Positions 1-64,000 of a DNA stretch of 64,000 nucleotides are shown here, in pieces. Both the position numbers and the translations under genes were made by a program. The stretch comes from Maribacter sp. ACAM166. Its GTDB lineage: Bacteria > Bacteroidota > Bacteroidia > Flavobacteriales > Flavobacteriaceae. The notes below the pieces were generated by a model. That model searched no databases and was not told the origin of the DNA. It saw only the letters and a list, made by a program, of their open reading frames with translations. Each line of letters begins with the position of its first letter. The first letter of the stretch is position 1. The stretch spans positions 62,001 to 126,000 of the forward strand of contig NZ_VAUW01000010.1 in assembly GCF_005771495.1 (NCBI RefSeq), written 5' to 3'.

Positions 1-1584
1 TGCAGGTACCCTTTGGTTTTCCGTGATTGTTGGGGCTACCCTAAGGTCTAAGTTCAATTTATCAGTAAGCTGAGAATTTAAGTTTAACAAGATATTGTAA
101 CGCTCAAATTTGGCTTTTTCGACAACACCAGTTTGCTTATAATATCCTACCGATGTAAAGAAACTTGTGTTGTTCTTTATTGGTGAGGCATATGAAAAAT
201 TATAATTGTTAACAATACCGGTCTTAAAAATAGCATCTTGCCAGTCTGTATCAGTACCGTCCCAATTGATAAAGGATTCTGGCATTTCATAATTGGCATT
301 CCCCCTATCGCCAGGTCCAATAGGATCATTAATTGATGCACCTTCTACTGAAGACAGGTAATTATTATTTCTTGCGTCTCTCGTAAAATCTATTAGTTCT
401 GGGGCATTCATTAAATCAATTTTGTTGGCAACATTTTGCATACTGACAAATGAGTCAAATGAAAATCGTCCCTCATCCGTAGAAGATGCCTTTTTTGTAG
501 TGATTAACAGCACTCCATTTCCTCCTCTAGACCCATAAATTGCTGCCGCCGAAGCATCTTTCAATACTTGTATTGACTCAATATCATTTGGATTTAAGGT
601 TGCAAGTGGGTTTACTGGCGGTGGCTGAAAAGCTGCTCTTCTCCGGGCCACCCCTCCATTAACACCTACCGAGGTAAGGTTTCTAGATATTGGAATTCCG
701 TCTATCACAAATAATGGGTCATTGCCTGCAGATATCGAACCTGAACCTCTGACTCGAATGTTTGGGCTTGCGCCTGGCTCACCAGAAGTTTCTTGAACTT
801 GAACACCAGCTACTCGACCAATAATAGCGCTCTCTGGACTTAAAGACGGTACCTCAACAATCGTTTCTTGAGAAATCGAGATAACAGATCCCGTTACTCT
901 TTTTTTAGCTAAAGTTCCATAACCAACCACTACAACTTCTTCTAAAGCTGCTGCATCTTCAACAAGACTTATCGTAATAGAAGTTTGACCTGAAACATCT
1001 ACTTCCTTGGATTTGTATCCCAAATAAGAAACTTTAATTCTGGAAACACCTGTTGGCAATGCTATTTCGAAATTTCCATCAAAGTCAGTTGTTGTTCCAA
1101 CAGTTGTACCTTTGGCTATAACCGTTGCTCCCGGCAAGGGTATTCCGCTCTCGTCTAAAACGGTTCCTACAAGACTTATCTGTAAATCAGGCAGTTCTAC
1201 CTTTTTAACAGGAACGAAGTTACCCAGATTAGCCTTTTCCTTTTTCTTTATCACAATTTGGCTAGAAAGTATTTCATACCCCAAATCTGTACCATTGAAC
1301 ACCTCTTTCAAAACATCTTCAATACAAAGATTATTTTTTCTAATTGTCACTGTACGATTTAAATCTACTTCAGATGCCTCGTAAAAAAATTTATGCCCTG
1401 TTGTATTTGTTATTGTTTCAAATATGTACCCTAGATTCTTATTTTCAGTACTAATGGTTACAATGTTTTCCTGTGTGCAGTTACTTGCATTAGCGTAGCT
1501 AAAAAATAGCGACATACATAAAAAGAACATTAAGCTCTTAGGAAACTTTAGAGCTTTAGCACATATAGTTTTCTGTTTTTTCAT
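1..1584 (-). CDS. SusC/RagA-like TonB-dependent receptor, C-terminus beyond window
   Basis: Outer-membrane receptor for TonB-dependent uptake, probably of a glycan or peptide; the substrate cannot be read. The frame is open for 528 codons from an ATG at 1584 to the window edge, so only the N-terminal half is present. In order I see a signal peptide, an STN (secretin/TonB short N-terminal) domain at about residues 40-110, a carboxypeptidase-regulatory-like beta domain (GTVLDESGIPLPGATV, about 145-225) and the TonB plug, with the SusC signature GYGTLAKKRVTGSV and NPNDIESIQVLKDASAAAIYG. The STN domain is known to relay ligand binding to a FecR anti-sigma factor. The fecR and sigma genes lie directly upstream on the same strand, so the three probably form one signalling circuit. 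A susD gene would be expected beyond the left edge. Confidence 0.93.
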   Translation of the reverse strand, partial: MKKQKTICAKALKFPKSLMFFLCMSLFFSYANASNCTQENIVTISTENKNLGYIFETITNTTGHKFFYEASEVDLNRTVTIRKNNLCIEDVLKEVFNGTDLGYEILSSQIVIKKKEKANLGNFVPVKKVELPDLQISLVGTVLDESGIPLPGATVIAKGTTVGTTTDFDGNFEIALPTGVSRIKVSYLGYKSKEVDVSGQTSITISLVEDAAALEEVVVVGYGTLAKKRVTGSVISISQETIVEVPSLSPESAIIGRVAGVQVQETSGEPGASPNIRVRGSGSISAGNDPLFVIDGIPISRNLTSVGVNGGVARRRAAFQPPPVNPLATLNPNDIESIQVLKDASAAAIYGSRGGNGVLLITTKKASSTDEGRFSFDSFVSMQNVANKIDLMNAPELIDFTRDARNNNYLSSVEGASINDPIGPGDRGNANYEMPESFINWDGTDTDWQDAIFKTGIVNNYNFSYASPIKNNTSFFTSVGYYKQTGVVEKAKFERYNILLNLNSQLTDKLNLDLRVAPTITENQRVPA

Positions 1585-1637
1585 AATTAATTTAGTCTAG
1601 TTAGTATTTGTTTCTTTTTGTCAGGAATTGATTCAAA

Positions 1638-2816
1638 TCATAGGCTTACTTGTTTTTTAATAATAATTATTCTACCTTTTTTCGTGTAACTAAAATGTGT
1701 GTGAGTTTGTATTGTTTTTAAAATAAAATCAATACCCTCCTTATCAAACATACCAGTGAACTTTCGTTCTCCGAGCATTTCATTTTCATTGATAATTTGA
1801 ACATTGAATTGACGTTCTAATTTTTTTATTATTTCAGACATTTGTTCATTCTGAAAAGCTATTACGCCATTGACCCATGATATGTAGGGGGTTACATTAA
1901 CATCTTCTATGATAAATGACTTGTCTAAAATTTTAGAATTCGTGACTTTTTGAGATGGTTTCAGCATTGCTAAGTTTTCCCTCCTAAAACTTTTCTCATT
2001 ACCTACACCTACAGAACCTTCAACCAAAACCACTTCAGCTTTATCATCTTCTTCATAAGCAGAAATATTGAAGACTGTTCCAAATACTTGGGTATACATG
2101 TCATTAGCTTTAACTATAAATGGCTTTATTGGGTTTTTTGTTATTTCAAAAAATGCTTCGCCCTTTAAAAGAACTTGCCTTTTATCCAGACTTGCAAAAC
2201 TGGTCGGATACGTTAACTCTGATCCAGAGTTCAACCTTATGATTGATCCGTCTTCTAAGGTGACTCCTAAAATTTTTCCGAAAGGAACTTTTAAGGTATT
2301 ACTACCCGATTTATTCTTAGTTTTTTCTTTATTGTTCTGATATAATACGCCATTGTTCAAATGAATACTTGTTAATCCATTATTGACGTGCATTAAAGTG
2401 TCTTGATCATGTTCAAGATGTATAATCTCGCCGCTATCCAATTGAAGTGTTATTGCATTAGAATTCAATTTGGGTTGAATTTTGAATTTGGAATATCTAT
2501 TGATTATAAAATAAGTTGTAGAGGTAATTAATATCAATATTGTAGCAGCGTATTTCCACACCTGCTTGGTTGCGTAGAATGGTAGCGCCTTCGTCTCTTC
2601 TTTAACTTTTATACATTGTAAAAATTCTTCAAAAGCCACTTCAGAATCCCACGATTTATTTTTGTAATTAACTAAAAAATCAGCCTGAACAAATTTTTTA
2701 AATACATCTTGGCTTCCCTCCTTCTTTACCCATTCAAAAAGAATTGAAATCTCTTCAGTGGTCGCTTCTTGAGAAAGATATTTTGTAATTATTGTTCTAA
2801 TATCAAGCTTGGTCAT
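1638..2816 (-). CDS. FecR-family anti-sigma factor
   Basis: Inner-membrane anti-sigma factor expected to hold the neighbouring ECF sigma factor and to receive a signal from the STN domain of the SusC-like receptor. It has a cytoplasmic N-terminal region (about 1-85), one membrane segment (about 88-107, hydrophobic, starting VWKYAATILILI) and a periplasmic FecR domain with the typical VPFGKILGVTLEDGSIIRLN and GEAFFEI motifs, followed by the DUF4974-type C-terminal domain. At 392 aa it is normal for Bacteroidota FecR proteins. It lies 53 bp upstream of the receptor and about 140 bp downstream of the sigma gene, the standard order. Confidence 0.93.
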   Translation of the reverse strand: MTKLDIRTIITKYLSQEATTEEISILFEWVKKEGSQDVFKKFVQADFLVNYKNKSWDSEVAFEEFLQCIKVKEETKALPFYATKQVWKYAATILILITSTTYFIINRYSKFKIQPKLNSNAITLQLDSGEIIHLEHDQDTLMHVNNGLTSIHLNNGVLYQNNKEKTKNKSGSNTLKVPFGKILGVTLEDGSIIRLNSGSELTYPTSFASLDKRQVLLKGEAFFEITKNPIKPFIVKANDMYTQVFGTVFNISAYEEDDKAEVVLVEGSVGVGNEKSFRRENLAMLKPSQKVTNSKILDKSFIIEDVNVTPYISWVNGVIAFQNEQMSEIIKKLERQFNVQIINENEMLGERKFTGMFDKEGIDFILKTIQTHTHFSYTKKGRIIIIKKQVSL

Positions 2817-2957
2817 GTAAAAAAATTAAAACCCTTTAATTAAGAGACGTATATTTTCTTAAAAACCCCTACTCGAAATTTATTTTATTAACAGAATATT
2901 AAATTTATTAGCGAATTACAGGTCTAATTTATGAAGATTAATCAATATGAGCTCTAC

Positions 2958-3515
2958 CTAAAAGAAGAAAGGGGATAACTGTGTTCTTAGTCTTTTTAAG
3001 GCCTTAGACATGTGAACTTCAACAGTTTTAATTGAAATATCTAGCTTTTCAGAAATTTCTTGATACTTAAGTCCTTCCTTTTTACCCATTACAAATACTT
3101 TTTTACATTGATCAGGTAAATTTTCAATTTCAGTTTCAACCAATTTTAGCTTATGCTCAAATTGGTTGAAATCAATAGCTACAATATCAGAATAAGCCTC
3201 TTGTTTTAAATGCTCCAAAAGCTTAAATTCTTTCTTAACCTTACGCTTATAATCAATAAAGAGATTGTAGGCCATTTTAAAAAAGTATTTCTTAAGCCCA
3301 TTATTTTTAATAGATAATGTGGCCCTTTTATCCCAAATTTTAATAAAAGCTTGTTGGGCTATTTCCTCGGCTAATTTAGAATTGCCAGAAATTGCTAAAA
3401 TATAGTTGCATAATTGTTTATGATAACTTCTAAAAAAATAGTCATACGCAACCTCAGAACCCTTCTTAAGCTCTTCAATAAGCAACTTATCATCTTTGTA
3501 GCTGTTATTGTCCAT
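2958..3515 (-). CDS. ECF RNA polymerase sigma factor (sigma-70 family)
   Basis: Alternative sigma factor of the Bacteroidota FecI-like group, predicted to drive the fecR-susC genes downstream. Region 2 is visible as YDYFFRSYHKQLCNYILAIS with AEEIAQQAFIKIWDKR. Region 4 is the C-terminal helix-turn-helix with LPDQCKKVFVMGKKEGLKYQEISEKLDISIKTVEVHMSKALKRL. I place the start at the ATG at 3515 (MDNNSYKDD) rather than 21 codons upstream, because the longer N-terminus has no counterpart in the family and this start gives the usual length of about 185 aa. Confidence 0.92.
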   Translation of the reverse strand: MDNNSYKDDKLLIEELKKGSEVAYDYFFRSYHKQLCNYILAISGNSKLAEEIAQQAFIKIWDKRATLSIKNNGLKKYFFKMAYNLFIDYKRKVKKEFKLLEHLKQEAYSDIVAIDFNQFEHKLKLVETEIENLPDQCKKVFVMGKKEGLKYQEISEKLDISIKTVEVHMSKALKRLRTQLSPFFF

Positions 3516-3847
3516 ATTGATTATTTTTATAAACCAACTTTCGACCTGAAAGACTGGCTCAAATTTTACAATAAACAAACTAGCCTTGGTTAAGCTATAA
3601 AAGTTGAATTATGGTTAAAATTAATTTGACCAGGCACAACCTATAACCATTCAGTAAGGATTACTCAATGGTTAAAATTAGACTTCAATACAATTCACTT
3701 GCATAAAAAGAAACAAACAATGTTATTAAAAATTTAACAATTATCATTATAATTCAAAAATAATTCAAATAGAGTTGAATGTAATTTGGATTTAATACGA
3801 TTTATAATACCTAGAAATGAATTACTCAATTTCGAATTTACTTATGT
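3516..3847. other. Intergenic, AT-rich, no gene seen
   Basis: About 330 bases upstream of the sigma gene with no convincing reading frame. A short sequence, ATGGTTAAAATTA, occurs twice (around 3611 and 3668). The sigma-gene promoter should lie here, but I cannot place it confidently. Confidence 0.5.
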
Positions 3848-4364
3848 CTAAGTTGAAGTCATAAGTGCAACGTACTTATCTTTTAGGACTTCAATTGGGT
3901 TCTTATACTTGAATTTTTTAATGGGTCTGTAATTTAGTAGTCATTCTACTTCTATTATCCTTTTGACCCAAACCTGTCGAAGCTCTATTTTCTTAGAAAA
4001 AAATCTTCTGATGACACCTATTCAATTCTCTACAATCTCTTTGGCCTATGACGTTTAAGGTTTCGTAAAGGCTCATAAATCCTTCAATGCGCTTTTTTAG
4101 ACCTTCACCAAAAAGAATCTGTTAGACTTGGTACTGTGGCGCAAATTAGCATTACGCTGGGTGTGTTCGACAATATAAAGCCTAGCAGGTTGCTCTTGCT
4201 TAGGTATGTTACGTTTCAACTCGCGGCTTAAAGTACTTTTATAGACACCTACTAGAGTGGCTATTTCTTTCTGTGATAATCCTTCTTTGAGTAGCGACTA
4301 AATTTGATACCTTTTGAAAAAGGAAACGTTGTTTATAATTTTTCATGTAAGATTGGTGTTGCAT
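3848..4364 (-). mobile_element. Decayed IS30-family transposase
   Basis: Relic of an insertion sequence. On the minus strand near 4260-4310 the frame reads LSQKEIATLVGVYKSTLSRELKRN, the N-terminal helix-turn-helix typical of IS30 transposases (written here in two pieces: LSQKEIATLVGV and YKSTLSRELKRN). Near 3850-3935 another frame reads LNYRPIKKFKYKNPIEVL, the family's usual C-terminal end. Stops and frame changes separate the pieces. The whole span is about 0.5 kb against about 1 kb for an intact element, so the catalytic core has been deleted. I could not find terminal inverted repeats or a target duplication. Confidence 0.75.
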
Positions 4365-4530
4365 ATATGACTTGAACTTAGATGACACAAAAATTAAAAG
4401 GAAAGAAGTTCTACTAATCCTCTCAGGTTCTGCTTCTTGAAAACATTTTAACATAGGCTTAACCCGCTTTAACCTAGAATTCGCAACCTATGTCTTATAC
4501 TCCATGTTAATGAGTAATAAAATAAAAACA

Positions 4531-4665
4531 ATGAGCGACACAAGAAAATTCAAAAGGAAAGTAGAACAATCAAATCCTACGAATCCGTCTGGGGGCACCG
4601 ATATAAATAATAAGACATTTGATATTGACAAGAGAACTATTGATGAGAATCAAAGTAAAAAATAG
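4531..4665 (+). CDS. Small hypothetical protein (44 aa)
   Basis: An ATG-started frame encoding a hydrophilic 44-residue peptide (MSDTRKFKRKVEQSNPTNPS at the start, ending DENQSKK), rich in Lys, Asn and Thr, with no membrane segment or signal. I do not recognise a family. It sits between two decayed genes, so it may be a surviving small gene or a chance frame. Confidence 0.3.
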   Translation: MSDTRKFKRKVEQSNPTNPSGGTDINNKTFDIDKRTIDENQSKK

Positions 4666-4679
4666 CTTCAAAAAGAACA

Positions 4680-5115
4680 ATGCAACCGCATTATTTTAAT
4701 GTAGATATGATTTAAAATTACCGATGCAAAGGCATTAGGTGCTCCCTAGAATTGAAAAGAGAAAAAGGGCTTTGAATCAAAGTTGCCGTTTCACCTGAAT
4801 TTCACGAAGGGATTGAAGGAATTTGGTCTCCAAAACACATGTTCTTGGCCGCAGTTAACAGTTGTTTTATGACGTCTTCTTCAACTCTAGCAAAAATCCA
4901 ATACGGCATTTTACGAGTTTCAGCTATCAGGTTATGTGAAAGCTGGAAAATGAACTAATGATGAACCAGATTTATCTTAAACCTACGGTCACAATCACCA
5001 ATGTAATACCTAAAAAAAAGGCGATACACATTTTGAAAAAAAAGTAAAAATCATGTATGACAACCCTCTCAATTGACTCAAAAATCACTTTGGAAACAAT
5101 TATTCAGATAAAATC
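4680..5115 (+). pseudogene. Decayed OsmC-family protein
   Basis: Reading from the ATG at 4680, one frame gives MQPHYFNVDMI-stop, then VAVSPEFHEGIEGIWSPKHM and FLAAVNSCFMT, which is the OsmC/Ohr-type start through the first redox cysteine (normally WSPEHLFLAAVxSCFMxTF). Two in-frame stops interrupt it. After a frameshift near 4920 the C-terminal half continues as MMNQIYLKPTVTI and, after another change, KSCMTTLSIDSKITLE, which carries the second OsmC cysteine. The intact protein would have had about 140 residues and a peroxide-reducing role. An intact OsmC domain is present elsewhere in the window, fused to a hydrolase at 11804. Confidence 0.8.
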
Positions 5116-5133
5116 CATTTTAATAGAAAGCAT

Positions 5134-5340
5134 ATGAAAACCAAGATAGAACTAGAGCAGAATATAATAAGTATCACCGCCAAAATTCACAAAGAATTCC
5201 CCGAGTTATCTAAACACATAACTGAAATACCGGTAAACGATTCTGAAGAGGATGAAATAGATATCAAAAACCTTGAGGACTATTATCATTCTTTAGTTGA
5301 GATTTTAAGTAAATATGCTAAAACACATAGAGAAGTATGA
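5134..5340 (+). CDS. Hypothetical protein (68 aa)
   Basis: Acidic, predicted helical, soluble 68-residue protein (begins MKTKIELEQNIISITAKIHK) with a DSEEDEIDIKNLEDYYHSLVEI segment (acidic stretch DSEEDEID followed by a helix). No family recognised. It lies 80 bp upstream of the HPF/RaiA gene in a run of same-strand stress genes, so co-expression with them is plausible. It could be a small conserved flavobacterial protein. Confidence 0.6.
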   Translation: MKTKIELEQNIISITAKIHKEFPELSKHITEIPVNDSEEDEIDIKNLEDYYHSLVEILSKYAKTHREV

Positions 5341-5420
5341 AAAGGAAAGCTCACAGAACGAAAAAGATTAAAAAGAAGATATAGCTTGAAAACGAGTAAT
5401 TAAACTAAGAAAATACAATT

Positions 5421-5747
5421 ATGAAAATTCAATTTAATACCGACAAAACGATTAGTGGTAATGAAAAAGATCAGCATTATTTTACTTCCTTGATAGAAGA
5501 AGGGCTGAGAAATTTTGAATCCCATATTACAAGAATAGAAGTTCATCTATCAGATGAAAATGGAAATAAGGAAGGACCTAACGATATACGATGTTTGCTG
5601 GAAACAAGAATTGAAGGCAGACAACCTTTAGCAGTTTCATGTCAGGCCGATACCGTTGAACTTTCTGTATCTGGTGCGATTGACAAACTTACAACTTCTT
5701 TAGAAACAATTCTTGGAAGGATGCAAAATCATAATACAACCACATAA
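5421..5747 (+). CDS. HPF/RaiA-like ribosome-associated protein
   Basis: Member of the ribosome hibernation / sigma-54 modulation family, which binds the 30S decoding region and stalls or protects ribosomes in stress. At 108 residues it is the short form without the C-terminal dimerisation tail. Features are the N-terminal beta strand MKIQFNTDKTI, the helix with FTSLIEEGLRNFESHITRIEVHLSDENG, and a basic/aromatic C-terminal helix GAIDKLTTSLETILGRMQNH. The next gene starts 11 bp downstream, so they are probably co-transcribed. The Asp/Glu-rich strand differs from E. coli RaiA, so it may be a Bacteroidota variant. Confidence 0.8.
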   Translation: MKIQFNTDKTISGNEKDQHYFTSLIEEGLRNFESHITRIEVHLSDENGNKEGPNDIRCLLETRIEGRQPLAVSCQADTVELSVSGAIDKLTTSLETILGRMQNHNTTT

Positions 5748-5758
5748 TAAAAGTCAAA

Positions 5759-6139
5759 ATGAAAACACAAAAAAAGCTAGGAATTTGGATGGATCATTCA
5801 ACGGCAAATTTGATTGATCTAAATTTCAAGAAACACAGTCGTTCCATAACATCAGATTTTACTTTTAATACAAAAGAAGAAGCGTTGAACAGAAGTGAAA
5901 ATCTTATGCATAATAAAAGGCAGCAAATGCATGAAGCCTATTACAAAGAAATTGCTGATGTGATTTTAAATTATGACAATGTGCTTTTATTTGGCCCGAC
6001 AAATGCAAAAACAGAACTACATAATTTATTGAATAAGGATTCACATTTTAAGGATATAAATATTGATATCCAATCCGCTGATAAGATGACGGATAATGAA
6101 AAAGAGGCGTTTGTCGTAAATCATTTTGAAAATACATAA
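5759..6139 (+). CDS. Conserved protein with eRF1 domain 3/Pelota-like look
   Basis: 126-residue soluble protein starting MKTQKKLGIWMDHSTANLID. The pattern LGIWMDHSTANLI, then YYKEIADVILNYDNVLLFGPTNAKTELHNLL (helix, strand with LLFGP, helix) resembles the L7Ae/eRF1-domain-3-like folds found in small bacterial 'host attachment' or translation-linked proteins. That fold assignment is inference from pattern only. Its place 11 bp after the HPF gene supports a role near the ribosome under stress, but no function is proven. Confidence 0.6.
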   Translation: MKTQKKLGIWMDHSTANLIDLNFKKHSRSITSDFTFNTKEEALNRSENLMHNKRQQMHEAYYKEIADVILNYDNVLLFGPTNAKTELHNLLNKDSHFKDINIDIQSADKMTDNEKEAFVVNHFENT

Positions 6140-6478
6140 TAAAAAATGAATGATGAGAATCTTCTCTTTTGGAAAATGCAGTGTATATAGGGAATCATTT
6201 GGTTTGAAATTATATTTTGGATTTTCGCTTTGATAAATCGAATTCCATGTCAGCGAAACAAGCTGGGTTTCCCTCTTGACATACCACAGAAACGTTTCGC
6301 TTCCATGTAATAAAGAAAGAATATCAGGGCGGAAAAAGCAATTCTCAAGAAATAACCTGAGCGATCTCAAATTAGAAAAAAGAGAACTTGGAAATATTTA
6401 AAGCAGAATTTACGCCCTGATGGTTGAGTAGGTTAAAGAACTTACAGGTTTTACCATGACATTTTAAAAATTAAAAAA
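6140..6478. other. Intergenic, possible coding remnant
   Basis: No intact gene in 339 bases. On the plus strand near 6235-6400 there is a codon-like stretch with interrupting stops that I cannot assign. The promoter for hflK should lie in the right-hand part. Confidence 0.4.
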
Positions 6479-7462
6479 ATGAATAAAGAAAAATTAAATC
6501 TCCCACCCCAATTAGGAAAAATACTTGAGTACTGGCGGTTTATTGTCGCATTACTATTTTTAGCAATTATTTTTTCGTTATCAATTTTTCAGATAAGTAC
6601 TGAAGAAGTGGGTGTTATCACTCGATTCGGAAAGTATGTGAGACAAGTAGAACCGGGATTGAATCTTAAAATACCCTTCGCTGAGGATGTTTATAAAGTT
6701 CCGGTAGAACGGCAACAAAAACTGGAATTTGGTTTCCGAACCTCGAGAGCAGGGAAAAACACTCAATTTGCATCATCAAGTACAAAAGATGAATCACTAA
6801 TGCTTACTGGAGATCTTAATCTTGCAGAGGTGCAGTGGGTTGTACAATACAGGGTCGATGATGCCTACAAGAATCTTTTTAAGGTCAGAAATCCTCAGAG
6901 CACTCTGCGTATTATTTCTGAAGCAGCAATGAGACAAATTGTAGGTGACCGCACCGTAAATGAAGTGTTGACCGTTGGCCGTACGGAAATAGCAAGTGAG
7001 TTAGAGGTACTCATTCAGGAAATATGTAGAGAGTATTCAATGGGCATCAAAATAGAACAAGTAGTGCTTCAGGATGTCAATCCGCCGGAGCCTGTAAAAG
7101 CAGCTTTCAATGCCGTGAATGAAGCTCAGCAAGAAAAGGAAACGTTAATTAATCAAGCAAAATCGGAATACAATAAAGTAATACCGAAAGCAAGAGGGCA
7201 AGCGGAAGAAACCATTCAACAGGCTGAAGGATATGCTGCCGAGCGTATAAATAATGCGGATGGGGAAGCGGCTAGATTCACAGCGCTGTATAATGAATTT
7301 ATTAAGGCACCTGAGGTAACAAAAAGAAGGATTTACCTTGAAACAATGTCAAATGTGATACCCGAAATCGGGAACGTAGTCATAACAGACCAAAAAGGCA
7401 GCAGCGTGTTGCCGTTATTACAAATGCAGATGAACAAGAAAACAGAAAATAATGAAAACTAA
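6479..7462 (+). CDS. hflK: HflK-like SPFH membrane protein
   Basis: Subunit of the HflK/HflC complex, which caps and regulates the FtsH membrane protease. One N-terminal membrane segment (about 20-40, WRFIVALLFLAIIFSLSIF) precedes a band-7/SPFH domain with the motif STEEVGVITRFGKYVRQVEPGL. A long helical region rich in Gln/Ala/Glu (about 215-270, with AFNAVNEAQQEKETLINQAK) follows. At 327 aa it is shorter than E. coli HflK because it lacks the Gly-rich N-terminal tail, as is usual outside proteobacteria. It overlaps hflC by 11 bp, which indicates translational coupling. Confidence 0.92.
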   Translation: MNKEKLNLPPQLGKILEYWRFIVALLFLAIIFSLSIFQISTEEVGVITRFGKYVRQVEPGLNLKIPFAEDVYKVPVERQQKLEFGFRTSRAGKNTQFASSSTKDESLMLTGDLNLAEVQWVVQYRVDDAYKNLFKVRNPQSTLRIISEAAMRQIVGDRTVNEVLTVGRTEIASELEVLIQEICREYSMGIKIEQVVLQDVNPPEPVKAAFNAVNEAQQEKETLINQAKSEYNKVIPKARGQAEETIQQAEGYAAERINNADGEAARFTALYNEFIKAPEVTKRRIYLETMSNVIPEIGNVVITDQKGSSVLPLLQMQMNKKTENNEN

Positions 7463-8387
7463 ATCAATCTTAATTGGAATATTCGTCATTATTACCCTGA
7501 TAGGTTTAAATAGTAGTGTGTTTATTGTACAGGAGAAGGACCAGGTGGTAATCACTCAGTTTGGTAGGCCCGTCGGAGAAGCTATTGTCAAGCCCGGGAT
7601 GTACTTCAAGTTGCCCTTTATACAGGATGCTAATTATTTCGAAAAACGCTATATGGAATGGAATGGCGATCCAAACCAAGTGCCGACCAAGGACAAAAAG
7701 TTCATTTTTGTCGATACCTATGCAAGATGGCAGATAACAGATCCACTTCAGTTTTTTAAACGGCTAACAAACGAACGGGGTGCGCAATCACGTATAGATG
7801 ATATTCTGGATGGAGACACAAGAAATTTCATAGCGAATAATGACATTGAAGAAGCTGTGCGTACGAGTAACAGAATCCCTGAATCATCCGATACTGAAAT
7901 CATTGGTGACTCCCTGGCAAAGATTTATGTAGGCCGGGATAAAATTCAGCAAATGATATTGGAATCGGCGAACAAACAGACGAAGGAGCTAGGAATTAAG
8001 ATACTAGATTTTCGATTTAAACGTATCAATTATGTGCAGGAAGTACAGGACCAGGTATATGAGCGAATGAAAAGCGAACGTTTCCGAATCGCTGATAAAT
8101 TCCGCTCAGAAGGTCAGGGAGAAGCATCACGAATTAATGGTGAGAAAGAACGGGAGCTTAAAAATATACAATCCCTTGCATTCAGAGATGCTGAGATGAT
8201 TAAAGGTAAGGCAGATGCCACCGCTGCCTCTATTTATGCAAAAGCTTATGATAAGTCGAATCAATCGAGAAGCCTTTATGGCTTTCTGAAATCAATGGAA
8301 ACATTTGAGAAAACATTTGATGGAAAAACATCCATTTTCATTTCAACAGATAGCGAATTGTATAAATACCTAAAAAAGATGGATTAA
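7452..8387 (+). CDS. hflC: HflC-like SPFH membrane protein
   Basis: Partner of HflK in the FtsH-regulating membrane complex. It has an N-terminal membrane anchor (residues about 5-22), an SPFH domain with VFIVQEKDQVVITQFGRPVG and GMYFKLPFIQDANYFEKR, then the typical stretch YVQEVQDQVYERMKSERFRI followed by an Ala/Glu helix (FRSEGQGEASRINGEKEREL) and SIYAKAYDKSNQSRSLYGF. Length 311 aa fits the family. It starts inside the end of hflK, and an inverted repeat that could act as terminator lies 60 bp after its stop. Confidence 0.93.
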   Translation: MKTKSILIGIFVIITLIGLNSSVFIVQEKDQVVITQFGRPVGEAIVKPGMYFKLPFIQDANYFEKRYMEWNGDPNQVPTKDKKFIFVDTYARWQITDPLQFFKRLTNERGAQSRIDDILDGDTRNFIANNDIEEAVRTSNRIPESSDTEIIGDSLAKIYVGRDKIQQMILESANKQTKELGIKILDFRFKRINYVQEVQDQVYERMKSERFRIADKFRSEGQGEASRINGEKERELKNIQSLAFRDAEMIKGKADATAASIYAKAYDKSNQSRSLYGFLKSMETFEKTFDGKTSIFISTDSELYKYLKKMD

Positions 8388-8447
8388 CGTTTTATGAAAA
8401 AACAGATTGATGGTGATGATTTTTTTTAACTAGAAAGTCAAATTAGC

Positions 8448-8490
8448 TGAGTTCAATTGGTAAGTGTGCCGCACTTACCAATTGAACTCA
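8448..8490. repeat. Perfect 19-bp inverted repeat with 5-base loop
   Basis: Arms TGAGTTCAATTGGTAAGTG and its exact reverse complement enclose TGCCG. It follows hflC by 60 bp and precedes the pterin dehydratase gene. It would form a very stable hairpin in RNA, but no T-run follows. It could be a terminator of an unusual type, a processing site or a mobile hairpin element. Confidence 0.85.
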
Positions 8491-8551
8491 TCAACTCCTT
8501 TATCCAGAAAAAAATTGTTCCCGATTATTTTACTAACAAAAACAAACAAAA

Positions 8552-8863
8552 ATGACAAATTTAAATAAACAAGAGGCTCAGAACAGAATGAAAGAAATTG
8601 ATACTTTGTGGGCTCTAAAAGGAAAATCCATTTACAGAGAAATTATTTTTAAGAATTTTGTCGAAGCATTTTCTTTTATGACATCAGTTGCAATTATTGC
8701 TGAAAAGTCAGGCCATCATCCAACTTGGGAAAATGTATATAATAAAGTCAATATTGCTCTTAGCACCCATGATGCAGATGGACTCACGAATAAAGATTTC
8801 CAATTGGCAAAAGGAATTGATGAGATACTAACAAGCTATACAAAACAAAATGATAAACAATAA
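8552..8863 (+). CDS. Pterin-4a-carbinolamine dehydratase family protein
   Basis: Predicted 4a-hydroxytetrahydrobiopterin dehydratase (PCD/DCoH fold), which dehydrates the pterin carbinolamine formed by aromatic amino acid hydroxylases. The signature EKSGHHPTWENVYNKVNIAL with STHDADGLTNKDFQLAKGID holds the conserved [E]xxxHHP...Y...V.I.L.TH....LT..D..LA pattern, including the paired active-site histidines. Length 103 aa is typical. No hydroxylase gene is adjacent, so here it may serve another pterin or a structural role. Confidence 0.88.
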   Translation: MTNLNKQEAQNRMKEIDTLWALKGKSIYREIIFKNFVEAFSFMTSVAIIAEKSGHHPTWENVYNKVNIALSTHDADGLTNKDFQLAKGIDEILTSYTKQNDKQ

Positions 8864-8954
8864 CACCCTGTGGGTCGCTACTGACCATAGCTAAGTGTTG
8901 TATGAAATTTCAACCCATGCAAAACTTTTGTCCTCTTACAAAAACAACCGGATT

Positions 8955-9179
8955 ATGAAATTTTTAATATCAATATTGCTTCTAACTTCGTTCACTTCTT
9001 GTGGACAAGAAAAAAACAAAACTGATACCACTCATAAATTTACTAATCACCTAATTCACGAGAGTAGTCCTTACTTATTGCAACACGCCCATAATCCTGT
9101 GAATTGGTATCCATGGGGTGAAGAAGCGTTAGAAAAAGCAAAAATGCACAGTATTAGAAAAACTTACCTGAAAAAATAA
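8955..9179 (+). pseudogene. Truncated DUF255 thioredoxin-like lipoprotein
   Basis: The ATG at 8955 begins a lipoprotein signal ([16 protein letters not shown], cysteine in a lipobox) followed by [20 protein letters not shown] and [13 protein letters not shown], the highly conserved N-terminus of the DUF255 family (YyaL/spermatogenesis-associated protein 20, usually about 680 aa with a CHWCHVM site). After EKAK the sequence diverges and stops at residue 74, before the catalytic cysteines, so the product cannot be functional. The upstream ATG at 8895 adds an unlikely 20 residues and is rejected. Confidence 0.85.
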
Positions 9180-9545
9180 AAAGATGTAGCCAAACCAAAA
9201 AAAAAAGTTCAGGAAAAAGCAGCGAAAGAAACAGAAAAACCACATTAAATCCATTGCGATTATTAGCTCCATAAAACATCCGCCTTATGGAACTGGTAAT
9301 TAAGTAGAAAATTAGTTTTTTTAACTTAAAGTAAAGAGGGTAATTACTCTCATTTTAATTCATAAATGGCAGCCTTTATATAGCTTACACTTACTCCAAT
9401 AATCTCGTCTAATATGCTTTTTAGTGGCACACCACCCTAAAAAGCAATTCTTCGTTTCATCTTAAAATAATCATAATCAATACACAAGATTAGAAATACA
9501 CATTATGTTTAACTATATTTGAATAAACATAAACAAAATATAAAA
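9180..9545. other. Remnants after truncated DUF255 gene
   Basis: Immediately after the broken gene, 9183-9248 reads as a Lys/Ala-rich tail (KDVAKPKKKVQEKAAKETEK) that ends in a stop and probably belongs to another lost gene. On the minus strand at about 9350-9462 a frame reads MKRRIAF-stop-GGVPLKSILDEIIGVSVS and looks like a decayed protein start that I cannot name. Confidence 0.45.
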
Positions 9546-9773
9546 ATGGATATTTTAAAAGAAGCAACAATCTTTGAAAAAGCCAAAATGAGTCATATGT
9601 CTACTAGTGACAGGGTAACAGCTTCAAGAGAAGCAAAACGACTTGTATTAGCAATCAATGAAATTTATAAGAAGACAAAAGATACGACACTAATGGACGT
9701 AATGAAGCGGTTAACCGTTAAGAAAAAAAGAATTGATATTCGATTAAAAGGAAGACCTGATTCAGGAATATAA
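9546..9773 (+). CDS. Hypothetical basic protein (75 aa)
   Basis: Start chosen at the ATG at 9546 (MDILKEATIFEKAKMSHMST), preceded by an A-rich stretch, rather than nine codons upstream. The protein is soluble, Lys/Arg-rich towards the end (MKRLTVKKKRIDIRLKGRP) and mostly helical. I do not recognise a named family. The regular codon use and clean frame among decayed neighbours suggest it is still a real gene, perhaps a small nucleic-acid-binding or stress protein. Confidence 0.6.
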   Translation: MDILKEATIFEKAKMSHMSTSDRVTASREAKRLVLAINEIYKKTKDTTLMDVMKRLTVKKKRIDIRLKGRPDSGI

Positions 9774-10149
9774 GCACTCTAAAAAGCAACGAATTAAATG
9801 TTCTTGGAGCAGTTTTATAACTTTGCTGTGCTAAACCTACTGGACGATAATTTTAAGACTGATATTGTCAAAAACAGTACACTCAGACGTTTATACTGAA
9901 ATATGAATTGCAATTTTAACTCAAGAATTGAGAGAATTTATAAAATCTTGCAGAAATAATCTTGATGCTTCTATACCCCTTTGTAGGTTTACTATATTAA
10001 ACCTAGTACAAAGTGGTGGTGTACTTTCAAAATGTCTAGAAACTGAACAATTTGAAAAAGCGCCATTTTTATTTCTTGAGGACACACGGAAAAAGTTTTA
10101 AATATATTGCTTTGGAATTACAGTAAAAACATAAGGCGTTATGCTAACT
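9774..10149. other. No intact gene; unassigned remnant
   Basis: About 375 bases without an intact gene. Codon-like stretches (for example around 9990-10100 on the plus strand) are broken by stops and do not match a family I recognise. Confidence 0.45.
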
Positions 10150-10354
10150 TTATCAAAACATAATACGTTTAGTAAAATTTGTCCGTGAGGGTAATAACAA
10201 ATTACTCGAGAATATAATAAAACATTTTCCCTTAAAGAGAATCTTTAACCTTAATGAAGTGTCAGCAACAGCTGCATTTTTGTTGTCGGGACAAAGCAGC
10301 TTTATTATGGAAATATTTGAAACAACTTATGGGATTGCATCTTTTAAAATATAG
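10150..10354 (+). pseudogene. C-terminal remnant of short-chain dehydrogenase/reductase
   Basis: One plus-strand frame reads HFPLKRIFNLNEVSATAAFL then LSGQSSFI and ends YGIASFKI-stop at 10354. This is the usual SDR ending: PLKRIGxPxEVAxxxAFLLS, then SSFITGQ, then VDGGxxS. The TGQ...VDGG piece is altered to MEIFETT. The Rossmann GxxxGxG and YxxxK parts are absent, so only the last 55-60 residues survive. The stop is 2 bp before the glutathione peroxidase start, so the gene was probably co-transcribed with it before decay. Confidence 0.72.
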
Positions 10355-10356
10355 TT

Positions 10357-10881
10357 ATGAAAACAATTGATAAAGCAAAATTATCTCCAAGTACATCTAC
10401 TGAAATAAAAAGACAGTCAATTTATGATATAACTATCAATACTATAGGTGGAAAGCCTATTTCTCTTTTAGAATTTGAAGGGAAGAAAATTCTTTTTGTC
10501 AACGTTGCTTCCGAATGTGGATTTACAAAACAATATAAAGAGCTGCAGACGTTGAGTGACAAGTATTCAAAAGAACTTATTGTTATTGGTTCGCCTTGTA
10601 ATCAGTTTGGTAAGCAAGAACCGGGAGATGCTTTACAAATTCAAGAATTTTGTGAATTAAATTTTGGAGTTACCTTTTTACTTACTGAAAAGTTAGACGT
10701 GAAAGGAAGTCAGCAACATGCCTTGTATAGATGGCTTACGGATAAAGACATAAACGGCAAAAAAAGTTCTAGTGTAAAATGGAATTTTCAAAAGTATTTA
10801 GTTGACGATAAAGGACATCTTATTGATTATTATTATTCAATCACAAAACCGATGAGTTCAAAAATCACTAAGTATTTATAA
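10357..10881 (+). CDS. Glutathione peroxidase family protein
   Basis: Thiol peroxidase of the GPx fold that reduces hydroperoxides; bacterial members usually take electrons from thioredoxin. Motifs: NVASECGFTKQYKELQTL with the peroxidatic Cys in place of selenocysteine, SPCNQFGKQEPG holding the conserved Gln and the possible resolving Cys, and VKWNFQKYLVD with the catalytic Trp-Asn pair. Length 174 aa is slightly above the usual 160 because of a 20-residue N-terminal extension (SPSTSTEIKRQS) without signal character, so the protein is probably cytoplasmic. Confidence 0.93.
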   Translation: MKTIDKAKLSPSTSTEIKRQSIYDITINTIGGKPISLLEFEGKKILFVNVASECGFTKQYKELQTLSDKYSKELIVIGSPCNQFGKQEPGDALQIQEFCELNFGVTFLLTEKLDVKGSQQHALYRWLTDKDINGKKSSSVKWNFQKYLVDDKGHLIDYYYSITKPMSSKITKYL

Positions 10882-11803
10882 TTTTATAACTATTATTAAA
10901 TTTTAGTTTTGCATTTCTGACTTTAACAATGGAGGGTTGTGTAGATTCATGATTTCTCCTTTATAATTTTACTAATTTAATGGTTTGGCAGTAAAGTTCT
11001 TTCCTTCCCATACTTATTCTATCGTATCATTTTTAACACCTTTTCTTGCAAACACGAACAATACTTTGTTTTAAATTTCTGAAAACTACCTAGTAATGGA
11101 ACCTAATAGTTTTTACCAAAATTGTTTGTGGCATCTCGATTGGACATTCCGCTAGCAATCATATTGTGTTTTTTATATTGCACCACATAAATTGGTTAAG
11201 AGTTCGCCCACTACATCTATACCCTCTTCTGTTAACAAGCGGCGCTCTGAGAAAGACTCCACACTACTATGCGATTTCGCATACTTCCTTAGTCGTTATT
11301 TCTCTGTAAATGTTTAATTACTGGAAACTTCATCTACAATTTTTTGAGATTATTCTATTTATTGCTCTATACTTGACTTACAAACTCTCCACTTTTAAAA
11401 ATAGCAAAAGCGGTTACGCTATCTGTCATATCCAGCTTACGACGTATTGTAGCACGACCGAATGATTTTCTTGTATAATCGCTGTAAGAATATCTTAATC
11501 TAACATCTGGAACATAGCTGTTTTATATTTCTTATCTTAATGCTAAGAGATAGCATTCGATAAAGCGAAGCCTTGATTACCTTTTACTAGCAACTAGTTT
11601 GAAGAGAAATAAGCTGCGTAATCGCCCTTAAGGTTCTAATTCATAGCGAGGGGGTATTCCAAAATATTGACACGGAATTATAAGTCCCAAATACCAATTT
11701 TTTATAACAAGGATAGCGGTAAATTTCTTCAATTAGCGGATAATTGATATATTATATTTAATAGTTCATTCTATTAATTTTTATTTTTTAAAAACCTTCT
11801 AAA
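10882..11803. other. Long gene-free stretch with coding remnants
   Basis: About 920 bases without an intact frame. On the minus strand, pieces such as SSVESFSERRLLTEEGIDVV (near 11215-11275) and RATIRRKLDMTDSVTAFAIF (near 11395-11455) look like protein sequence broken by stops, so one or more genes have decayed here. I cannot name the family. A 7-bp stem (AATGCTA/TAGCATT) lies near 11540. Confidence 0.5.
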
Positions 11804-13030
11804 ATGAATTTACAAAAAGTAACTTTTAATAATAAAGAAGGACAAGTACTAGAAGGCAGATTAGAACTTCCAGTAGACCGACACCCTCATAATTATGTGA
11901 TTTTTGCCCATTGTTTTACCTGCAACAAAAATCTGTTGGCCATAAAAAATATCGTTAAGGCACTAACCACAAATGGTTTTGGGGTACTGCGTTTTGACTT
12001 TACGGGATTAGGCGAGAGCGAAGGTGATTTTGCCGATACCAATTTTTCTGGCAATGTCGAGGATCTTGTTGCAGCAGCAGATTATCTTCATAAAAAACAC
12101 ACTGCCCCTACCTTACTTATCGGCCATTCTTTAGGTGGTGCGGCCGTAATTTTCGCAGCAACGAAAATACCTTCAATAAAGGCGTTAGCCACTATAGGTG
12201 CACCCTCTAGCCCTTCACATGTACAGCACTTATTAAAAAGTAGCCTAGAGGAAATCGAGGCCAATGGAAAAGCCGTCGTAAATTTAAGCGGAAGGGATTT
12301 TACCATCAAAAAACAGTTTTTGGAAGATCTTAAAACCAAATCGTTACCTGAGACCGTAAAAAAACTGCGTAAGCCGATATTGCTGATGCATTCCCCGCAG
12401 GATACGACCGTAGGTATCCAAAACGCAGAGGAGATATACAAGGCGGCCCATCACCCTAAAAGTTTTGTCTCATTAGACGGAGCGGATCATCTGCTGATGA
12501 ACAAAAAAGATTCCGAGTACGTTGGTGAGGTCATTTCGGTTTGGGCAAAACGCTATTTGATGATTGAAAACGAAGAAAGACTTCCGAAAACGAAACATCA
12601 AGTAGTGGCTAGCCTTGATTCCGATGACGGATTCACAACACAGATGAAAGTTGGAAATCACTTTATGGTCGCTGATGAACCCATAGAGTTTGGAGGAAAC
12701 AACTTTGGTCCGTCGCCTTACGAATTGGTGTCTTCAGGTTTATCGGCCTGCACGGTAATGACCCTTCAAATGTATGCCAAACGGAAAAATTGGCCATTAG
12801 AAAATGTATTGGTACATACCACCTATGGCAAGACCCACGCCTTAGATTGTGAAAGCTGTGAGAATAACACAGCAAAAATAGATACGTTTCATCGAGACAT
12901 ACAATTGAACGGCGCATTAAACCAAAAACAAAGGGAGCGTATGTTACAAATTGCTGATAAATGTCCGGTACATAAAACGTTAAACAGCGAGACACAAGTG
13001 ATTACCAAATTGTTGGATAGTTTGCAGTAG
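11804..13030 (+). CDS. Alpha/beta hydrolase fused to OsmC domain
   Basis: Bifunctional fusion known from many bacteria. Residues 1-250 form an alpha/beta hydrolase with the HCFTCNKN oxyanion region, nucleophile elbow GHSLGG (Ser near 107), acid in LLMHSPQDTTVG and the histidine in LDGADHLL. Residues about 265-405 form an OsmC domain with LVSSGLSACTVMTLQMYAKR and DKCPVHKTLNSE, the two redox cysteines. Substrate unknown; the OsmC half suggests reduction of organic hydroperoxides and the hydrolase half ester or lipid cleavage. Length 408 aa is normal for the fusion. It stands alone between two gene-poor stretches. Confidence 0.93.
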   Translation: MNLQKVTFNNKEGQVLEGRLELPVDRHPHNYVIFAHCFTCNKNLLAIKNIVKALTTNGFGVLRFDFTGLGESEGDFADTNFSGNVEDLVAAADYLHKKHTAPTLLIGHSLGGAAVIFAATKIPSIKALATIGAPSSPSHVQHLLKSSLEEIEANGKAVVNLSGRDFTIKKQFLEDLKTKSLPETVKKLRKPILLMHSPQDTTVGIQNAEEIYKAAHHPKSFVSLDGADHLLMNKKDSEYVGEVISVWAKRYLMIENEERLPKTKHQVVASLDSDDGFTTQMKVGNHFMVADEPIEFGGNNFGPSPYELVSSGLSACTVMTLQMYAKRKNWPLENVLVHTTYGKTHALDCESCENNTAKIDTFHRDIQLNGALNQKQRERMLQIADKCPVHKTLNSETQVITKLLDSLQ

Positions 13031-13263
13031 CGCTAACCAGAAGTTGCATTCGCAGCACTAGCCCCACAAAAAGAATTACCGATGATATAGTCGGAAAGGG
13101 ATGAGAAGTGCGAAGCATAGAATATTGCAGGCTAAGGGAAGCGCATAATCACTTTTTCTTTAGAGCTCCGCCACTAAAAAAGCTATCAAATAACAAAAAA
13201 AACCAAGTTTTCGCTGTTTAAATTAGCTCTATATTTTAATTTTAATTGACATCTATATAAATT

Positions 13264-13500
13264 TTAGCGGCCATTCAGTTCGGTCGTATAGAAAGCCGGT
13301 ATGGAAAACCACATCCCCATAAAAGAATCGGAGTCTCCCAAAAATTGCCCTGTTCTTGGACCATCAATAGCCTCGGTTAAACATTCCACTCGTTTCCTTC
13401 ATTATCCTTTACCAACAACTCCGAAACAGCATTGTCCACATATTCGAAGTCTAACATTGCTTGTTCACCAACGAGATCAAACGATACATTGAAATTTGGA
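13264..13500 (-). pseudogene. Decayed DUF3179-like gene (C-terminal part)
   Basis: On the minus strand one frame reads NFNVSFDLVGEQAMLDFEYV and LLVKDNEGNEWNV-stop; a +1/-1 shift continues as TEAIDGPRTGQFLGDSDSFM, GMWFSIPAFYTTELNGR-stop at 13264. The order 'DNxGxxWNxxxxAxxGPxxGxxLxxxxSFMxxWFxxxAFYP' is what I know from DUF3179 domain proteins. The frame is broken at least once, and upstream bases to about 13750 contain further broken coding pieces. Confidence 0.6.
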
Positions 13501-14263
13501 TTCCCAATTAGCAAATAATTTCTACCACTATAGGTTTCCCTAATAAAAGTATTGGATCAGAAAACTGAAAATATATAGGCCTTTGCTTACAAACCATTTA
13601 GAATGGTATGAACTCTCTCCTTTGAGGGTAATCGCGGGTCTTTGGTTGACTGTCATTTCTGAAATTTTTGAATCCCCTTACCGCAGACAAAAATGTTTCC
13701 TATACAAGGTCTTACGCCATTTCTTTCGATGATGTTTTATGAAAAGCCACGCTAAAAAGCTCATCGGCATGTAAATTGAACCAATTTTCAATAATTTAAT
13801 TCTTCGTATAGGTCTAAAATATCAAATATAGACCTTAATGAAAGATGGGGTGAAATTGCCATTTGGCCTTTATGAACTTTTTATTAAAAACAAGATAATC
13901 AACAAGTGGCTTCATACCAAAAAGAGGGTGAAACCACCAACATAAGGCATGTCTTACTGAATATCAAGTCAATACATCAATTCCAATAAACTTTCGTTTT
14001 ATGGAAAACTTATTAAGTTGAAATAAAAAATTCAAGTTGATGCTCTTTAACTAATAAAATTTTTTAGATTTTTATAAAACTATCCAGTTCGGTCCTACTT
14101 GATTAAAATCCAAAAAATCGACTATAAAAGACAGCAATATTCCTTTTTAAAGGAATGGGATTCCGGTAGATTTTATTTTAGACTAAGAAAAACGGAAACT
14201 ATAGTCATTCTGACAACCCCTGAATTTTATAAAATTTTAGTAATTTTACTATTATTCGAATTC
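13501..14263. other. Gene-poor stretch upstream of Crp/Fnr gene
   Basis: No intact gene. The left part may hold the rest of the DUF3179-like relic on the minus strand. At 13870-13965 a minus-strand frame (HALCWWFHPLFGMKPLVDYL) looks like a membrane-protein remnant but cannot be named. The 10-mer CAGTTCGGTC occurs at 13275 and again near 14086. The regulator's promoter should lie close to 14264. Confidence 0.4.
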
Positions 14264-14971
14264 ATGACAGCCGAGAATAAACATTACCAAAGATACCTAC
14301 AAGCGCTAGCGCAATCCTCTTTTTTAAAGGATTCTAGTGCCGAGTCCCTTGAGCGGCTTTTAAGCCAAATGATAGTGGAACGGTGGAACGTCAAAAGTTT
14401 TAAAAATAGTTTAGAGGTAGCTACCACCTTTCACTTTATCGTTTCCGGTAGACTTAAGGTGTTCAAGTCAAATCCCGATTCTGGAAGAGAACACACCGTC
14501 TTTGTTTTATCAAATGGAGATGTTTTCGATGTTCTATCCCTCTTCGATGCAGAACCACACGATGTATACTGGGAAGCCTTTGACGTATTGGAAGTCTTAA
14601 AAATTCCTATGGATCAAATGCGTTCTTGGATTAATGATTATCCAGCAATGCATAAGGCTATTTTGTACTATTTAGGGGAGCGTATGCGACAACTTATGGA
14701 TGTTGCCACCGATGTAACTCTTCATAGTACCTTGGTACGCCTTGCCGCTTTACTGCTTAAAAATATAAATGGCGAAACCCGAAAATTGGAATTAATCAAT
14801 AATTTGCCCAACGATGAAATTGCAGGTATGATAGGCACTACAAGATCTGTAGTTAGCAGACATATTCAAGAATTAAAACGTTGCGGGGCTATCTCAGTAA
14901 GCCGTAAAAAAATCAACATTAAGAATCTAGAAATACTTTTATCGATTGCTGAGGAAAAATATCTTCCCTAG
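14264..14971 (+). CDS. Crp/Fnr-family transcription regulator
   Basis: Cytoplasmic regulator with an N-terminal cyclic-nucleotide-binding-like beta barrel (about 10-125) and a C-terminal winged helix whose recognition part reads NDEIAGMIGTTRSVVSRHIQ. It lacks the four-cysteine set of Fnr, so an Fe-S oxygen sensor is unlikely; it could bind heme or another ligand. I choose the ATG at 14264 (MTAENKHYQRYLQAL) because the 55 codons upstream begin with TTG and do not look like a protein. Length 235 aa is typical. It lies far from the denitrification genes but could regulate them. That link is speculation. Confidence 0.9.
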   Translation: MTAENKHYQRYLQALAQSSFLKDSSAESLERLLSQMIVERWNVKSFKNSLEVATTFHFIVSGRLKVFKSNPDSGREHTVFVLSNGDVFDVLSLFDAEPHDVYWEAFDVLEVLKIPMDQMRSWINDYPAMHKAILYYLGERMRQLMDVATDVTLHSTLVRLAALLLKNINGETRKLELINNLPNDEIAGMIGTTRSVVSRHIQELKRCGAISVSRKKINIKNLEILLSIAEEKYLP

Positions 14972-15040
14972 TTCTTTCTTCACGAGGTAACACCCCTATT
15001 TACCCAACTAGTTTTTATTTATTTTAAAAAAATTAACATC

Positions 15041-15062
15041 AACAGGTACCTAGGTACCTGTT
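15041..15062. promoter_or_regulatory. 22-bp perfect palindrome (possible operator)
   Basis: The two arms AACAGGTACCT and AGGTACCTGTT form a perfect, loop-free palindrome 70 bp after the Crp/Fnr stop and about 220 bp before the next gene. No T-run follows, so an operator for a dimeric protein is more likely than a terminator. Which regulator binds it is unknown. Confidence 0.55.
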
Positions 15063-15218
15063 CTGACGCTCCTAATCACATAACTTTATTGAGCTATGAA
15101 AAATTATCAAGTGGGTTAAATCGGCTGCAGCACAAATAATTAGTGAACCATCCATACTATTCTAGAATTTAAAAAATAGTACGATTTACGCTTAAATCAT
15201 TTTTTAAAAATTTAAAAA

Positions 15219-15299
15219 ATGGAACGAAATAGCCGAGGCAAAACCAAATCGTATCACACCCTTAAAAAAAATTTAAGTAATAGATGTCATTATCAGTAA
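15219..15299 (+). CDS. Possible 26-residue leader peptide
   Basis: ATG at 15219 opens a short frame (MERNSRGKTKSYHTLKKNLS, then NRCHYQ) whose last 16 bases overlap the start of the next gene at 15284. It is strongly basic. It may be a leader or a coupling peptide, or just chance. Confidence 0.25.
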   Translation: MERNSRGKTKSYHTLKKNLSNRCHYQ

Positions 15300-15691
15300 A
15301 GCGTTTGTTCAGAAGCAGGAAACCTATCGCAAATGCAATGGTCTTAAGCTCGTTTAATTTAAAATTCCCCAAATCAACGCACATTTTATGGCAACAGACA
15401 GGTGTTTTTAAATGGCACGTTAATTTCAAGCATAAAAAGAAAAAATGTACGGCTTTATTCAATAGCGAAGGGACATGGCTAGAAACCATCACCTTTATTT
15501 CATGGGATAAAATTCCTGAACAGATACAACGTACGATGGAGGAAAAATATACTCGTAATGGACTTCAACAAATCTATCATGTTCAAACTCCCAATCGAAG
15601 TATTTATGAGATAAATCTTAATACTAGTTTATACTCACTTAAACTCCTGTATGACCACTCAGGTAAAATTGTAGGCAAATTGTTCTTGTAA
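15284..15691 (+). CDS. PepSY/BLIP-like (DUF2874-type) protein
   Basis: 135-residue protein with one beta-lactamase-inhibitor-like repeat: WHVNFKHKKKKCTALFNSEG and TWLETITFISWDKIPEQIQR, then YEINLNTSLYSLKLLYDHSG. This 'xxxVxFxxKKxKxTAxFxxxGxWLET...IPxxIxxxI' pattern is common in Bacteroidota small secreted PepSY-like proteins. Most relatives are exported, but this one has no clear signal peptide (it starts MSLSVKRLFRSRKPIANAMV), so either the start is wrong or the protein stays inside the cell. Function unknown. Confidence 0.65.
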   Translation: MSLSVKRLFRSRKPIANAMVLSSFNLKFPKSTHILWQQTGVFKWHVNFKHKKKKCTALFNSEGTWLETITFISWDKIPEQIQRTMEEKYTRNGLQQIYHVQTPNRSIYEINLNTSLYSLKLLYDHSGKIVGKLFL

Positions 15692-15794
15692 AATCACTTC
15701 ACCCTAGAAGCTTAGCTCATTATTCAATACATAGGAAAATGGGTGGAACTGATTTTATCAAGTCTACCTTATAAAATAACGGAAACTATTAAAA

Positions 15795-17111
15795 ATGATT
15801 AAAGAATTGACTAAATCCCAAGAACTCCTTAACCGAAGAAAAGAGGCGGTTGCTAACGGTGTTGGCGTTTTTAATACGGCTACGGTACAAGTTGCAAAAG
15901 GAGCAATAATTATTGATGTCGACGGGCGGGAGCTTATTGATTTTGCTGGAGGCATTGGCGTTGTAAACGCTGGTCATTGCCCTGAACCTGTTGTGGCTGC
16001 GATACAGGAACAGGCCGGAAAGTACCTGCATACCAGTTTTAATGTGGTTACCTACGAACCCTACATAACACTCTGTGAAGAACTGGCGGAGATTTTACCA
16101 CATGGTAAAAAGACAAAGTCTATGTTAGTAAGTACAGGTGCCGAAGCGGTAGAGAATGCTATCAAAATTGCACGACAAGCCACTAAACGCCCTGCTGTCA
16201 TTTGCTATACTGGGGCCTATCACGGGCGGACTATGATGGCGATGACTTTGACAAGTAAAGTGAGTTATAAAAATGATTGTGGCCCTTTTGCTCCAGAAGT
16301 ATACCGTCTTCCTTTTCCAAATTTTTATAGGTATCGTGGGTCACGTGATATGGATCAATTTGTAGAAGACGAACTCAAAAGGCTTCATGAAAGTGCGCTT
16401 AACCTGGTGGATGTAAAAAGCGTTGCAGCTGTAATTATAGAACCAATACAAGGTGAAGGTGGTTTTAATCCTGTTCCTCAAAAATACCTAGAAGGACTAA
16501 GAGACTTTTGCGACGCGCATGGAATTTTATTAATCATGGACGAAATCCAGAGTGGATTTTGTCGCACAGGGCACTGGGCAAGTTGGCAACATTACGGGGT
16601 GCAACCTGATATTAGTACGTATGCGAAATCTATGGGGTCAGGTCTGCCTATTGCCGCAGTCGTTGGCCGGGCAGAAATTATGGATGCTGCGGCTATTGGC
16701 TCTATTGGTGGCACCTACATCGGAAGCCCTATCTGTTGCGTTGCGGCATCTGCGACAATCAAATACATGAAAGATATTAATTTGAATGAAAAAGCCTTCA
16801 AAATAGGTAAAGTAATCATGGATAGATTACACCATTTAAAGCAGCAACATTCTGAGATTGGCGATGTAAGAGGAGTAGGCGCTATGGTAGCCATTGAATT
16901 TGTCAAAAACGGAGACCCTAGGCAGCCTAATTCCGAAATATGCCCTAAAATCGTGAAAGGTTGTGCCGAAAACGGGTTAATTATTTTAAGTGCAGGTACC
17001 TATAAAAATGCATTACGGATTTTATCACCTTTAGTAATAACAGACGAACAATTAGAAAAAGGCTTATCTATTTTGGAAGCCGAAATTAAAAAAGCAATAC
17101 ACACTATATGA
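15795..17111 (+). CDS. Class III aminotransferase, GabT-like
   Basis: PLP-dependent omega-aminotransferase close to 4-aminobutyrate aminotransferases. It should move the terminal amino group of GABA or a similar omega-amino compound to 2-oxoglutarate, giving a semialdehyde. Visible sites: STGAEAVENAIKIAR (cofactor phosphate), YHGRTMMAM, the MDEIQSGF motif with Asp249 against the pyridine nitrogen, and the PLP lysine 278 in YAKSMGSGLP. Length 438 aa fits. First gene of a seven-gene same-strand run with decarboxylase and aldehyde dehydrogenase. It overlaps the amidase gene by 4 bp (ATGA). It could equally act on diamines or acylated diamines. Confidence 0.9.
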   Translation: MIKELTKSQELLNRRKEAVANGVGVFNTATVQVAKGAIIIDVDGRELIDFAGGIGVVNAGHCPEPVVAAIQEQAGKYLHTSFNVVTYEPYITLCEELAEILPHGKKTKSMLVSTGAEAVENAIKIARQATKRPAVICYTGAYHGRTMMAMTLTSKVSYKNDCGPFAPEVYRLPFPNFYRYRGSRDMDQFVEDELKRLHESALNLVDVKSVAAVIIEPIQGEGGFNPVPQKYLEGLRDFCDAHGILLIMDEIQSGFCRTGHWASWQHYGVQPDISTYAKSMGSGLPIAAVVGRAEIMDAAAIGSIGGTYIGSPICCVAASATIKYMKDINLNEKAFKIGKVIMDRLHHLKQQHSEIGDVRGVGAMVAIEFVKNGDPRQPNSEICPKIVKGCAENGLIILSAGTYKNALRILSPLVITDEQLEKGLSILEAEIKKAIHTI

Positions 17112-18031
17112 AACCATTCGCAATCGCAGGAATACAAATGAACGTGTCGGCTGTCGCTTCCAATGTGGAAATGATGAAGCTGAAAATTGATATCACCATG
17201 AATCTTTACCCTTGGATAGAGATGATTATGTTTAGTGAACTTTGTGCTTTCGGCCCTTTGACGCACACCGCACAACCAATTCCAAATAATTTTGAAGTTG
17301 AAATGCAAGCCAAAGCCAAAGAATATGGAATATGGCTACTTCCTGGCTCTATATTTGAAAAAAGTGAAGATAAAATTTACAATACGGCAACCGTTATCAA
17401 TCCTCAAGGGGAAATTGTAACCCGTTACCGTAAAATGTTTCCTTTTTATCCTTACGAAACTGGTGTAACACCAGGAGAGCATTACTGCGTATTTGATGTG
17501 CCAAATGTGGCTCGATTTGGGGTGTCTATTTGTTATGATATGTGGTTTCCTGAAACCATCAGAACATTGGCAACCATGGGTGCCGAAGTTATCATGCATC
17601 CTACCATGTCAGGAACTATCGATAGAGAAATCGAATTATCTATCGTAAGAGCTATGGCTTCTATTAACCAATGCTATTTATTTGATGTCAACGGTTTGGA
17701 TACTGGTGGGTGTGGTCGATCAATTGTATGTGGGCCAGACGGACGCGTATTACATCAATCTGAAGGCACCGAAGAAATTATCCCCTTAGAATTGAACATT
17801 GAAAGAGCTAAAAGAAGTCGCGAATTAGGCATTCTTCGTTTGGGACAACCTTTAAAAAGCTTTAGAGACCATTTAAAGTCAAGCCATTTTGGTATCTATC
17901 AACCCAATTTAGAAACGCCATACCTTGATTCTTTAGGGCCACTTATCAAACCTACACGTTTGGATAAAATCACAGAACTAAAAATCAAAGAAAACGCATT
18001 AGCACAAAAAGTCTCCCCTCTCAAACAATAA
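17108..18031 (+). CDS. Nitrilase-superfamily carbon-nitrogen hydrolase
   Basis: Cytoplasmic amidase of the nitrilase fold with the complete triad: Glu44 in MFSELCAFG, Lys109 in TRYRKMFPFYP and Cys142 in GVSICYDMWFPET. Such enzymes cleave N-carbamoyl compounds, omega-amides or aliphatic amides; N-carbamoylputrescine amidase and omega-amidase are the candidates that suit a polyamine/GABA setting. Length 307 aa, normal. Translationally coupled to the aminotransferase by a 4-bp overlap, so the two products probably act in one pathway. Exact substrate not decidable by eye. Confidence 0.88.
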   Translation: MKPFAIAGIQMNVSAVASNVEMMKLKIDITMNLYPWIEMIMFSELCAFGPLTHTAQPIPNNFEVEMQAKAKEYGIWLLPGSIFEKSEDKIYNTATVINPQGEIVTRYRKMFPFYPYETGVTPGEHYCVFDVPNVARFGVSICYDMWFPETIRTLATMGAEVIMHPTMSGTIDREIELSIVRAMASINQCYLFDVNGLDTGGCGRSIVCGPDGRVLHQSEGTEEIIPLELNIERAKRSRELGILRLGQPLKSFRDHLKSSHFGIYQPNLETPYLDSLGPLIKPTRLDKITELKIKENALAQKVSPLKQ

Positions 18032-18060
18032 GTATAATCGTTTAATTTAAAATAAAAAAT

Positions 18061-18468
18061 ATGGGTGGAATTCCAATGAATAAAAAGAGTAAAGAAAAAG
18101 CAATTAAAGATTATGTGAGTTGGTTCGAAATACCTGCGATTGATTTTCAACAAGCAGTACATTTCTATAATCACATATTTGGAATTGATATGGCTCAAAA
18201 TATTACGGATGTCAATGCCATGGCCTTTTTTCCAGTTACGTCAGGTATTGGCGGAGCGGTAATTTCAGGCCCTGGATCAATTCCTTCTGATAAAGGCCCA
18301 CTACTCTATTTAAACGGAGGTAACGATCTAAACAATGTACTTAATAAAGTAGAAGAGGTAGGCGGCCGCGTAGTTATGACAAAAACTCTCATTAGTTTAA
18401 ACGAGGGGTATTTTGCCATTTTTTTAGATTCACAAGGAAATAAACTGGCCTTGCATTCAAAAAATTAA
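18061..18468 (+). CDS. VOC (glyoxalase/bleomycin-resistance fold) protein
   Basis: 135 residues with one VOC module pair: WFEIPAIDFQQAVHFYNHIF at the start and GYFAIFLDSQGNKLALHSKN at the end, the usual metal or ligand-binding strand (x-D-x-x-G-N-x-x-x-L). Bacteroidota relatives are often annotated as glyoxalases without known substrate. ATG at 18061 is used; 18076 (MNKKSKEK) is possible. It is 3 bp from the decarboxylase gene, hence the same operon. It may detoxify a reactive aldehyde or bind an intermediate. Confidence 0.85.
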   Translation: MGGIPMNKKSKEKAIKDYVSWFEIPAIDFQQAVHFYNHIFGIDMAQNITDVNAMAFFPVTSGIGGAVISGPGSIPSDKGPLLYLNGGNDLNNVLNKVEEVGGRVVMTKTLISLNEGYFAIFLDSQGNKLALHSKN

Positions 18469-18471
18469 AAC

Positions 18472-21207
18472 GTGACTAAAAATAAAACAAAAACTGCACC
18501 TTATTATAACATCGGACAACTTCGGGTCGATTTTTGGAACAAGCTAAAAATTGAAACCTCCGAACTAACACGTTGTCATAAAGGGTCTGTAAATGAAAAA
18601 ACACACAAACAAAAAGTAACGGAGTTACTAAAAGATTTAAAAGGGGTGGAATGCTTTTTCGCCTCTCCCGGAAAGGAGCGTTTGCAAAAACTAGAAAGTG
18701 CATTTATAAGTCAAGAATATGCCTCCTTAGCCAATTTGGTGTCGGAAACTACAAAGCAACTGGTGGGCGACAGCTATAAGAGTAATCCAGAATTTATTGA
18801 TTTTGAAGAGCAAAGTATGCAGTCTGCCGAGGAACATGACCAGCATAATAGCGTTCGGAAAAATCATTTTGAGGTTCTATTTGTTGACAATATTTCTGAA
18901 CAAGAAGAGCATAAATTGAAGCATAATTTAAGAACGCTACAAACATCAAATGACAAATTCAGTTATGGTGTCGTAGTACAACGTTCTTTTCAAGACGCTA
19001 TGATCACGTTGCTTTTCAATCATAATATTCAAGCTGTTGTAGTGCGATATGCCCCGCCTTATCATTCAAAGCTAATTACACCACTTATAAAACCCTATAT
19101 TGAAGAAGTTACTAAGCATGATTTTTCTTCAAAACCAGAAACTGATCTTGGGCCTATAATTGGCGGATTAATCAAACAACTTCGGCCTGAGCTAGATACG
19201 TATTATGTTACAGATACATCTTTAGCACACTTAAAAGATAGTACTATAAAAGGGTTCAGACGTATATTCTATCAAACAGAAGACATACAAGAACTACATC
19301 TAACTATTATGCGCGGTATAGCTGAACGTTATAATACCCCATTCTTTTCTGCCTTGGTGGAGTATAGTCAAAAACCAACTGGGGTCTTTCATGCCATGCC
19401 CATATCTCGTGGAAATTCAGTATTTAAATCCAGATGGATAAACGATTTTGGTGAATTTTATGGCCGAAATATGTTTTTGGCTGAAACATCAGCCACAACA
19501 GGTGGCCTAGATTCACTATTGCAACCAACGGGGCCAATTAAAAAAGCGCAAGAGATGGCACGCGATGCCTATGGTTCGCAAAACACCTATTTCGTAACCA
19601 ATGGAACATCTACTGCAAATAAAATTGTTATGCAGGCCTTGGTTAAGCCTGGAGATGTGGTTCTAATTGATAGGGATTGTCATAAATCGCATCATTACGG
19701 ATTGGTTTTGGCAGGTGCTTATCCAGTGTATTTGGATTCCTACCCGATTGAAGAATACTCTATGTACGGAGCGGTTCCTTTAGAACAAATTAAAACGAAG
19801 TTATTAAAGCTTAAAGAAGCCGGAAGACTAGATAAAGTGAAGATGCTACTCTTGACCAATTGCACTTTTGACGGTCTTGTTTACAATGTACAGCGCGTTA
19901 TGGAAGAAGTGCTCGCCATTAAGCCCGACATGGTCTTTTTATGGGATGAAGCCTGGTTCGCTTTTGCAGGGTTTGCATATAGTTATAAGCAAAGAACGGG
20001 CATGTTCACTGCAAAAAAGCTTTATGAAAAATATAGCAACGCTAATTATAAAACAACGTATAAAGAACATGTAAAAGGATTAAGTGGTGGAGAACAATCA
20101 TTATTGCCAGATCCTGATAAGGTTAAAATACGTGTCTATGCTACTCAAAGTACACACAAAACGTTGAGCAGTTTTAGACAAGGCTCTATGATTCATATTT
20201 GGGATGAGGATTTCCGTAGAAAAACTGAGAACACCTTTCTAGAAGCCTACATGACCCACACTTCTACATCACCAAACTACCAGATGTTGGCGTCTTTAGA
20301 TATTGGCAGGCGGCAAGTACAACTTGAAGGATTTGAATTGGTCGAAAAAAGTATTGAAATGGCCATGGTACTCCGTGCTAAGATTAATGACAATCCTCAA
20401 TTGAGTAAATACTTTGATGTTTTGACTGTTCATGATTTTATTCCAGATAAATTTCGCCAAACTGGTCTTAAGGAATATTATACCCAAAACGAAGGTTGGA
20501 ACCGCATGGACGAGGCTTGGCAGAAAGATGAATTTGTTCTGGACCCTACAAAAATCACCTTATATATTGGAAAGACTGGTGTAGATGGTGATACTTTTAA
20601 AAACAAATATTTAATGGATAAATTCAATATCCAAATTAACAAAACGTCTCGTAATACGGTACTATTCATGACGAATATTGGTACCACTAGAGGTAGTATC
20701 ACCTATCTGACTAATGCACTTTTAAAAATTGCGGATGAGTTGGATGATGAGTTAAAGGCTTTAAACGATAAGGAAAGGGAAATACGGGATAAAAAGATAC
20801 ATTCATTAACCAAAGAAGTGCCACCATTACCAGACTTTAGTTATTTCCATCAATCATTTCAGGCTGTGCCAGGAGTGCCAGGAGGCAATCTGAGAGAAGC
20901 CTATTTTTTAGCATATGATGAAGAAAATTACGAATATGTTCCATTAAATGACTGTTTATCAGTTATGGCCACAGGTAGGAATCTGGTAGCTTCCACTTTT
21001 GTAATCCCTTATCCTCCTGGCTTTCCTGTATTAGTGCCAGGTCAAGTGGTTAGCGAAGAAATCATCAACTTCATGACGGTTTTAGATGTTAGTGAAATTC
21101 ACGGATACCGCTCTGATCTTGGTCTTCGGGTATTCAAAGAAAAAGTGCTGGATAGGCATAAAATCACCACATCAATGGGCGGCATGTCCATTGGAAAAAA
21201 GAAATAG
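18472..21207 (+). CDS. Orn/Lys/Arg decarboxylase-like PLP enzyme
   Basis: Large (911 aa) fold-type I PLP enzyme related to basic amino acid decarboxylases; expected product is a diamine or agmatine plus CO2. Residues about 130-230 look like the N-terminal wing/receiver-like domain (HFEVLFVDNISEQEEHKLKH). The core has NTYFVTNGTSTANKIVMQAL, WDEAWFAF (the Asp that pairs with the pyridine ring), and the PLP lysine 563 in ATQSTHKTLSSFRQGS. The C-terminal domain includes PYPPGFPVLVPGQVV. Start is GTG at 18472, 3 bp after the VOC stop. It is longer than the usual 710-760 aa, mainly from extra N-terminal sequence. Substrate not decidable by eye. Confidence 0.9.
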   Translation: MTKNKTKTAPYYNIGQLRVDFWNKLKIETSELTRCHKGSVNEKTHKQKVTELLKDLKGVECFFASPGKERLQKLESAFISQEYASLANLVSETTKQLVGDSYKSNPEFIDFEEQSMQSAEEHDQHNSVRKNHFEVLFVDNISEQEEHKLKHNLRTLQTSNDKFSYGVVVQRSFQDAMITLLFNHNIQAVVVRYAPPYHSKLITPLIKPYIEEVTKHDFSSKPETDLGPIIGGLIKQLRPELDTYYVTDTSLAHLKDSTIKGFRRIFYQTEDIQELHLTIMRGIAERYNTPFFSALVEYSQKPTGVFHAMPISRGNSVFKSRWINDFGEFYGRNMFLAETSATTGGLDSLLQPTGPIKKAQEMARDAYGSQNTYFVTNGTSTANKIVMQALVKPGDVVLIDRDCHKSHHYGLVLAGAYPVYLDSYPIEEYSMYGAVPLEQIKTKLLKLKEAGRLDKVKMLLLTNCTFDGLVYNVQRVMEEVLAIKPDMVFLWDEAWFAFAGFAYSYKQRTGMFTAKKLYEKYSNANYKTTYKEHVKGLSGGEQSLLPDPDKVKIRVYATQSTHKTLSSFRQGSMIHIWDEDFRRKTENTFLEAYMTHTSTSPNYQMLASLDIGRRQVQLEGFELVEKSIEMAMVLRAKINDNPQLSKYFDVLTVHDFIPDKFRQTGLKEYYTQNEGWNRMDEAWQKDEFVLDPTKITLYIGKTGVDGDTFKNKYLMDKFNIQINKTSRNTVLFMTNIGTTRGSITYLTNALLKIADELDDELKALNDKEREIRDKKIHSLTKEVPPLPDFSYFHQSFQAVPGVPGGNLREAYFLAYDEENYEYVPLNDCLSVMATGRNLVASTFVIPYPPGFPVLVPGQVVSEEIINFMTVLDVSEIHGYRSDLGLRVFKEKVLDRHKITTSMGGMSIGKKK

Positions 21208-21237
21208 CAATTAATTTAATTTTTGAAACATATTCAT

Positions 21238-22776
21238 ATGACTACAAAAAAAGCAATAGACACAAAAAAAGCGGAAAAACCAATTCGTAAAAAAGTAACA
21301 CCTGCAAAAAAGACTTCTAAAAATGAAGTACTTAATGGAGTCGCTGATATAAGACGATTCTTTCATAAAAATGAAACACCGCTATATTTTATTAGTGCAA
21401 CCAATTTCAATATGCTTGGTGCAGATGAATGGATAAAAGGATTTAAATTTATATGCCATATCGAATGTTTTGATGGACTGCATCCCAATGTGTTTTCACC
21501 ACAGCAGGAAATTCCTCATGATGAATTTACGAGTATTGAGGATATTAACAATTACCTACTTCAGCATCCTGAAGTTCAAGCGTATTTGAACCTCAGAAAA
21601 AAAGGAAAGTCCGCAGGAAAAGCTATGTTTTTAATGTTTGATGAAAAAACGGAAAAGCTCGCTAAAAAATTAGGCCTTGAAATAATGTTTCCTCCGGCTA
21701 AGATGCGAACCTTAATGGATAATAAGGTAAACACGAATAGATTAGCTGAAAAAGCAGGTGTACCTTGTGTGCCATACGTACTTTCTCCTGTTTCAGATTA
21801 TGCGCATTTGAATAAAGTTTCTAAAATTCTTGGCACCGATTTAGTTATCCAAACGCCTTTTGGTGATTCAGGTCATACTACATTCTTTATCTCTAATGAA
21901 GAAGAATTTAAAAAACATGAAGAGGAGATTATCAAAGAAAAAGAAGTCAAAATAATGAAACGCATCAATTGCAAAGGCTCCGCGATTGAAGCCTGTGTAA
22001 CAAGGCACGGTACTATAGTTGCTCCTTTAATGACAGAACTTGTTGGCTTTAAAGAACTGACCCCTTACAAAGGCGGTTGGTGTGGTAATGAAATTTATCC
22101 GAATGCATTTAGTCCTGAAATTCGAGAAAAAGCAACAAAATACACGCAATTATTCGGTAATCAGTTAAGAAAAGAAGGATATAAAGGTTATTTCGAATTG
22201 GATTTTCTTATCGATCAAGATAATGGAGAAATTTATCTTGGGGAATTAAATCCGAGGGTTACGGGCGCGAGCTCCATAACCAACCATGCAGTTTTCGCAT
22301 TGGCAGATGCTCCTCTTTTTATCTTTCATATTTTAGAATGGATGAATGTTGAATACAGCTTAAATGTCAAAGAAATAAACGATCGATGGGCAAGACAAGA
22401 GAACATAGACGGATGGAGTCAATTAATCATTAAACATACCGAAGATACTATAGAGTATGTTTCTCAAGCTCCAAAATCGGGAATTTGGAAAATGTTTGAT
22501 ACTGGTCACATACAATTTGATAGGATGGATACCCACAGAAGAGCGGTAGAAACCGAAAACGAAGCATTTTTTCTACATATTGCTAAAGAAGGGGACTATT
22601 TGTATGAAGGTGCAGATATGGGTATTTTGGTGTCAAGAGGTCGCATGATGACCGATGATTTTAAAATCAACGCACGTGCACAAAATTGGATCGATGCCAT
22701 TCGTGGAAAATATGTGTCAGAAATTGTAGAAGATAAACGAGAGAAAATTGCACTAACGGGTAGTTTAACCAAATAA
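21238..22776 (+). CDS. ATP-grasp ligase (biotin-carboxylase-like)
   Basis: 513-residue ATP-grasp enzyme, which would join a carboxylate to an amine or similar group with ATP. Start at the ATG at 21238 (MTTKKAIDTKKAEKPIRKKV), because the upstream TTG gives only five extra residues. A Lys-rich tail of about 35 residues leads into an N-terminal Rossmann-like part. The ATP-grasp core shows MDNKVNTNRLAEKAGVPCVP, DLVIQTPFGDSGHTTFFI (glycine-rich loop) and the metal-binding end FELDFLIDQDNGEIYLGELN-PRVTG. It lacks the carboxylase active-site and biotin motifs, so it is probably an amide ligase. Placed between decarboxylase and C45 hydrolase. Confidence 0.87.
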   Translation: MTTKKAIDTKKAEKPIRKKVTPAKKTSKNEVLNGVADIRRFFHKNETPLYFISATNFNMLGADEWIKGFKFICHIECFDGLHPNVFSPQQEIPHDEFTSIEDINNYLLQHPEVQAYLNLRKKGKSAGKAMFLMFDEKTEKLAKKLGLEIMFPPAKMRTLMDNKVNTNRLAEKAGVPCVPYVLSPVSDYAHLNKVSKILGTDLVIQTPFGDSGHTTFFISNEEEFKKHEEEIIKEKEVKIMKRINCKGSAIEACVTRHGTIVAPLMTELVGFKELTPYKGGWCGNEIYPNAFSPEIREKATKYTQLFGNQLRKEGYKGYFELDFLIDQDNGEIYLGELNPRVTGASSITNHAVFALADAPLFIFHILEWMNVEYSLNVKEINDRWARQENIDGWSQLIIKHTEDTIEYVSQAPKSGIWKMFDTGHIQFDRMDTHRRAVETENEAFFLHIAKEGDYLYEGADMGILVSRGRMMTDDFKINARAQNWIDAIRGKYVSEIVEDKREKIALTGSLTK

Positions 22777-22792
22777 GCAGCACAAACACTTT

Positions 22793-22835
22793 GAATGGTA
22801 TTTACCATTCATATCGCCCATAAAATTTTATGGGC
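22793..22835. terminator. Two hairpins between ATP-grasp and C45 genes
   Basis: GAATGGTA-TT-TACCATTC (8-bp stem) is followed 5 bp later by the 20-bp perfect palindrome GCCCATAAAATTTTATGGGC and then TTAATTTTTAT. The second hairpin plus T-rich tail fits a Rho-independent terminator, yet the next gene starts only 20 bp later on the same strand. It may reduce rather than stop transcription of the C45 and aldehyde dehydrogenase genes, or the second half has its own promoter. Confidence 0.65.
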
Positions 22836-22855
22836 TTAATTTTTATAGATACACT

Positions 22856-24046
22856 ATGCAATTAAATTTTAGTACGGTCTCTGAACCGACTACTGCAGGA
22901 GCAAAATGGAATAAATTATTTAATACCTTTTGGCCAGGATACCGAACTTGGTTTTTGTCAAAAGACACCGTGAACACACCTGATTTGCAGACTTCACAAG
23001 ATGCGCTAAAAAAATATATGCCTAAAATGTGGTCAACGTATGAGCATCTGTGCACATTGACCAATGCCGACCCTGTTATTGCTCGTTTTTTGACAGGATT
23101 TCAGCCGCCAGCATATATCAGTGCTTGTGCACAAGCAGTCATTAAAGCAGATGAAATTCAACTAGTCCGCAATTATGATTATCACCCAGATTTACTGGAA
23201 GGCACCATATTATTGAGTAAATGGAATGACCATAAGGTGATGGGTACTTCTGATTGTTTAATTGGAATAGTAGATGGCATGAACGATTCAGGACTTTGTG
23301 TTTCCCTCACATTTGGAGGTAGAAAAGAAGTTGGTTATGGATTCGGAATTCCTTTTATTTTAAGATATGTATTAGAGTTTTGCACCAATACAGCTGAGGC
23401 AGTAAACGTATTAAAAGGCATTCCATCGCACATGTCATATAACGTGACTATAGTTGACAAAACAGGGGCTTCTAAAACAGTACAATTAGCTCCTGATAAA
23501 GCACCATTAGTAACTAACGACTCATTCGCTACAAATCATCAAGGTGAAATAGATTGGCCTGAAAATGCTCAATTTAATCAAACAATAAAGCGGTATAATT
23601 TTATTAAAAATTACTTGAAATCAAAAAATATTAGTGCGAATGAATTAGCAAAGGCCTTCTTGCATTCTCCGTTGTATAACACAAAGTTTACTGAAGGATT
23701 CGGAACCTTATATACCTCAGTTTATCAGCCAGAAAACTTACTTATGAAAGTACTCTGGCCTTCTATGGCACTAGAAAGAAGTTTCGATAATTTTGCTGAA
23801 GAAAATATCCTCATACAATACAATTCTACTATGCAACCCGTTATTCCTTCTAACACTTTGGGGGCAGCTCCTGTAGAAAGTAATGAATATAGATGGCAAG
23901 ATGCAGTTGTGGATTCATTGGTCAATGGTATGGCTGGTAAAAAAACAAAACAAAAACAAAAAGAGCTTCGTGATCGACTAATGCCTGGCGGTGAAATAGC
24001 TTGGGAAGTAGTAGTTGATTATTGGAACGAACCTGTTGAATATTAA
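22856..24046 (+). CDS. C45 peptidase / acyl-transferase-like Ntn hydrolase
   Basis: Relative of acyl-coenzyme A:6-aminopenicillanic acid acyltransferase (peptidase family C45, Ntn fold), enzymes that cleave or form amide bonds of acylated amines. The likely nucleophile is Cys91 in ISACAQAV, followed by the conserved LVRNYDYHPD; the family normally exposes this Cys by self-cleavage of the chain before it. Later motifs GMNDSGLCVSLTFGGR and NHQGEID fit the fold. Length 396 aa. In this operon it could remove an acyl or aminoacyl group placed by the ATP-grasp ligase; this is inference. Confidence 0.82.
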   Translation: MQLNFSTVSEPTTAGAKWNKLFNTFWPGYRTWFLSKDTVNTPDLQTSQDALKKYMPKMWSTYEHLCTLTNADPVIARFLTGFQPPAYISACAQAVIKADEIQLVRNYDYHPDLLEGTILLSKWNDHKVMGTSDCLIGIVDGMNDSGLCVSLTFGGRKEVGYGFGIPFILRYVLEFCTNTAEAVNVLKGIPSHMSYNVTIVDKTGASKTVQLAPDKAPLVTNDSFATNHQGEIDWPENAQFNQTIKRYNFIKNYLKSKNISANELAKAFLHSPLYNTKFTEGFGTLYTSVYQPENLLMKVLWPSMALERSFDNFAEENILIQYNSTMQPVIPSNTLGAAPVESNEYRWQDAVVDSLVNGMAGKKTKQKQKELRDRLMPGGEIAWEVVVDYWNEPVEY

Positions 24047-24071
24047 TTTGGCAAATTAAATGGTATAAAAA

Positions 24072-25430
24072 ATGGAATTCAAAAGTAATAACCCTTACAA
24101 TGATGAGCAAGTTGGATTATATACAGCACTTACTCAAGAAGCCTTAGTTGAAAAGCTAAACAGAAGCCAAGTGGCTTTTGAGTCTTGGAGAAAAGTTCCA
24201 CTTTCCAAACGCTGTCATCTAATTAAAAAAGCAGGACATGTATTACGGGATAACGTAGAAGTGTATGCCAAAATGATTACGTTAGAAATGGGGAAACCTA
24301 TTGAAGAATCAAGAGCAGAAGTGAACAAATGTGCCTGGGTGTGTGATTATTATGCTGAAAATGCAGCGTCGTTTCTAAAGGACGAATTCATTGCTACCGA
24401 TGCCTATAAAAGTTTTGTTAAGCATGACCCTATTGGTGGCGTGTTGGCGATAATGCCTTGGAATTTTCCATTTTGGCAAGTTCTTAGGTATGCAGCGCCG
24501 ACTTTAACAGCAGGGAATACAGGATTATTAAAACACGCTCCAAATGTTTTTGGCTGCGCGCAATTAATCGAAGAAGTTTTTATTAAAGCAGGGTATCCTC
24601 CTCATGTTTTTCAAAATTTGATAGTTCATCATGATCAAACAGAATTTATAATTGCACACGAAGCAGTAAAAGCTGTAACCTTAACAGGAAGTGAGAGAGC
24701 AGGTTCAGCAGTTGCGGAAATTGCGGGTCGACATATCAAAAAAACGGTATTGGAACTCGGCGGTAACAATGCTTTTATTGTTTGGGAAGATGCCGATATT
24801 GATGTGGCGGTTAAAACCGCTATTAATGCCCGAATGTTAAACTGCGGGCAAAGCTGTATTGCGGCAAAGCGCTTTATTTTAATGGAAAGCATATATGACG
24901 AGTTCGTCATAAAATTCATCGAAGCCGTAAAACAATTAAAATCGGGAGATCCAATGAACGACAATACCAAGATAGGACCACTAGCGCGACTTGATCTTGC
25001 GGATCAGTTGAATAAACAGGTGAATGAGTCAGTAAAAAAAGGCGCAAAATTATTGCTCGGAGGAAAACAAAATGGTTGCTATCATGAACCAACCATTTTG
25101 GGAGATGTAGTGCCAGGGATGGCTGCTTTTAATCAAGAAACTTTTGGTCCTTTAGCGGCAATGATTAAAGCTAAGAATATAGACCATGCCTTTGAACTCT
25201 CAGAAAATTCTACCTATGGACTTGGAGTAACCGTATTTACCAAAAATATTGAAAAGGCATTAAAATATGTCGATAAGATAAACGATGGGGCCTATTTTAT
25301 TAACGAATTAGTGAAATCTGATCCTAGACTACCTTTTGGTGGAACTAAAAAATCAGGGTATGGTCGCGAATTAGCAAAAGATGGTATGATGGAATTTATA
25401 AATCGGAAAACCGTTTATGTAAAGGAGTAG
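24072..25430 (+). CDS. Succinate-semialdehyde dehydrogenase-like ALDH
   Basis: NAD(P)-dependent aldehyde dehydrogenase of the succinate-semialdehyde type. Catalytic residues: Asn131 in PWNFPFWQ, Glu228 in ELGGNNAF and Cys262 in NCGQSCIAAKRF. The 452-aa length and the short N-terminus match the GabD/SSADH group used by many bacteria. It would oxidise the semialdehyde released by the GabT-like enzyme at the head of the cluster to a carboxylate (succinate if the substrate is GABA). It follows the C45 gene by 25 bp and is the last enzyme of the run. Confidence 0.9.
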   Translation: MEFKSNNPYNDEQVGLYTALTQEALVEKLNRSQVAFESWRKVPLSKRCHLIKKAGHVLRDNVEVYAKMITLEMGKPIEESRAEVNKCAWVCDYYAENAASFLKDEFIATDAYKSFVKHDPIGGVLAIMPWNFPFWQVLRYAAPTLTAGNTGLLKHAPNVFGCAQLIEEVFIKAGYPPHVFQNLIVHHDQTEFIIAHEAVKAVTLTGSERAGSAVAEIAGRHIKKTVLELGGNNAFIVWEDADIDVAVKTAINARMLNCGQSCIAAKRFILMESIYDEFVIKFIEAVKQLKSGDPMNDNTKIGPLARLDLADQLNKQVNESVKKGAKLLLGGKQNGCYHEPTILGDVVPGMAAFNQETFGPLAAMIKAKNIDHAFELSENSTYGLGVTVFTKNIEKALKYVDKINDGAYFINELVKSDPRLPFGGTKKSGYGRELAKDGMMEFINRKTVYVKE

Positions 25431-25551
25431 TTGAAGTTGTTTAAAAAAAGTAAATTTAACGCGGCTTTGTAGGTTATGAATTTACGGTTGAAAACCAATA
25501 GTTCAAAACTAAATTATAGGCCAAATAAAACGCACAATAGCTTATTTAGGT

Positions 25552-26394
25552 ATGGAAATAGTAAATCATATTTTTGAGACTGAAATCCTCAAATTGGGCA
25601 GTTATACCCTAAAGGTTTCTCAGGTGTTCTCCATTTTGATTATCATAGTGACTACCAAAACAGCATTGTGGCTCATCCGTCATGCCCTTTTTCGCAAGTA
25701 TAAATTCAAAAACATAGATAAGGGAACCACGTATGCCATATTTCAAATAATAAAATATGTACTTTGGGTAATGGCTATTGCATTGGGCTTTGAGGCTCTG
25801 GGAATAAAAGTAACTTTATTATTAGCTGGTTCGGCGGCACTATTAGTAGGTATTGGACTTGGATTGCAGCAAACATTTAACGATGTAATATCGGGAATCA
25901 TCTTGCTTTCGGAACGGTCTATAAAAATAGGGGATGTATTGGAAATTGATAGTGATGTTGTTAAAATCGAAAGTATTGGTCTTAGAACTTCTAAGGCCAT
26001 CAATAGGGATGACATTTCCATAATTATTCCTAACTCCCTAATCACCACTAGTAAAGTGATTAATTGGAGCCACCAATCACATCAGGCCCGGTTTAAAATA
26101 GATGTTGGCGTAGCGTATGGGAGTGATGTGGATAAGGTTATAAAAATTTTGGAAGAAAGTGCTTTTGAACACCCTGAAATCCACGATATAAAATTAGTAG
26201 AAGCACGATTGTTGAACTTTGGAAACTCCTCATTAGATTTTCAGCTTTTATTCTTTAGTTCAAGCATATTCAGAATAGGAAAAGTAAAAAGTGATATCAG
26301 AAGAATTATAAATAAAAAATTTAACGAGCACCAAATAACAATACCCTTTCCACAAATGGATCTACACTTTAGATCCAATGAAAATGATAAGTAG
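25552..26394 (+). CDS. MscS-family mechanosensitive channel
   Basis: Small-conductance mechanosensitive channel that lets solutes out on osmotic downshock. Three membrane segments (about 18-40, 62-80 and the pore helix TM3 with LLAGSAALLVGIGLGLQQTF) lead into the MscS beta domain (GDVLEIDSDVVKIESIGLRT, then IIPNSLI) and the C-terminal alpha/beta domain. Length 280 aa equals E. coli MscS. It starts 120 bp after the aldehyde dehydrogenase, probably as a separate unit. Confidence 0.93.
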   Translation: MEIVNHIFETEILKLGSYTLKVSQVFSILIIIVTTKTALWLIRHALFRKYKFKNIDKGTTYAIFQIIKYVLWVMAIALGFEALGIKVTLLLAGSAALLVGIGLGLQQTFNDVISGIILLSERSIKIGDVLEIDSDVVKIESIGLRTSKAINRDDISIIIPNSLITTSKVINWSHQSHQARFKIDVGVAYGSDVDKVIKILEESAFEHPEIHDIKLVEARLLNFGNSSLDFQLLFFSSSIFRIGKVKSDIRRIINKKFNEHQITIPFPQMDLHFRSNENDK

Positions 26395-26572
26395 TAAAAG
26401 CTTGAAAAACAACATTATATATTCTCAATCAAATGTGTTATAAATTACCGGGGCGTGCTGTTGAATACCGAAGCTTTTTTGTTTTTTTAAATGAGTTTCT
26501 CCCTCTTAATTTATTCTATTTTTATACGGGGCATTCGCTTTCTTGTAACGGTATGAAATAAACATTATTTAG

Positions 26573-27526
26573 ATGGAACAACTGATAATATATGCAGGAT
26601 TTTTAATTGCCGTCTACGCCGTAATTGCAAACGATGTCATACAAACTCTTGGAACTTTTATTGCTTCAAACTCAAAAATTAAATGGTGGTTTCTTTGGGT
26701 TTTTGCCGGCTCAATACTAACAGTCACCATACTATTTGGGTGGTATACAAACGGCGGCGATGCGTCTTATGGCAGGTTATCAGAGATACCGTTGCCAAAC
26801 CCTATGCCTTGGTGGTATCTATTGGCGCCAATTTCTTTGCTTGTTATAACCCGTTTCGGTATTCCAGTTAGTACCACTTTCATGATATTGAGTGTATTTT
26901 CTTCGGGTCAGCTCATTGAGAAAATGATTCTTAAGTCCGTTTTTGGCTATTCCTTGGCCTTCGTTGTGGCTTTGATTCTTTACCTACTTATATCGCGTAA
27001 ATTTGAATCTCCAGCATCCATTCGTTTGATGGACAAGAAAAAGCAGCGGAAATACTGGTTGGTAGCACAATGGTTTTCTACCGGGTTTTTATGGTCACAA
27101 TGGTTGATACAGGATTTTGCAAATATTTTTGTTTTTTTGCCCCGACAATTGCAATTATCCGAGCTTATGATATCCTTAGGTATCATTCTTTTGATAATGG
27201 CCTATATATTCAATGCCAAGGGAGGCAAGATTCAGGAAATCGTAAACCAAAAATCGAACACCCAACATATACGATCGGCTACAATCATCGATGCCTGTTA
27301 TGGTATTTTATTGTATTTTTTTACTACTCTCAATGATGTCCCTATGAGCACTACTTGGACTTTTGTCGGTATTTTGGCAGGTAGGGAAATCGCCATAAGT
27401 TATCTTTTAAGAAAAAAGGAATTAAAAAAGACCTACCATTTAATAATCAAAGACTTTGCAAAAGTCAATATTGGGCTCATGGTAAGTATATTGATTGCTT
27501 ATTTGATTCAGTATTATAAGGGCTAA
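26573..27526 (+). CDS. PiT-like integral membrane protein
   Basis: 317 aa with about nine hydrophobic segments and an internal duplication: IANDVIQTLGTFIAS in the first half and PMSTTWTFVGILAGRE in the second, with IPVSTTFMILSVFSSG between them. The paired (N)DxxxxLGT and PxSTTxxxxG motifs are the hallmark of the PiT/PHO4 inorganic phosphate carriers, which are usually longer. I infer a distant member, probably an ion-coupled transporter, but the substrate is unknown. It stands alone with unrelated flanks. Confidence 0.65.
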   Translation: MEQLIIYAGFLIAVYAVIANDVIQTLGTFIASNSKIKWWFLWVFAGSILTVTILFGWYTNGGDASYGRLSEIPLPNPMPWWYLLAPISLLVITRFGIPVSTTFMILSVFSSGQLIEKMILKSVFGYSLAFVVALILYLLISRKFESPASIRLMDKKKQRKYWLVAQWFSTGFLWSQWLIQDFANIFVFLPRQLQLSELMISLGIILLIMAYIFNAKGGKIQEIVNQKSNTQHIRSATIIDACYGILLYFFTTLNDVPMSTTWTFVGILAGREIAISYLLRKKELKKTYHLIIKDFAKVNIGLMVSILIAYLIQYYKG

Positions 27527-28289
27527 AGATCCTTTCAGAAAAGGCACATATTTTCTAATTCTGAAGCCTTAATTAAAAGCCACACCTTCAGATTCTATGT
27601 TAATAATATAATACAACCTTCGTTTTACGGCACTATATTGTAACTTTTCATAAGACCTAGTTTTGCCTACTGGCTTTAGTCCATTCATCTTAGTTTTAAG
27701 TATGAGGTAGACTATACTCTTTTGCGATTTTGACTTGTGAGCTGGCTTTTAAACGTGTAGTATACGAGCAGTTCTGATTAATTTATCCAGAGACTGCGGT
27801 AATCTCTTGAAATTGGCTACAGATCTAGACTAAATGAAATGACTAAAGCTATACGGTTGTGAAACTAGGCATCTGATTATTGCCTAAAAAAGGTGTAGAA
27901 TACCATTTTACCGGAGTGCATTACCCTATTTTATATGCGTACCATTTTCTTGTCCTTTTTAGTATTCTCGTTAATTACCCTTTTATAGGACACCTAGGGT
28001 TCATTTAAATGACCCGAAAATCTTCTAAAAAATAGCGTTTCGATGAACTTTAAGAAAGTTTAGGGAACGAAATGGAAGAATGAACCGTTTTTGAAATGGT
28101 CAATGATGTACCATTTAGGGTGGGACTACTTAAAACATGTTCAAATAAGTAAAAACAGATTTACTTAAACTTTGATAGCTTATCATGTAGTTCTGTAAAA
28201 CGTTTGTTTAAAAAAATTAAAGGATTCGTTTATACGTATTCCGAAATTCTTCTCAGTTGTTTGTTCTATAAAATTTTCAACGGTTTCCA
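27527..28289. other. 760-bp stretch without a gene
   Basis: No frame with protein-like composition. Scattered stops in all frames and a gene-like base pattern around 28040-28130 suggest an old, unrecognisable relic. The region lies between two converging genes, so terminators are expected, but none is clear. Confidence 0.4.
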
Positions 28290-29483
28290 CTATGTTTTTT
28301 TCAAAGGCAACGTAAATTTAAAATCACTTCCCACTCCTACTTCACTTTCGACCCTAATAGTACCACCGAGCTTTTCCATAATCTCTGTACAAAGGGTTAA
28401 TCCAAAACCAAAACCTTTTTCTTTTGCCGTACCTAAAGAGGATATATTTGCAGATGTACCAAATAATTTTTTACTCGTTTCTTCATTAATTCCAACTCCA
28501 TCATCAGAAACAGTGATTTCAACTTGGTCTTGTTTTGAAATTACGTAGACATCTATATTCCCTCCTGGTTTAGTGAACTTGATTGCATTTGAAATAAGAT
28601 TTCGTAAAACTGTTTTGAACATTTCCTTATCTGAAAACACTTCAATGTTATCCGATTTAATTTGATTTAAAGCTATATTTTTGGCTTTCGCAATTGAATT
28701 TGACCGTGCGACTACTTCTTGGATAGTTGAGGATAAATATATTTTTTCTGATTTATAATTTAGTTCTCCTGTTTGCAATTTCGCCCAACGTAATAAATCA
28801 TCAAGCAACGTAAGTGCGTTTTTGGCAATTGAATTTATCATACCTAAATACTGTTCAAATGCTACAACATCTAAATCTTCCACATCTTCAACTAACAGTT
28901 CTGATAATGTCAAAATATTTATAAATGGACCCCTTAAATCATGGCCAATTATTGAAAGTAGTTTGTCTTTAGTTACATTTAGTTCTCTAAATTGTGCTTC
29001 CCTTTCTTTTAATATCTGTTCTGATTTTTTGCGGTCGGTAATATCACGAACGACTCCAATAAGAAATTTTTTTTCATTAGAATCGATAAACCTCGACTTC
29101 CTAGTGGAAATCATTATGGTTTGTCTTCCTCTTACCGTAAGCGACTCCTCATTTATATTTTCCAGTCCATCTGTTAGGACCCGTTGATCAATTTTTAAAA
29201 AACTTTCACGCTCAACTAGAGGAACATGTTCTGCAAGCGTTTTACCAATCATTTCAGGCCTTGAAAGATTAATCATTCTGCAAAAGGCATCATTAACAAA
29301 GATTAACCTACTTTGGTCATCCTTTACGAATACCGCATCCCCCATATTATCAAAGATGCTATGGGTGTATTTTTCAATTTCTTCATTGTTTTGAAATGAA
29401 GAATACAATCGTAAAATTTCATTTTGTTTCTTTAATTCAACAATCTGATTTTTTAATTCCTGAAGGGTCGATTTATCTTGCAT
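28290..29483 (-). CDS. PAS-domain sensor histidine kinase
   Basis: Soluble sensor kinase of 397 aa without membrane segments. An N-terminal coiled coil (about 3-30) is followed by a PAS domain with YTHSIFDNMGDAVFVKDDQS and the PAC tail GVVRDITDRKKSEQIL, then HisKA with the phospho-acceptor histidine in SIIGHDLRGPFINI and a HATPase domain (N box LRNLISNAIKF, G1 VSDDGVGI, G2 GFGFGLTLC). No response regulator gene is adjacent, so it is an orphan kinase. An 8-bp tandem repeat lies about 95 bp upstream of its start. Confidence 0.93.
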   Translation of the reverse strand: MQDKSTLQELKNQIVELKKQNEILRLYSSFQNNEEIEKYTHSIFDNMGDAVFVKDDQSRLIFVNDAFCRMINLSRPEMIGKTLAEHVPLVERESFLKIDQRVLTDGLENINEESLTVRGRQTIMISTRKSRFIDSNEKKFLIGVVRDITDRKKSEQILKEREAQFRELNVTKDKLLSIIGHDLRGPFINILTLSELLVEDVEDLDVVAFEQYLGMINSIAKNALTLLDDLLRWAKLQTGELNYKSEKIYLSSTIQEVVARSNSIAKAKNIALNQIKSDNIEVFSDKEMFKTVLRNLISNAIKFTKPGGNIDVYVISKQDQVEITVSDDGVGINEETSKKLFGTSANISSLGTAKEKGFGFGLTLCTEIMEKLGGTIRVESEVGVGSDFKFTLPLKKT

Positions 29484-29577
29484 TTTTTATCACTTATAAG
29501 GTATAAGTTAGGTATAAAAAAATCAATTCATTACATACCCAATATGTCAGTTATACTATATGTATGTTATGACTTAT

Positions 29578-29621
29578 GTAAATAGGTAAATAGGTAAATA
29601 GGTAAATAGGTAAATAGGTAA
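29578..29621. repeat. 8-bp tandem repeat, about 5.5 units
   Basis: The unit GTAAATAG is repeated five times exactly and then runs out as GTAA. It lies 95-140 bp upstream of the histidine kinase start, where its promoter is expected. Short exact tandem repeats change copy number by slippage, so it may alter promoter strength. Confidence 0.9.
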
Positions 29622-30132
29622 GCTTAGATTATCCCCATTTGAAAAAAGAAAAACACCATCCTAAAAAACAACCATTTTTTAGAACAATTTAATAAAGTAC
29701 AAGGCTTTAACCTATGAGGAACCCGTACCTGACTTTATTTAGTGTTCTTTCTAATTATTCTTTTATGGGGTACTCAGATTGTATTTCGCCAACACTTTAT
29801 TTAAACACTCTGTACACTACCACTTCATTAAGCCCATAAATTTTAAATTGAGGTATCAATTAAATAGTGTATATTTTAACTTTAATTTCAACTTTTAACT
29901 ATGCTTTTTGGTATGCTCGTCTAAGTACAAACGAAAAATACCTCGACGTATAAATCGAGGCTTTTTAAAGTAGGGTGGCGATAAAAAGAACATCTACACA
30001 GATAAAGTTTCCAGTTCTTAAAAAGGACGTAAAACCCGTTGTAGACTTTTCTAATAGCACTTAAGCTAAAGTTTTAAACAAAGAATTAATTTGAATTGGA
30101 GTAAGTAAAACAAACAATTAATAATTATAATT
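29622..30132. other. Gene-free stretch with a terminator-like hairpin
   Basis: No gene seen in about 510 bases. It holds a hairpin at 29941-29967 (described separately). The promoter of the small basic protein at 30133 must lie in its right end. Confidence 0.4.
29941..29967 (+). terminator. Terminator-like hairpin without an upstream gene
   Basis: CCTCGA-CGTATAAA-TCGAGG gives a 6-bp stem followed by CTTTTT. There is no plus-strand coding gene in the 450 bases before it, so it may end a small RNA or be left over from a lost gene. Confidence 0.5.
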
Positions 30133-30231
30133 ATGGCAAAAAGTCAAGACTCAAAGAAGAATGTCAAAAAAGCACCTGTAAAAACTGCGAAGGAAAAGAA
30201 AGAAGAAAAGAGATTGAAAAAATCAAAATAA
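30133..30231 (+). CDS. Small lysine-rich protein (32 aa)
   Basis: ATG at 30133 encodes MAKSQDSKKNVKKAPVKTAK followed by EKKEEKRLKKSK-stop: almost half Lys, no hydrophobic core. Similar 'MAKSxxSKKxxKKxPxKTAKEKK' mini-proteins are, to my knowledge, widespread in Flavobacteriia. A nucleic-acid or ribosome-linked role is possible, but none is established here. The strong match to that pattern makes it more than a chance frame. Confidence 0.6.
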   Translation: MAKSQDSKKNVKKAPVKTAKEKKEEKRLKKSK

Positions 30232-30389
30232 AAAAGAAGTTATCTCTTTTCTGTACGGACTAGCAATTACAGCCAAAGTTTAATGAAACTAGCGCAAATA
30301 TATTAGCGAATAGGGCAGTATTCTTTGGTTGTTAACAATCATGGTCACGCAATTCTATTTTACACATAGATATTGAGTTTTCAACTTTT

Positions 30390-30900
30390 AGAGGGCACAA
30401 TCATCAATGAATCAAAAAAGCGGGTGGTTATTTTGCCGCCAGGAGTCAAAAAAGTGTTGTATGCTCTTGACCAAGGCCAGTAAATCAAGAGTGATTGGCG
30501 AGTGTAGAAAATTAGACTGAGGTAGCGTATTCCTTTTTCTTGTCCCCGATAATTTAGGTAGAGATTACACCAAAATGATAGAAAAGGAATCAATTTTATC
30601 AGACCCCCCCAAAAAGAGGCTTATGATATAGTTGCAGTTTTCGAAGATTTCTATGAAGATATGTCGAATCTATTTACCCAAAATAAAACAATAAGGGCGT
30701 TATCCGAAATAGATAAAATTAGGAAAATATCAGAAACGAATAATCCTCTAAGTGCCCCAGCTGCATCTCTAGATAGACTTGAAATTGTATACGATGCATA
30801 TGGTACCATTTTGATTTCGCCTAAAGATAAATCTGGTTTCATAAAACATATAACTCAATTAAATCCGAAAATTGAAGTTACATACAAATTAAAAACCTAG
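30390..30900 (+). pseudogene. Frameshifted gene of unknown family
   Basis: Three plus-strand pieces look like one protein in shifting frames: TIINESKKRVVILPPGVKKV (from about 30400), FLVPDNLGRDYTKMIEKESI (about 30530-30600) and, after a run of seven C at 30604-30610, KEAYDIVAVFEDFYEDMSNL continuing to the stop at 30900. The last frame alone gives a 79-aa frame from ATG 30661. One extra C would join pieces two and three. I do not recognise the family. Either a decayed gene, a sequencing error or a length-variable C tract. Confidence 0.55.
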
Positions 30901-30967
30901 TGCTACAGTTTAAATTAAGTGTTTTTGGTTAGTGTCTACATAAGGTTATTTATTGGCATTGATGTTT

Positions 30968-31747
30968 TTATATATTTAAAGTAAAACCAAAACTTATATT
31001 TGAAGAGCGATCGTCTTCTAGACTAGAATTAAAGTTAATCACAGAATAATTATATAGTGCGGAAAAACTGATTGTTTTCGTGAGGGGTACTTCCGCTTTG
31101 AATTGGCTTAATATTCTATGATTTCCAATATTATTGTATTGAGGTTGAAAGTATAAAGTTCCAGTGATATCGAGATTATATCTTTTGAAGGCTTGGTTTA
31201 ATGAGACGTAGCTACTATTTCTATGATTATAGAATTTTTGGTCGGTTAACTCGATTGTCTCAATTTCATACATATATGAATTGCCAAAATAGACACGTGT
31301 CCTATTAGTGGCGAGGAGTTTAAACCGAAATCCAATCCCCAATAGGCTTCTCTCTGTTATAGTAAGCTTTTTGTTATTCTGGTTTTGCGCAAATGCTTCT
31401 AAACGAACGACATCAGATAACTTCTGGTTAAATCTTGCATGCATAAAATATGAGTTCTGAAAATCTTCGTTTTTAGACCGTATCAGGTTAACGTTACCTA
31501 TTAAGAAATAAATGCTTTTAAGATTCTTTGATTTCAACTGTGTACTCAGATTAGACCCGATTTGAAGAATATATGCACCGTTATTATCTGTGTAATTAAA
31601 AAGTAGGTCACTATTAAGAACAAACCTGATGGAATCTGTATGCATACGTTTAGATTCGATATTGACCAGTTGAGCCTGTAGGAAATAGCCAAAAAATAAT
31701 AGTGAAATACACGTAATCGTTCGAATAAAATTCAAAGAATATTTCAT
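30968..31747 (-). CDS. Outer-membrane beta-barrel protein, DUF481-like
   Basis: 259 aa with an N-terminal signal peptide (TCISLLFFGYFLQAQ, cleavage after the Ala-Gln) and a run of alternating hydrophobic beta strands, e.g. LNSDLLFNYTDNNGAYIL, YFMHARFNQKLSDVVRLEAF, TRVYFGNSYMYEIETIEL, ending in ISFGFTLNI with an aromatic-X terminal strand. This is the layout of DUF481 barrel proteins of Bacteroidota, often salt-stress induced. No partner gene is adjacent. Cargo or role unknown. Confidence 0.75.
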   Translation of the reverse strand: MKYSLNFIRTITCISLLFFGYFLQAQLVNIESKRMHTDSIRFVLNSDLLFNYTDNNGAYILQIGSNLSTQLKSKNLKSIYFLIGNVNLIRSKNEDFQNSYFMHARFNQKLSDVVRLEAFAQNQNNKKLTITERSLLGIGFRFKLLATNRTRVYFGNSYMYEIETIELTDQKFYNHRNSSYVSLNQAFKRYNLDITGTLYFQPQYNNIGNHRILSQFKAEVPLTKTISFSALYNYSVINFNSSLEDDRSSNISFGFTLNI

Positions 31748-31829
31748 GAGATTTATAAGGAGTTAATTTATTGGACGTTTGAGAAAGCTAAAAGATAATA
31801 ACAAAATTATCGCTATTTTTATTCTGAGA

Positions 31830-31845
31830 AAAGTTTAAATAAAGG
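31830..31845 (+). repeat. AAAGTTYAAATAAAGG element, copy 1
   Basis: AAAGTTTAAATAAAGG lies about 135 bp upstream of the M24 peptidase gene. The same 16-mer, with one base changed at most, occurs at 33320 and 35400, each upstream of a plus-strand gene. Confidence 0.6.
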
Positions 31846-31978
31846 ATTCTAATATTGAAGGTGAAATCTATTAAATATAGAATTTGAAAATGTCAGATCG
31901 AGAGGAAAAACTTTTAAAGCTCTTTCGTTGCATCTGAAATACTACATTTAAGCTACTCAAAACCTATCTATTTAGAAA

Positions 31979-33259
31979 ATGAACCGAAGAAACTTTATTA
32001 GCTCATCGACCGTTGTTGCCGGAGCCGCAATTTTCACTGGATTAAATTCGTGTAGCCCTAGTTCCGAAAAAAAAAATAAAAAAGCTATCGATGAACATAG
32101 CACTTTTATGACTAAAGGTATTTCGCCTATTTCTACTGATGAACTAAAAAGTAGAATTAGCAAAGCCCAACGGCTAATGCAAGAACAGGAAATCGGTGCT
32201 TTGTTGTTAGATGCCGGAACATCACTAAAGTATTTTACGGGCCTATCTTGGTGGCCGAGTGAACGCCCCATGATTGCAGTTGTTCCCGCTTTTGGTGAAG
32301 TTCGCTATATCTGTCCGGGTTTTGAAGAAACTCGCCTTAAAGAGATTATTGTAGTGGGCTCTAAAATATATCCCTGGCAAGAAGATGAAAACCCGTATGC
32401 CCAAGTTGCTTTAGCGATAGCCGAAGCTGGAGTCTCATCAGGTAAAATCGGTATTGAGGAACGTATGCGTTTTTTTATCTATAATGGGATAAAGAAGGAA
32501 GCGCCACAAATGGCCTTTATTAGTGCGGATTCAATTACCATACCCTGTAGAATCATAAAATCCCCTGCTGAAATTGCCCTGATGCAAAAGGCAACGGATA
32601 TTACTACACGTGCGATTCAAAATGCCCTTGGTAGCCTGAAAGTAGGCTCAAGTCCTTCTGACTTTGCACATGCCATTGAAATGGCCCATAAAAACCTTGG
32701 TGGATATCATGAATTCGGGATGGCTAATTTTGCGGAAGCTTCAGCTTTCCCCCATGGCAGTACCAAACCGCAGGCATTGAAAAATGGAAATATTGTGTTA
32801 GTAGACTGCGGGTGTGCGGTCGAAGGCTACCAGTCAGACATTAGTCGTACGGTTGTGTTTGGCGCAGAACCTACGAAACGACAACAAGAGATTTGGGACT
32901 TGGAGAAAAAAGCTCAAGCGGCAGGATTCGCCGCCGCCCAACTCGGCATGCCGCTTAAAAATGTAGATGCCGCAGCCCGAAAGGTAATTACCGATGCTGG
33001 GTTTGGCCCCGAATACGAACTGCCTGGATTGCCACATAGAACAGGCCATGGTATTGGAATGGACGGTCATGAATGGGGCAACGCTGTAAAAGGAAATGAA
33101 CAACTATTACAACCAGGTATGTGCTTTAGTATTGAGCCTAATATTTCGATTGTAGGGGAGTTCGGAGTGCGTCTCGAAGATTGTGTATATATGACCGACC
33201 AGGGGCCTAAATGGTTCTCTCAGCCTAGTCCTTCAATAGACCAACCCTTTGTTTCGTAA
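31979..33259 (+). CDS. M24-family metallopeptidase (Xaa-Pro aminopeptidase-like), exported
   Basis: 426-aa dinuclear-metal peptidase of the pita-bread fold that would cut off N-terminal residues before proline. It starts with MNRRNFISSSTVVAGAAIFT, a twin-arginine signal, and SCSP makes a lipobox, so the enzyme is probably a periplasmic or surface lipoprotein exported folded by Tat. The creatinase/prolidase N-domain spans about 55-180. The metal ligands are present: Asp in VLVDCGCAVEGYQSDISRT (both Asp), His in PHRTGHGIGMDGHEWG, Glu in SIEPNISI and Glu in RLEDCVYM. Possible alternative: creatinase-like amidinohydrolase. Confidence 0.9.
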   Translation: MNRRNFISSSTVVAGAAIFTGLNSCSPSSEKKNKKAIDEHSTFMTKGISPISTDELKSRISKAQRLMQEQEIGALLLDAGTSLKYFTGLSWWPSERPMIAVVPAFGEVRYICPGFEETRLKEIIVVGSKIYPWQEDENPYAQVALAIAEAGVSSGKIGIEERMRFFIYNGIKKEAPQMAFISADSITIPCRIIKSPAEIALMQKATDITTRAIQNALGSLKVGSSPSDFAHAIEMAHKNLGGYHEFGMANFAEASAFPHGSTKPQALKNGNIVLVDCGCAVEGYQSDISRTVVFGAEPTKRQQEIWDLEKKAQAAGFAAAQLGMPLKNVDAAARKVITDAGFGPEYELPGLPHRTGHGIGMDGHEWGNAVKGNEQLLQPGMCFSIEPNISIVGEFGVRLEDCVYMTDQGPKWFSQPSPSIDQPFVS

Positions 33260-33319
33260 CAACAAGATTCTTACAGCGTAACAAAGAACAGTTTTGTGCC
33301 TGCGTTGCTTTTAAAAGGT

Positions 33320-33335
33320 AAAGTTCAAATAAAGG
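33320..33335 (+). repeat. AAAGTTYAAATAAAGG element, copy 2
   Basis: AAAGTTCAAATAAAGG, one base different from the other two copies, about 220 bp upstream of the unknown gene at 33557. Confidence 0.6.
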
Positions 33336-33556
33336 ATACCTCTTAATCGTATTTGAGCATAAAACTATCAGTATTTAATTTAAAAATTGAACAATTACTA
33401 TAGAGGTAAGATTCCTAAAAATCAGGGTTAAGTTCATCTAACCTCGAGGCTAATTGCTCATTCACTTTTGCACTTTATTAAGTTAGTTAAAACACCGTTT
33501 GAGCAAAATTGATGTTGTTCATTTTGTAATTTTAGTTTATAATCAAATAGTTTCAA

Positions 33557-33922
33557 ATGGATACAGGCAAGAAGATTCAAGATAATGACAAATTATTTGG
33601 GCGCGCAGAAAAGGATGTCCCGAAAAGTGGTGGTCTAAGTCAGGATGACCATGATAGGGAGTCCATTGGAAATTTAAAGGATGTAATAGGAAAACCTGTT
33701 AACAATGGAGGAGTGGCAACTTCGAAATCTGACTTACAGCTAGAATTGCAGTGGTTAGAAGTGCGTGATGAATATCTTTCACATTATCCTGATGTGCAGG
33801 ATGCAGACTTCGAATATGGAAAAGGAAGTTTTTCAGTCATCATCGAAAGTATAGCAAAAAGAAGGCAACGTACATCGAAAGAGATACGTGATGAAATTAT
33901 GGAATGGTCTTCAACTAAATAA
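33557..33922 (+). CDS. Hypothetical protein (121 aa), CsbD-like tail
   Basis: Soluble, charged protein. The N-terminal half (MDTGKKIQDNDKLFGRAEKD) is Gly/Asp/Lys-rich and looks disordered. The C-terminal half, LQLELQWLEVRDEYLSHYPD then FEYGKGSFSVIIESIAKRRQ and IRDEIMEWSS, follows a pattern seen in small Bacteroidota stress proteins ('W..v...Y...YP...D.df.y..G.f...i..ia.r..r....i...i..W'). No enzyme motif. It stands 125 bp upstream of the zinc protease gene. Role unknown, stress response plausible. Confidence 0.6.
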   Translation: MDTGKKIQDNDKLFGRAEKDVPKSGGLSQDDHDRESIGNLKDVIGKPVNNGGVATSKSDLQLELQWLEVRDEYLSHYPDVQDADFEYGKGSFSVIIESIAKRRQRTSKEIRDEIMEWSSTK

Positions 33923-34047
33923 GGACAATCTTTAAAGTCTAAAAGAGGTATCTTTATTTCTATAGCGCATGAAACAAATTCAAACTCTATTTAAATTATT
34001 AAGGTATATAGTACAGTTTAACTTATTTTATTGAATAAATTATTAGT

Positions 34048-34947
34048 ATGAAATGGCAAGGAAGGCGTAAAAGTTCAAATGTAGATGACCAAAGGGGCAA
34101 GTCTAATTCAAAAAGAGGTATCGGTGGTTTTAGTCCCATGTTGATTGGCCCATTAATTAAGATTCTTTTTTCAAAAACCGGTTTGATTATCGTAGGACTG
34201 TTTCTTGTATTTTCATTTGTTACCGGTACTAACCCCATAAGTTTACTTGGTAATTTTTTTCTTGGGAGCGAGAGTCAAACCACATCTACGGCACCCTATG
34301 AAGGTACTGAAGAAGAGAATACCCAGGCCGACTTTAGTGCTACTATTCTGGCCAGTACCGAAGATGTTTGGAATGATCTTTTAGACAATTACCGCGAACC
34401 TACCTTAGTACTTTTTACAGGTTACGTGGCATCTGCATGTGGTTCCGCCTCTAGTGCTACGGGGCCTTTTTACTGTCCTGGTGATGAGAAATTATATCTT
34501 GACCTCAGTTTTTTTCAGGATATGGAACGACAAATGAATGCTCCTGGCGACTTCGCACAAGCCTATGTCATTGCACATGAAGTGGGTCACCATATTCAAA
34601 AGCTTATGGGAACTATGGATAAGGTAAATAAACTCAGAGGGCAATTAAGTGAGACAGAATTCAATAAATACTCCGTTCGATTGGAACTACAGGCCGATTT
34701 CTTAGCGGGTGTTTGGGCAAATCGCTCTCAAAGTATGACGCAAATGATGGAGAAAGGTGATCTTGAAGAAGCCCTTAATGCAGCCAATGCCATTGGCGAT
34801 GATCGGTTGCAGCAGCAGTCGACTGGAAAGGTAGTTCCCGATTCATTTACGCATGGCACATCAGAACAGCGAATTCGATGGTTTAAAAAGGGGTTTGAAA
34901 CTGGAGATATTTCGCAGGGAGATACTTTTAATGCAACATCTCTTTAA
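34048..34947 (+). CDS. YpfJ-family zinc metallopeptidase
   Basis: 299-aa member of the Zn_peptidase (YpfJ/KPN_02809) family. A basic N-terminus (MKWQGRRKSSNVDDQRGKSN) is followed by one membrane segment (about 42-58, IIVGLFLVFSFVTG) and a C-terminal catalytic domain with the zinc motif AHEVGHHIQ and, downstream, LELQADFLAGVWAN, whose Glu is the likely third ligand. Conserved GSASSATGPFYCPGDEKLYL matches the family. Function of the family is poorly known. Confidence 0.92.
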   Translation: MKWQGRRKSSNVDDQRGKSNSKRGIGGFSPMLIGPLIKILFSKTGLIIVGLFLVFSFVTGTNPISLLGNFFLGSESQTTSTAPYEGTEEENTQADFSATILASTEDVWNDLLDNYREPTLVLFTGYVASACGSASSATGPFYCPGDEKLYLDLSFFQDMERQMNAPGDFAQAYVIAHEVGHHIQKLMGTMDKVNKLRGQLSETEFNKYSVRLELQADFLAGVWANRSQSMTQMMEKGDLEEALNAANAIGDDRLQQQSTGKVVPDSFTHGTSEQRIRWFKKGFETGDISQGDTFNATSL

Positions 34948-35503
34948 TTGAAGTACAGTAAGACCCTCGATCATTAATCATTCAAATACCTAAGCAAAAG
35001 CTTGAAATAAAACAAGAGCTTAGCCTATGTGCCGTAATTTACTCGCAGGGAAATGGTACGTCGTCACGCCAAGCTGACGAGAACACTGTGAAATATTCAT
35101 AAAAAATAAGGTTCATTAAGCCAAACGCATCCACTAACTATAAGAAACTGACAATAAGATACTTAAAAGGTTAAATACCATATGATTTAAATTGTCACCT
35201 ACAAAAGTTTGGGTGAGCAGGGTCGCTGTAATCAAGGATTTGTGCAACAACGTAGCTCTGATAGCATTTACTTTTATAAACGAATAGTTGAAAAAGGTTA
35301 ATAGTTTATTTTTCCCAAAAGGTTCATTAAAGCCGAATGCTCAAATGGCTAAATTCGCTACACCCCAACTCCCGAATTAAAAATGATTACCTTAAAGTCA
35401 AAGTTTAAATAAAGGTCAATTCAATTTCACTTACAAAAGAATAATGCTGAAAGTATCATCCAGACTTATCAACTATAGTACATTGCATAAATAAATTATT
35501 ATC
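34948..35503. other. 555-bp stretch without a gene
   Basis: No intact frame. It contains a near-repeat: AAGGTTCATTAAGCCAAACG at 35108 and AAGGTTCATTAAAGCCGAAT at about 35319, and the third copy of the AAAGTTTAAATAAAGG element at 35400. Confidence 0.45.
35400..35415 (+). repeat. AAAGTTYAAATAAAGG element, copy 3
   Basis: AAAGTTTAAATAAAGG, identical to copy 1, 89 bp upstream of the small gene at 35504. Confidence 0.6.
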
Positions 35504-35728
35504 ATGAAATTAAACTTATTGTCTTGTGATGCTCAGAGGCCAGATAGAAGGGCTATAGCCAAATGTATTGCAGAGATTTCATCTAACATTGATGAATCCT
35601 TATCGAATGAACTTACGGATATACTCTTAGAAGGAGACGCTGTAGATATTGAGATGGAAGACAGAAACTCTGGTTCTGCTTTAAGATCTTTGCGTAAACT
35701 AAGTATTGACTACGAAATCGTAGAATGA
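35504..35728 (+). CDS. Hypothetical protein (74 aa)
   Basis: Soluble acidic protein starting MKLNLLSCDAQRPDRRAIAK, with a helix-rich middle (SSNIDESLSNELTDILLEGD) and a C-terminal segment SALRSLRKLSIDYEIVE. The layout resembles small ribosomal-protein-L7/L12-like or SpoVT-unrelated folds seen in flavobacterial hypothetical proteins, but I cannot assign a family. Preceded by a shared upstream element at 35400. Confidence 0.5.
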   Translation: MKLNLLSCDAQRPDRRAIAKCIAEISSNIDESLSNELTDILLEGDAVDIEMEDRNSGSALRSLRKLSIDYEIVE

Positions 35729-36086
35729 ACCAAACCTCTTATCAAAAGCCCTAGTCCATCACTCTACTGTCTACCTTATATTCCTTGTAGCACCTGCCAC
35801 TCAATAATAGAGAACCAATTAATGGCAACGATTAAACATCATCACTTATTCTAGTGCACACCCATTGCTCCATTATCCACCGTATATGCTAGGCATTTTG
35901 ATTTAAAACCAAATGAGATTTTTAGCTCTATTTTTAATTAATATCAAATACAATATAGCCTTATCCAAAAACCGAAGAGTACTTAGCCAGCCCAAAACAA
36001 TAGATGTGGCTTCACAGCCAAATTTAAAATGTACACCTAATCTTTACAAGGTATTTTTAACGTTGGCAACAACAAATGAAAAAAAC
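35729..36086. other. Intergenic between converging genes, nothing seen
   Basis: About 360 bases. A plus-strand frame from 35913 runs into the SCO gene's antisense and has non-protein composition, so it is not called. Confidence 0.4.
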
Positions 36087-36791
36087 TCAATTTACAAGTT
36101 CTAGAATCTTATTGACGGTTTTTTTATGATCTACACCAAGGCCTTCTTTTTGGTAAACTAATTCTCCCCCTTGGTCAAAAACGCTAATAATATTAGAATG
36201 AGAGAAATCCATTGGAGAAATCTTCTTATAGTTTACAGCCAAAACTGCGGCAAATTCTCGGGTATCCGCTACAGATCCTCTAAGAAAAACCCATCGATTG
36301 GAATTCATTTCGTTTTCTACGGCGAAATTCTTTAACCGCTCAGGTGTATCAGTTTCAGGGTCAATACTCACCAATACCATTTTTAAATTATCCTTACCTG
36401 CTTGCGGAATCTGCTTTTCAATAGCCCTCATATCGGCTGCCAACCTAGGGCATGCAGCTTGGCAAGAAGTATAGATCATGACCATTACCACAACGTTTCC
36501 CTGTAAATATTTCAATTCAACCTCTTGATTGTCTTGGTTTGTCCAAACCGATGGAAGGTTATATATCGACATGTCTGATATTTCATTCGTTTCTTTAATT
36601 TTTGGTTCGTAGACCTTTAGTTCCATTTTACAGACAGAACAGATTCCTGGAGCTTCATACGTTTTATCGCCTTCACACTTCATAGGGCATTGGTACGAGA
36701 TTGTAGCCAAATCATCCTTTTTCTTTGTATTACAAGAGATAAGTGTACTTATTACAAGGAAGAGAATAAGTATCGTTTTTGAATTTTTCAT
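36087..36791 (-). CDS. SCO1/SenC-type protein with heavy-metal-binding domain
   Basis: Lipoprotein (LVISTLISCNT) that probably delivers copper or electrons for assembly of the neighbouring copper enzymes NirK or NosZ. Residues about 33-62 form a small heavy-metal-binding domain (YQCPMKCEGDKTYEAPGICS, VCKMEL), known from copper-resistance proteins. Residues about 85-230 form the SCO thioredoxin fold with the copper motif YTSCQAACP (CxxxC) and the distal histidine in MDFSHSNII. The domain fusion is unusual but known in Bacteroidota. It lies 5 bp after the nirV-like gene, hence the same operon. Confidence 0.88.
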   Translation of the reverse strand: MKNSKTILILFLVISTLISCNTKKKDDLATISYQCPMKCEGDKTYEAPGICSVCKMELKVYEPKIKETNEISDMSIYNLPSVWTNQDNQEVELKYLQGNVVVMVMIYTSCQAACPRLAADMRAIEKQIPQAGKDNLKMVLVSIDPETDTPERLKNFAVENEMNSNRWVFLRGSVADTREFAAVLAVNYKKISPMDFSHSNIISVFDQGGELVYQKEGLGVDHKKTVNKILELVN

Positions 36792-36796
36792 TTATT

Positions 36797-37573
36797 TTAT
36801 ATTTGGGGAACGTCCATCGCACAACGAAATCCTAGATTCTTTACTGCGTAGTTGGCCTTCATACTTCCACGAAAGGCATAGCGCATAAACGCGGCATAAT
36901 TCATTAGATCTGAAGCCCCAACAGCCGCGCTACCACAGAAAAGATTACTGTCCTTGTCTACATCTTTTCTTGATTCTCCGGAAATCAACACTGCGTTGAA
37001 GTCCATGGTCCATTCCCAGACCAGCCCGTGCAAATCATAAACACCCCAATAGTTTTTAAATGTAGAGCCGACTTTCTTCTTCAAAGACTTGGGAGCCTCG
37101 TACCAATCTAATATACTTTGGTTATAGGATTCTTTTTTTCTAGCATCTGCTGTGGTTTCATCAGCCATCGCTGCATATTCCCATTCATCGATGGTTGGCA
37201 ATCTTTTACCTTGACATTCACAATAATTCTTTGCCGCAAACCAAGATACACTTGTTACAGGGCCTTCTGCGGCTAGCATTTTACCGTAGGAAAGATCACC
37301 TTCCCAATCGACTAAATAATTACCATCGGCGAATAACCGTATTACCTTATTTTTTTGCCATTCCGGAAATTCCCTGACAAATTCTAAATAGTCGGCATTA
37401 GTAACGGGGTAAACATCCATCGATAAATCAGCTATCGTGACGGCCGTTGAATCTACCCCATATAAAGGAATATAAGTTCCACCCTTAATTTGTACCATTC
37501 CCTCTTGTGACCGAATTGTATGAAAGGTCAAAGCAGCTAAGAGTACAATCATAATTTTAAAGAAAGAACTCAT
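36797..37573 (-). CDS. nirV: NirV-like formylglycine-generating-enzyme-fold protein
   Basis: 258-aa protein of the FGE-sulfatase (SUMF1) fold with signal peptide (MIVLLAALTFHTIRSQ). Motifs: GTYIPLYGVDSTAVTIADLS, MDVYPVTNADYLEFVREFPE, PVTSVSWFAAKNYCECQGKR and LPTIDEWEYAA, ending WGVYDLHGLVWEWTMDF and NLGFRCA. In denitrifiers such a gene (nirV) commonly follows nirK, its exact role being unsettled. It does not carry the paired active-site cysteines of true FGE, so activation of the sulfatase elsewhere in the window is unlikely. It begins 12 bp after nirK ends. Confidence 0.85.
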   Translation of the reverse strand: MSSFFKIMIVLLAALTFHTIRSQEGMVQIKGGTYIPLYGVDSTAVTIADLSMDVYPVTNADYLEFVREFPEWQKNKVIRLFADGNYLVDWEGDLSYGKMLAAEGPVTSVSWFAAKNYCECQGKRLPTIDEWEYAAMADETTADARKKESYNQSILDWYEAPKSLKKKVGSTFKNYWGVYDLHGLVWEWTMDFNAVLISGESRKDVDKDSNLFCGSAAVGASDLMNYAAFMRYAFRGSMKANYAVKNLGFRCAMDVPQI

Positions 37574-37585
37574 ATTTCTAGTTGA

Positions 37586-39058
37586 TTAATTACTATTTCG
37601 AACTGCTTTTACCATGGATGGTACTACTTCTTTTTTATCATTGCCCCAACTATTATATACGTATGTCAGCACGTTTGCCACTTCATCATCAGACAACGTC
37701 TGTGCGGTCATAATACTATTATACTTTTCACCATTAACTGTGATTTCACCTGTTTTACCATGTAAAATTATATCTATCGCTCTGTTAACATCTGCGTTAA
37801 GGTAATCGGATTTTGCCAAGGGTGGAAACGCATTAGGTATTCCTTGTCCTTCTGCTTGATGACAGGCAAAGCAGGTCTGCATATACGTCTGTTTACCGAA
37901 CTCCATTCGTTCTGCCATCGATTTGGCAGGTATTTCTGATTCGGGTAAAGCATCCGAAGAAGGCATTTTTTGTATACCACCACCTTCGGGTAGGTAAATA
38001 TCATCTCGCAACTCACCCGAATACACAGCTTCGTTCTCATCGCCCTGAACTTTGAGCATTCCCAATGCACCTTTATTGAATGCCCTGAAAATAGAGTGGT
38101 CTACTAAAATGAAAGTTCCCGGCACTTCTACCTTAAACTCAACAATCGTAGCGCCCCCAGCCGGAATCAAAGTGGTCTGTACATTTTCATTGATTGAACT
38201 TCCACCTTCAATATGAACCCTATCAAATATTTCCCCGATTACATGAAAGGACGATACGAGATTAGGACCACCGTTGCCTACATAAAGCCGTACAGTTTCA
38301 CCAACATTGGCGGTAATGGCATTATCGCCTGTAAGTGCGCCTACTTTACCATTAAATACCACATAGTCAGCTTTTTCATCAACTGCTTTTTGCATATCGA
38401 AAGGCTGCAATCCACGATCACCATTGTTGCCTTTGGTATAAAAATCGCCTTGCATGATATAATATTCCTTATCCACATCTGGCAGGCCTTCTTCAGGCTC
38501 TACTAAAATTAGACCGTACATTCCGTTTGCAATGTGCATCCCCACGGGAGTCGTAGCACAATGGTATACATAAAGACCAGGATTTAGTACTTTAAACGAA
38601 AAAACTTTTTCATGACCAGGAGCCACAAAAGAAGATTCGGCACCACCACCAGGACCTGTAACGGCATGAAGATCTATGTTATGAGGTAATTTATTATCAG
38701 GATGATTTTTTAGATGAAATTCTACCTCATCTCCAACCTTGGTTCGGATAAAACTGCCAGGTACTGTTCCTCCAAATGTCCAGTACACATATTTTACCCC
38801 ATTGGTCATTTCACCTTCCTGTTCAAGGATTTCCATATCTACAATCAATTTTTTGGCCTTTCTCTTACCGGTTGGCGGAGGTACATTTGGTGGTGAAGTC
38901 AATGTGGCAATCATTTCTACCGTAGCAGGAATTTCCATACTACTGGTAAATTTACTTTCCTCTTTTTTATTGTTTTTACATGATAAAAATGTTATAAAAA
39001 TTACTATGGCAAAAAGTAACCTTGTAGACTTAAGGATACTAAATTGATATGTTTTCAT
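37586..39058 (-). CDS. nirK: Copper nitrite reductase with C-terminal cytochrome c
   Basis: Periplasmic enzyme reducing nitrite to nitric oxide. A lipoprotein signal (FITFLSCKN) leads into two cupredoxin domains. Type 1 copper ligands: His126, Cys167, His175, Met180 (in [10 protein letters not shown] and [16 protein letters not shown]). Type 2 ligands: His131, His166, His321, with catalytic Asp129 and His272 (FHVIGEIFD). Residues about 385-475 form a fused cytochrome c with heme site CFACH (396-400) and a Met ligand region ([14 protein letters not shown]). At 490 aa it is the NirK-cytochrome c fusion form. Its promoter carries a large palindrome (39104-39153) and the shared dyad. Confidence 0.96.
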
Positions 39059-39091
39059 ACGTATGGTTTTAATTATTTCTAAAAATTTTGT

Positions 39092-39136
39092 TAAAAATAG
39101 ATGTTTTAAATACGCAGTAATATGACAATTGTCATA
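39092..39136 (-). promoter_or_regulatory. nirK promoter with dyad TATGACAATTGTCATA
   Basis: Minus-strand -7-like element TATTTTTA at 39099-39092. The dyad TATGACAATTGTCATA (39121-39136) is centred at 39128.5, 29.5 bp upstream of the first base of the -7 element, so about -43 from the start of transcription, the position of a class II Crp/Fnr-type activator. Confidence 0.65.
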
Positions 39137-39153
39137 TTACTGCGTATTTAAAA
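39104..39153. repeat. 50-bp perfect palindrome upstream of nirK
   Basis: TTTTAAATACGCAGTAATAT and GACAA are mirrored exactly by the other 25 bp. It holds the dyad TATGACAATTGTCATA in its centre, lies 46 bp before nirK and 7 bp after the end of the porin gene, and could act as terminator of the porin and operator of nirK at once. Confidence 0.95.
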
Positions 39154-39159
39154 TGATGA

Positions 39160-40416
39160 TTAGTTATTGTATAGAATTGGTGTAATCGTTACCATAACCC
39201 ATAACCAATTATTGGTATTACCGTCAAAATTATTTTTGATATATTCCATCCCTTCCGCAGCGAAAAGATGAGAATAACCACCCGATAGCGAAATATTCTT
39301 ATCCATAGTATATACATAAGAAAAATCTGCTTCTACACCCAATTGATTGGAAACATTTGGTGCGATTTCAGAAGGGGAACTAAAATTATGCAGTGCCATT
39401 GTCACATTAGAGTGCTGGTCTACAGCAAGTATAGTCTTGAAATAAACATCCCACAGTCCAACATTTTGGTTGTGATTGCCTACATAGAAATAGTCCATTA
39501 AACCATTGAATTTATGATTGGTGCCATAAAACGGGGTAAAGGCATCATTCTTACCGTTCTCTGGCGCGCCACCGTTGTTACCGCTTAGTAGTTCTGTGCC
39601 AAGGGTGAATTTCAGAGTTGGTGAAGATTCATAATTCGCTTCTAGTGCTAATAAATATGCATTGATATCATTATTGGCAACATCTTTCCCCAATTGATAA
39701 TAGAGATTCGACATAAAATCTATTTTTCCGAAAGAATACTTCAAATGGCCGCCGAGCGTCTGAGAATATCGAGTTTCATTGTTCTCAGAATTGGTGTTAT
39801 CAATAAATTGCATCCCATTGTTCAACACTAGAAAACTTGCTTGTAAGTCTTTAAAATCTTTATGTAACCAAGCGTATTGCATGCTTTTATAAGTTCTTGT
39901 GTTTCTTAAGGTTGTTCCGGTTAAATTTTCGGCATCTTGATTAAACGCAACACCTAAATCGAATCTAAATTTTTCATGTGAAAACTTTATAAGTGCAGCA
40001 TCGTGGCTACGGGCTTGTTGCGCCCATCCGACATTTCCGAAAATACGGTGGTCGTCATAGAGAATCTCTTGACGCCCCAGCTTAAGCGAAAAGTCTTTGT
40101 TTAATAGAATTTCTCCCCAAGCCTGATGAATACTAAGTCCGCTGTTGTCGGCTATGTTCAATTGTGGTACGTCTCCCCAGACCCGAACATCTTGTAGGCT
40201 CAGGTAAAAATTTAGTTTTTCGTTAGCATATCCTAAATTTAATCGTGTACGTTGTGAAACAAAAGCTGCGGGATCTGTCTCATCGGGGAAAAGAGTCTTA
40301 AAACCATGTCGGTATTCAAAACGGGGGCGTAGTTCGGTATCAACGGTAAATTGTGCATTTACACAGTGAATTAAAAACATTAAAAATAATGGTAGAAGGA
40401 TTTTGATTGGCTTCAT
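39160..40416 (-). CDS. Alginate-export-family outer-membrane porin
   Basis: 418 aa with signal peptide (LLPLFLMFLIHCVNAQ) and an outer-membrane beta-barrel of the alginate-export/AlgE-like group: TELRPRFEYRHGFKTLFPDE, RTRLNLGYANEKLNFYLSLQ, SIHQAWGEILLNKDFSLKLG RQEI, and GWAQQARSHDAALIKFS. Such porins are found next to anaerobic-respiration genes in Bacteroidota, where they may admit nitrite or nitrate. It is transcribed towards nirK (gap 101 bp with palindrome). A promoter with the shared dyad lies before it. The exact solute is inference. Confidence 0.82.
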   Translation of the reverse strand: MKPIKILLPLFLMFLIHCVNAQFTVDTELRPRFEYRHGFKTLFPDETDPAAFVSQRTRLNLGYANEKLNFYLSLQDVRVWGDVPQLNIADNSGLSIHQAWGEILLNKDFSLKLGRQEILYDDHRIFGNVGWAQQARSHDAALIKFSHEKFRFDLGVAFNQDAENLTGTTLRNTRTYKSMQYAWLHKDFKDLQASFLVLNNGMQFIDNTNSENNETRYSQTLGGHLKYSFGKIDFMSNLYYQLGKDVANNDINAYLLALEANYESSPTLKFTLGTELLSGNNGGAPENGKNDAFTPFYGTNHKFNGLMDYFYVGNHNQNVGLWDVYFKTILAVDQHSNVTMALHNFSSPSEIAPNVSNQLGVEADFSYVYTMDKNISLSGGYSHLFAAEGMEYIKNNFDGNTNNWLWVMVTITPILYNN

Positions 40417-40463
40417 TAATAGAAAATATCTTGGAATTCGTACGATTAAACACTTGGTCGATT

Positions 40464-40508
40464 CAAAATTCGGTATAAAAAAAATCTAGACATATGACTT
40501 TCATCAGG
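40464..40508 (-). promoter_or_regulatory. Porin-gene promoter with partial dyad
   Basis: The dyad half TATGA-N6-TCAGG (40493-40508) has centre 40500.5. The minus-strand -7-like element GAATTTTG begins at 40471, again 29.5 bp away. The match to the nirK and nos dyads is weaker in the second half. Confidence 0.5.
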
Positions 40509-40617
40509 TTATTTGGATAATTATAATTGAGAACTATTATATCGTTCAGCTACTTTGTAAGTGGAAGAATAATTGATTTACTGGTTTTATAATTAAATTG
40601 CATCCAAAATAATAAGA

Positions 40618-41829
40618 TTGAAAACCCACGTAAAAATTGCGTTTACCTATTTTATACTGGCAGCTGGTTTTGGCATTGTTTTACGGTCCATTCATTCTTT
40701 TGAAATACCGATTAATTATAAATTTATTGTGCATACCCACTCTCATATAGCACTTTTAGGCTGGGCGTATGTAGCATTGACGACGTTAATCCAAACATTA
40801 TTTTTTCAAAGTGACGTACAGAATAAAAAGTATCTAAAAATATTTTGGTTTACTGAAATCACCTTAATCGGTATGCTATTGACCTTCCCTTTTCAGGGCT
40901 ATGCACTGTTTTCTATTATTTTTTCTACCCTGTTTTTGTTCGCATCCTATTGGTTTTTTTGGTTTTTCACAAAATACATCAAACAGCAATTCAAACAAAC
41001 GAATTCCTACAAATGTATTAAAGCGGCTCTGTGGTTCATGGTACTTTCTAGTATTGGACCGTGGACACTTGGCATCATTATGAGCACGTTAGGGGCGGAA
41101 TCGATATGGTATAGATTAGCTATTTATTTCTACCTTCATTTTCAGTATAACGGCTGGATGGTCTTGGCCCTGTTCGGGTTGTTCCTTTACTTGCTTGAAC
41201 AATACCAGATCGTACTAGACAAGAAGACGTTTAAAAAGTTCTTTTGGAGCATCAATATCGGAATTTTACTTTCATTTTTCCTATCTACCCTTTTTACGCA
41301 TCCACCAATAATTCTTAATATTTTGGGAGCTATTGGGGCCATATTACAATTGACTGCGTTCGGGTTCTTGATAAAACTGACAGTCCGTTTAATAGAAAAG
41401 CAAAAGATATTTTTTTCTTCTTTACAAATAGGAATGTTAAAAAGCATTGCGTTTATATTTTTTATTAAAATGGCTCTCCAGTTACTTACCGCACTCCCCT
41501 ATTTTGCCAATCTGTCTATCACCTATTTAGATTTCACCATAGGGTATTTACATTGGACATTTTTAGGAGCGATAACAATCAGCCTATTTTTTTTACTTGA
41601 CTATTTTAGATTACTGAAAATTTCAACAAAAGGGTATTACATATATGTATTTGGGTTTGTATTGACCGAAATACTTATTTTTTACAAAGGGGTAGCCGGT
41701 TGGCAGGGGTTTTCTCTTTTTGAAAATTATTATGACACTTTGGCAATTGGGAGCGCATTAATACCCTTTAGCTTGATTTATATGCTTGTTTGGAACAAAA
41801 AACATTCTGACTATGTACCTGACTGTTAA
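40618..41829 (+). CDS. Multi-spanning membrane protein, possibly heme/NO-linked
   Basis: 403 aa, about twelve hydrophobic segments, TTG start at 40618 (no ATG fits). Histidines cluster in FIVHTHSHIALLGWAYV (39, 41, 43), FYLHFQYNGWM and GYLHWTFLG, as in heme-copper oxidase-like or NnrS-like proteins. The location next to nirK and nosZ, divergent from the porin, supports a role in NO or copper handling. I do not recognise an exact family; the assignment rests on histidine pattern and context. Confidence 0.6.
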   Translation: MKTHVKIAFTYFILAAGFGIVLRSIHSFEIPINYKFIVHTHSHIALLGWAYVALTTLIQTLFFQSDVQNKKYLKIFWFTEITLIGMLLTFPFQGYALFSIIFSTLFLFASYWFFWFFTKYIKQQFKQTNSYKCIKAALWFMVLSSIGPWTLGIIMSTLGAESIWYRLAIYFYLHFQYNGWMVLALFGLFLYLLEQYQIVLDKKTFKKFFWSINIGILLSFFLSTLFTHPPIILNILGAIGAILQLTAFGFLIKLTVRLIEKQKIFFSSLQIGMLKSIAFIFFIKMALQLLTALPYFANLSITYLDFTIGYLHWTFLGAITISLFFLLDYFRLLKISTKGYYIYVFGFVLTEILIFYKGVAGWQGFSLFENYYDTLAIGSALIPFSLIYMLVWNKKHSDYVPDC

Positions 41830-42392
41830 ACTTCATCATCCTTTAAAACTATGAAAACCATAACCTAATTAAAAAGCGTGTGGTAAGCCCAACGACTTTC
41901 AAATGTCACATTAGCGTGTTTGGCTAATGTATCTTTTTTATTGTTGTCCATTTTATCAGAAATACGCCCTGCCGTTTTTTCAACATGATAAGAACCTCTT
42001 AATTAGACACTTTACCTCAAGCTTCACCAACTTTCCAGAAGTATTTAATTTCATCAGAATCTTTTTCCAATTGTATTTTTCACCTCAATCATAGGTACTA
42101 CCCAAAGCTTGGTCTTTCATATATATCGTTTCTATTATTATTTTCAGTGAATCCAATTCTTATTTTTTGACTGACCTAATGCTGAAGTTTAATACTACAT
42201 AGGATTATGTGTAAGAATAATTTGTATCATAATTCCAATTATTACCAACGTGTTATATAACAACTAAAGCAGTCATTTAACGGTCTCATATTCCGGTTCA
42301 TATCATTCACGTTTTATTGGTGATTTCATCCAATCATCTTGGCACTCGATATATATTGGCAAAAAGAAGTTGAGATACCCCTGAAAATGATT
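41830..42392. other. 560 bp with a minus-strand coding remnant
   Basis: No intact gene. On the minus strand around 41870-42010 a frame reads YHVEKTAGRISDKMDNNKKD, TLAKHANVTFESRWAYHTLF-stop, with broken continuation to about 42120 (MKDQALGSTYD). It looks like the tail of a decayed gene I cannot name. Confidence 0.5.
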
Positions 42393-42823
42393 TTAGTAGT
42401 AAAAAAACACATCTGCCTTTTTAATATAGTGGAACAAATCGTAATTGGTAATGCTTGTGAGAATTTTTAAGATGTTGCTCTTACTAGGTCCGACCATTTC
42501 ATGTAGCATACAAGGGCTGCTAATATTGCGCTGGCTTATTCCTAAGACATAAAAATTTATACGTTTCTCACCATCTATAATCCTAACAATATCCAAAATA
42601 AATTGCTTTTGTTCTTCATCGGTCAAGAAAAAATCGCCTTTTGGACCTCTGATTGAGGAAATGATATTGTGCCTGGAAAGCTCCTGCAACAATTTGCCAA
42701 GATATGCTTCGGATACATGCATGGTGCTATAACTACCCTTAACCATCATTTTTTATCCTTCATAGAATTCATATAAAAGAATAGTACTGCCTTATCTGCA
42801 TATTTTGAGGAGTTGAAAAGCAT
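42393..42823 (-). pseudogene. Rrf2-family regulator, frameshifted
   Basis: A first frame from ATG 42823 reads MLFNSSKYADKAVLFFYMNS, MKDKK-stop; the overlapping second frame from 42749 reads MMVKGSYSTMHVSEAYLGKL, LQELSRHNIISSIRGPKGDF and continues to 42393. Together they are an Rrf2 winged helix broken by one frameshift at an A6 run (stop and start overlap as ATGA). In the cluster-binding region only one cysteine remains (SSPCMLHEM) where Rrf2 regulators normally have three, so Fe-S or NO sensing is probably lost. It faces away from the nos operon, where a working NO sensor would be expected. Confidence 0.8.
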
Positions 42824-42879
42824 TTTTTTGGTACGATTAAAATCAGTGTACACTATAAAAGAGATGTTTTTGTCCTTAA

Positions 42880-42924
42880 TATGATACATATCATATTTAT
42901 AGTAAAGCCCAGAAACTATTTTTG
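42880..42924 (+). promoter_or_regulatory. nos-operon promoter with dyad TATGATACATATCATA
   Basis: The dyad at 42880-42895 (centre 42887.5) lies 29.5 bp before TATTTTTG (42917-42924), a good TAnnTTTG -7 element. Same geometry as at nirK and the porin, 24 bp before the cytochrome c start. Confidence 0.7.
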
Positions 42925-42947
42925 AACTTTAATTAAAAACAAATCAT

Positions 42948-43454
42948 ATGAAAATCAATGTTTTATTATCAGGTATCATGTTGGCTTTACTAGTAGTAGG
43001 GTGTGGTGGTAAGGAAGAAAAGAAAAAAGATGGGTTTAGTGTAGACCGTTCAAAAGCTACAGAAAATTCTGTAGCAGCTGTTCCAGAATCTGATGCCGTT
43101 CCTGCATCACAACGTATTACGCTTGATGATAAAGGTGTTGGGCAGATTACGTCTATAACCCTAGACGCTGAAATCAACACTGAAATGGCTGCAGCTGGAA
43201 GTGAAATCTATAAAATGAACTGTACAGCTTGTCATAAATTAGATAAAAGGTTCATTGGTCCATCTCCAAAAGGAATTCTAGAAAGAAGGAGTCCCGAATG
43301 GATTATGAACATGATTCTAGACCCTAAGCTAATGACAGAACAAGACCGCTGTGCCAAAGATTTGTTGATAGAATTTAATGGGGCTGCCATGGCAAATCAA
43401 AATCTTACCGTAGCGGAAACCCGATCGATATTAGAATATTTCAGAACCCTATAA
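42948..43454 (+). CDS. Cytochrome c lipoprotein of the nos cluster
   Basis: 168-residue lipoprotein (LLVVGCGGKEE) with one class I cytochrome c domain: heme motif NCTACHKLDKRFIGPS and the axial Met probably in GAAMANQNLT. A Lys/Glu-rich linker (about 22-80) separates lipid anchor and heme domain. Bacteroidota clade II nos clusters commonly begin with such a cytochrome, the likely electron donor to NosZ. The nos promoter with its dyad lies directly upstream, so it is the first gene of the operon. Confidence 0.9.
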   Translation: MKINVLLSGIMLALLVVGCGGKEEKKKDGFSVDRSKATENSVAAVPESDAVPASQRITLDDKGVGQITSITLDAEINTEMAAAGSEIYKMNCTACHKLDKRFIGPSPKGILERRSPEWIMNMILDPKLMTEQDRCAKDLLIEFNGAAMANQNLTVAETRSILEYFRTL

Positions 43455-43459
43455 AGTAT

Positions 43460-43495
43460 AGAGAAAAGAGAATACGTTAGAAAAACCTTTTCTCT
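43460..43495 (+). terminator. Hairpin after cytochrome c gene
   Basis: AGAGAAAAG ... CTTTTCTCT, a 9-bp stem with an 18-base loop starting 6 bp after the stop. No long T-run follows, so it is probably an attenuator or RNA-stability hairpin rather than a full terminator. Confidence 0.45.
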
Positions 43496-43559
43496 CTATT
43501 TAATTTTCGCTGTTCTGATTTCAAATAAATAATCAAAGTATTAACTAGAAACTATTATT

Positions 43560-44141
43560 ATGAAAACAACCAAATTGAGATTCCTATTCGGTTCGTTTTT
43601 GATGCTTTTTTTAATCATCAGCTGCAAAAATGAGACTAAGACCACAAACGCGAAAGCTTCTGCAGAGACTTCAATAGTAGCAGATACGGAGAATAAAGGA
43701 CAAGCCTTTATTGAAGACGATGGTTCAGCGCCCAATGTTTTACAAATAGCTATTGGTTCACCTGATCATACCACATTGGTAGCTGCAGTACAAGCTGCTC
43801 AATTAGAGAATGTTTTAGTAAACGCTGGCCCATTAATGGTTTTTGCACCTACTAATGCTGCTTTTGATGCGCTGCCTGATGGTACGGTTGAAAATTTATT
43901 GAAACCAGAGAATAAAGCAGCTTTAGCAAATATTTTGAAACATCATGTTACTGCGGGTAATTATTCTAAAGATTTTCTGAAAAAATTTAAAAAATTAGGT
44001 CAGGCAAATGATCAAAACACAACAGTTGAAATAATAGGTGATGATGTCTACGTAGGTGGTGCTAAAATTATTGCAAGTATTCCTGCTGGAAATGGAATTG
44101 TACATGTTGTAGATAAAGTAATACTACCTCCAACACAGTAA
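43560..44141 (+). CDS. Fasciclin-domain lipoprotein
   Basis: 193 aa, lipoprotein signal (MLFLIISCKNE), then one fasciclin (FAS1) domain: DHTTLVAAVQAAQLENVLVN, MVFAPTNAAFDALPDGTVEN, LLKPENKAALANILKHHVTA, ending GNGIVHVVDKVILPP (H1 and H2 boxes). FAS1 domains mediate adhesion or protein contacts, and they recur between cytochrome c and nosZ in Bacteroidota nos clusters, where the role is unknown. Same strand, 38 bp from nosZ. Confidence 0.9.
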   Translation: MKTTKLRFLFGSFLMLFLIISCKNETKTTNAKASAETSIVADTENKGQAFIEDDGSAPNVLQIAIGSPDHTTLVAAVQAAQLENVLVNAGPLMVFAPTNAAFDALPDGTVENLLKPENKAALANILKHHVTAGNYSKDFLKKFKKLGQANDQNTTVEIIGDDVYVGGAKIIASIPAGNGIVHVVDKVILPPTQ

Positions 44142-44179
44142 TCAAATAAAAATAAATAACAAACATTAACCTAGAAAAA

Positions 44180-46138
44180 ATGAAAAATTATAAAAATTAT
44201 TTAATGGCACTATTGGGTTCTACGATACTCTTTAGTTGCGGTAACCAAAATGGGGAAGGTTCCTCAAGTGGTGCACTTAATTCTAGTAATGCAGAAAAAG
44301 TGTATGTAGCACCAGGTGAACAAGATGAGTTTTACGCTTTTATGTCAGGTGGGTATAGTGGAAATCTTACCGTGTATGGTTTGCCTTCAGGACGAATGTT
44401 TAAGGAGATTCCTGTATTCTCTCAATTTCCAACTTCTGGTTATGGCTATTCTGAAGAAACAAAGCCTATGTTAGAAACTTCATTTGGATTTGTACCCTGG
44501 GATGATTCCCACCACCCTGATATTTCGCAAACAAATGGCGAACTTGATGGTAGATGGATTTTTATTAATGGTAACAATACTCCACGTATTGCTAGAATCG
44601 ACCTTCAAACGTTTGAGACCGCTGAGATAATCGAGGTACCCAATAGTGCAGGGAACCATAGTTCTTCTTTTATTACAGAGAATACAGAATATGTAGTAGC
44701 AGGAACTCGTTTTTCTGTTCCTGTTCCGCAACGCGATATGCCTATAAATGAATATAAAGGTAATTTTAAAGGTGCCTTATCATTTATCTCTGTTGATCCC
44801 GATAGTGGTCACATGGCTATTAAATTTCAGATATTAATGCCTGGTTTTAACTATGATTTATCACATCCTGGACGTGGAAAATCTCATGGTTGGTTTTTCT
44901 TTACTACCTATAATACTGAAGAAGCTAACTCTTTGTTAGAAGTTAATGCATCACAGAATGATAAAGATTTTATTGCGGCAATTAATTGGAAAAAAATTGA
45001 AGAGTATGTAAATAATGGTGGTGGAACAAAAATGCCTGCTAATTATGCGCATAATGTTTATAGTGATGAAACACATTCCGCAACTTCGACAATGGTAAAA
45101 GAAGTATTAACAGTTGACCCAACAAAGATACCAGGTGCTGTTTACTTTTTACCAACACCAAAATCTCCACATGGTTGTGATGTTGATCCATCTGGAGAAT
45201 ATATCATTGGAAACGGAAAATTATCAGCTGATCTTACCGTTCACTCATTTGATAAAATGATTGCAGCTATTGAAGGTAAAAAGTTTGATGGTGAAGCGTA
45301 TGGTATTCCAATTTTAAAATTCGAAGATGTTTTAGCAGGTACTGTGAAAAGTGGTGGCTTAGGTCCATTACATACCGAATTTGACGGAAAAGGAAATGCC
45401 TATACAACTTTCTTTATTTCTTCTGAAGTAGTAAAATGGAAATTAGGTACTTGGGAAGTAATTGATAGAAAACCTACTTTTTACTCTGTAGGCCACTTAA
45501 TGATACCTGGTGGAAATTCAAGAAAACCATTTGGTAAATATGTAGTAGCGATGAACAAAATCACAAAAGACCGTTACTTACCTACAGGTCCAGAGATGGA
45601 ACATTCAGCGCAATTGTATGATATTACTGGAGATAAGATGGAGTTGATCTATGATTTCCCAACACATGGTGAACCACATTACGCTGCTGGTATACCTGCT
45701 GAACTAATAGCACCAAAATCTAAGAAAATCTATAGACTTGCAGACAACAAAAATGAGTATGCAACACTAACCCCAGCTGATGCTCGTGTAGTGCGTGATG
45801 GAAAAGATGTGCATATTTATATGTCAACAATTCGTAGCCATTTTACACCTGATAATATTGAAGGCGTTAAAGTAGGAGATAAAGTTTATTTCCATATTAC
45901 AAATCATGAACAAGATTTTGATGTACCACATGGTTTTGCTATGATTGGACAAAACACTTCAGAATTGTTAGTGATGCCTGGCCAAACCAAAACTTCTATT
46001 TGGGAACCTAAAAAAGTAGGTGTATGGCCTTTTTATTGTACAGATTTCTGTTCTGCATTACACCAAGAAATGCAGGGTTATGTTAGAGTATCACCAGCAG
46101 ACTCTAATTTAGAACTATCATGGTCTTTAGGAGATTAA
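44180..46138 (+). CDS. nosZ: Nitrous-oxide reductase, clade II
   Basis: Periplasmic copper enzyme reducing N2O to N2. The signal is a Sec lipoprotein type (GSTILFSCGNQNG), without the twin-arginine of clade I, so this is clade II. The CuZ seven-bladed propeller carries histidines in DDSHHPD, AGNHSSS, SPHGCDV, GPLHTEFDGKGNAYTT and EPHYA. The C-terminal CuA cupredoxin has Cys620, Cys624, His628 and Met631 in YCTDFCSALHQEMQGY plus the His of DVPHGFAM. Length 652 aa. A hairpin terminator 34 bp after its stop separates it from the accessory genes. Confidence 0.96.
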   Translation: MKNYKNYLMALLGSTILFSCGNQNGEGSSSGALNSSNAEKVYVAPGEQDEFYAFMSGGYSGNLTVYGLPSGRMFKEIPVFSQFPTSGYGYSEETKPMLETSFGFVPWDDSHHPDISQTNGELDGRWIFINGNNTPRIARIDLQTFETAEIIEVPNSAGNHSSSFITENTEYVVAGTRFSVPVPQRDMPINEYKGNFKGALSFISVDPDSGHMAIKFQILMPGFNYDLSHPGRGKSHGWFFFTTYNTEEANSLLEVNASQNDKDFIAAINWKKIEEYVNNGGGTKMPANYAHNVYSDETHSATSTMVKEVLTVDPTKIPGAVYFLPTPKSPHGCDVDPSGEYIIGNGKLSADLTVHSFDKMIAAIEGKKFDGEAYGIPILKFEDVLAGTVKSGGLGPLHTEFDGKGNAYTTFFISSEVVKWKLGTWEVIDRKPTFYSVGHLMIPGGNSRKPFGKYVVAMNKITKDRYLPTGPEMEHSAQLYDITGDKMELIYDFPTHGEPHYAAGIPAELIAPKSKKIYRLADNKNEYATLTPADARVVRDGKDVHIYMSTIRSHFTPDNIEGVKVGDKVYFHITNHEQDFDVPHGFAMIGQNTSELLVMPGQTKTSIWEPKKVGVWPFYCTDFCSALHQEMQGYVRVSPADSNLELSWSLGD

Positions 46139-46171
46139 ATAGTCTATAGTAAGTTAATTTCTTTTGAACTT

Positions 46172-46205
46172 AAAGCGGGTAATGTTTATGACTTGCCCGC
46201 TTTTT
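46172..46205 (+). terminator. Rho-independent terminator after nosZ
   Basis: AAAGCGGG ... CCCGCTTT (8-bp stem, 16-base loop) followed by a short T-run. It lies between nosZ and the accessory genes and may let nosZ be expressed in excess over them. Confidence 0.8.
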
Positions 46206-46261
46206 AACATTACAGACCACCTTCTACAACCCATAGTATAAATAATTTAAAGTGTGTAATA

Positions 46262-46903
46262 ATGAAAAAAGCAAGTATACTAATGATAGTAGGCCCTTTG
46301 TTTTTATTGGGATTGTATTTTTTTCCTTTATGGAATATTATGCTGGGTGCACCTCAGTATCCTGAACCATTAGGTATGAATATTTATATAGATGGTATAA
46401 AGGGTTTTAACGAATTTGATATTCAAAATATAGATGGTCTTAATCATTATATTGGAATGAAAACAATACCCAAGCCTGAAGAAATGTGGGAATTTGGTAT
46501 GTTTCCAATAGTAATTGGAGCTATGGTATTTTTAGGAGTGCTTATAGGAATTTTAGGCTTTATAAATAAAATAAGCTATAAATGGTTTTTAGGATGGTTT
46601 ATTTTAATGTCTATTTTAGGTGTTTTAGGTATGTATGATTTTAATGCATGGATGGTAGATTACGGCACTAATTTAGATCCTCATGCTATAATGAAAATGG
46701 CAAACCCAGATGGTACACCAATGTCCTATAAACCACCACTACTTGGGAATGCTAAAATGCTAAATTTTGATGTAGCTTCATGGCCAAGAACCGGTGCTTA
46801 TATGATGTTTGTTGGCATGATGTTGACCTTGATTGCTTTTTATTTAGGATGGCAACAAAGGAAATCTACTTTTCAAGAAGTAAAAATGAAATCACAAAAG
46901 TAA
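46262..46903 (+). CDS. Nos-cluster membrane protein of unknown function
   Basis: 213 aa with four hydrophobic segments (about 5-25, 85-105, 115-133, 178-198) and a periplasmic loop with GLNHYIGMKTIPKPEEMWEF. A gene of this kind sits between nosZ and nosL in Bacteroidota clade II clusters; its job, perhaps copper-site assembly or electron supply, is not known. It has a DFNAWMVDYGTNLDPHAIMK loop with possible metal-binding His/Met. Followed 10 bp later by nosL. Confidence 0.75.
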   Translation: MKKASILMIVGPLFLLGLYFFPLWNIMLGAPQYPEPLGMNIYIDGIKGFNEFDIQNIDGLNHYIGMKTIPKPEEMWEFGMFPIVIGAMVFLGVLIGILGFINKISYKWFLGWFILMSILGVLGMYDFNAWMVDYGTNLDPHAIMKMANPDGTPMSYKPPLLGNAKMLNFDVASWPRTGAYMMFVGMMLTLIAFYLGWQQRKSTFQEVKMKSQK

Positions 46904-46913
46904 TCGCTAAAAA

Positions 46914-47345
46914 ATGAAACAATTCTTATATTTATTAACCCTGATATCGCTATCATTTTCTTCTTGTAGCATTAGCCCTAAACCAATTGCTTATGGCAGT
47001 GATGGTTGTCATTTTTGTAGTATGACTATTGTTGATAAACAACATGCTGCTGAATTTGTAACTAAGAAGGGAAGGAGCTATAAATTTGATGCTTCAGAAT
47101 GTATGCTGAATTATTTAAAAGGAATTGATAAAGAGTCGGTAGCGCTATTTTTAGTAAACGATTATGACGCTCCTGGTGAATTTATTGATGCTACAAAAGC
47201 TACTTATCTTATAAGTAATAATATTCCTAGTCCTATGGGGGCCTTTTTAACCGCTTTTGAGACTTTAGAAGCAGCTGAAAATGTGAAATCTATTAATAAA
47301 GGAGAATTGTTTACATGGAAACTATTGCAAGAACGTTTCAAGTGA
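46914..47345 (+). CDS. nosL: NosL copper-binding lipoprotein
   Basis: 143 aa, lipoprotein signal (LSFSSCSI) and the NosL copper motif DGCHFCSMTIVDKQHAAEF, which in known NosL proteins binds Cu(I) for delivery to NosZ. The second half matches NosL/YHS-like folds (YKFDASECMLNYLKG). Sits 10 bp after the membrane-protein gene, consistent with co-transcription. Confidence 0.9.
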   Translation: MKQFLYLLTLISLSFSSCSISPKPIAYGSDGCHFCSMTIVDKQHAAEFVTKKGRSYKFDASECMLNYLKGIDKESVALFLVNDYDAPGEFIDATKATYLISNNIPSPMGAFLTAFETLEAAENVKSINKGELFTWKLLQERFK

Positions 47346-47480
47346 TTGAAAAAAAATCAAATAATAGAACAAGTATATGATAATTCATCAATTAAAAACA
47401 AAAGAACATTCTAATTTTTGTACGAAAATATTGCATTAGGCAAAAGCAAATTCCAATACCAAATTTTTTATTTTTCAATA

Positions 47481-48719
47481 ATGCACTACACACAAAGTCT
47501 ATTAGCGGCTATATACTTCATTATAGGAACTTCTCTTTATGCGAACACTATTCCCATTTGTTCTAGTTGTAAAGTAACATCAATTAAAAAAGGAATTGAA
47601 ATTGCTAAAGATTTTGATACTTTATTAATTAAAAAAGGAGTCTATAAGGAGTTTAATATTCTTATAGATAAGCCTTTGACCTTGCTGGGAGAAAATTTCC
47701 CAGTAATTGATGGTGAAGATCAAGGAGAGATTATCAGAATAGTCTCCGATAACGTCACAGTAGACGGGCTATTTATTATTAACGTCGGCACGAGTTATAC
47801 TTCAGATTATGCGGCAATTCGCGTAGTTAGAAGCGAACATTTTTTAATTCAGAATGTGGTACTCGAAAAATTATTTTTTGGCATCTACCTTGAAAAGTCA
47901 AATAACGGAAAAGTATATCATAATAAAATAATTGGCGATGCTAAAGACGAATATAATTCAGGAAATGGTATTCAACTTTGGTATTCAAAAAATGTTGAAG
48001 TAGATCGAAATATAGTACAAGGTACTCGCGATGGTATTTATTTAGAATTTTCTGACCATATTACTATTAATAATAATATAAGTACAAAAAACCTTCGTTA
48101 CGGGTTACATTTTATGTTCTCAAATGATGATGTTTACACCAATAACACATTTGAAAACAATGGCGCAGGAGTCGCAGTCATGTTTTCAAAGCGGATACTA
48201 ATGAAGAATAATACCTTTAAAAAGAACTGGGGTACCACTTCATTCGGAATCCTATTAAAAGAGATAAATGATGCAGAAATAATTGGAAATACTTTTGAAG
48301 AAAACACCATAGGTATTAATGTAGAGGGCTCGAATAGAATTAAGTACAATAACAACAATTTCATCAGAAACGGATGGGCCGTTAAAATTTTAGGTGCGTG
48401 CTACGAAAACACATTTTCAAACAATAATTTTTTACATAATTCTTTTGACCTATCCTATAATAGCAAGTTGAATGATAATGTCTTCGACTCTAATTATTGG
48501 AGTGATTATGCAGGCTACGATTTGGATAAGAATGGTATCGGTGATATACCCTATCGACCTGTAAAACTGTTCTCATATATCGTAAACAAGACTCCAGAAA
48601 CTATTGTGTTATTGCGAAGTCTGTTCATGGATATCATCGACTTTTCAGAAAAAGTATCGCCTGTTTTTACTCCTGATAATCTTTTGGACGCTAACCCCCT
48701 AATGAAGCAAGTGAAATGA
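47481..48719 (+). CDS. nosD: NosD periplasmic copper-site assembly protein
   Basis: 412 aa with a signal peptide (LLAAIYFIIGTSLYAN) and right-handed parallel beta-helix (CASH/pectate-lyase-like) repeats, e.g. NVTVDGLFIINVGTSYTSDY, NNGKVYHNKIIGD, DHITINNNISTKN, LRYGLHFMFSNDDVYTNNTF. It works with NosF and NosY to assemble the CuZ cluster. Start at ATG 47481 (MHYTQSLLAAIYFI); the TTG at 47418 would add 21 unlikely residues. It overlaps nosF by 4 bp. Confidence 0.92.
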   Translation: MHYTQSLLAAIYFIIGTSLYANTIPICSSCKVTSIKKGIEIAKDFDTLLIKKGVYKEFNILIDKPLTLLGENFPVIDGEDQGEIIRIVSDNVTVDGLFIINVGTSYTSDYAAIRVVRSEHFLIQNVVLEKLFFGIYLEKSNNGKVYHNKIIGDAKDEYNSGNGIQLWYSKNVEVDRNIVQGTRDGIYLEFSDHITINNNISTKNLRYGLHFMFSNDDVYTNNTFENNGAGVAVMFSKRILMKNNTFKKNWGTTSFGILLKEINDAEIIGNTFEENTIGINVEGSNRIKYNNNNFIRNGWAVKILGACYENTFSNNNFLHNSFDLSYNSKLNDNVFDSNYWSDYAGYDLDKNGIGDIPYRPVKLFSYIVNKTPETIVLLRSLFMDIIDFSEKVSPVFTPDNLLDANPLMKQVK

Positions 48720-49426
48720 TTCAAATTGAAAATCTACATAAAAAATTCGGCAAGAACGAAGTCCTCTTGGGTCTAGACCTGAACATTGAGAAGGATGGGA
48801 TATTTGCCGTTTTAGGCCCGAACGGTTCCGGCAAAACTACTTTAATCAAAAGTATTTTGGGTATGGTAATACCAAACCAGGGTACTATTCTTATGGATGG
48901 AATAGCCATTAAAAAAAATTGGAAATACCGACAGCAAATCGATTATCTACCCCAGATAGCTAACTTTCCTGGTAACCTAAAAGTCAAAGAGCTTATCCGA
49001 ATGATAAAAGACCTTCGCCAAATGCCTAGCGAAGAAGAAAGACTAATCGCACTTTTTAAACTCGAACCGTTTTTAGATAAAAAACTGTCCACACTATCAG
49101 GAGGCACCAAACAAAAAGTCAATATTGTTTTGGCTTTTATGTTCGATTGTCCGCTTCTGATTTTAGATGAGCCTACTACAGGTTTGGATCCTGCCTCCTT
49201 AATTCATCTAAAAGAATTGATACAAAATGAAAAAAAGAATGGAAAAACTATTCTTATAACCTCTCACATCATGCAATTCGTTGCAGAAGTGGCAGATACT
49301 ATCGTTTATCTTTTAGAGGGAAAAATCTACTTTAAAGGGAGTATCGATGAATTAATGACGAAGACCCAACAAACTAATCTTGAACATGCCATAGCGGCTA
49401 TTGCAACAACACACGACAATGCTTAA
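48716..49426 (+). CDS. nosF: NosF ABC-transporter ATPase
   Basis: 236-aa ATP-binding subunit of the NosDFY complex. Walker A GPNGSGKTT, Q-loop LPQIANFP, signature LSGGTKQK, Walker B LLILDEPTTGLDP and the switch histidine in LITSHIMQF are complete. ATG overlaps the nosD stop (ATGA), and its end overlaps nosY by 8 bp, giving tight coupling of the three proteins. Confidence 0.94.
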   Translation: MIQIENLHKKFGKNEVLLGLDLNIEKDGIFAVLGPNGSGKTTLIKSILGMVIPNQGTILMDGIAIKKNWKYRQQIDYLPQIANFPGNLKVKELIRMIKDLRQMPSEEERLIALFKLEPFLDKKLSTLSGGTKQKVNIVLAFMFDCPLLILDEPTTGLDPASLIHLKELIQNEKKNGKTILITSHIMQFVAEVADTIVYLLEGKIYFKGSIDELMTKTQQTNLEHAIAAIATTHDNA

Positions 49427-50201
49427 AATACTAAAATATAGCTTTTACGACCTTATTCGTAGCCGATGGAGTTACGTATATTTCTTGTTCTACCTGATTC
49501 TGGGGTTTGTGCTACTATTCTTGAATAATGACGTTTCTAAGGCAGTCATAACTTTAATGAATATCATTATTGTACTTGTACCACTTATCGGTACCATTTT
49601 CGGTATTATGTACTACTATAATTCTAAAGAATTTACAGAGTTGTTATTGGCGCAGCCCATAAAGCGCTCTTCTATTTTCTTAGGTCAATATTTGGGTGTC
49701 GCAGGTTCATTGACCATGAGCTTGGTCTTAGGATTAGGAATTCCATTCGTACTCTATGGATTATTTAAAAGTGATGCAATTTTTGATTTTTCTTTACTAT
49801 TGGTCACCGGAGCTTTTTTGACCATGATATTTACCGCCTTGTCCTTTAATATTGCGATATCGAACGAGAATAAAATTAAAGGCTTTGGCTATGCTGTTTT
49901 ACTCTGGTTGTTTATGGCGGTCATTTACGACGGTCTATTTCTAATGTCTTTGATTATTTTTAAGGAATACCCTTTAGATACTTTTTCGTTGGCTGCAACG
50001 ATGTTTAACCCGATAGATTTATCGCGCACTTTGATTCTCTTAAAGTTAGATATTTCAGCCCTGTTGGGATATACGGGAGCGGTATTCAAACAATTTTTCG
50101 GAACAGACCAAGGCCTAATCATATCCTTGTTGATGTTGATTTTATGGACAGTATTCCCTATTTGGCGATTGAGCTATAAATCAAAAAGACAAGATTTCTA
50201 A
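49419..50201 (+). CDS. nosY: NosY ABC-transporter permease
   Basis: 260-aa membrane protein with six helices (FLFYLILGFVLLFLN, TLMNIIIVLVPLIGTIFGIM, SLTMSLVLGLGIPFVLYGLF, etc.) and the family's cytoplasmic loop YYNSKEFTELLLAQPIKRSS. It is the permease partner of NosF. ATG at 49419 (MLKILKYSFYDLIRSRWSYV) is preferred over a TTG six codons upstream. Its stop is followed at once by a decayed ferredoxin copy. Confidence 0.92.
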   Translation: MLKILKYSFYDLIRSRWSYVYFLFYLILGFVLLFLNNDVSKAVITLMNIIIVLVPLIGTIFGIMYYYNSKEFTELLLAQPIKRSSIFLGQYLGVAGSLTMSLVLGLGIPFVLYGLFKSDAIFDFSLLLVTGAFLTMIFTALSFNIAISNENKIKGFGYAVLLWLFMAVIYDGLFLMSLIIFKEYPLDTFSLAATMFNPIDLSRTLILLKLDISALLGYTGAVFKQFFGTDQGLIISLLMLILWTVFPIWRLSYKSKRQDF

Positions 50202-50202
50202 A

Positions 50203-50364
50203 CTTCTACTTGAATGTGGTACGTAACACACCATAACCTTTCTTGTAATCCTCCACTCTTAAATATATGTATCTAAGAGTGGTTTCAGGATACTATATTA
50301 TGCATAGCTTCTAAATTCTGTACAGCATTCTTCTCCGTAAGTGTTGAAATAGATAAGATTACAT
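50203..50364 (-). pseudogene. Decayed duplicate of the adjacent ferredoxin gene
   Basis: On the minus strand, 50364-50203 aligns base by base with the first 160 bases of the ferredoxin gene at 50702: ATG, ATCTATTTcAA, GGAGAAGAAT, CAGAATTTAg, CACTCTTagATA, AGAGTGG, aTGGTGTG, CACATTCA. Several stops and substitutions break the frame, and the C-x5-C-x2-C cluster motif is partly lost. So a tandem duplicate of the ferredoxin's 5' part has been left between nosY and the intact gene. Confidence 0.85.
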
Positions 50365-50384
50365 ACTGACTATATAAGTGTCAA

Positions 50385-50702
50385 TTAAATACCATCATCC
50401 TTTAAGATTTTAAAAACAATACCATCTAATGCAGAAGTAACTGGAATCTGACAGGCCAAACGACTCTCACCTGTTACATTACTAAGTATAGATAATGTAT
50501 TTCTTTCATCACTATCTACTGTTTCAGAAATATGACCTTCCAATATCTGAATGTGACAAGTACCACACCATGCCCTTCCTTTACAGTCTCCCCACTCTTC
50601 AATATACTTATCGAAGAGTAGTTCCATTAAATTATGATACTCGTAAGGCCTAAATTCTGCACGGTATTCTTCTCCAAATTCATTAAAATAGATAAAATAC
50701 AT
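50385..50702 (-). CDS. 2Fe-2S ferredoxin
   Basis: 105-aa plant/adrenodoxin-type ferredoxin. Cluster ligands in GDCKGRAWCGTCHIQILEG (C-x5-C-x2-C) and the fourth Cys in SRLACQIPV, typical beta-grasp layout. It probably supplies electrons to a partner in the denitrification or nitrosative-stress region; in clade II nos clusters a ferredoxin gene downstream of nosY is common. It lies 23 bp after the membrane-protein gene, transcribed towards the nos operon. Confidence 0.92.
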   Translation of the reverse strand: MYFIYFNEFGEEYRAEFRPYEYHNLMELLFDKYIEEWGDCKGRAWCGTCHIQILEGHISETVDSDERNTLSILSNVTGESRLACQIPVTSALDGIVFKILKDDGI

Positions 50703-50725
50703 TCCTTCTTATTCATGAAGTTTCC

Positions 50726-51073
50726 TCAAAATAAATTGGCGATTATAACAGCACTACTGAATACAACACTTACTATAAGCATGTTAAATGTAATTTTAGA
50801 CTTCAGTTGAGCCAATACCGCTGCATTATAACCCATACAGAGAATAGTAATGAGAAACACAAAGGTCATTTTTACTGCCATTGGCATTTCGTTCATAAGC
50901 AAAAGCATTACGGCGGCCGATCCTAAACAACTTTGTGCTATAATCGCGATTGCGGCATAACCCGTTTGATCTTTTTTGAATTCAGTCAGTACACCATTGT
51001 ACCACTTTAATAGCGGATTTACTCTTTTTTTAGATCCAGAATGTGTCATCGGTATTGTCATTGAATTTTTCAT
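50726..51073 (-). CDS. Small membrane protein, three helices
   Basis: 115 aa (or 107 from ATG 51049) with three predicted membrane helices: AAIAIIAQSCLGSAAVMLLL, AVKMTFVFLITILCMGYNAA, FNMLIVSVVFSSAVIIANLF. No family recognised. The ORF start overlaps the end of the hemerythrin gene by 44 bp; the ATG at 51049 cuts that to 20 bp and is equally possible. Same direction and tight spacing with hemerythrin and ferredoxin suggest one operon. Confidence 0.7.
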   Translation of the reverse strand: MKNSMTIPMTHSGSKKRVNPLLKWYNGVLTEFKKDQTGYAAIAIIAQSCLGSAAVMLLLMNEMPMAVKMTFVFLITILCMGYNAAVLAQLKSKITFNMLIVSVVFSSAVIIANLF

Positions 51074-51500
51074 CGCTATGTATTTTTAGAATTGTTTGTA
51101 ATTGTTCTTCAGTTGCAATCTTTTGAATTTCGTTGAAAAGCACCCGTTCTTCAAAGCGAATATGCTGTTCTAATTCTTCCTCTATTAGGCTCAATGATTT
51201 TGAAGGGCTATCGGTTTCGGCAAAAAGCCGATGCAGCCTTTTATGTTGTGCGAGCGCTTTTTTAATCATTTTATGGTCGTTGCCCAAAATGGGGAAAATA
51301 TGATTTTCCTCTAGCTCAAAATGAGGCACTAGATGTGTAATATAAAACCAGTCCACATATGTTTTGATTCGCTCTTCTGCTATTCCCTTTGAAAATCCTG
51401 TGCGGATTTTCCAACAGAGTAACAAGCCATGATGGTGTTCACGACTTACCCCTTGTAATGCTTGGCTCCGTTTTATGGGCTTGATTTTTTTTAACTCCAT
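51030..51500 (-). CDS. Hemerythrin HHE-domain protein
   Basis: 156-residue four-helix di-iron protein: REHHHGLLLCWKIRTGFSKG, HLVPHFELEENHIFPILGND, HKRLHRLFAE, EELEQHIRFEERVLFNEIQK contain the paired His and Glu ligands of the HHE cation-binding fold. Such proteins bind O2 or NO or repair iron-sulfur clusters. It is 8 bp from the ric gene, so it probably belongs to the same NO-stress unit. Confidence 0.92.
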   Translation of the reverse strand: MELKKIKPIKRSQALQGVSREHHHGLLLCWKIRTGFSKGIAEERIKTYVDWFYITHLVPHFELEENHIFPILGNDHKMIKKALAQHKRLHRLFAETDSPSKSLSLIEEELEQHIRFEERVLFNEIQKIATEEQLQTILKIHSDEKFNDNTDDTFWI

Positions 51501-51508
51501 GTTTTTGA

Positions 51509-52234
51509 TTAAGAAATGAACTTTTGTTCTAGCAACTCGGCTTGCGGAAAAAGTATATTATTTTCCAAATGGATGTGCCTATGCAAGTCTTCTTCGAATT
51601 CTTTTAATAATGAAAATGTTACTCGGTAGGTACTGCAAGCATCGGAAGGCGGTTTGTAATCATGGCTTAGTTCTGCTATTTGCCTAAACCGTTCCCCTTC
51701 ATTCTCGTGCTCCTGCATCATCATGGCTATCGGATTTTTGACCGTACCAAAATGAGGTCTGTCAAGCGATTGGTTCTGCTGTTCTGCCTTAATCATTTTA
51801 CGTATCCAAGGAAAAAGTAATAGTTCCTCCTTTTTCATGTGCATAGACAATTCGCCCGCTGATGCGTTGAAATGTTCTTCAATTTTTAACAGTTCGGGAT
51901 GTAATTTTCCATGCACCTTAGAAAGTTTGTTCAGGTATTGCTTTAAAACAGGAATGCGATCTTCTACATACCTATGGTGTTTTTTTTCGATATAGTCGGC
52001 AAGCAGGTCTAAAGGCCATGATTTAAAATCGGTATTTTCGTTGGTGGTCTGCCTTTGCACCTCATCTATTTCTGTAAGTAGTTTGTCGGCATCAATACCG
52101 TTTTTTTTGGCAACTTCTTCTATACTACGGTTGCCTTTGCAACAAAAATCGATTTTGTGGTTTTTAAAAACTTGTGCGATACGATAGTCTGCGGCAACCA
52201 TTTCTCCTATTGTTTTTTCTAAAGTATATTCCAT
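51509..52234 (-). CDS. ric: Iron-sulfur cluster repair di-iron protein (Ric/ScdA/YtfE)
   Basis: 241 aa. An N-terminal ScdA domain with KNHKIDFCCKGNRSIEEVAK (Cys-Cys motif) is followed by a hemerythrin-like di-iron domain with KKHHRYVEDRIPVLKQYLNK, HMKKEELLLFPWIRKM, MMQEHENEGERFRQIAELSH and DLHRHIHLENNILFPQ. Known relatives release NO from iron and restore Fe-S clusters damaged by nitrosative stress. Follows the cupin gene by 6 bp. Confidence 0.94.
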   Translation of the reverse strand: MEYTLEKTIGEMVAADYRIAQVFKNHKIDFCCKGNRSIEEVAKKNGIDADKLLTEIDEVQRQTTNENTDFKSWPLDLLADYIEKKHHRYVEDRIPVLKQYLNKLSKVHGKLHPELLKIEEHFNASAGELSMHMKKEELLLFPWIRKMIKAEQQNQSLDRPHFGTVKNPIAMMMQEHENEGERFRQIAELSHDYKPPSDACSTYRVTFSLLKEFEEDLHRHIHLENNILFPQAELLEQKFIS

Positions 52235-52240
52235 AATTTT

Positions 52241-52534
52241 TTATTTAAAATTAATTTCAGATTCTACGGCCATTATCGCTAGTGCCTCTAAGTCATTTAA
52301 AATGGTCAGGGTATGTTCCTTTTTTGCAGGAACAACAAAACAATCCCCAGCTTTCAATAGATGCTCCTCATCTTTCATTTGCAACAGTGCCTCGCCAATT
52401 TGCACCACAATAACGGCTTCTTGAGTACTGTGATGTGCAGGCATCTTCATTCCTGTTAACCCCTCAACTTTTATAACCTTAATGGTCTTGCCTAATGCCA
52501 AATGTGTCAATTTAGGCGTATTTAATACTTCCAT
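52241..52534 (-). CDS. Small cupin protein
   Basis: 97-aa single-cupin-fold protein: motif 1-like HHSTQEAVIVVQIGEALLQM (G-x5-HxH-x3-4-E pattern reduced) and motif 2 GDCFVVPAKKEHTLTILND. No signal, so cytoplasmic. Such cupins frequently accompany hemerythrin/Ric genes in Bacteroidota; the ligand is unknown. It is the first gene of the unit behind the operator site at 52631. Confidence 0.85.
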   Translation of the reverse strand: MEVLNTPKLTHLALGKTIKVIKVEGLTGMKMPAHHSTQEAVIVVQIGEALLQMKDEEHLLKAGDCFVVPAKKEHTLTILNDLEALAIMAVESEINFK

Positions 52535-52630
52535 ACATTTTGTATTTACCTCTCTCCCTATTGTACCTAGTGTGCCAAAACATAGGGAAGCTTTATATCT
52601 CTTTTATTTTTTTAATTCTTATTTTTTTAC

Positions 52631-52656
52631 TAAATAGGATATAATTGTCCGATTTA
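52631..52656. promoter_or_regulatory. Rrf2-type operator, copy 1
   Basis: TAAATAGGATATAATTGTCC followed by GATTTA, about 100 bp upstream of the cupin start. It matches the site at 53144 after reverse complement; core GGAYA-N4-TRTCC dyad. Confidence 0.65.
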
Positions 52657-52668
52657 GGTCTAATTTTT

Positions 52669-53103
52669 TTAGCGTTTTAAATACGTTAATCCCATTTCGA
52701 GACCTGTAGCCATTTCGTAGAGACTTGTATTTTCGAGCATTTTTCGTAAATCATTACGTATACCTACGAATTTCTCGTGTACAGGACATGGCTTGTCTGC
52801 ATTACATTCTTTTAGACCTAACCCACAGCCAACATATATTTTATCTCCATCGATAGCATTTACGATTTCGCTTAGCATTAACTTATCAATTTTAGTTCTG
52901 TTAATATCAAAACCACCATATGCTCCTTTTACGGAATCAACTATATTATTTTTTGACAAAAGCTGTAAGATTTTTGCTGTAAAGGCTACGGGAGAATCTA
53001 TTTCCTTAGCAATTTCCTTTAAGCTTACCCTCCTACCCTCTAAAGAATTCAAGGCTATGTAGGTAGCTGACCTTATACCGTATTCACATGCTTTTGAAAA
53101 CAT
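52669..53103 (-). CDS. Rrf2-family Fe-S regulator (NsrR/IscR-like)
   Basis: 144 aa. Winged helix with MFSKACEYGIRSATYIALNS, VSLKEIAKEIDSPVAFTAKI and LQLLSKNNIVDSVKGAYGGF, and the three cluster cysteines in GCGLGLKECNADKPCPVHEK. Such regulators sense NO or Fe-S status. Here it sits next to the hemerythrin/Ric/cupin genes, with matching operator-like sites before itself and the cupin. This suggests it represses both and lets go on Fe-S damage. The binding is inferred, not shown. Confidence 0.9.
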   Translation of the reverse strand: MFSKACEYGIRSATYIALNSLEGRRVSLKEIAKEIDSPVAFTAKILQLLSKNNIVDSVKGAYGGFDINRTKIDKLMLSEIVNAIDGDKIYVGCGLGLKECNADKPCPVHEKFVGIRNDLRKMLENTSLYEMATGLEMGLTYLKR

Positions 53104-53125
53104 TTACATAGTTTTAATTACTCTA

Positions 53126-53169
53126 CAAAGGTAGTATAATTTTTATATCGGACAAAATTATCCTGTTTA
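53126..53169 (-). promoter_or_regulatory. Promoter and operator of the Rrf2 gene
   Basis: Minus-strand -7 element TACCTTTG (53133-53126) with TTTTG at 53157-53153 as -33, spacer 19. The operator-like dyad (TATATCGGACAAAATTATCC, 53144-53163, then TGTTTA to 53169) covers the -33 box, as expected for a repressor. Confidence 0.7.
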
Positions 53170-53266
53170 AATTTAAGTACTACTATATTGCTGTTACGAT
53201 AACCTTCGGTTTCATGAAAGTTATGAAACAAAATCCTAGTAGGAACAAAGTAAGTATATTTAAACA

Positions 53267-53386
53267 GTAGCAGATAAAGAACCCGAAAAAGTGGTGGAAT
53301 TAATGGAGAAGTTAATGGATTGGCAGAATAGGGTAAATGCTCCAATTCCGACCGAATTAAATCCTGATTATATTTCAAAAAAATAA
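53267..53386 (+). pseudogene. C-terminal tail of a lost sulfatase
   Basis: Plus-strand frame reads ADKEPEKVVELMEKLMDWQN, RVNAPIPTELNPDYISKK-stop at 53386, the typical end of Bacteroidota sulfatases (...W...VNAPIPTELNPDY). Only about 40 residues remain, 8 bp before the intact sulfatase. A larger sulfatase cluster was probably reduced by deletion. Confidence 0.75.
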
Positions 53387-53394
53387 ATAATTTT

Positions 53395-54882
53395 ATGAAG
53401 ATAAATACAATGAATTTAAAAAAAATATACTCCGTAGTACCCATGTTCGCCCTACTAATGATTGCTTCATGCAATGAACAGAAAAAGGAAACAAAAACTA
53501 ATGAAGCTATCGTTTCGCCCAATATCATCTATATACTCGCCGATGATTTGGGGTACGGGGATTTAAGCTCTTACGGTCAGAAGAATTTCGAAACCCCGAA
53601 TATAGATAGGCTTGCATCGCAGGGAATGCTGTTTACCCAGCATTATTCCGGTAGCACGGTCTGTGCTCCTTCTCGTTCCGCTTTAATGACGGGTATGCAC
53701 ACAGGGCATACCGTTGTTCGAGGGAACGAGGAAATTCAACCAGAAGGACAGTATCCTATCCCAGAAGCCACCTATACCATTGCTGAGATGTTCAAAACAA
53801 AGGGGTATACTACCGGTGCGTTTGGAAAATGGGGATTAGGTTTTCCTAAATCTGAAGGAGATCCAACAAATCAAGGATTTGACACTTTTTTTGGATATAA
53901 CTGCCAACGCTTAGGCCATCATTATTACCCGCACCATTTATGGTCAAATAGGGATTCCATAACTTTAAAAGGAAACGAAGGAAATAAGAAGGGAATCTAT
54001 GCACCTGAACTGATCCATGAAAAAACCATACAATTTATAGAAACAAATAAGGACAAACCATTCTTCTTATATGTGGCTTCCATAATACCCCATGCTGAAC
54101 TAGCAGCACCAGAAGAAGTATTAAAAAAATATAGAGGGAAATACCCACCTGAAAAAATATATGAAGGTCTTGATTCGGGTCCCGAATACAGAAAGGGATC
54201 CTATGAATCACAAAAAGAAAGTCATGCTGCTTTTGTAGCCATGATTTCCATTCTAGACCAACAAGTAGGGGATATTATGGATAAGGTGAAGGAATTAGGT
54301 CTGGATAAAAACACCATAATCGTGTTTACGTCCGATAATGGACCCCATCAAGAGGGTGGTGCCGATCCCGATTATTTTGATAGCAATGGTGAACTTAAAG
54401 GGTATAAACGTGACCTATACGAAGGTGGTGTTCGAGTACCTATGATTGCAAGCTGGCCAGGCAAAATTAAGCCCAACACGAAAACAGATCATATTTCGGC
54501 CTTTTGGGATGTTTTTCCAACATTAGGAAACCTCATCGGAGCAGATATACCAACCGATTTAGATGGAATTTCATTTTTGCCGACTTTGCTTAATGCTCCT
54601 CAAGACCAAGAAGAGCATGACTATTTATATTGGGAATTTCATGAAAAAGGTGGAAGACAAGCGGTGCGCATGGGAGATTGGAAAGGGGTTAAATACAATG
54701 TTCTAAATGACCCGAACGCACCCATCGAACTCTACAATTTAATTGTAGATATCAAAGAGGAACATGATGTTGCTGTAGACCAGCCCGATATTATAAGTAC
54801 CATGAAAAAAATATTAAAAGAAGCTAGGACACCTTCGGATGTTTTTACCTTTGGTCAAGATACATATTTGGGTAGCGAATGA
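53395..54882 (+). CDS. Sulfatase (arylsulfatase type), lipoprotein
   Basis: 495 aa with lipoprotein signal (ALLMIASCNEQK). Family S1 sulfatase: ILADDLGYGDLSSYGQKNFE with the metal Asp pair 50-51, the catalytic motif Cys90-Ala-Pro-Ser-Arg in STVCAPSRSALMTG (Cys to be converted to formylglycine), and C-terminal IIVFTSDNGPHQEGG with DLYEGGVRVPMIASWPGK. It would remove sulfate esters, probably from algal polysaccharides. No true FGE gene is in the window; the nirV-like protein at 36797 is not a good candidate. A tail of another sulfatase precedes it. Confidence 0.94.
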   Translation: MKINTMNLKKIYSVVPMFALLMIASCNEQKKETKTNEAIVSPNIIYILADDLGYGDLSSYGQKNFETPNIDRLASQGMLFTQHYSGSTVCAPSRSALMTGMHTGHTVVRGNEEIQPEGQYPIPEATYTIAEMFKTKGYTTGAFGKWGLGFPKSEGDPTNQGFDTFFGYNCQRLGHHYYPHHLWSNRDSITLKGNEGNKKGIYAPELIHEKTIQFIETNKDKPFFLYVASIIPHAELAAPEEVLKKYRGKYPPEKIYEGLDSGPEYRKGSYESQKESHAAFVAMISILDQQVGDIMDKVKELGLDKNTIIVFTSDNGPHQEGGADPDYFDSNGELKGYKRDLYEGGVRVPMIASWPGKIKPNTKTDHISAFWDVFPTLGNLIGADIPTDLDGISFLPTLLNAPQDQEEHDYLYWEFHEKGGRQAVRMGDWKGVKYNVLNDPNAPIELYNLIVDIKEEHDVAVDQPDIISTMKKILKEARTPSDVFTFGQDTYLGSE

Positions 54883-55880
54883 TTATTGGGTTATATATAA
54901 TTCAGTCGTAGATTTTATACATCTATTACTGAATTATTTCGTAAAAATTCGAATTAAACTAGATGAACAGTTTATTGCCGAAATCTTAAAAACTGCTTGA
55001 CTTTTTTATTCAATAGTACTTCTCCTTTTTTTGACAATTTTGTATGTTTATCAAAATTGCTGATCTGTACATCAATATTATCCTTTTGCCCAAACACCGA
55101 TTGATAGCCCGTATTATTACTACAAGGCACTTACAAGCCTCTCTTTCAAAGCCGACCATCGTTCCCTAAAAACACACTTGAGGTGAAGCTCTGGTTAAAA
55201 AAATTAAAACTCTGTTTCTTGAATTAAAAGTTATAATATACTACGCCAAAGAGAGGTTACAACTGGTAAAAAAGATCTGGTCTCACAAACCTAACGAACT
55301 CCATAATCGAAGTACCATTTTCATCTTCAAAAGTATCCAATGCATATAGAAATTATAATGAATTGGAAATAGTTGATTAAGACATTTCACTTTTAGACAA
55401 TCTAAGTATAAAGATTGTTTGAAGAAAAAATTAGCATATTACATAGAGTAAAAAGTATTTCTCTCGCAAGCTTAGTTTCAATTGAAAAAAGGCTAAACAA
55501 ACTACGTCTTCAATTTAATACCAATAATATAATTCCCCTTGTGGAAATAATCAAAAACTCAGGGCTTATTTGAAAAACTGTATTTAAATTTCCCTTCCCT
55601 TTACGGATAACCGTAAAGACCTTTGGTTTGAAAAACTTAGGTTTGAAATGTAGAAATTAAAGCTACTTACTTTAAACAAAAATCTTCATCATATTGACTT
55701 TAGGCCATCCTACTGAAAAGGTGTTCGGGGGAACGAATCGATTTAGTAGGATTGGTCTAATTTTATAATTCAATACAAACGACATAGATATTTAAGCAAT
55801 TAAGCTTAAAACCAATTGTAGACTTCCAGCTTAATTAAGATACAAATGCTACATTTGAAAGGTAACTTAATTTAAGTATT
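54883..55880. other. 1-kb gene-free region with remnants and a hairpin
   Basis: No intact gene. Minus-strand stretches near 54985-55140 (YQSVFGQKDNIDVQISNFDK, KKGEVLLNKKVKQFL) and 55260-55370 (ALDTFEDENGTSIMEFVRFV) look like pieces of decayed proteins. At 55599-55618 lies CTTTACGG-ATAA-CCGTAAAG, an 8-bp stem. The MEMO gene's promoter should lie near its right edge. Confidence 0.5.
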
Positions 55881-56948
55881 ATGAGGGTTTTGGTTATTTT
55901 ATTGTCTATTACACTTATTACTATAAGCTGTAAACAAAGTCTTAAAAACGATAATTTTTCAAATGAGCTTAACATACGAGAAGCAAAAAATTTTGCCAAG
56001 CATGATTGGCAAATGGACTCTATCTACAACCGACTGAACTTAGAAGATACTGCGAATGATTTAAATTGGAAGGCAGCCATTAGCCCGCATGACAACTATC
56101 GTTTTGCAGGTCAGCTCTATCATGAATCGTTAAAAGGGATTAATGCTCCAACTATTATTTTAATAGGGGTTGCACATAGAGCCCGAAATTTTAACCTTCA
56201 GGACAAACTTATTTTTGGAACATTTACCGAGTGGGAATCACCTTACGGAGGCATTAAAGTCTCATCATTAAATAAAGAAATTATTTCCCATTTACCTAAA
56301 GACAACTTTGTAGTGCATGATAGTATGCAACTAATTGAACATTCGCTCGAAGCTATTATACCATGGCTACATAAAAAAAATAGAAATGCTGAAATTGTTC
56401 CGATTCTTGTCCCATATATGGATTACGCAACTATTGATTCTTTAAGCAACAATCTTGCGGAAGTTGTGGGCAACATAATAGATGAAAAGAATTGGGAATA
56501 TGGAAAAGATGTGGCCGTAGTCATTTCAAATGATGCAGTGCATTATGGCGATTTGGAATGGGGTGATTCTAAAAACATGGCACCCATGGGCACGGATTCT
56601 CTCGGAACTGAAAAGGCAAGAGCTATGGACTTAAAAATTATAGCAGAATGCTTGTCAGGGCCTGTTTCCGATGATAAAATTAAAAATTTTACTGAATATA
56701 CCGTTCAAAAAGAGGACTATAAAGAATATAAATGGGTCTGGTGCGGTAGGTATTCCGTACCATTTGGATTATCATTTGCAAACAATCTTAATTTATTACA
56801 AAATAAAGAAAATCTTGAAGGCACCTTTTTAGGCTATCAAACTAGTATTGACCATCCGCTCATTGAAGTAGAAGATTTAGGCATGGAAGTAACAGCACTT
56901 TCAACAAATAGACACTGGGTTGCCTATACAAGCATCATTTACCAATAA
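55881..56948 (+). CDS. MEMO1-family lipoprotein (AmmeMemoRadiSam protein B-like)
   Basis: 355 aa with lipoprotein signal (SITLITISCKQS). MEMO fold: ISPHDNYRFAGQLYHESLKG, IILIGVAHRARNF, MQLIEHSLEAIIPWLHKKNR, AVVISNDAVHYGDLEWG, VWCGRYSVPFGLSF. The His, His and Cys that bind metal in human MEMO1 are matched by HDNY, AHR and WCGR. Bacterial relatives occur with AmmeA and radical SAM genes, but none is nearby, so this is a stand-alone exported version. Function unknown; the fold is close to nonheme dioxygenases. Confidence 0.88.
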   Translation: MRVLVILLSITLITISCKQSLKNDNFSNELNIREAKNFAKHDWQMDSIYNRLNLEDTANDLNWKAAISPHDNYRFAGQLYHESLKGINAPTIILIGVAHRARNFNLQDKLIFGTFTEWESPYGGIKVSSLNKEIISHLPKDNFVVHDSMQLIEHSLEAIIPWLHKKNRNAEIVPILVPYMDYATIDSLSNNLAEVVGNIIDEKNWEYGKDVAVVISNDAVHYGDLEWGDSKNMAPMGTDSLGTEKARAMDLKIIAECLSGPVSDDKIKNFTEYTVQKEDYKEYKWVWCGRYSVPFGLSFANNLNLLQNKENLEGTFLGYQTSIDHPLIEVEDLGMEVTALSTNRHWVAYTSIIYQ

Positions 56949-57019
56949 ATATATTGGTAAATGATCCTTGTATTCTTTTGTGACCTTGTTAAAAGCCAAT
57001 TTTGAATAATGGTACAAAA

Positions 57020-60000
57020 TTATAATTTACGATTTGGTGTATAGGGTGCTCCTATATTCTCTAAATCTGCTTCAAAAGCTTCTAATTTTGTAAGATAGTT
57101 TCTTAATTCAGTTTGGAATTTGGCAAAATCCCCTGAAGCAATATCAATATTCATCTTTTGGGTTTCAGTTGGAGCCTGTGTGGTTTCCCAATGGGCATAA
57201 GTTACTTGACCTACCCTAGAGCTAATAGAAGGCGCCACTGCCTCATCTTTTGATTGCTTGACACGATCACCATTCAAGTTAGAATTCAATTTGTTTAGTT
57301 CTACATTCAACTCTTCCAACCCTACAAATAAACTCGCTGTTACTTTTGGCGTATTTACCAATGCCAATTTCATATAGCGAAGACGCTCATTTATCTCTTC
57401 CATCTTCTGGCTAGCATTTGATACTTGTCTAGATAGTTCAGCAGTCCTTTTTTGAAATGAAGCTACCGAAGAATAATCTACAGTTGATGTTGTATTATTT
57501 ACTGGTTTTACAATAAAATTTTCTGAATCCCCCTGCGGTACCAAATTTCCACCGAATAAAACATAAAGCTGCACACTATATTTTCCTGGCACTGCCAATG
57601 GGCCTTGAGCATCACCTGCCCATGGTGGCTTAAATTCTGGTACCGTCAAATCTATTGGATCCGGTGGTGAAAGTCGCAAATCCCAGTTCACCCTATGAAG
57701 TCCTTTTTCGTTATTACCTTCTATCCAACGTATTTGTTGGCTATTTTCATCACTAACTAAAAGTAACACTCGTGGTTCATTCTCTTCGGCCTCCTCTCCT
57801 AGTTGTTGCCATCCTGGAAATGGAATACTTAAATTATTATTTTTTAAAGATTTTTCATTCTCATTACGAATAGATGTTGATGTCTTAGGAATATCTGCTA
57901 AATAATACGTGAATAATGCCCCGAACGGAGGGTTTTCTGTTGCAAAGCTGGTTGACCCTAAAGTCGGCATGCCTTTAGCTTGCATAGGTGTATTTGGCAC
58001 ATACCACCATGCATCTCTAACTGAAAATAACATATTTGTTTGTGCTTTAAGCGTATTCGCTATTTCCCTTAATGGAGTATAATCGTCCAAAACATAGAAG
58101 CCCCGACCAAATGAAGCACCTACTAAATCATTATCTCTTGGATGTAGTTCTAGATCACGGAAGGGAATAGTTGGTACGCCAGATTTTAATTGAATCCAAT
58201 TTTCACCCTTATTGGTAGAGAAATAAATTCCAAATTCAGTACCTATGAACAACAAATTGGCATTAACAGAGTCTTGTTTAATTACCCATACTATAGTTTC
58301 GTCTGGAAGATCTCCAACTATAGATTTCCATGACCTACCTCGATCAGAACTCATAAAAAGATACGGTTTGAAATCACCAAATTTATGTGCGTCGGCACTT
58401 ACAAAAACAGTATTCACATCATGATTCGATGCTTCTACATCATTTATAAATGAAAGTACTGGTACTTTAGGAAGCGCTCCGCTTCTCCTCCAATTCACAC
58501 CTCCATCTTCACTGATATGCACTAATCCATCATCTGAACCGACATATAATAATCCTTCTACTTTTGGCGACTCCGAAATTGAGGTCAAGGTTGCATATTT
58601 TGACATCGCACTATTATCATATAATGCATCAACGCTCCACACCTTACCCATCATATCCAACTCATACCGGTTGCGATTGGTAGTTAAATCGCTACTTAAT
58701 GACTTCCAAGAATTACCTTGGTCATCACTACGCCAAAGTCTGTGAGACCCATAATATAACCTTTTGTTATTGTGTGGACTTATTACTAATGGACTATCCC
58801 AATTCCATCGTTCTGCCGTTTCTCCAGAACCAGGTTGCGGTTGTATATCCATTCCTTCCTCAGTTCTACGATCATAACGATTAAGGTTACCCTCTTGAAT
58901 TTCCATATAGACAATATTAGAGTCTTTGGGATCAAAGGCATTATCATAACCATCGGCCCCTAATGGAACATACCAATCACTATTACGTACGCCTTCAGTA
59001 TTCATTGTTCTTGACGGTCCTATTAAAGAACCTAAATCTTGTGCGCCCCCAACTATATTATAAAATGGTTCTGAATTATCTAAAGAGAGCTTATAAAATT
59101 GAGCAATCGGTAGATTTGGAAAATGCCTCCATGTAGTACCCTCATCGAAAGTTTCGTACAATCCACCATCTGTTCCTGCTAGTAAATGTTTGCCATTATT
59201 AGGGTCAATCCAAAGTGCATGGTTATCACTATGTTTTTCTCGTCCGGTTCCTAAAACCTTAAAATTTTCTCCTCCATCCCTTGAAACTCGAATAAAAACA
59301 TCCATCTGATAAATTAAATCAGGATTCGATGGTGAAATTTCAATCTCTTGATAATAATGAGGACCTGTACCTCCAGAAATATACTTGTTTTGAAGCTCCC
59401 AACTTTCTCCTTTATTTACAGATTTATAAAATCCTTTTTCAGAATCATTGGCTTCAATAGTCGCATAAACAATATTAGAATCAGCAGCGGTAACAGCCAA
59501 ACCAATCTTACCCATATCCCCTTTAGGTAAACCCGTGCTTTTTTGAGACCATGTTTCCCCATTGTCCGTTGATTTATAAATTCCCGATTTAGGTCCACCG
59601 GATAGCAATGCCCATACATGCCTTCTACGTTGATAGGCAGCAGCATAAACTATATCAGGGTTGGAAGGGTCAAATTCGATATCGGTAACACCGGTATTCT
59701 TATCAATCTCTAAAACCAAACTCCATGTTTTACCCCCATCTATTGTTTTATATAATCCACGTTCGCCTTCTGATGACCATAATGGCCCTTCGGCAGCAAC
59801 AAAAACAACATCACTATTTCTTGGATCGACCAGAATCTTACCGATGTGCTCCGATTTTAACAGACCCATATGATTCCAACTCGTACCACCATCATTGCTC
59901 TTATACACACCATCTCCCCAACCAACATGCCTTCCACTAACATTTTCGCCAGTACCTACCCAAACCACTTCAGGATTATTAGGGTCGATTGTAACCGATC

Positions 60001-60295
60001 CAATGGAATAAGAAGATTGATCATCAAAAATAGGTTTCCATGAAATTCCATTGTTCTTAGTTTTCCATAAACCACCAGACCCAACTGCTATATACCAGCT
60101 ACTTGGATCTTGAGAACTCACTGCTATATCTGAAATTCTCCCTCCCATAACCGCAGGCCCAAGTGAGCGAAGTTCCAAACCATTAACCGCATCAGAAATT
60201 GCATTTTTCTCCACGGTTTGAGATTTGATAGTTGAAGTAATAAAAAGAGTGAAAAAAATCAAGAAAAGGCCAAGAGAATAATTTTTGTGTGACAT
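57020..60295 (-). CDS. VPS10/BNR beta-propeller exported protein
   Basis: 1091 aa with signal peptide (LGLFLIFFTLFITSTIKSQ). From about residue 40 to 720 there are repeated sortilin/BNR blades with the sialidase Asp-box-like SxDxGxTW (e.g. YKSNDGGTSWNHMG, YKTIDGGKTWSLV, YKSTDNGETWSQK, VSRDGGENFKV, WRSDDQGNSWKSL, ISEDGGVNWRR, MSSDRGRSWKS). The C-terminal third lacks blades and ends in a coiled-coil-like helix. Secreted Bacteroidota proteins of this kind are annotated as VPS10 or glycosyl hydrolase, but no catalytic residues could be identified. It would bind or process glycans or proteins at the surface. Confidence 0.87.
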   Translation of the reverse strand: MSHKNYSLGLFLIFFTLFITSTIKSQTVEKNAISDAVNGLELRSLGPAVMGGRISDIAVSSQDPSSWYIAVGSGGLWKTKNNGISWKPIFDDQSSYSIGSVTIDPNNPEVVWVGTGENVSGRHVGWGDGVYKSNDGGTSWNHMGLLKSEHIGKILVDPRNSDVVFVAAEGPLWSSEGERGLYKTIDGGKTWSLVLEIDKNTGVTDIEFDPSNPDIVYAAAYQRRRHVWALLSGGPKSGIYKSTDNGETWSQKSTGLPKGDMGKIGLAVTAADSNIVYATIEANDSEKGFYKSVNKGESWELQNKYISGGTGPHYYQEIEISPSNPDLIYQMDVFIRVSRDGGENFKVLGTGREKHSDNHALWIDPNNGKHLLAGTDGGLYETFDEGTTWRHFPNLPIAQFYKLSLDNSEPFYNIVGGAQDLGSLIGPSRTMNTEGVRNSDWYVPLGADGYDNAFDPKDSNIVYMEIQEGNLNRYDRRTEEGMDIQPQPGSGETAERWNWDSPLVISPHNNKRLYYGSHRLWRSDDQGNSWKSLSSDLTTNRNRYELDMMGKVWSVDALYDNSAMSKYATLTSISESPKVEGLLYVGSDDGLVHISEDGGVNWRRSGALPKVPVLSFINDVEASNHDVNTVFVSADAHKFGDFKPYLFMSSDRGRSWKSIVGDLPDETIVWVIKQDSVNANLLFIGTEFGIYFSTNKGENWIQLKSGVPTIPFRDLELHPRDNDLVGASFGRGFYVLDDYTPLREIANTLKAQTNMLFSVRDAWWYVPNTPMQAKGMPTLGSTSFATENPPFGALFTYYLADIPKTSTSIRNENEKSLKNNNLSIPFPGWQQLGEEAEENEPRVLLLVSDENSQQIRWIEGNNEKGLHRVNWDLRLSPPDPIDLTVPEFKPPWAGDAQGPLAVPGKYSVQLYVLFGGNLVPQGDSENFIVKPVNNTTSTVDYSSVASFQKRTAELSRQVSNASQKMEEINERLRYMKLALVNTPKVTASLFVGLEELNVELNKLNSNLNGDRVKQSKDEAVAPSISSRVGQVTYAHWETTQAPTETQKMNIDIASGDFAKFQTELRNYLTKLEAFEADLENIGAPYTPNRKL

Positions 60296-60616
60296 AAATA
60301 TTTAAGTTGATAATTCTTAACCAAACGGCTAAGTTGTCTATTACTGAATAGTAAAAATAATTAACTACGATGAATCAATGGTATAGCAGCTACTTTTTGT
60401 TTGGGTTTATTCTATATCTGATTTTAGATTTCTATTCAATATTATTGTAAGGAATGACTTAGTCTAAACCACAAGCTGAAAATCAAGTACAAATTCTTAC
60501 ACTTAAGCTTTTTCTTTGTACACATACAACGCATTAAAACCAGATAAAAAAGTTATTTAAAAAGGATTGAATCAATATATTAATCGTAATATTGCAATGA
60601 ACAAATAATATAAAAA
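60296..60616. other. Intergenic between diverging genes
   Basis: No gene except a dubious 26-residue hydrophobic frame at 60370-60450 (MNQWYSSYFLFGFILYLILD). Promoters for both flanking genes must lie here; the arsR-side operator is listed separately. Confidence 0.4.
60573..60594 (+). promoter_or_regulatory. Candidate ArsR operator
   Basis: CAATAT-N10-ATATTG, 23-44 bp upstream of arsR; inverted ATAT-type repeats are typical for ArsR/SmtB binding and self-repression. Confidence 0.55.
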
Positions 60617-60949
60617 ATGGGCTTAGCTAAATCGGAGATGTTTACAGACCATCAAAATGAGATTGCACTTTTCGCAAAAGTTTTCGGACATCCTGCAAGA
60701 GTTTCCATTTTACAACATTTATTTAAAATTGATTCTTGTGTTTGTGGAGATTTAGTCAACGAAATTGGATTGGCTCAACCTACCATTTCTCAACATCTAA
60801 AAGAACTAAAACACTTAGGTCTAATAAAAGGAAATGTTGAAGGAACAAGTGTTTGCTATTGTATACATAGAGAAAATTGGACTGCAATGAAAACTATTAT
60901 GTCCGAATTTCTTAATCAAGACCTTACTTACAATCAAGATTGTTGTTAA
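60617..60949 (+). CDS. arsR: ArsR-family metalloregulator
   Basis: 110-aa winged-helix repressor: FAKVFGHPARVSILQHLF, EIGLAQPTISQHLKELKHLG, and the metal motif SCVCGDLV (Cys41, Cys43) in the alpha-3 helix as in ArsR, plus CC at the C-terminus. It would release DNA on binding arsenite. First gene of the arsenic operon; operator-like inverted repeat just upstream. Confidence 0.93.
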   Translation: MGLAKSEMFTDHQNEIALFAKVFGHPARVSILQHLFKIDSCVCGDLVNEIGLAQPTISQHLKELKHLGLIKGNVEGTSVCYCIHRENWTAMKTIMSEFLNQDLTYNQDCC

Positions 60950-60997
60950 AGAAATTGAGTTCATTAGTCATACAATCACAATAAAAAATTTATAATT

Positions 60998-61465
60998 ATG
61001 AAATTATCAGAAGCGAAATTAGTTTTAGAAAAATTAGAAACCATCGGTTTTCAATTACCAAACGGAGAATTAGTACCTAACCACTTTCACGTAACAGAGG
61101 TTGGTAAAATCACAAAACATTTTATTGATTGTGGCGGTACTGTAAGAAACGAAGAAGTGGTAAACTTTCAACTTTGGAATGCGAATGACTATGATCACAG
61201 ATTGCACCCAGAGAAGCTATTGAATATTATTGAACTTTCAGAAAAGGTTTTAAAAATAGAAGATTTGGAAATAGAAGTAGAATATCAAGCAGAGACCATT
61301 GGTAAATTTGGACTTGAGTTTGACGGAAAAAATTTCTTATTAACTTCTAAACAAACCGATTGTTTAGCGAAAGACAACTGTGGAATTCCGGCTGAAAAAC
61401 CAAAATTACAATTTTCTGATATCCCAGCTGCAAATTCTTGTGAACCAGGAAGCGGTTGCTGCTAA
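60998..61465 (+). CDS. DUF6428-family protein
   Basis: 155-aa soluble protein: LETIGFQLPNGELVPNHFHV and GTVRNEEVVNFQLWNANDYD, ending PAANSCEPGSGCC with a Cys-rich tail that could bind arsenic or another metal. Bacteroidota arsenic operons carry this family between arsR and the arsenate reductase, function unknown. It is 48 bp after arsR and 24 bp before the next gene. Confidence 0.85.
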   Translation: MKLSEAKLVLEKLETIGFQLPNGELVPNHFHVTEVGKITKHFIDCGGTVRNEEVVNFQLWNANDYDHRLHPEKLLNIIELSEKVLKIEDLEIEVEYQAETIGKFGLEFDGKNFLLTSKQTDCLAKDNCGIPAEKPKLQFSDIPAANSCEPGSGCC

Positions 61466-61489
61466 AATAATAATATCAACTTAAGGAAA

Positions 61490-62122
61490 ATGATAACAAC
61501 ACAATCAACTCTATTTTTAGAAATAGAAAAACTGATTAAGGAATTGAATCCTCAAACTATTTCAGATGAACGTAAAGCTGTTTTACAACCGTTAACAGAT
61601 TTTATTCAAAAAAAAGTTTCTGCTCAACAAGAAATTAGAATCAACTTTATTTGTACACACAATTCAAGAAGAAGTCATTTATCGCAAGTTTGGGCACAAA
61701 CGATGGCTAATTACTTTACTATTAAAAACGTATTTTGTTATTCTGGCGGAACTGAAGCTACAGCACTTTTCCCGATGGTTTCAGAAACATTACAAAACTT
61801 AGGGTTTAAAGTAAAAACGATTTCAGAAGGTACCAACCCTATTTACACGATTAAATATTCTAAAAATGAGCATCCAATAATCGGATTTTCTAAAAAATTA
61901 GATGATGACTTTAATCCGAAATTAGAATTTGCAGCAATCATGACTTGTTCACAAGCTGATAGAGGTTGTCCTTTTATTGCGGGCGCAGAAAAACGTATTC
62001 CTATTCCTTTTGAAGACCCAAAAGTATTTGACAACACACCTCAACAGGCTGAAAAATACACCGAAAGAAGTTTGCAAATTGCAACTGAATTATTTTACGT
62101 TTTCTCTCAAGTAAATTCATAA
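61490..62122 (+). CDS. arsC: Arsenate reductase (low-MW phosphatase type)
   Basis: 210 aa. P-loop-like motif [20 protein letters not shown] (C-x4-N-x-R-R-S) holds the nucleophilic Cys of thioredoxin-coupled arsenate reductases; further cysteines in [13 protein letters not shown] may be the shuttle pair. About 50 residues at the N-terminus precede the usual 140-aa core. Reduces arsenate to arsenite for export by the ACR3 transporter 3 bp downstream. Confidence 0.9.
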
Positions 62123-62124
62123 AA

Positions 62125-63186
62125 ATGGCTTCAAAAAAATTAAGTTTTCTAGATAGCTATCTAACTTTATGGATATTTGTCGCAATGGCATTCGGCGTTA
62201 GTTTTGGTTATTTTATCCCAACGTTCCCTAACATTATAAACTCATTTAGTAGCGGAACAACAAATATTCCGATTGCAATCGGTTTAATTTTAATGATGTA
62301 TCCGCCTTTGGCAAAAGTCAATTATTCGCTATTACCTAAAGTTTTTAGAAATACAAAAATCTTATCTATTTCACTTATTTTAAATTGGATAATTGGTCCC
62401 ATTTTAATGTTTGTCTTGGCAATTACATTTTTACGTGATTACCCTGAATATATGGTCGGACTAATTTTAATTGGTTTAGCACGATGTATCGCAATGGTTT
62501 TGGTATGGAACGACCTCGCAGAAGGAAGTAGCGAATATGGCGCAGGTTTGGTAGCCCTAAATAGTATTTTTCAAGTGTTTGCATACAGTTTTTATGCGTG
62601 GCTTTTTATAACGGTTCTTCCACCCTATTTTGGATTTGAAGGTGCTATTGTTGATATTTCAATTGGTACAATTGCAGAAAGTGTAGCAATTTATTTAGGC
62701 ATTCCATTTGTGATGGGGATATTAAGCAGACTACTATTAGTCAAATTAAAAGGAGAAGAATGGTACACCAACAAATTCATTCCAACAATTTCGCCAATAA
62801 CCTTAATCGCACTGTTATTTACAATCGTAGTTATGTTCTCTCTAAAAGGTGAATTAATTGTAGAAATTCCAATGGACGTATTGATTATTGCAGTTCCGTT
62901 ACTTATTTATTTTACCGTCATGTTCATCATCGGTTTTTTCTTTACCAAAGCAACAGGAGCAGAATACGACAAAACTGCTGCGGTTGCATTTACCGCAGCA
63001 GGAAATAATTTTGAATTAGCGATTGCCGTTGCTATTGCCGTTTTTGGACTAAATTCTGGACAAGCATTTGCAGGAGTAATTGGCCCATTAGTTGAAGTTC
63101 CAGCCTTAATTTTATTAGTTCGTGTTTCCTTTTGGTTACGAAAAAAATATTACGGAAAACAACTACCTAAAGCTACACCCAATTAA
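62125..63186 (+). CDS. acr3: ACR3-family arsenite efflux transporter
   Basis: 353-aa membrane protein with ten helices: [38 protein letters not shown] (conserved YPP), [20 protein letters not shown] with the substrate-binding Cys in [22 protein letters not shown]. Typical arsenite pump, last gene of the operon. The Cys residue and flanking motif are intact. Confidence 0.94.
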
Positions 63187-63351
63187 AACAACCTCTGTTC
63201 AACTAGTGTTTAAATAAGAATATTTAATTCGTTTTAAAATAAATAGAATAGAGTTATATATTACAAAAACACTGACTCTAAAACATTTATAATTAATATC
63301 TAAACTTTAAATTTTGGTAATGGTATTACTATGACTCCTAAAAATACCATG

Positions 63352-63573
63352 ATTAGTCTCATTCGAAAAACACAATTTACCTTCATCAAACCCGCAACAA
63401 AAACACATATTGAATAAGGCCTTAAAATTAAGGACAAACCCACCATCGACCGACGAGAATCTTCAGGTTATTTTGGTGCAATGTGTACCCACAGGGTTCA
63501 ATTAACCGATGTTACTCAAGTTGACAATGAATTAGTAGAATGGCTTACCGAAGCTTACTCAAAGGCCCACTAA
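63352..63573 (+). pseudogene. Decayed DUF5655-like gene tail
   Basis: A plus-strand frame reads LIRKTQFTFIKPATKTHIE-stop then GLKIKDKPTIDRRESSGYFG, AMCTHRVQLTDVTQVDNELV, EWLTEAYSKAH-stop: the C-terminal half of DUF5655/DUF4287 proteins (GLKLKGKP...RLE.SG.F..MCTHRV.L......D.EL..WL..AY..A). One in-frame stop and the missing N-terminus mark it as dead. It lies between the ACR3 and CDF genes. Confidence 0.75.
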
Positions 63574-63641
63574 TACAAGTTTGTATGTCTTAAGATATCT
63601 CAAAATTAACTGAGAAAAAAATCCTTTGATTTCTTAGTACA

Positions 63642-63649
63642 GTACCTTT
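63642..63649 (+). promoter_or_regulatory. -7 element just before the CDF gene
   Basis: TACCTTTG is a perfect TAnnTTTG -7 element ending 5 bp before the ATG, so the transcript would have almost no 5' leader. Confidence 0.6.
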
Positions 63650-63654
63650 GCATT

Positions 63655-64000
63655 ATGAGTAATGTGCAAACCGCAATTAGAACTACCTATTTCAGCATCT
63701 TCGGAAACATTGCCTTAGCATTAATTAAAGGGTTTGCAGGTTTTTTTGGAAATTCATACGCACTTATCGCCGATGCCATTGAGTCGACTACAGATATATT
63801 TGCTTCAGTTTTAGTACTCTTGGGATTTAAATATGCCAAAAAACCTGCAGATGAAAACCACCCCTATGGGCATGGAAAAATAGAACCGATAATTACTTTT
63901 TTGGTGGTCGCTTTTCTAGTCATTTCGGCAACGGTTATTGCGTATGAAAGCATCGAGAATATTCAAACTCCGCATAAAGTCCCTAAACCTTGGACGTTAC
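63655..64000 (+). CDS. CDF-family cation efflux protein, truncated by window
   Basis: N-terminal 115 codons of a cation diffusion facilitator (Zn/Fe/Mn-type antiporter), open to the window edge. TM1/TM2: TYFSIFGNIALALIKGFAGFF, GNSYALIADAIESTTDIFAS with the transport-site residues DAxExxxD, then KPADENHPYGHGKIEPIITF and a TM3 VAFLVISATVIAYESIENI. ATG at 63655 starts with MSNVQTAIRTT. The DAIEST variation (usually DAxxSxxD) keeps both Asp. The full protein should be about 300 aa. Confidence 0.93.
   Translation, partial: MSNVQTAIRTTYFSIFGNIALALIKGFAGFFGNSYALIADAIESTTDIFASVLVLLGFKYAKKPADENHPYGHGKIEPIITFLVVAFLVISATVIAYESIENIQTPHKVPKPWTL

Follow-up and report, generated by a model that had tools for sequence, protein, structure and literature searches.

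Promoters of nirK, nosZ and cbb3 oxidase genes in Maribacter sp. ACAM166 share a rigid dyad geometry suggestive of class II, FNR-like control at low oxygen

Dyads at the nirK, porin and nos promoters

The window analysed here, a 64,000-nucleotide stretch of the Maribacter sp. ACAM166 genome, carries a copper nitrite reductase gene (nirK) with a porin gene immediately upstream of it, and a nos cluster in which a cytochrome c gene comes first, followed by genes for a fasciclin-domain protein and nitrous oxide reductase (Table 1). As originally predicted, the promoters of nirK, the porin and cytochrome c-nosZ share a TGA-N6-TCA dyad, and all three match the core pattern TGAYNNNNRTCA. The dyad centres lie at 39128.5 and 40500.5 (minus strand) and at 42887.5 (plus strand), and the coordinates bear out the proposed spacing, in that the first base of a -7-like element is 29.5 bp from the centre at each promoter. 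At nirK and cytochrome c-nosZ, exactly 23 bp separate TGAY-N4-RTCA from a TAnnTTT (-7) element downstream; these are the only two of the 20 dyad orientations in the window with TAnnTTT at N23, the porin being a near match. The porin dyad had been described as the weak one of the three. Its core is instead an exact minus-strand match to TGAYNNNNRTCA, and the departure from consensus is confined to a degenerate -7 element, the letters of which are identical in one relative (G417).

In Flavobacterium psychrophilum, start mapping places the -7 box at -12 to -5 (PMC9723704). Carried over to Maribacter, this box and the 29.5-bp distance together would put the transcription starts 12 bases beyond the first -7 base and the dyad centre at -41.5, the position of a class II activator.

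Table 1 Genes, dyads and promoter elements of the nirK-nos region, with the FNR-like regulator gene
Feature	Position	Strand	Remarks
nirK, copper nitrite reductase with C-terminal cytochrome c domain	37586..39058	-	Pfam Cu-oxidase, Cytochrom_C
nirK -7 element TATTTTTA	39092..39099 (39099 down to 39092)	-	23 bp past dyad
Perfect 50-bp palindrome centred on nirK dyad	39104..39153		RNA fold -34.5 kcal/mol, z -13.2
nirK core dyad TGACAATTGTCA	39123..39134	-	16-bp form 39121-39136; composite found in genome scan
Outer-membrane porin, Alginate_exp family	39160..40416	-	immediately upstream of nirK
Porin degenerate -7-like element GAATTTTG	40464..40471 (40471 down to 40464)	-	23 bp past dyad
Porin core dyad TGATGAAAGTCA	40495..40506	-	
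Cytochrome c-nosZ core dyad TGATACATATCA	42882..42893	+	16-bp form 42880-42895; composite found in genome scan
Cytochrome c-nosZ -7 element TATTTTTG	42917..42924	+	23 bp past dyad
Cytochrome c, first gene of nos cluster	42948..43454	+	Pfam
Fasciclin-domain protein, nos cluster	43560..44141	+	Pfam
nosZ, nitrous oxide reductase	44180..46138	+	Pfam nos_propeller; 80 relatives
FNR-like protein gene	G000:C114:131848-132543		beside cbb3 genes

The composite across the genome and the Flavobacteriaceae

Since the long motif TATGAYNNNNRTCATA was not enriched by itself, either in the window (19 matches with up to two mismatches, 14.6 expected) or in the genome (89 matches with up to one mismatch, 107 for the reversed motif), the core and its spacing to the -7 element were used for counting. 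This composite, TGAYNNNNRTCA-N23-TANNTTT, occurs 73 times in the 4.92-Mb genome, and the control, the reversed pattern, once. When the spacer of TGAC-type dyads was left free between 13 and 33 bp, 23 bp predominated, accounting for 45 of 65 matches, and each of the other 20 spacings had 0-3. The excess extends to relatives, with 476 composites against 45 for the control in 26 other genomes of the family and every genome above its own control.

All but two of the 73 copies lie outside the nirK and nos operons, and a regulon limited to nitrite and N2O reduction is therefore not supported. The first genes at other copies, from an annotation covering 70 of the 73 composites (the three on contig C39 were left out), include those for cbb3 oxidase, HemN, universal stress proteins, BON proteins and energy reserves, as well as PfkB, a pyridoxamine-oxidase-like protein and a cation ATPase. 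In form, then, the pattern is common at loci unrelated to denitrification, which goes against the original prediction; because these first genes are functionally coherent, however, the other copies point to a wider low-oxygen regulon rather than to chance. The TATGA half-site first noted is one of two flavours of site.

The composite is conserved at orthologous operons. Of 80 nosZ loci, 77 were usable once L124 (no upstream sequence) and L132 and L133 (too short) had been set aside, and the nosZ operon is preceded by a composite in 74 of these, or in 71 of 77 when only the region upstream of the cytochrome c gene is scanned; at L138, L141 and L153 the fasciclin gene comes first and the composite precedes the whole operon. 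The three loci without a composite are L143, L145 and L148, the first two of which have a dyad with an altered -7 element. At ccoNO, a composite was found in 18 of 20 cases; HemN was matched beside cco in just one of 20 stretches from relatives, and that one has no site. For nirK, 37 of 59 genomes, our own included, have the composite, while the remaining 22 have no strict composite (10 dyad only, 12 none). In five genomes a nirK gene without a dyad directly follows the porin gene, and the dyad is found at the porin instead. Among the 30 porin loci examined, out of matches in 133 genomes, 25 have no composite and 14 of these no dyad at all (one locus, L314, has only 35 bp of upstream sequence).

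Candidate regulators

Beside the cbb3 genes lies a gene encoding an FNR-like protein, which has the cNMP_binding and HTH_Crp_2 domains of a Crp/Fnr regulator and an FNR type regulator among its best matches in the PDB (E 4.7e-22). Orthologues are present in 23 of 27 family genomes; four cysteines (8, 11, 57 and 110) are invariant in all 23, and in all 23 a core dyad lies within 500 bp upstream of the gene. With the classical positions of the FNR cluster cysteines as reference, three of the four align with cysteines of solved FNR regulators; the third classical position is not conserved, and cysteine 57, invariant in 23 of 23, is a different fourth cysteine. Because this set differs from that of classical FNR, we call the protein FNR-like rather than FNR, and because the third position is not conserved an iron-sulfur cluster is not assured; we regard a role for the protein in sensing oxygen or redox state through such a cluster as probable. 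An E-x-x-S-R recognition helix was not found, the 23 listed orthologues having E-x-x-I-R. A dyad by itself is no proof of activation, and as the spacing at the gene's own promoter is of the class II kind in only 2 of the 23 cases, the FNR-like protein is more likely a repressor at its own gene. In F. psychrophilum, cbb3 oxidase and heme-synthesis genes are induced under oxygen limitation (PMC9723704).

Three full receiver-domain/Crp fusions are also encoded in the genome, each adjoining a PAS histidine kinase in a FixLJ-type pairing (on C61, C51 and C79; for the kinases Pfam gives PAS and GAF only). These fusions, controlled by their neighbouring kinases, might be the activators of nirK and nosZ, either replacing the FNR-like protein or acting alongside it, since they share its E-x-x-I-R helix and have the same composite around their own genes. 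We consider this unlikely. Nine of 15 single-regulator genomes (five of 11 FNR-like-only, all four fusion-only) were used to compare site clustering and core composition. In genomes lacking a fusion, 9 of 70 sites are no more than 20 kb from the FNR-like gene (0.72 expected), and where the FNR-like orthologue is absent, 17 of 55 are as close to a fusion gene (0.62 expected), linking composites to both kinds of regulator gene. A or T occupies both core ends in 54 of the 70 former sites as against 25 of the 55 latter, with some overlap of the two flavours (C38, C66 and C79 are mixed), and the nirK and nosZ sites are A/T-ended, like the FNR-like-only majority. Moreover, G029 has an FNR-like gene and a composite at nirK, with no fusion found by the search, and no fusion-only genome bearing nirK was identified. 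Of the single class II Crp/Fnr-like activator originally proposed, the class II geometry, rigid genome-wide and conserved, is upheld at the level of sequence, whereas 'one activator' is doubtful because two kinds of regulator share the helix and the spacing.

Nine HTH_Crp_2 matches were found in the genome, one of them inside the window, and another Crp/Fnr protein (window 14099-14971, or those at C37, C61:180622 and C114:145106), perhaps a nitric-oxide sensor, could in principle control the denitrification sites. The helices of these proteins differ from E-x-x-I-R, however, and the nearest composite to the window protein is ~24 kb away, which makes such control improbable.

We reject an NsrR-like role for the Rrf2-family gene beside nos, a homologue of which was found in 60 of 80 nosZ loci, as highly improbable: in the window this gene is decayed, being split over two frames and without most of the cysteines of its L083 relative, yet the dyad is intact, and the same composite occurs at cco and dozens of loci where no Rrf2 neighbour was seen. 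Equally improbable is that the dyads are chance occurrences, which the spacing statistics exclude, or that at nirK the dyad, which sits within a perfect palindrome a few bases past the porin stop codon, forms no more than the stem of a hairpin that terminates the porin mRNA; a palindrome half-length above 8 was found in only 2 of 37 nirK composites, our own (25) and L170 (21), so that the palindrome is rejected as the whole explanation, although a hairpin might act there in addition to an activator site.

A low-oxygen regulon and its relation to known systems

Taken together, we favour the reading, with a probability of roughly 0.7, that nirK, the porin, nosZ and cbb3 oxidase have class II activator promoters under FNR-like low-oxygen control, with the fusions as sister regulators. 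A dimeric Crp/Fnr-family protein would bind TGAY-N4-RTCA and, once bound, would recruit RNA polymerase with the Bacteroidota housekeeping sigma to a -7 element separated from the dyad by exactly 23 bp. For nirK, cbb3 oxidase, cytochrome c-nosZ and the porin, the activator would most likely be the FNR-like protein, so that a fall in oxygen would induce respiration of nitrite and N2O jointly with high-affinity respiration of oxygen. The receiver-domain/Crp fusions probably drive a universal-stress and energy-reserve programme via a more GC-cored site with the same spacing.

A broader proposal, whose chances we judge to be about even, is that the Flavobacteriaceae use one rigid geometry (TGAY-N4-RTCA, 23 bp, TAnnTTTG) for microaerobic and anaerobic life and share it between two systems of regulation. 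Respiration (cbb3, NirK, NosZ) would be served by an FNR-like protein whose cysteine set is shifted, and universal-stress dormancy by a FixLJK-like pathway reduced to a PAS kinase and a receiver/Crp fusion. Much of the dormancy programme would lie on a ~140-kb stretch of foreign base composition, which has a regulator pair of its own and 28 promoters that match. Within contig C61, a GC content of ~0.39-0.46 gives way to ~0.35 on either flank (240-250 kb lies outside the coverage). These flanks, and the many composites in the single-contig relatives G134 and G103 (43 and 51), speak against a contaminant origin of the C61 sites; given a contamination estimate of 4.58% for the genome, contamination might still apply to small contigs.

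Our literature search, incomplete in coverage and weak as evidence, found no described Flavobacteriaceae FNR, denitrification motif or nirK/nosZ control. Members of the Flavobacteriaceae that carry nosZ are candidate sinks for N2O, and a composite as sharp as this one should make the low-oxygen regulon predictable from sequence across the family; it also names candidate regulators and indicates how a class II activator is positioned with respect to the unusual -7 promoter of Bacteroidota.

Within the same bacterial order, MalR-like members of the Crp/Fnr family in a Flavobacteriales MAG are predicted to sense carbon, and the parts of that study consulted link them to neither denitrification nor cbb3 targets; the same source gives a Rhodocyclaceae FNR regulon that includes nitrite reductase, nitrous oxide reductase and cbb3 (PMC8510549). 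With FNR/Anr of Proteobacteria the present system has in common the Crp/Fnr family, the TGA-N6-TCA core, cbb3, HemN and denitrification targets and, as predicted here, the class II position. It differs in its half-site, TATGAY or CTGACC here and TTGAT there, in its promoter (-7/TAnnTTTG as against -10/-35), in its helix (E-x-x-I-R as against E-x-x-S-R) and in lacking the third cluster cysteine while possessing cysteine 57. The fusions recall rhizobial FixL-FixJ-FixK, in which a PAS histidine kinase, a receiver domain and a Crp-type activator control microaerobic genes, and share these elements and a FixK-like TGACC core; here, however, a single protein carries both the receiver and the Crp domain, and the Pfam matches of the kinases, PAS and GAF, give no sign of heme binding by the PAS domains. 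Finally, the universal stress proteins, PfkB, pyridoxamine-oxidase-like protein and cation ATPase resemble targets of the mycobacterial DosR dormancy regulon, with similar target classes served by a different regulator family and a different binding site.

A fixed dyad-to-promoter spacing

The promoters of nirK and of the porin gene directly upstream of it (both on the minus strand), and that of the cytochrome c-nosZ genes (plus strand), had been predicted to share a dyad at constant distance from a -7-like element. The positions of all three dyads and -7-like elements were confirmed on the sequence, with 29.5 bp between the dyad centre and the first -7 base at nirK, porin and cytochrome c alike. 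All three dyads match the core TGAY-N4-RTCA, including that of the porin, which the original prediction had taken to be weak; what deviates there is the -7 element, GAATTTTG. The motif that had been stressed, TATGA-N6-TCATA, was not enriched alone; the enriched unit is the composite, in which the core dyad is followed after 23 bp by TAnnTTT. Counted across the 4.92-Mb genome, motif plus spacer (TGAYNNNNRTCA-N23-TANNTTT) gave 73 matches (33 forward, 40 reverse) versus 1 for the reversed control, bearing out the proposed pairing.

When the spacer was varied from 13 to 33 for TGAC-type dyads only, 45 of 65 matches had a spacing of 23, and each of the 20 other spacings had 0-3. Within 332 kb of stretches picked for containing sites, TAnnTTT was found at N23 in 68 of 222 dyad orientations and at every other offset up to 59 in 0-5. 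Since the TAnnTTTG box of F. psychrophilum spans -12 to -5 according to published start mapping (PMC9723704), the dyad centre would lie at -41.5, the class II position, if this rule is carried across genera of one family; the starts that should follow are given in the table.

The nirK dyad forms the centre of a perfect 50-bp palindrome, which begins a few bases past the porin stop codon and possibly has an additional role as an mRNA-end hairpin. A 42-bp palindrome is found at nirK of a relative (G496, locus L170).

Coordinates of features in the window and of the FNR-like gene on contig C114
Feature	Position	Remarks
Further Crp-type regulator	14099-14971	without E-x-x-I-R helix
nirK predicted start	~39087	if -12 to -5 rule holds
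nirK palindrome	39104-39153	50 bp, perfect
Porin predicted start	~40459	if -12 to -5 rule holds
Rrf2-family gene next to nos	42393-42823	two reading frames
Cytochrome c predicted start	~42929	if -12 to -5 rule holds
Hemerythrin-domain protein	51030-51500	close to second Rrf2 gene
Second Rrf2-family gene	52669-53103	downstream of nos cluster; intact along matched length
FNR-like gene	C114:131848-132543	adjoins CcoI-kind cation ATPase and ccoNO; HemN further along

Conservation at nosZ, nirK and porin

Among 80 nosZ loci from named genomes, 77 had sufficient upstream sequence; in 74 of these it is preceded by the composite on its own strand at no more than 1,500 bp, a count that becomes 71 of the 77 when the scan is limited to the cytochrome c upstream region. 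All 71 cytochrome c sites have a T directly after the dyad and a T two bases further, neither demanded by the pattern. Together, the nosZ loci (1.34 Mb) hold 139 composites versus 1 reversed, of which 68 are not in the 600-bp region upstream of cytochrome c, including sites that precede a HemN-like gene (L136) or surround universal stress genes (L141).

The composite also recurs about 5 kb upstream of nosZ (near 2,700 in L081, L083, L084, L087, L088, L096, L099 and L100), followed in L083 by genes for a small unknown protein, a TonB-plug protein and a YtkA-like protein. In the window, most cysteines present in the L083 relative are missing from the nos-adjacent Rrf2-family gene, which, judged by its sequence, is a decayed copy. 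The second Rrf2-family gene and the hemerythrin-domain protein could possibly form a nitric-oxide or iron-repair module.

Orthologues of nirK were identified in 59 of 299 family genomes, our own included, and their upstream regions (up to 700 bp) carry the composite in 37 cases, the dyad only in 10 and neither in 12. By coordinates, a porin lies directly before nirK in 5 of these 12 (G320, G453, G269, G491 and G263), and in the same genomes the porin has the dyad, followed at N23 by an element that ends in TTTG or TTTC, as expected for a porin-nirK operon. Across 30 porin orthologues, 5 have the strict composite, 11 the dyad only (9 with a TTTG-ending element at N23) and 14 no dyad; the -7-like element of the G417 porin, GAATTTTG, is identical to that of the window.

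Genes downstream of the composite

For 70 of the 73 own-genome composites, annotated with gene calls from a simple script, a same-strand frame begins within 600 bp in 65 cases; 2 fall within short called frames, by more than 60 bp in each case. By Pfam, first genes include those for cbb3 oxidase (ccoNO), HemN, YtxH, PfkB, pyridoxamine-oxidase-like and glycogen-phosphorylase-like proteins, a glycosyltransferase, E1 dehydrogenase, ATP synthase alpha/beta, cation P-type ATPase, molybdopterin oxidoreductase, thioredoxin and outer-membrane efflux proteins; 9 of 40 proteins scanned had no Pfam family. Universal stress proteins account for 12 first genes (a single BLAST cluster) and BON proteins for a cluster of 5. 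The prediction of an NO2-/N2O regulon is partly supported: the composite is kept at nirK and nosZ, but its first genes also span cbb3, HemN, universal stress and more; we read the composite genes as a putative low-oxygen and energy-stress programme, denitrification included. The 26 other family genomes sampled hold 476 composites versus 45 in the control, each exceeding its own control. Counts in the remaining 220 genomes sampled across the phylum are mostly 0-5, with some higher (e.g. 20 versus 1 in G126).

Candidate regulators

Nine HTH_Crp_2 matches were found in our genome. One is the FNR-like protein of contig C114; three others are receiver/cNMP/Crp fusions, each beside a PAS histidine kinase, with a fusion fragment on contig C38; such fusions are present in 16 of 27 family genomes. 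One fusion lies with a PAS kinase and 28 composites in an island on contig C61 (~105 to at least 240 kb) with a GC content of 0.39-0.46 (about 0.42; genome ~0.35), bordered on each side by GC ~0.35 on the same contig. Many universal stress and BON genes are found in this island (L056-L060, L347). Related gene sets occur at host GC on contigs C51, C63, C66, C79 and C38.

With our own genome left out, mean composite counts were 11.4 for genomes with the FNR-like protein only (n=11), 13.8 with the fusion only (n=4) and 26.9 with both (n=11). Nine genomes with a single regulator showed clustering of sites around its gene: 9 of 70 fell within 20 kb versus 0.72 expected (FNR-like only), and 17 of 55 versus 0.62 expected (fusion only). 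On C61, C63 and C51, TGA tends to be preceded by C (23/39 sites) and the core ends tend to be G/C; the nirK and nosZ sites and the five C114 sites have A/T at these ends, and C38, C66 and C79 are mixed. On this difference in site flavour, we infer that the FNR-like protein is the regulator of the denitrification sites.

FNR-like orthologues were identified in 23 of 27 family genomes, with ccoNO nearby in 20 of 20 fetched stretches (with the composite in 18). Each of the 23 genes (L214-L236) is preceded by a core dyad at no more than 500 bp, with class II spacing in only 2, and the gene may therefore be repressed by its own product in most genomes. All 23 proteins share an E-x-x-I-R helix and four invariant cysteines; the third cysteine of solved FNR regulators is unmatched, and three of the four align with cysteines of those regulators.
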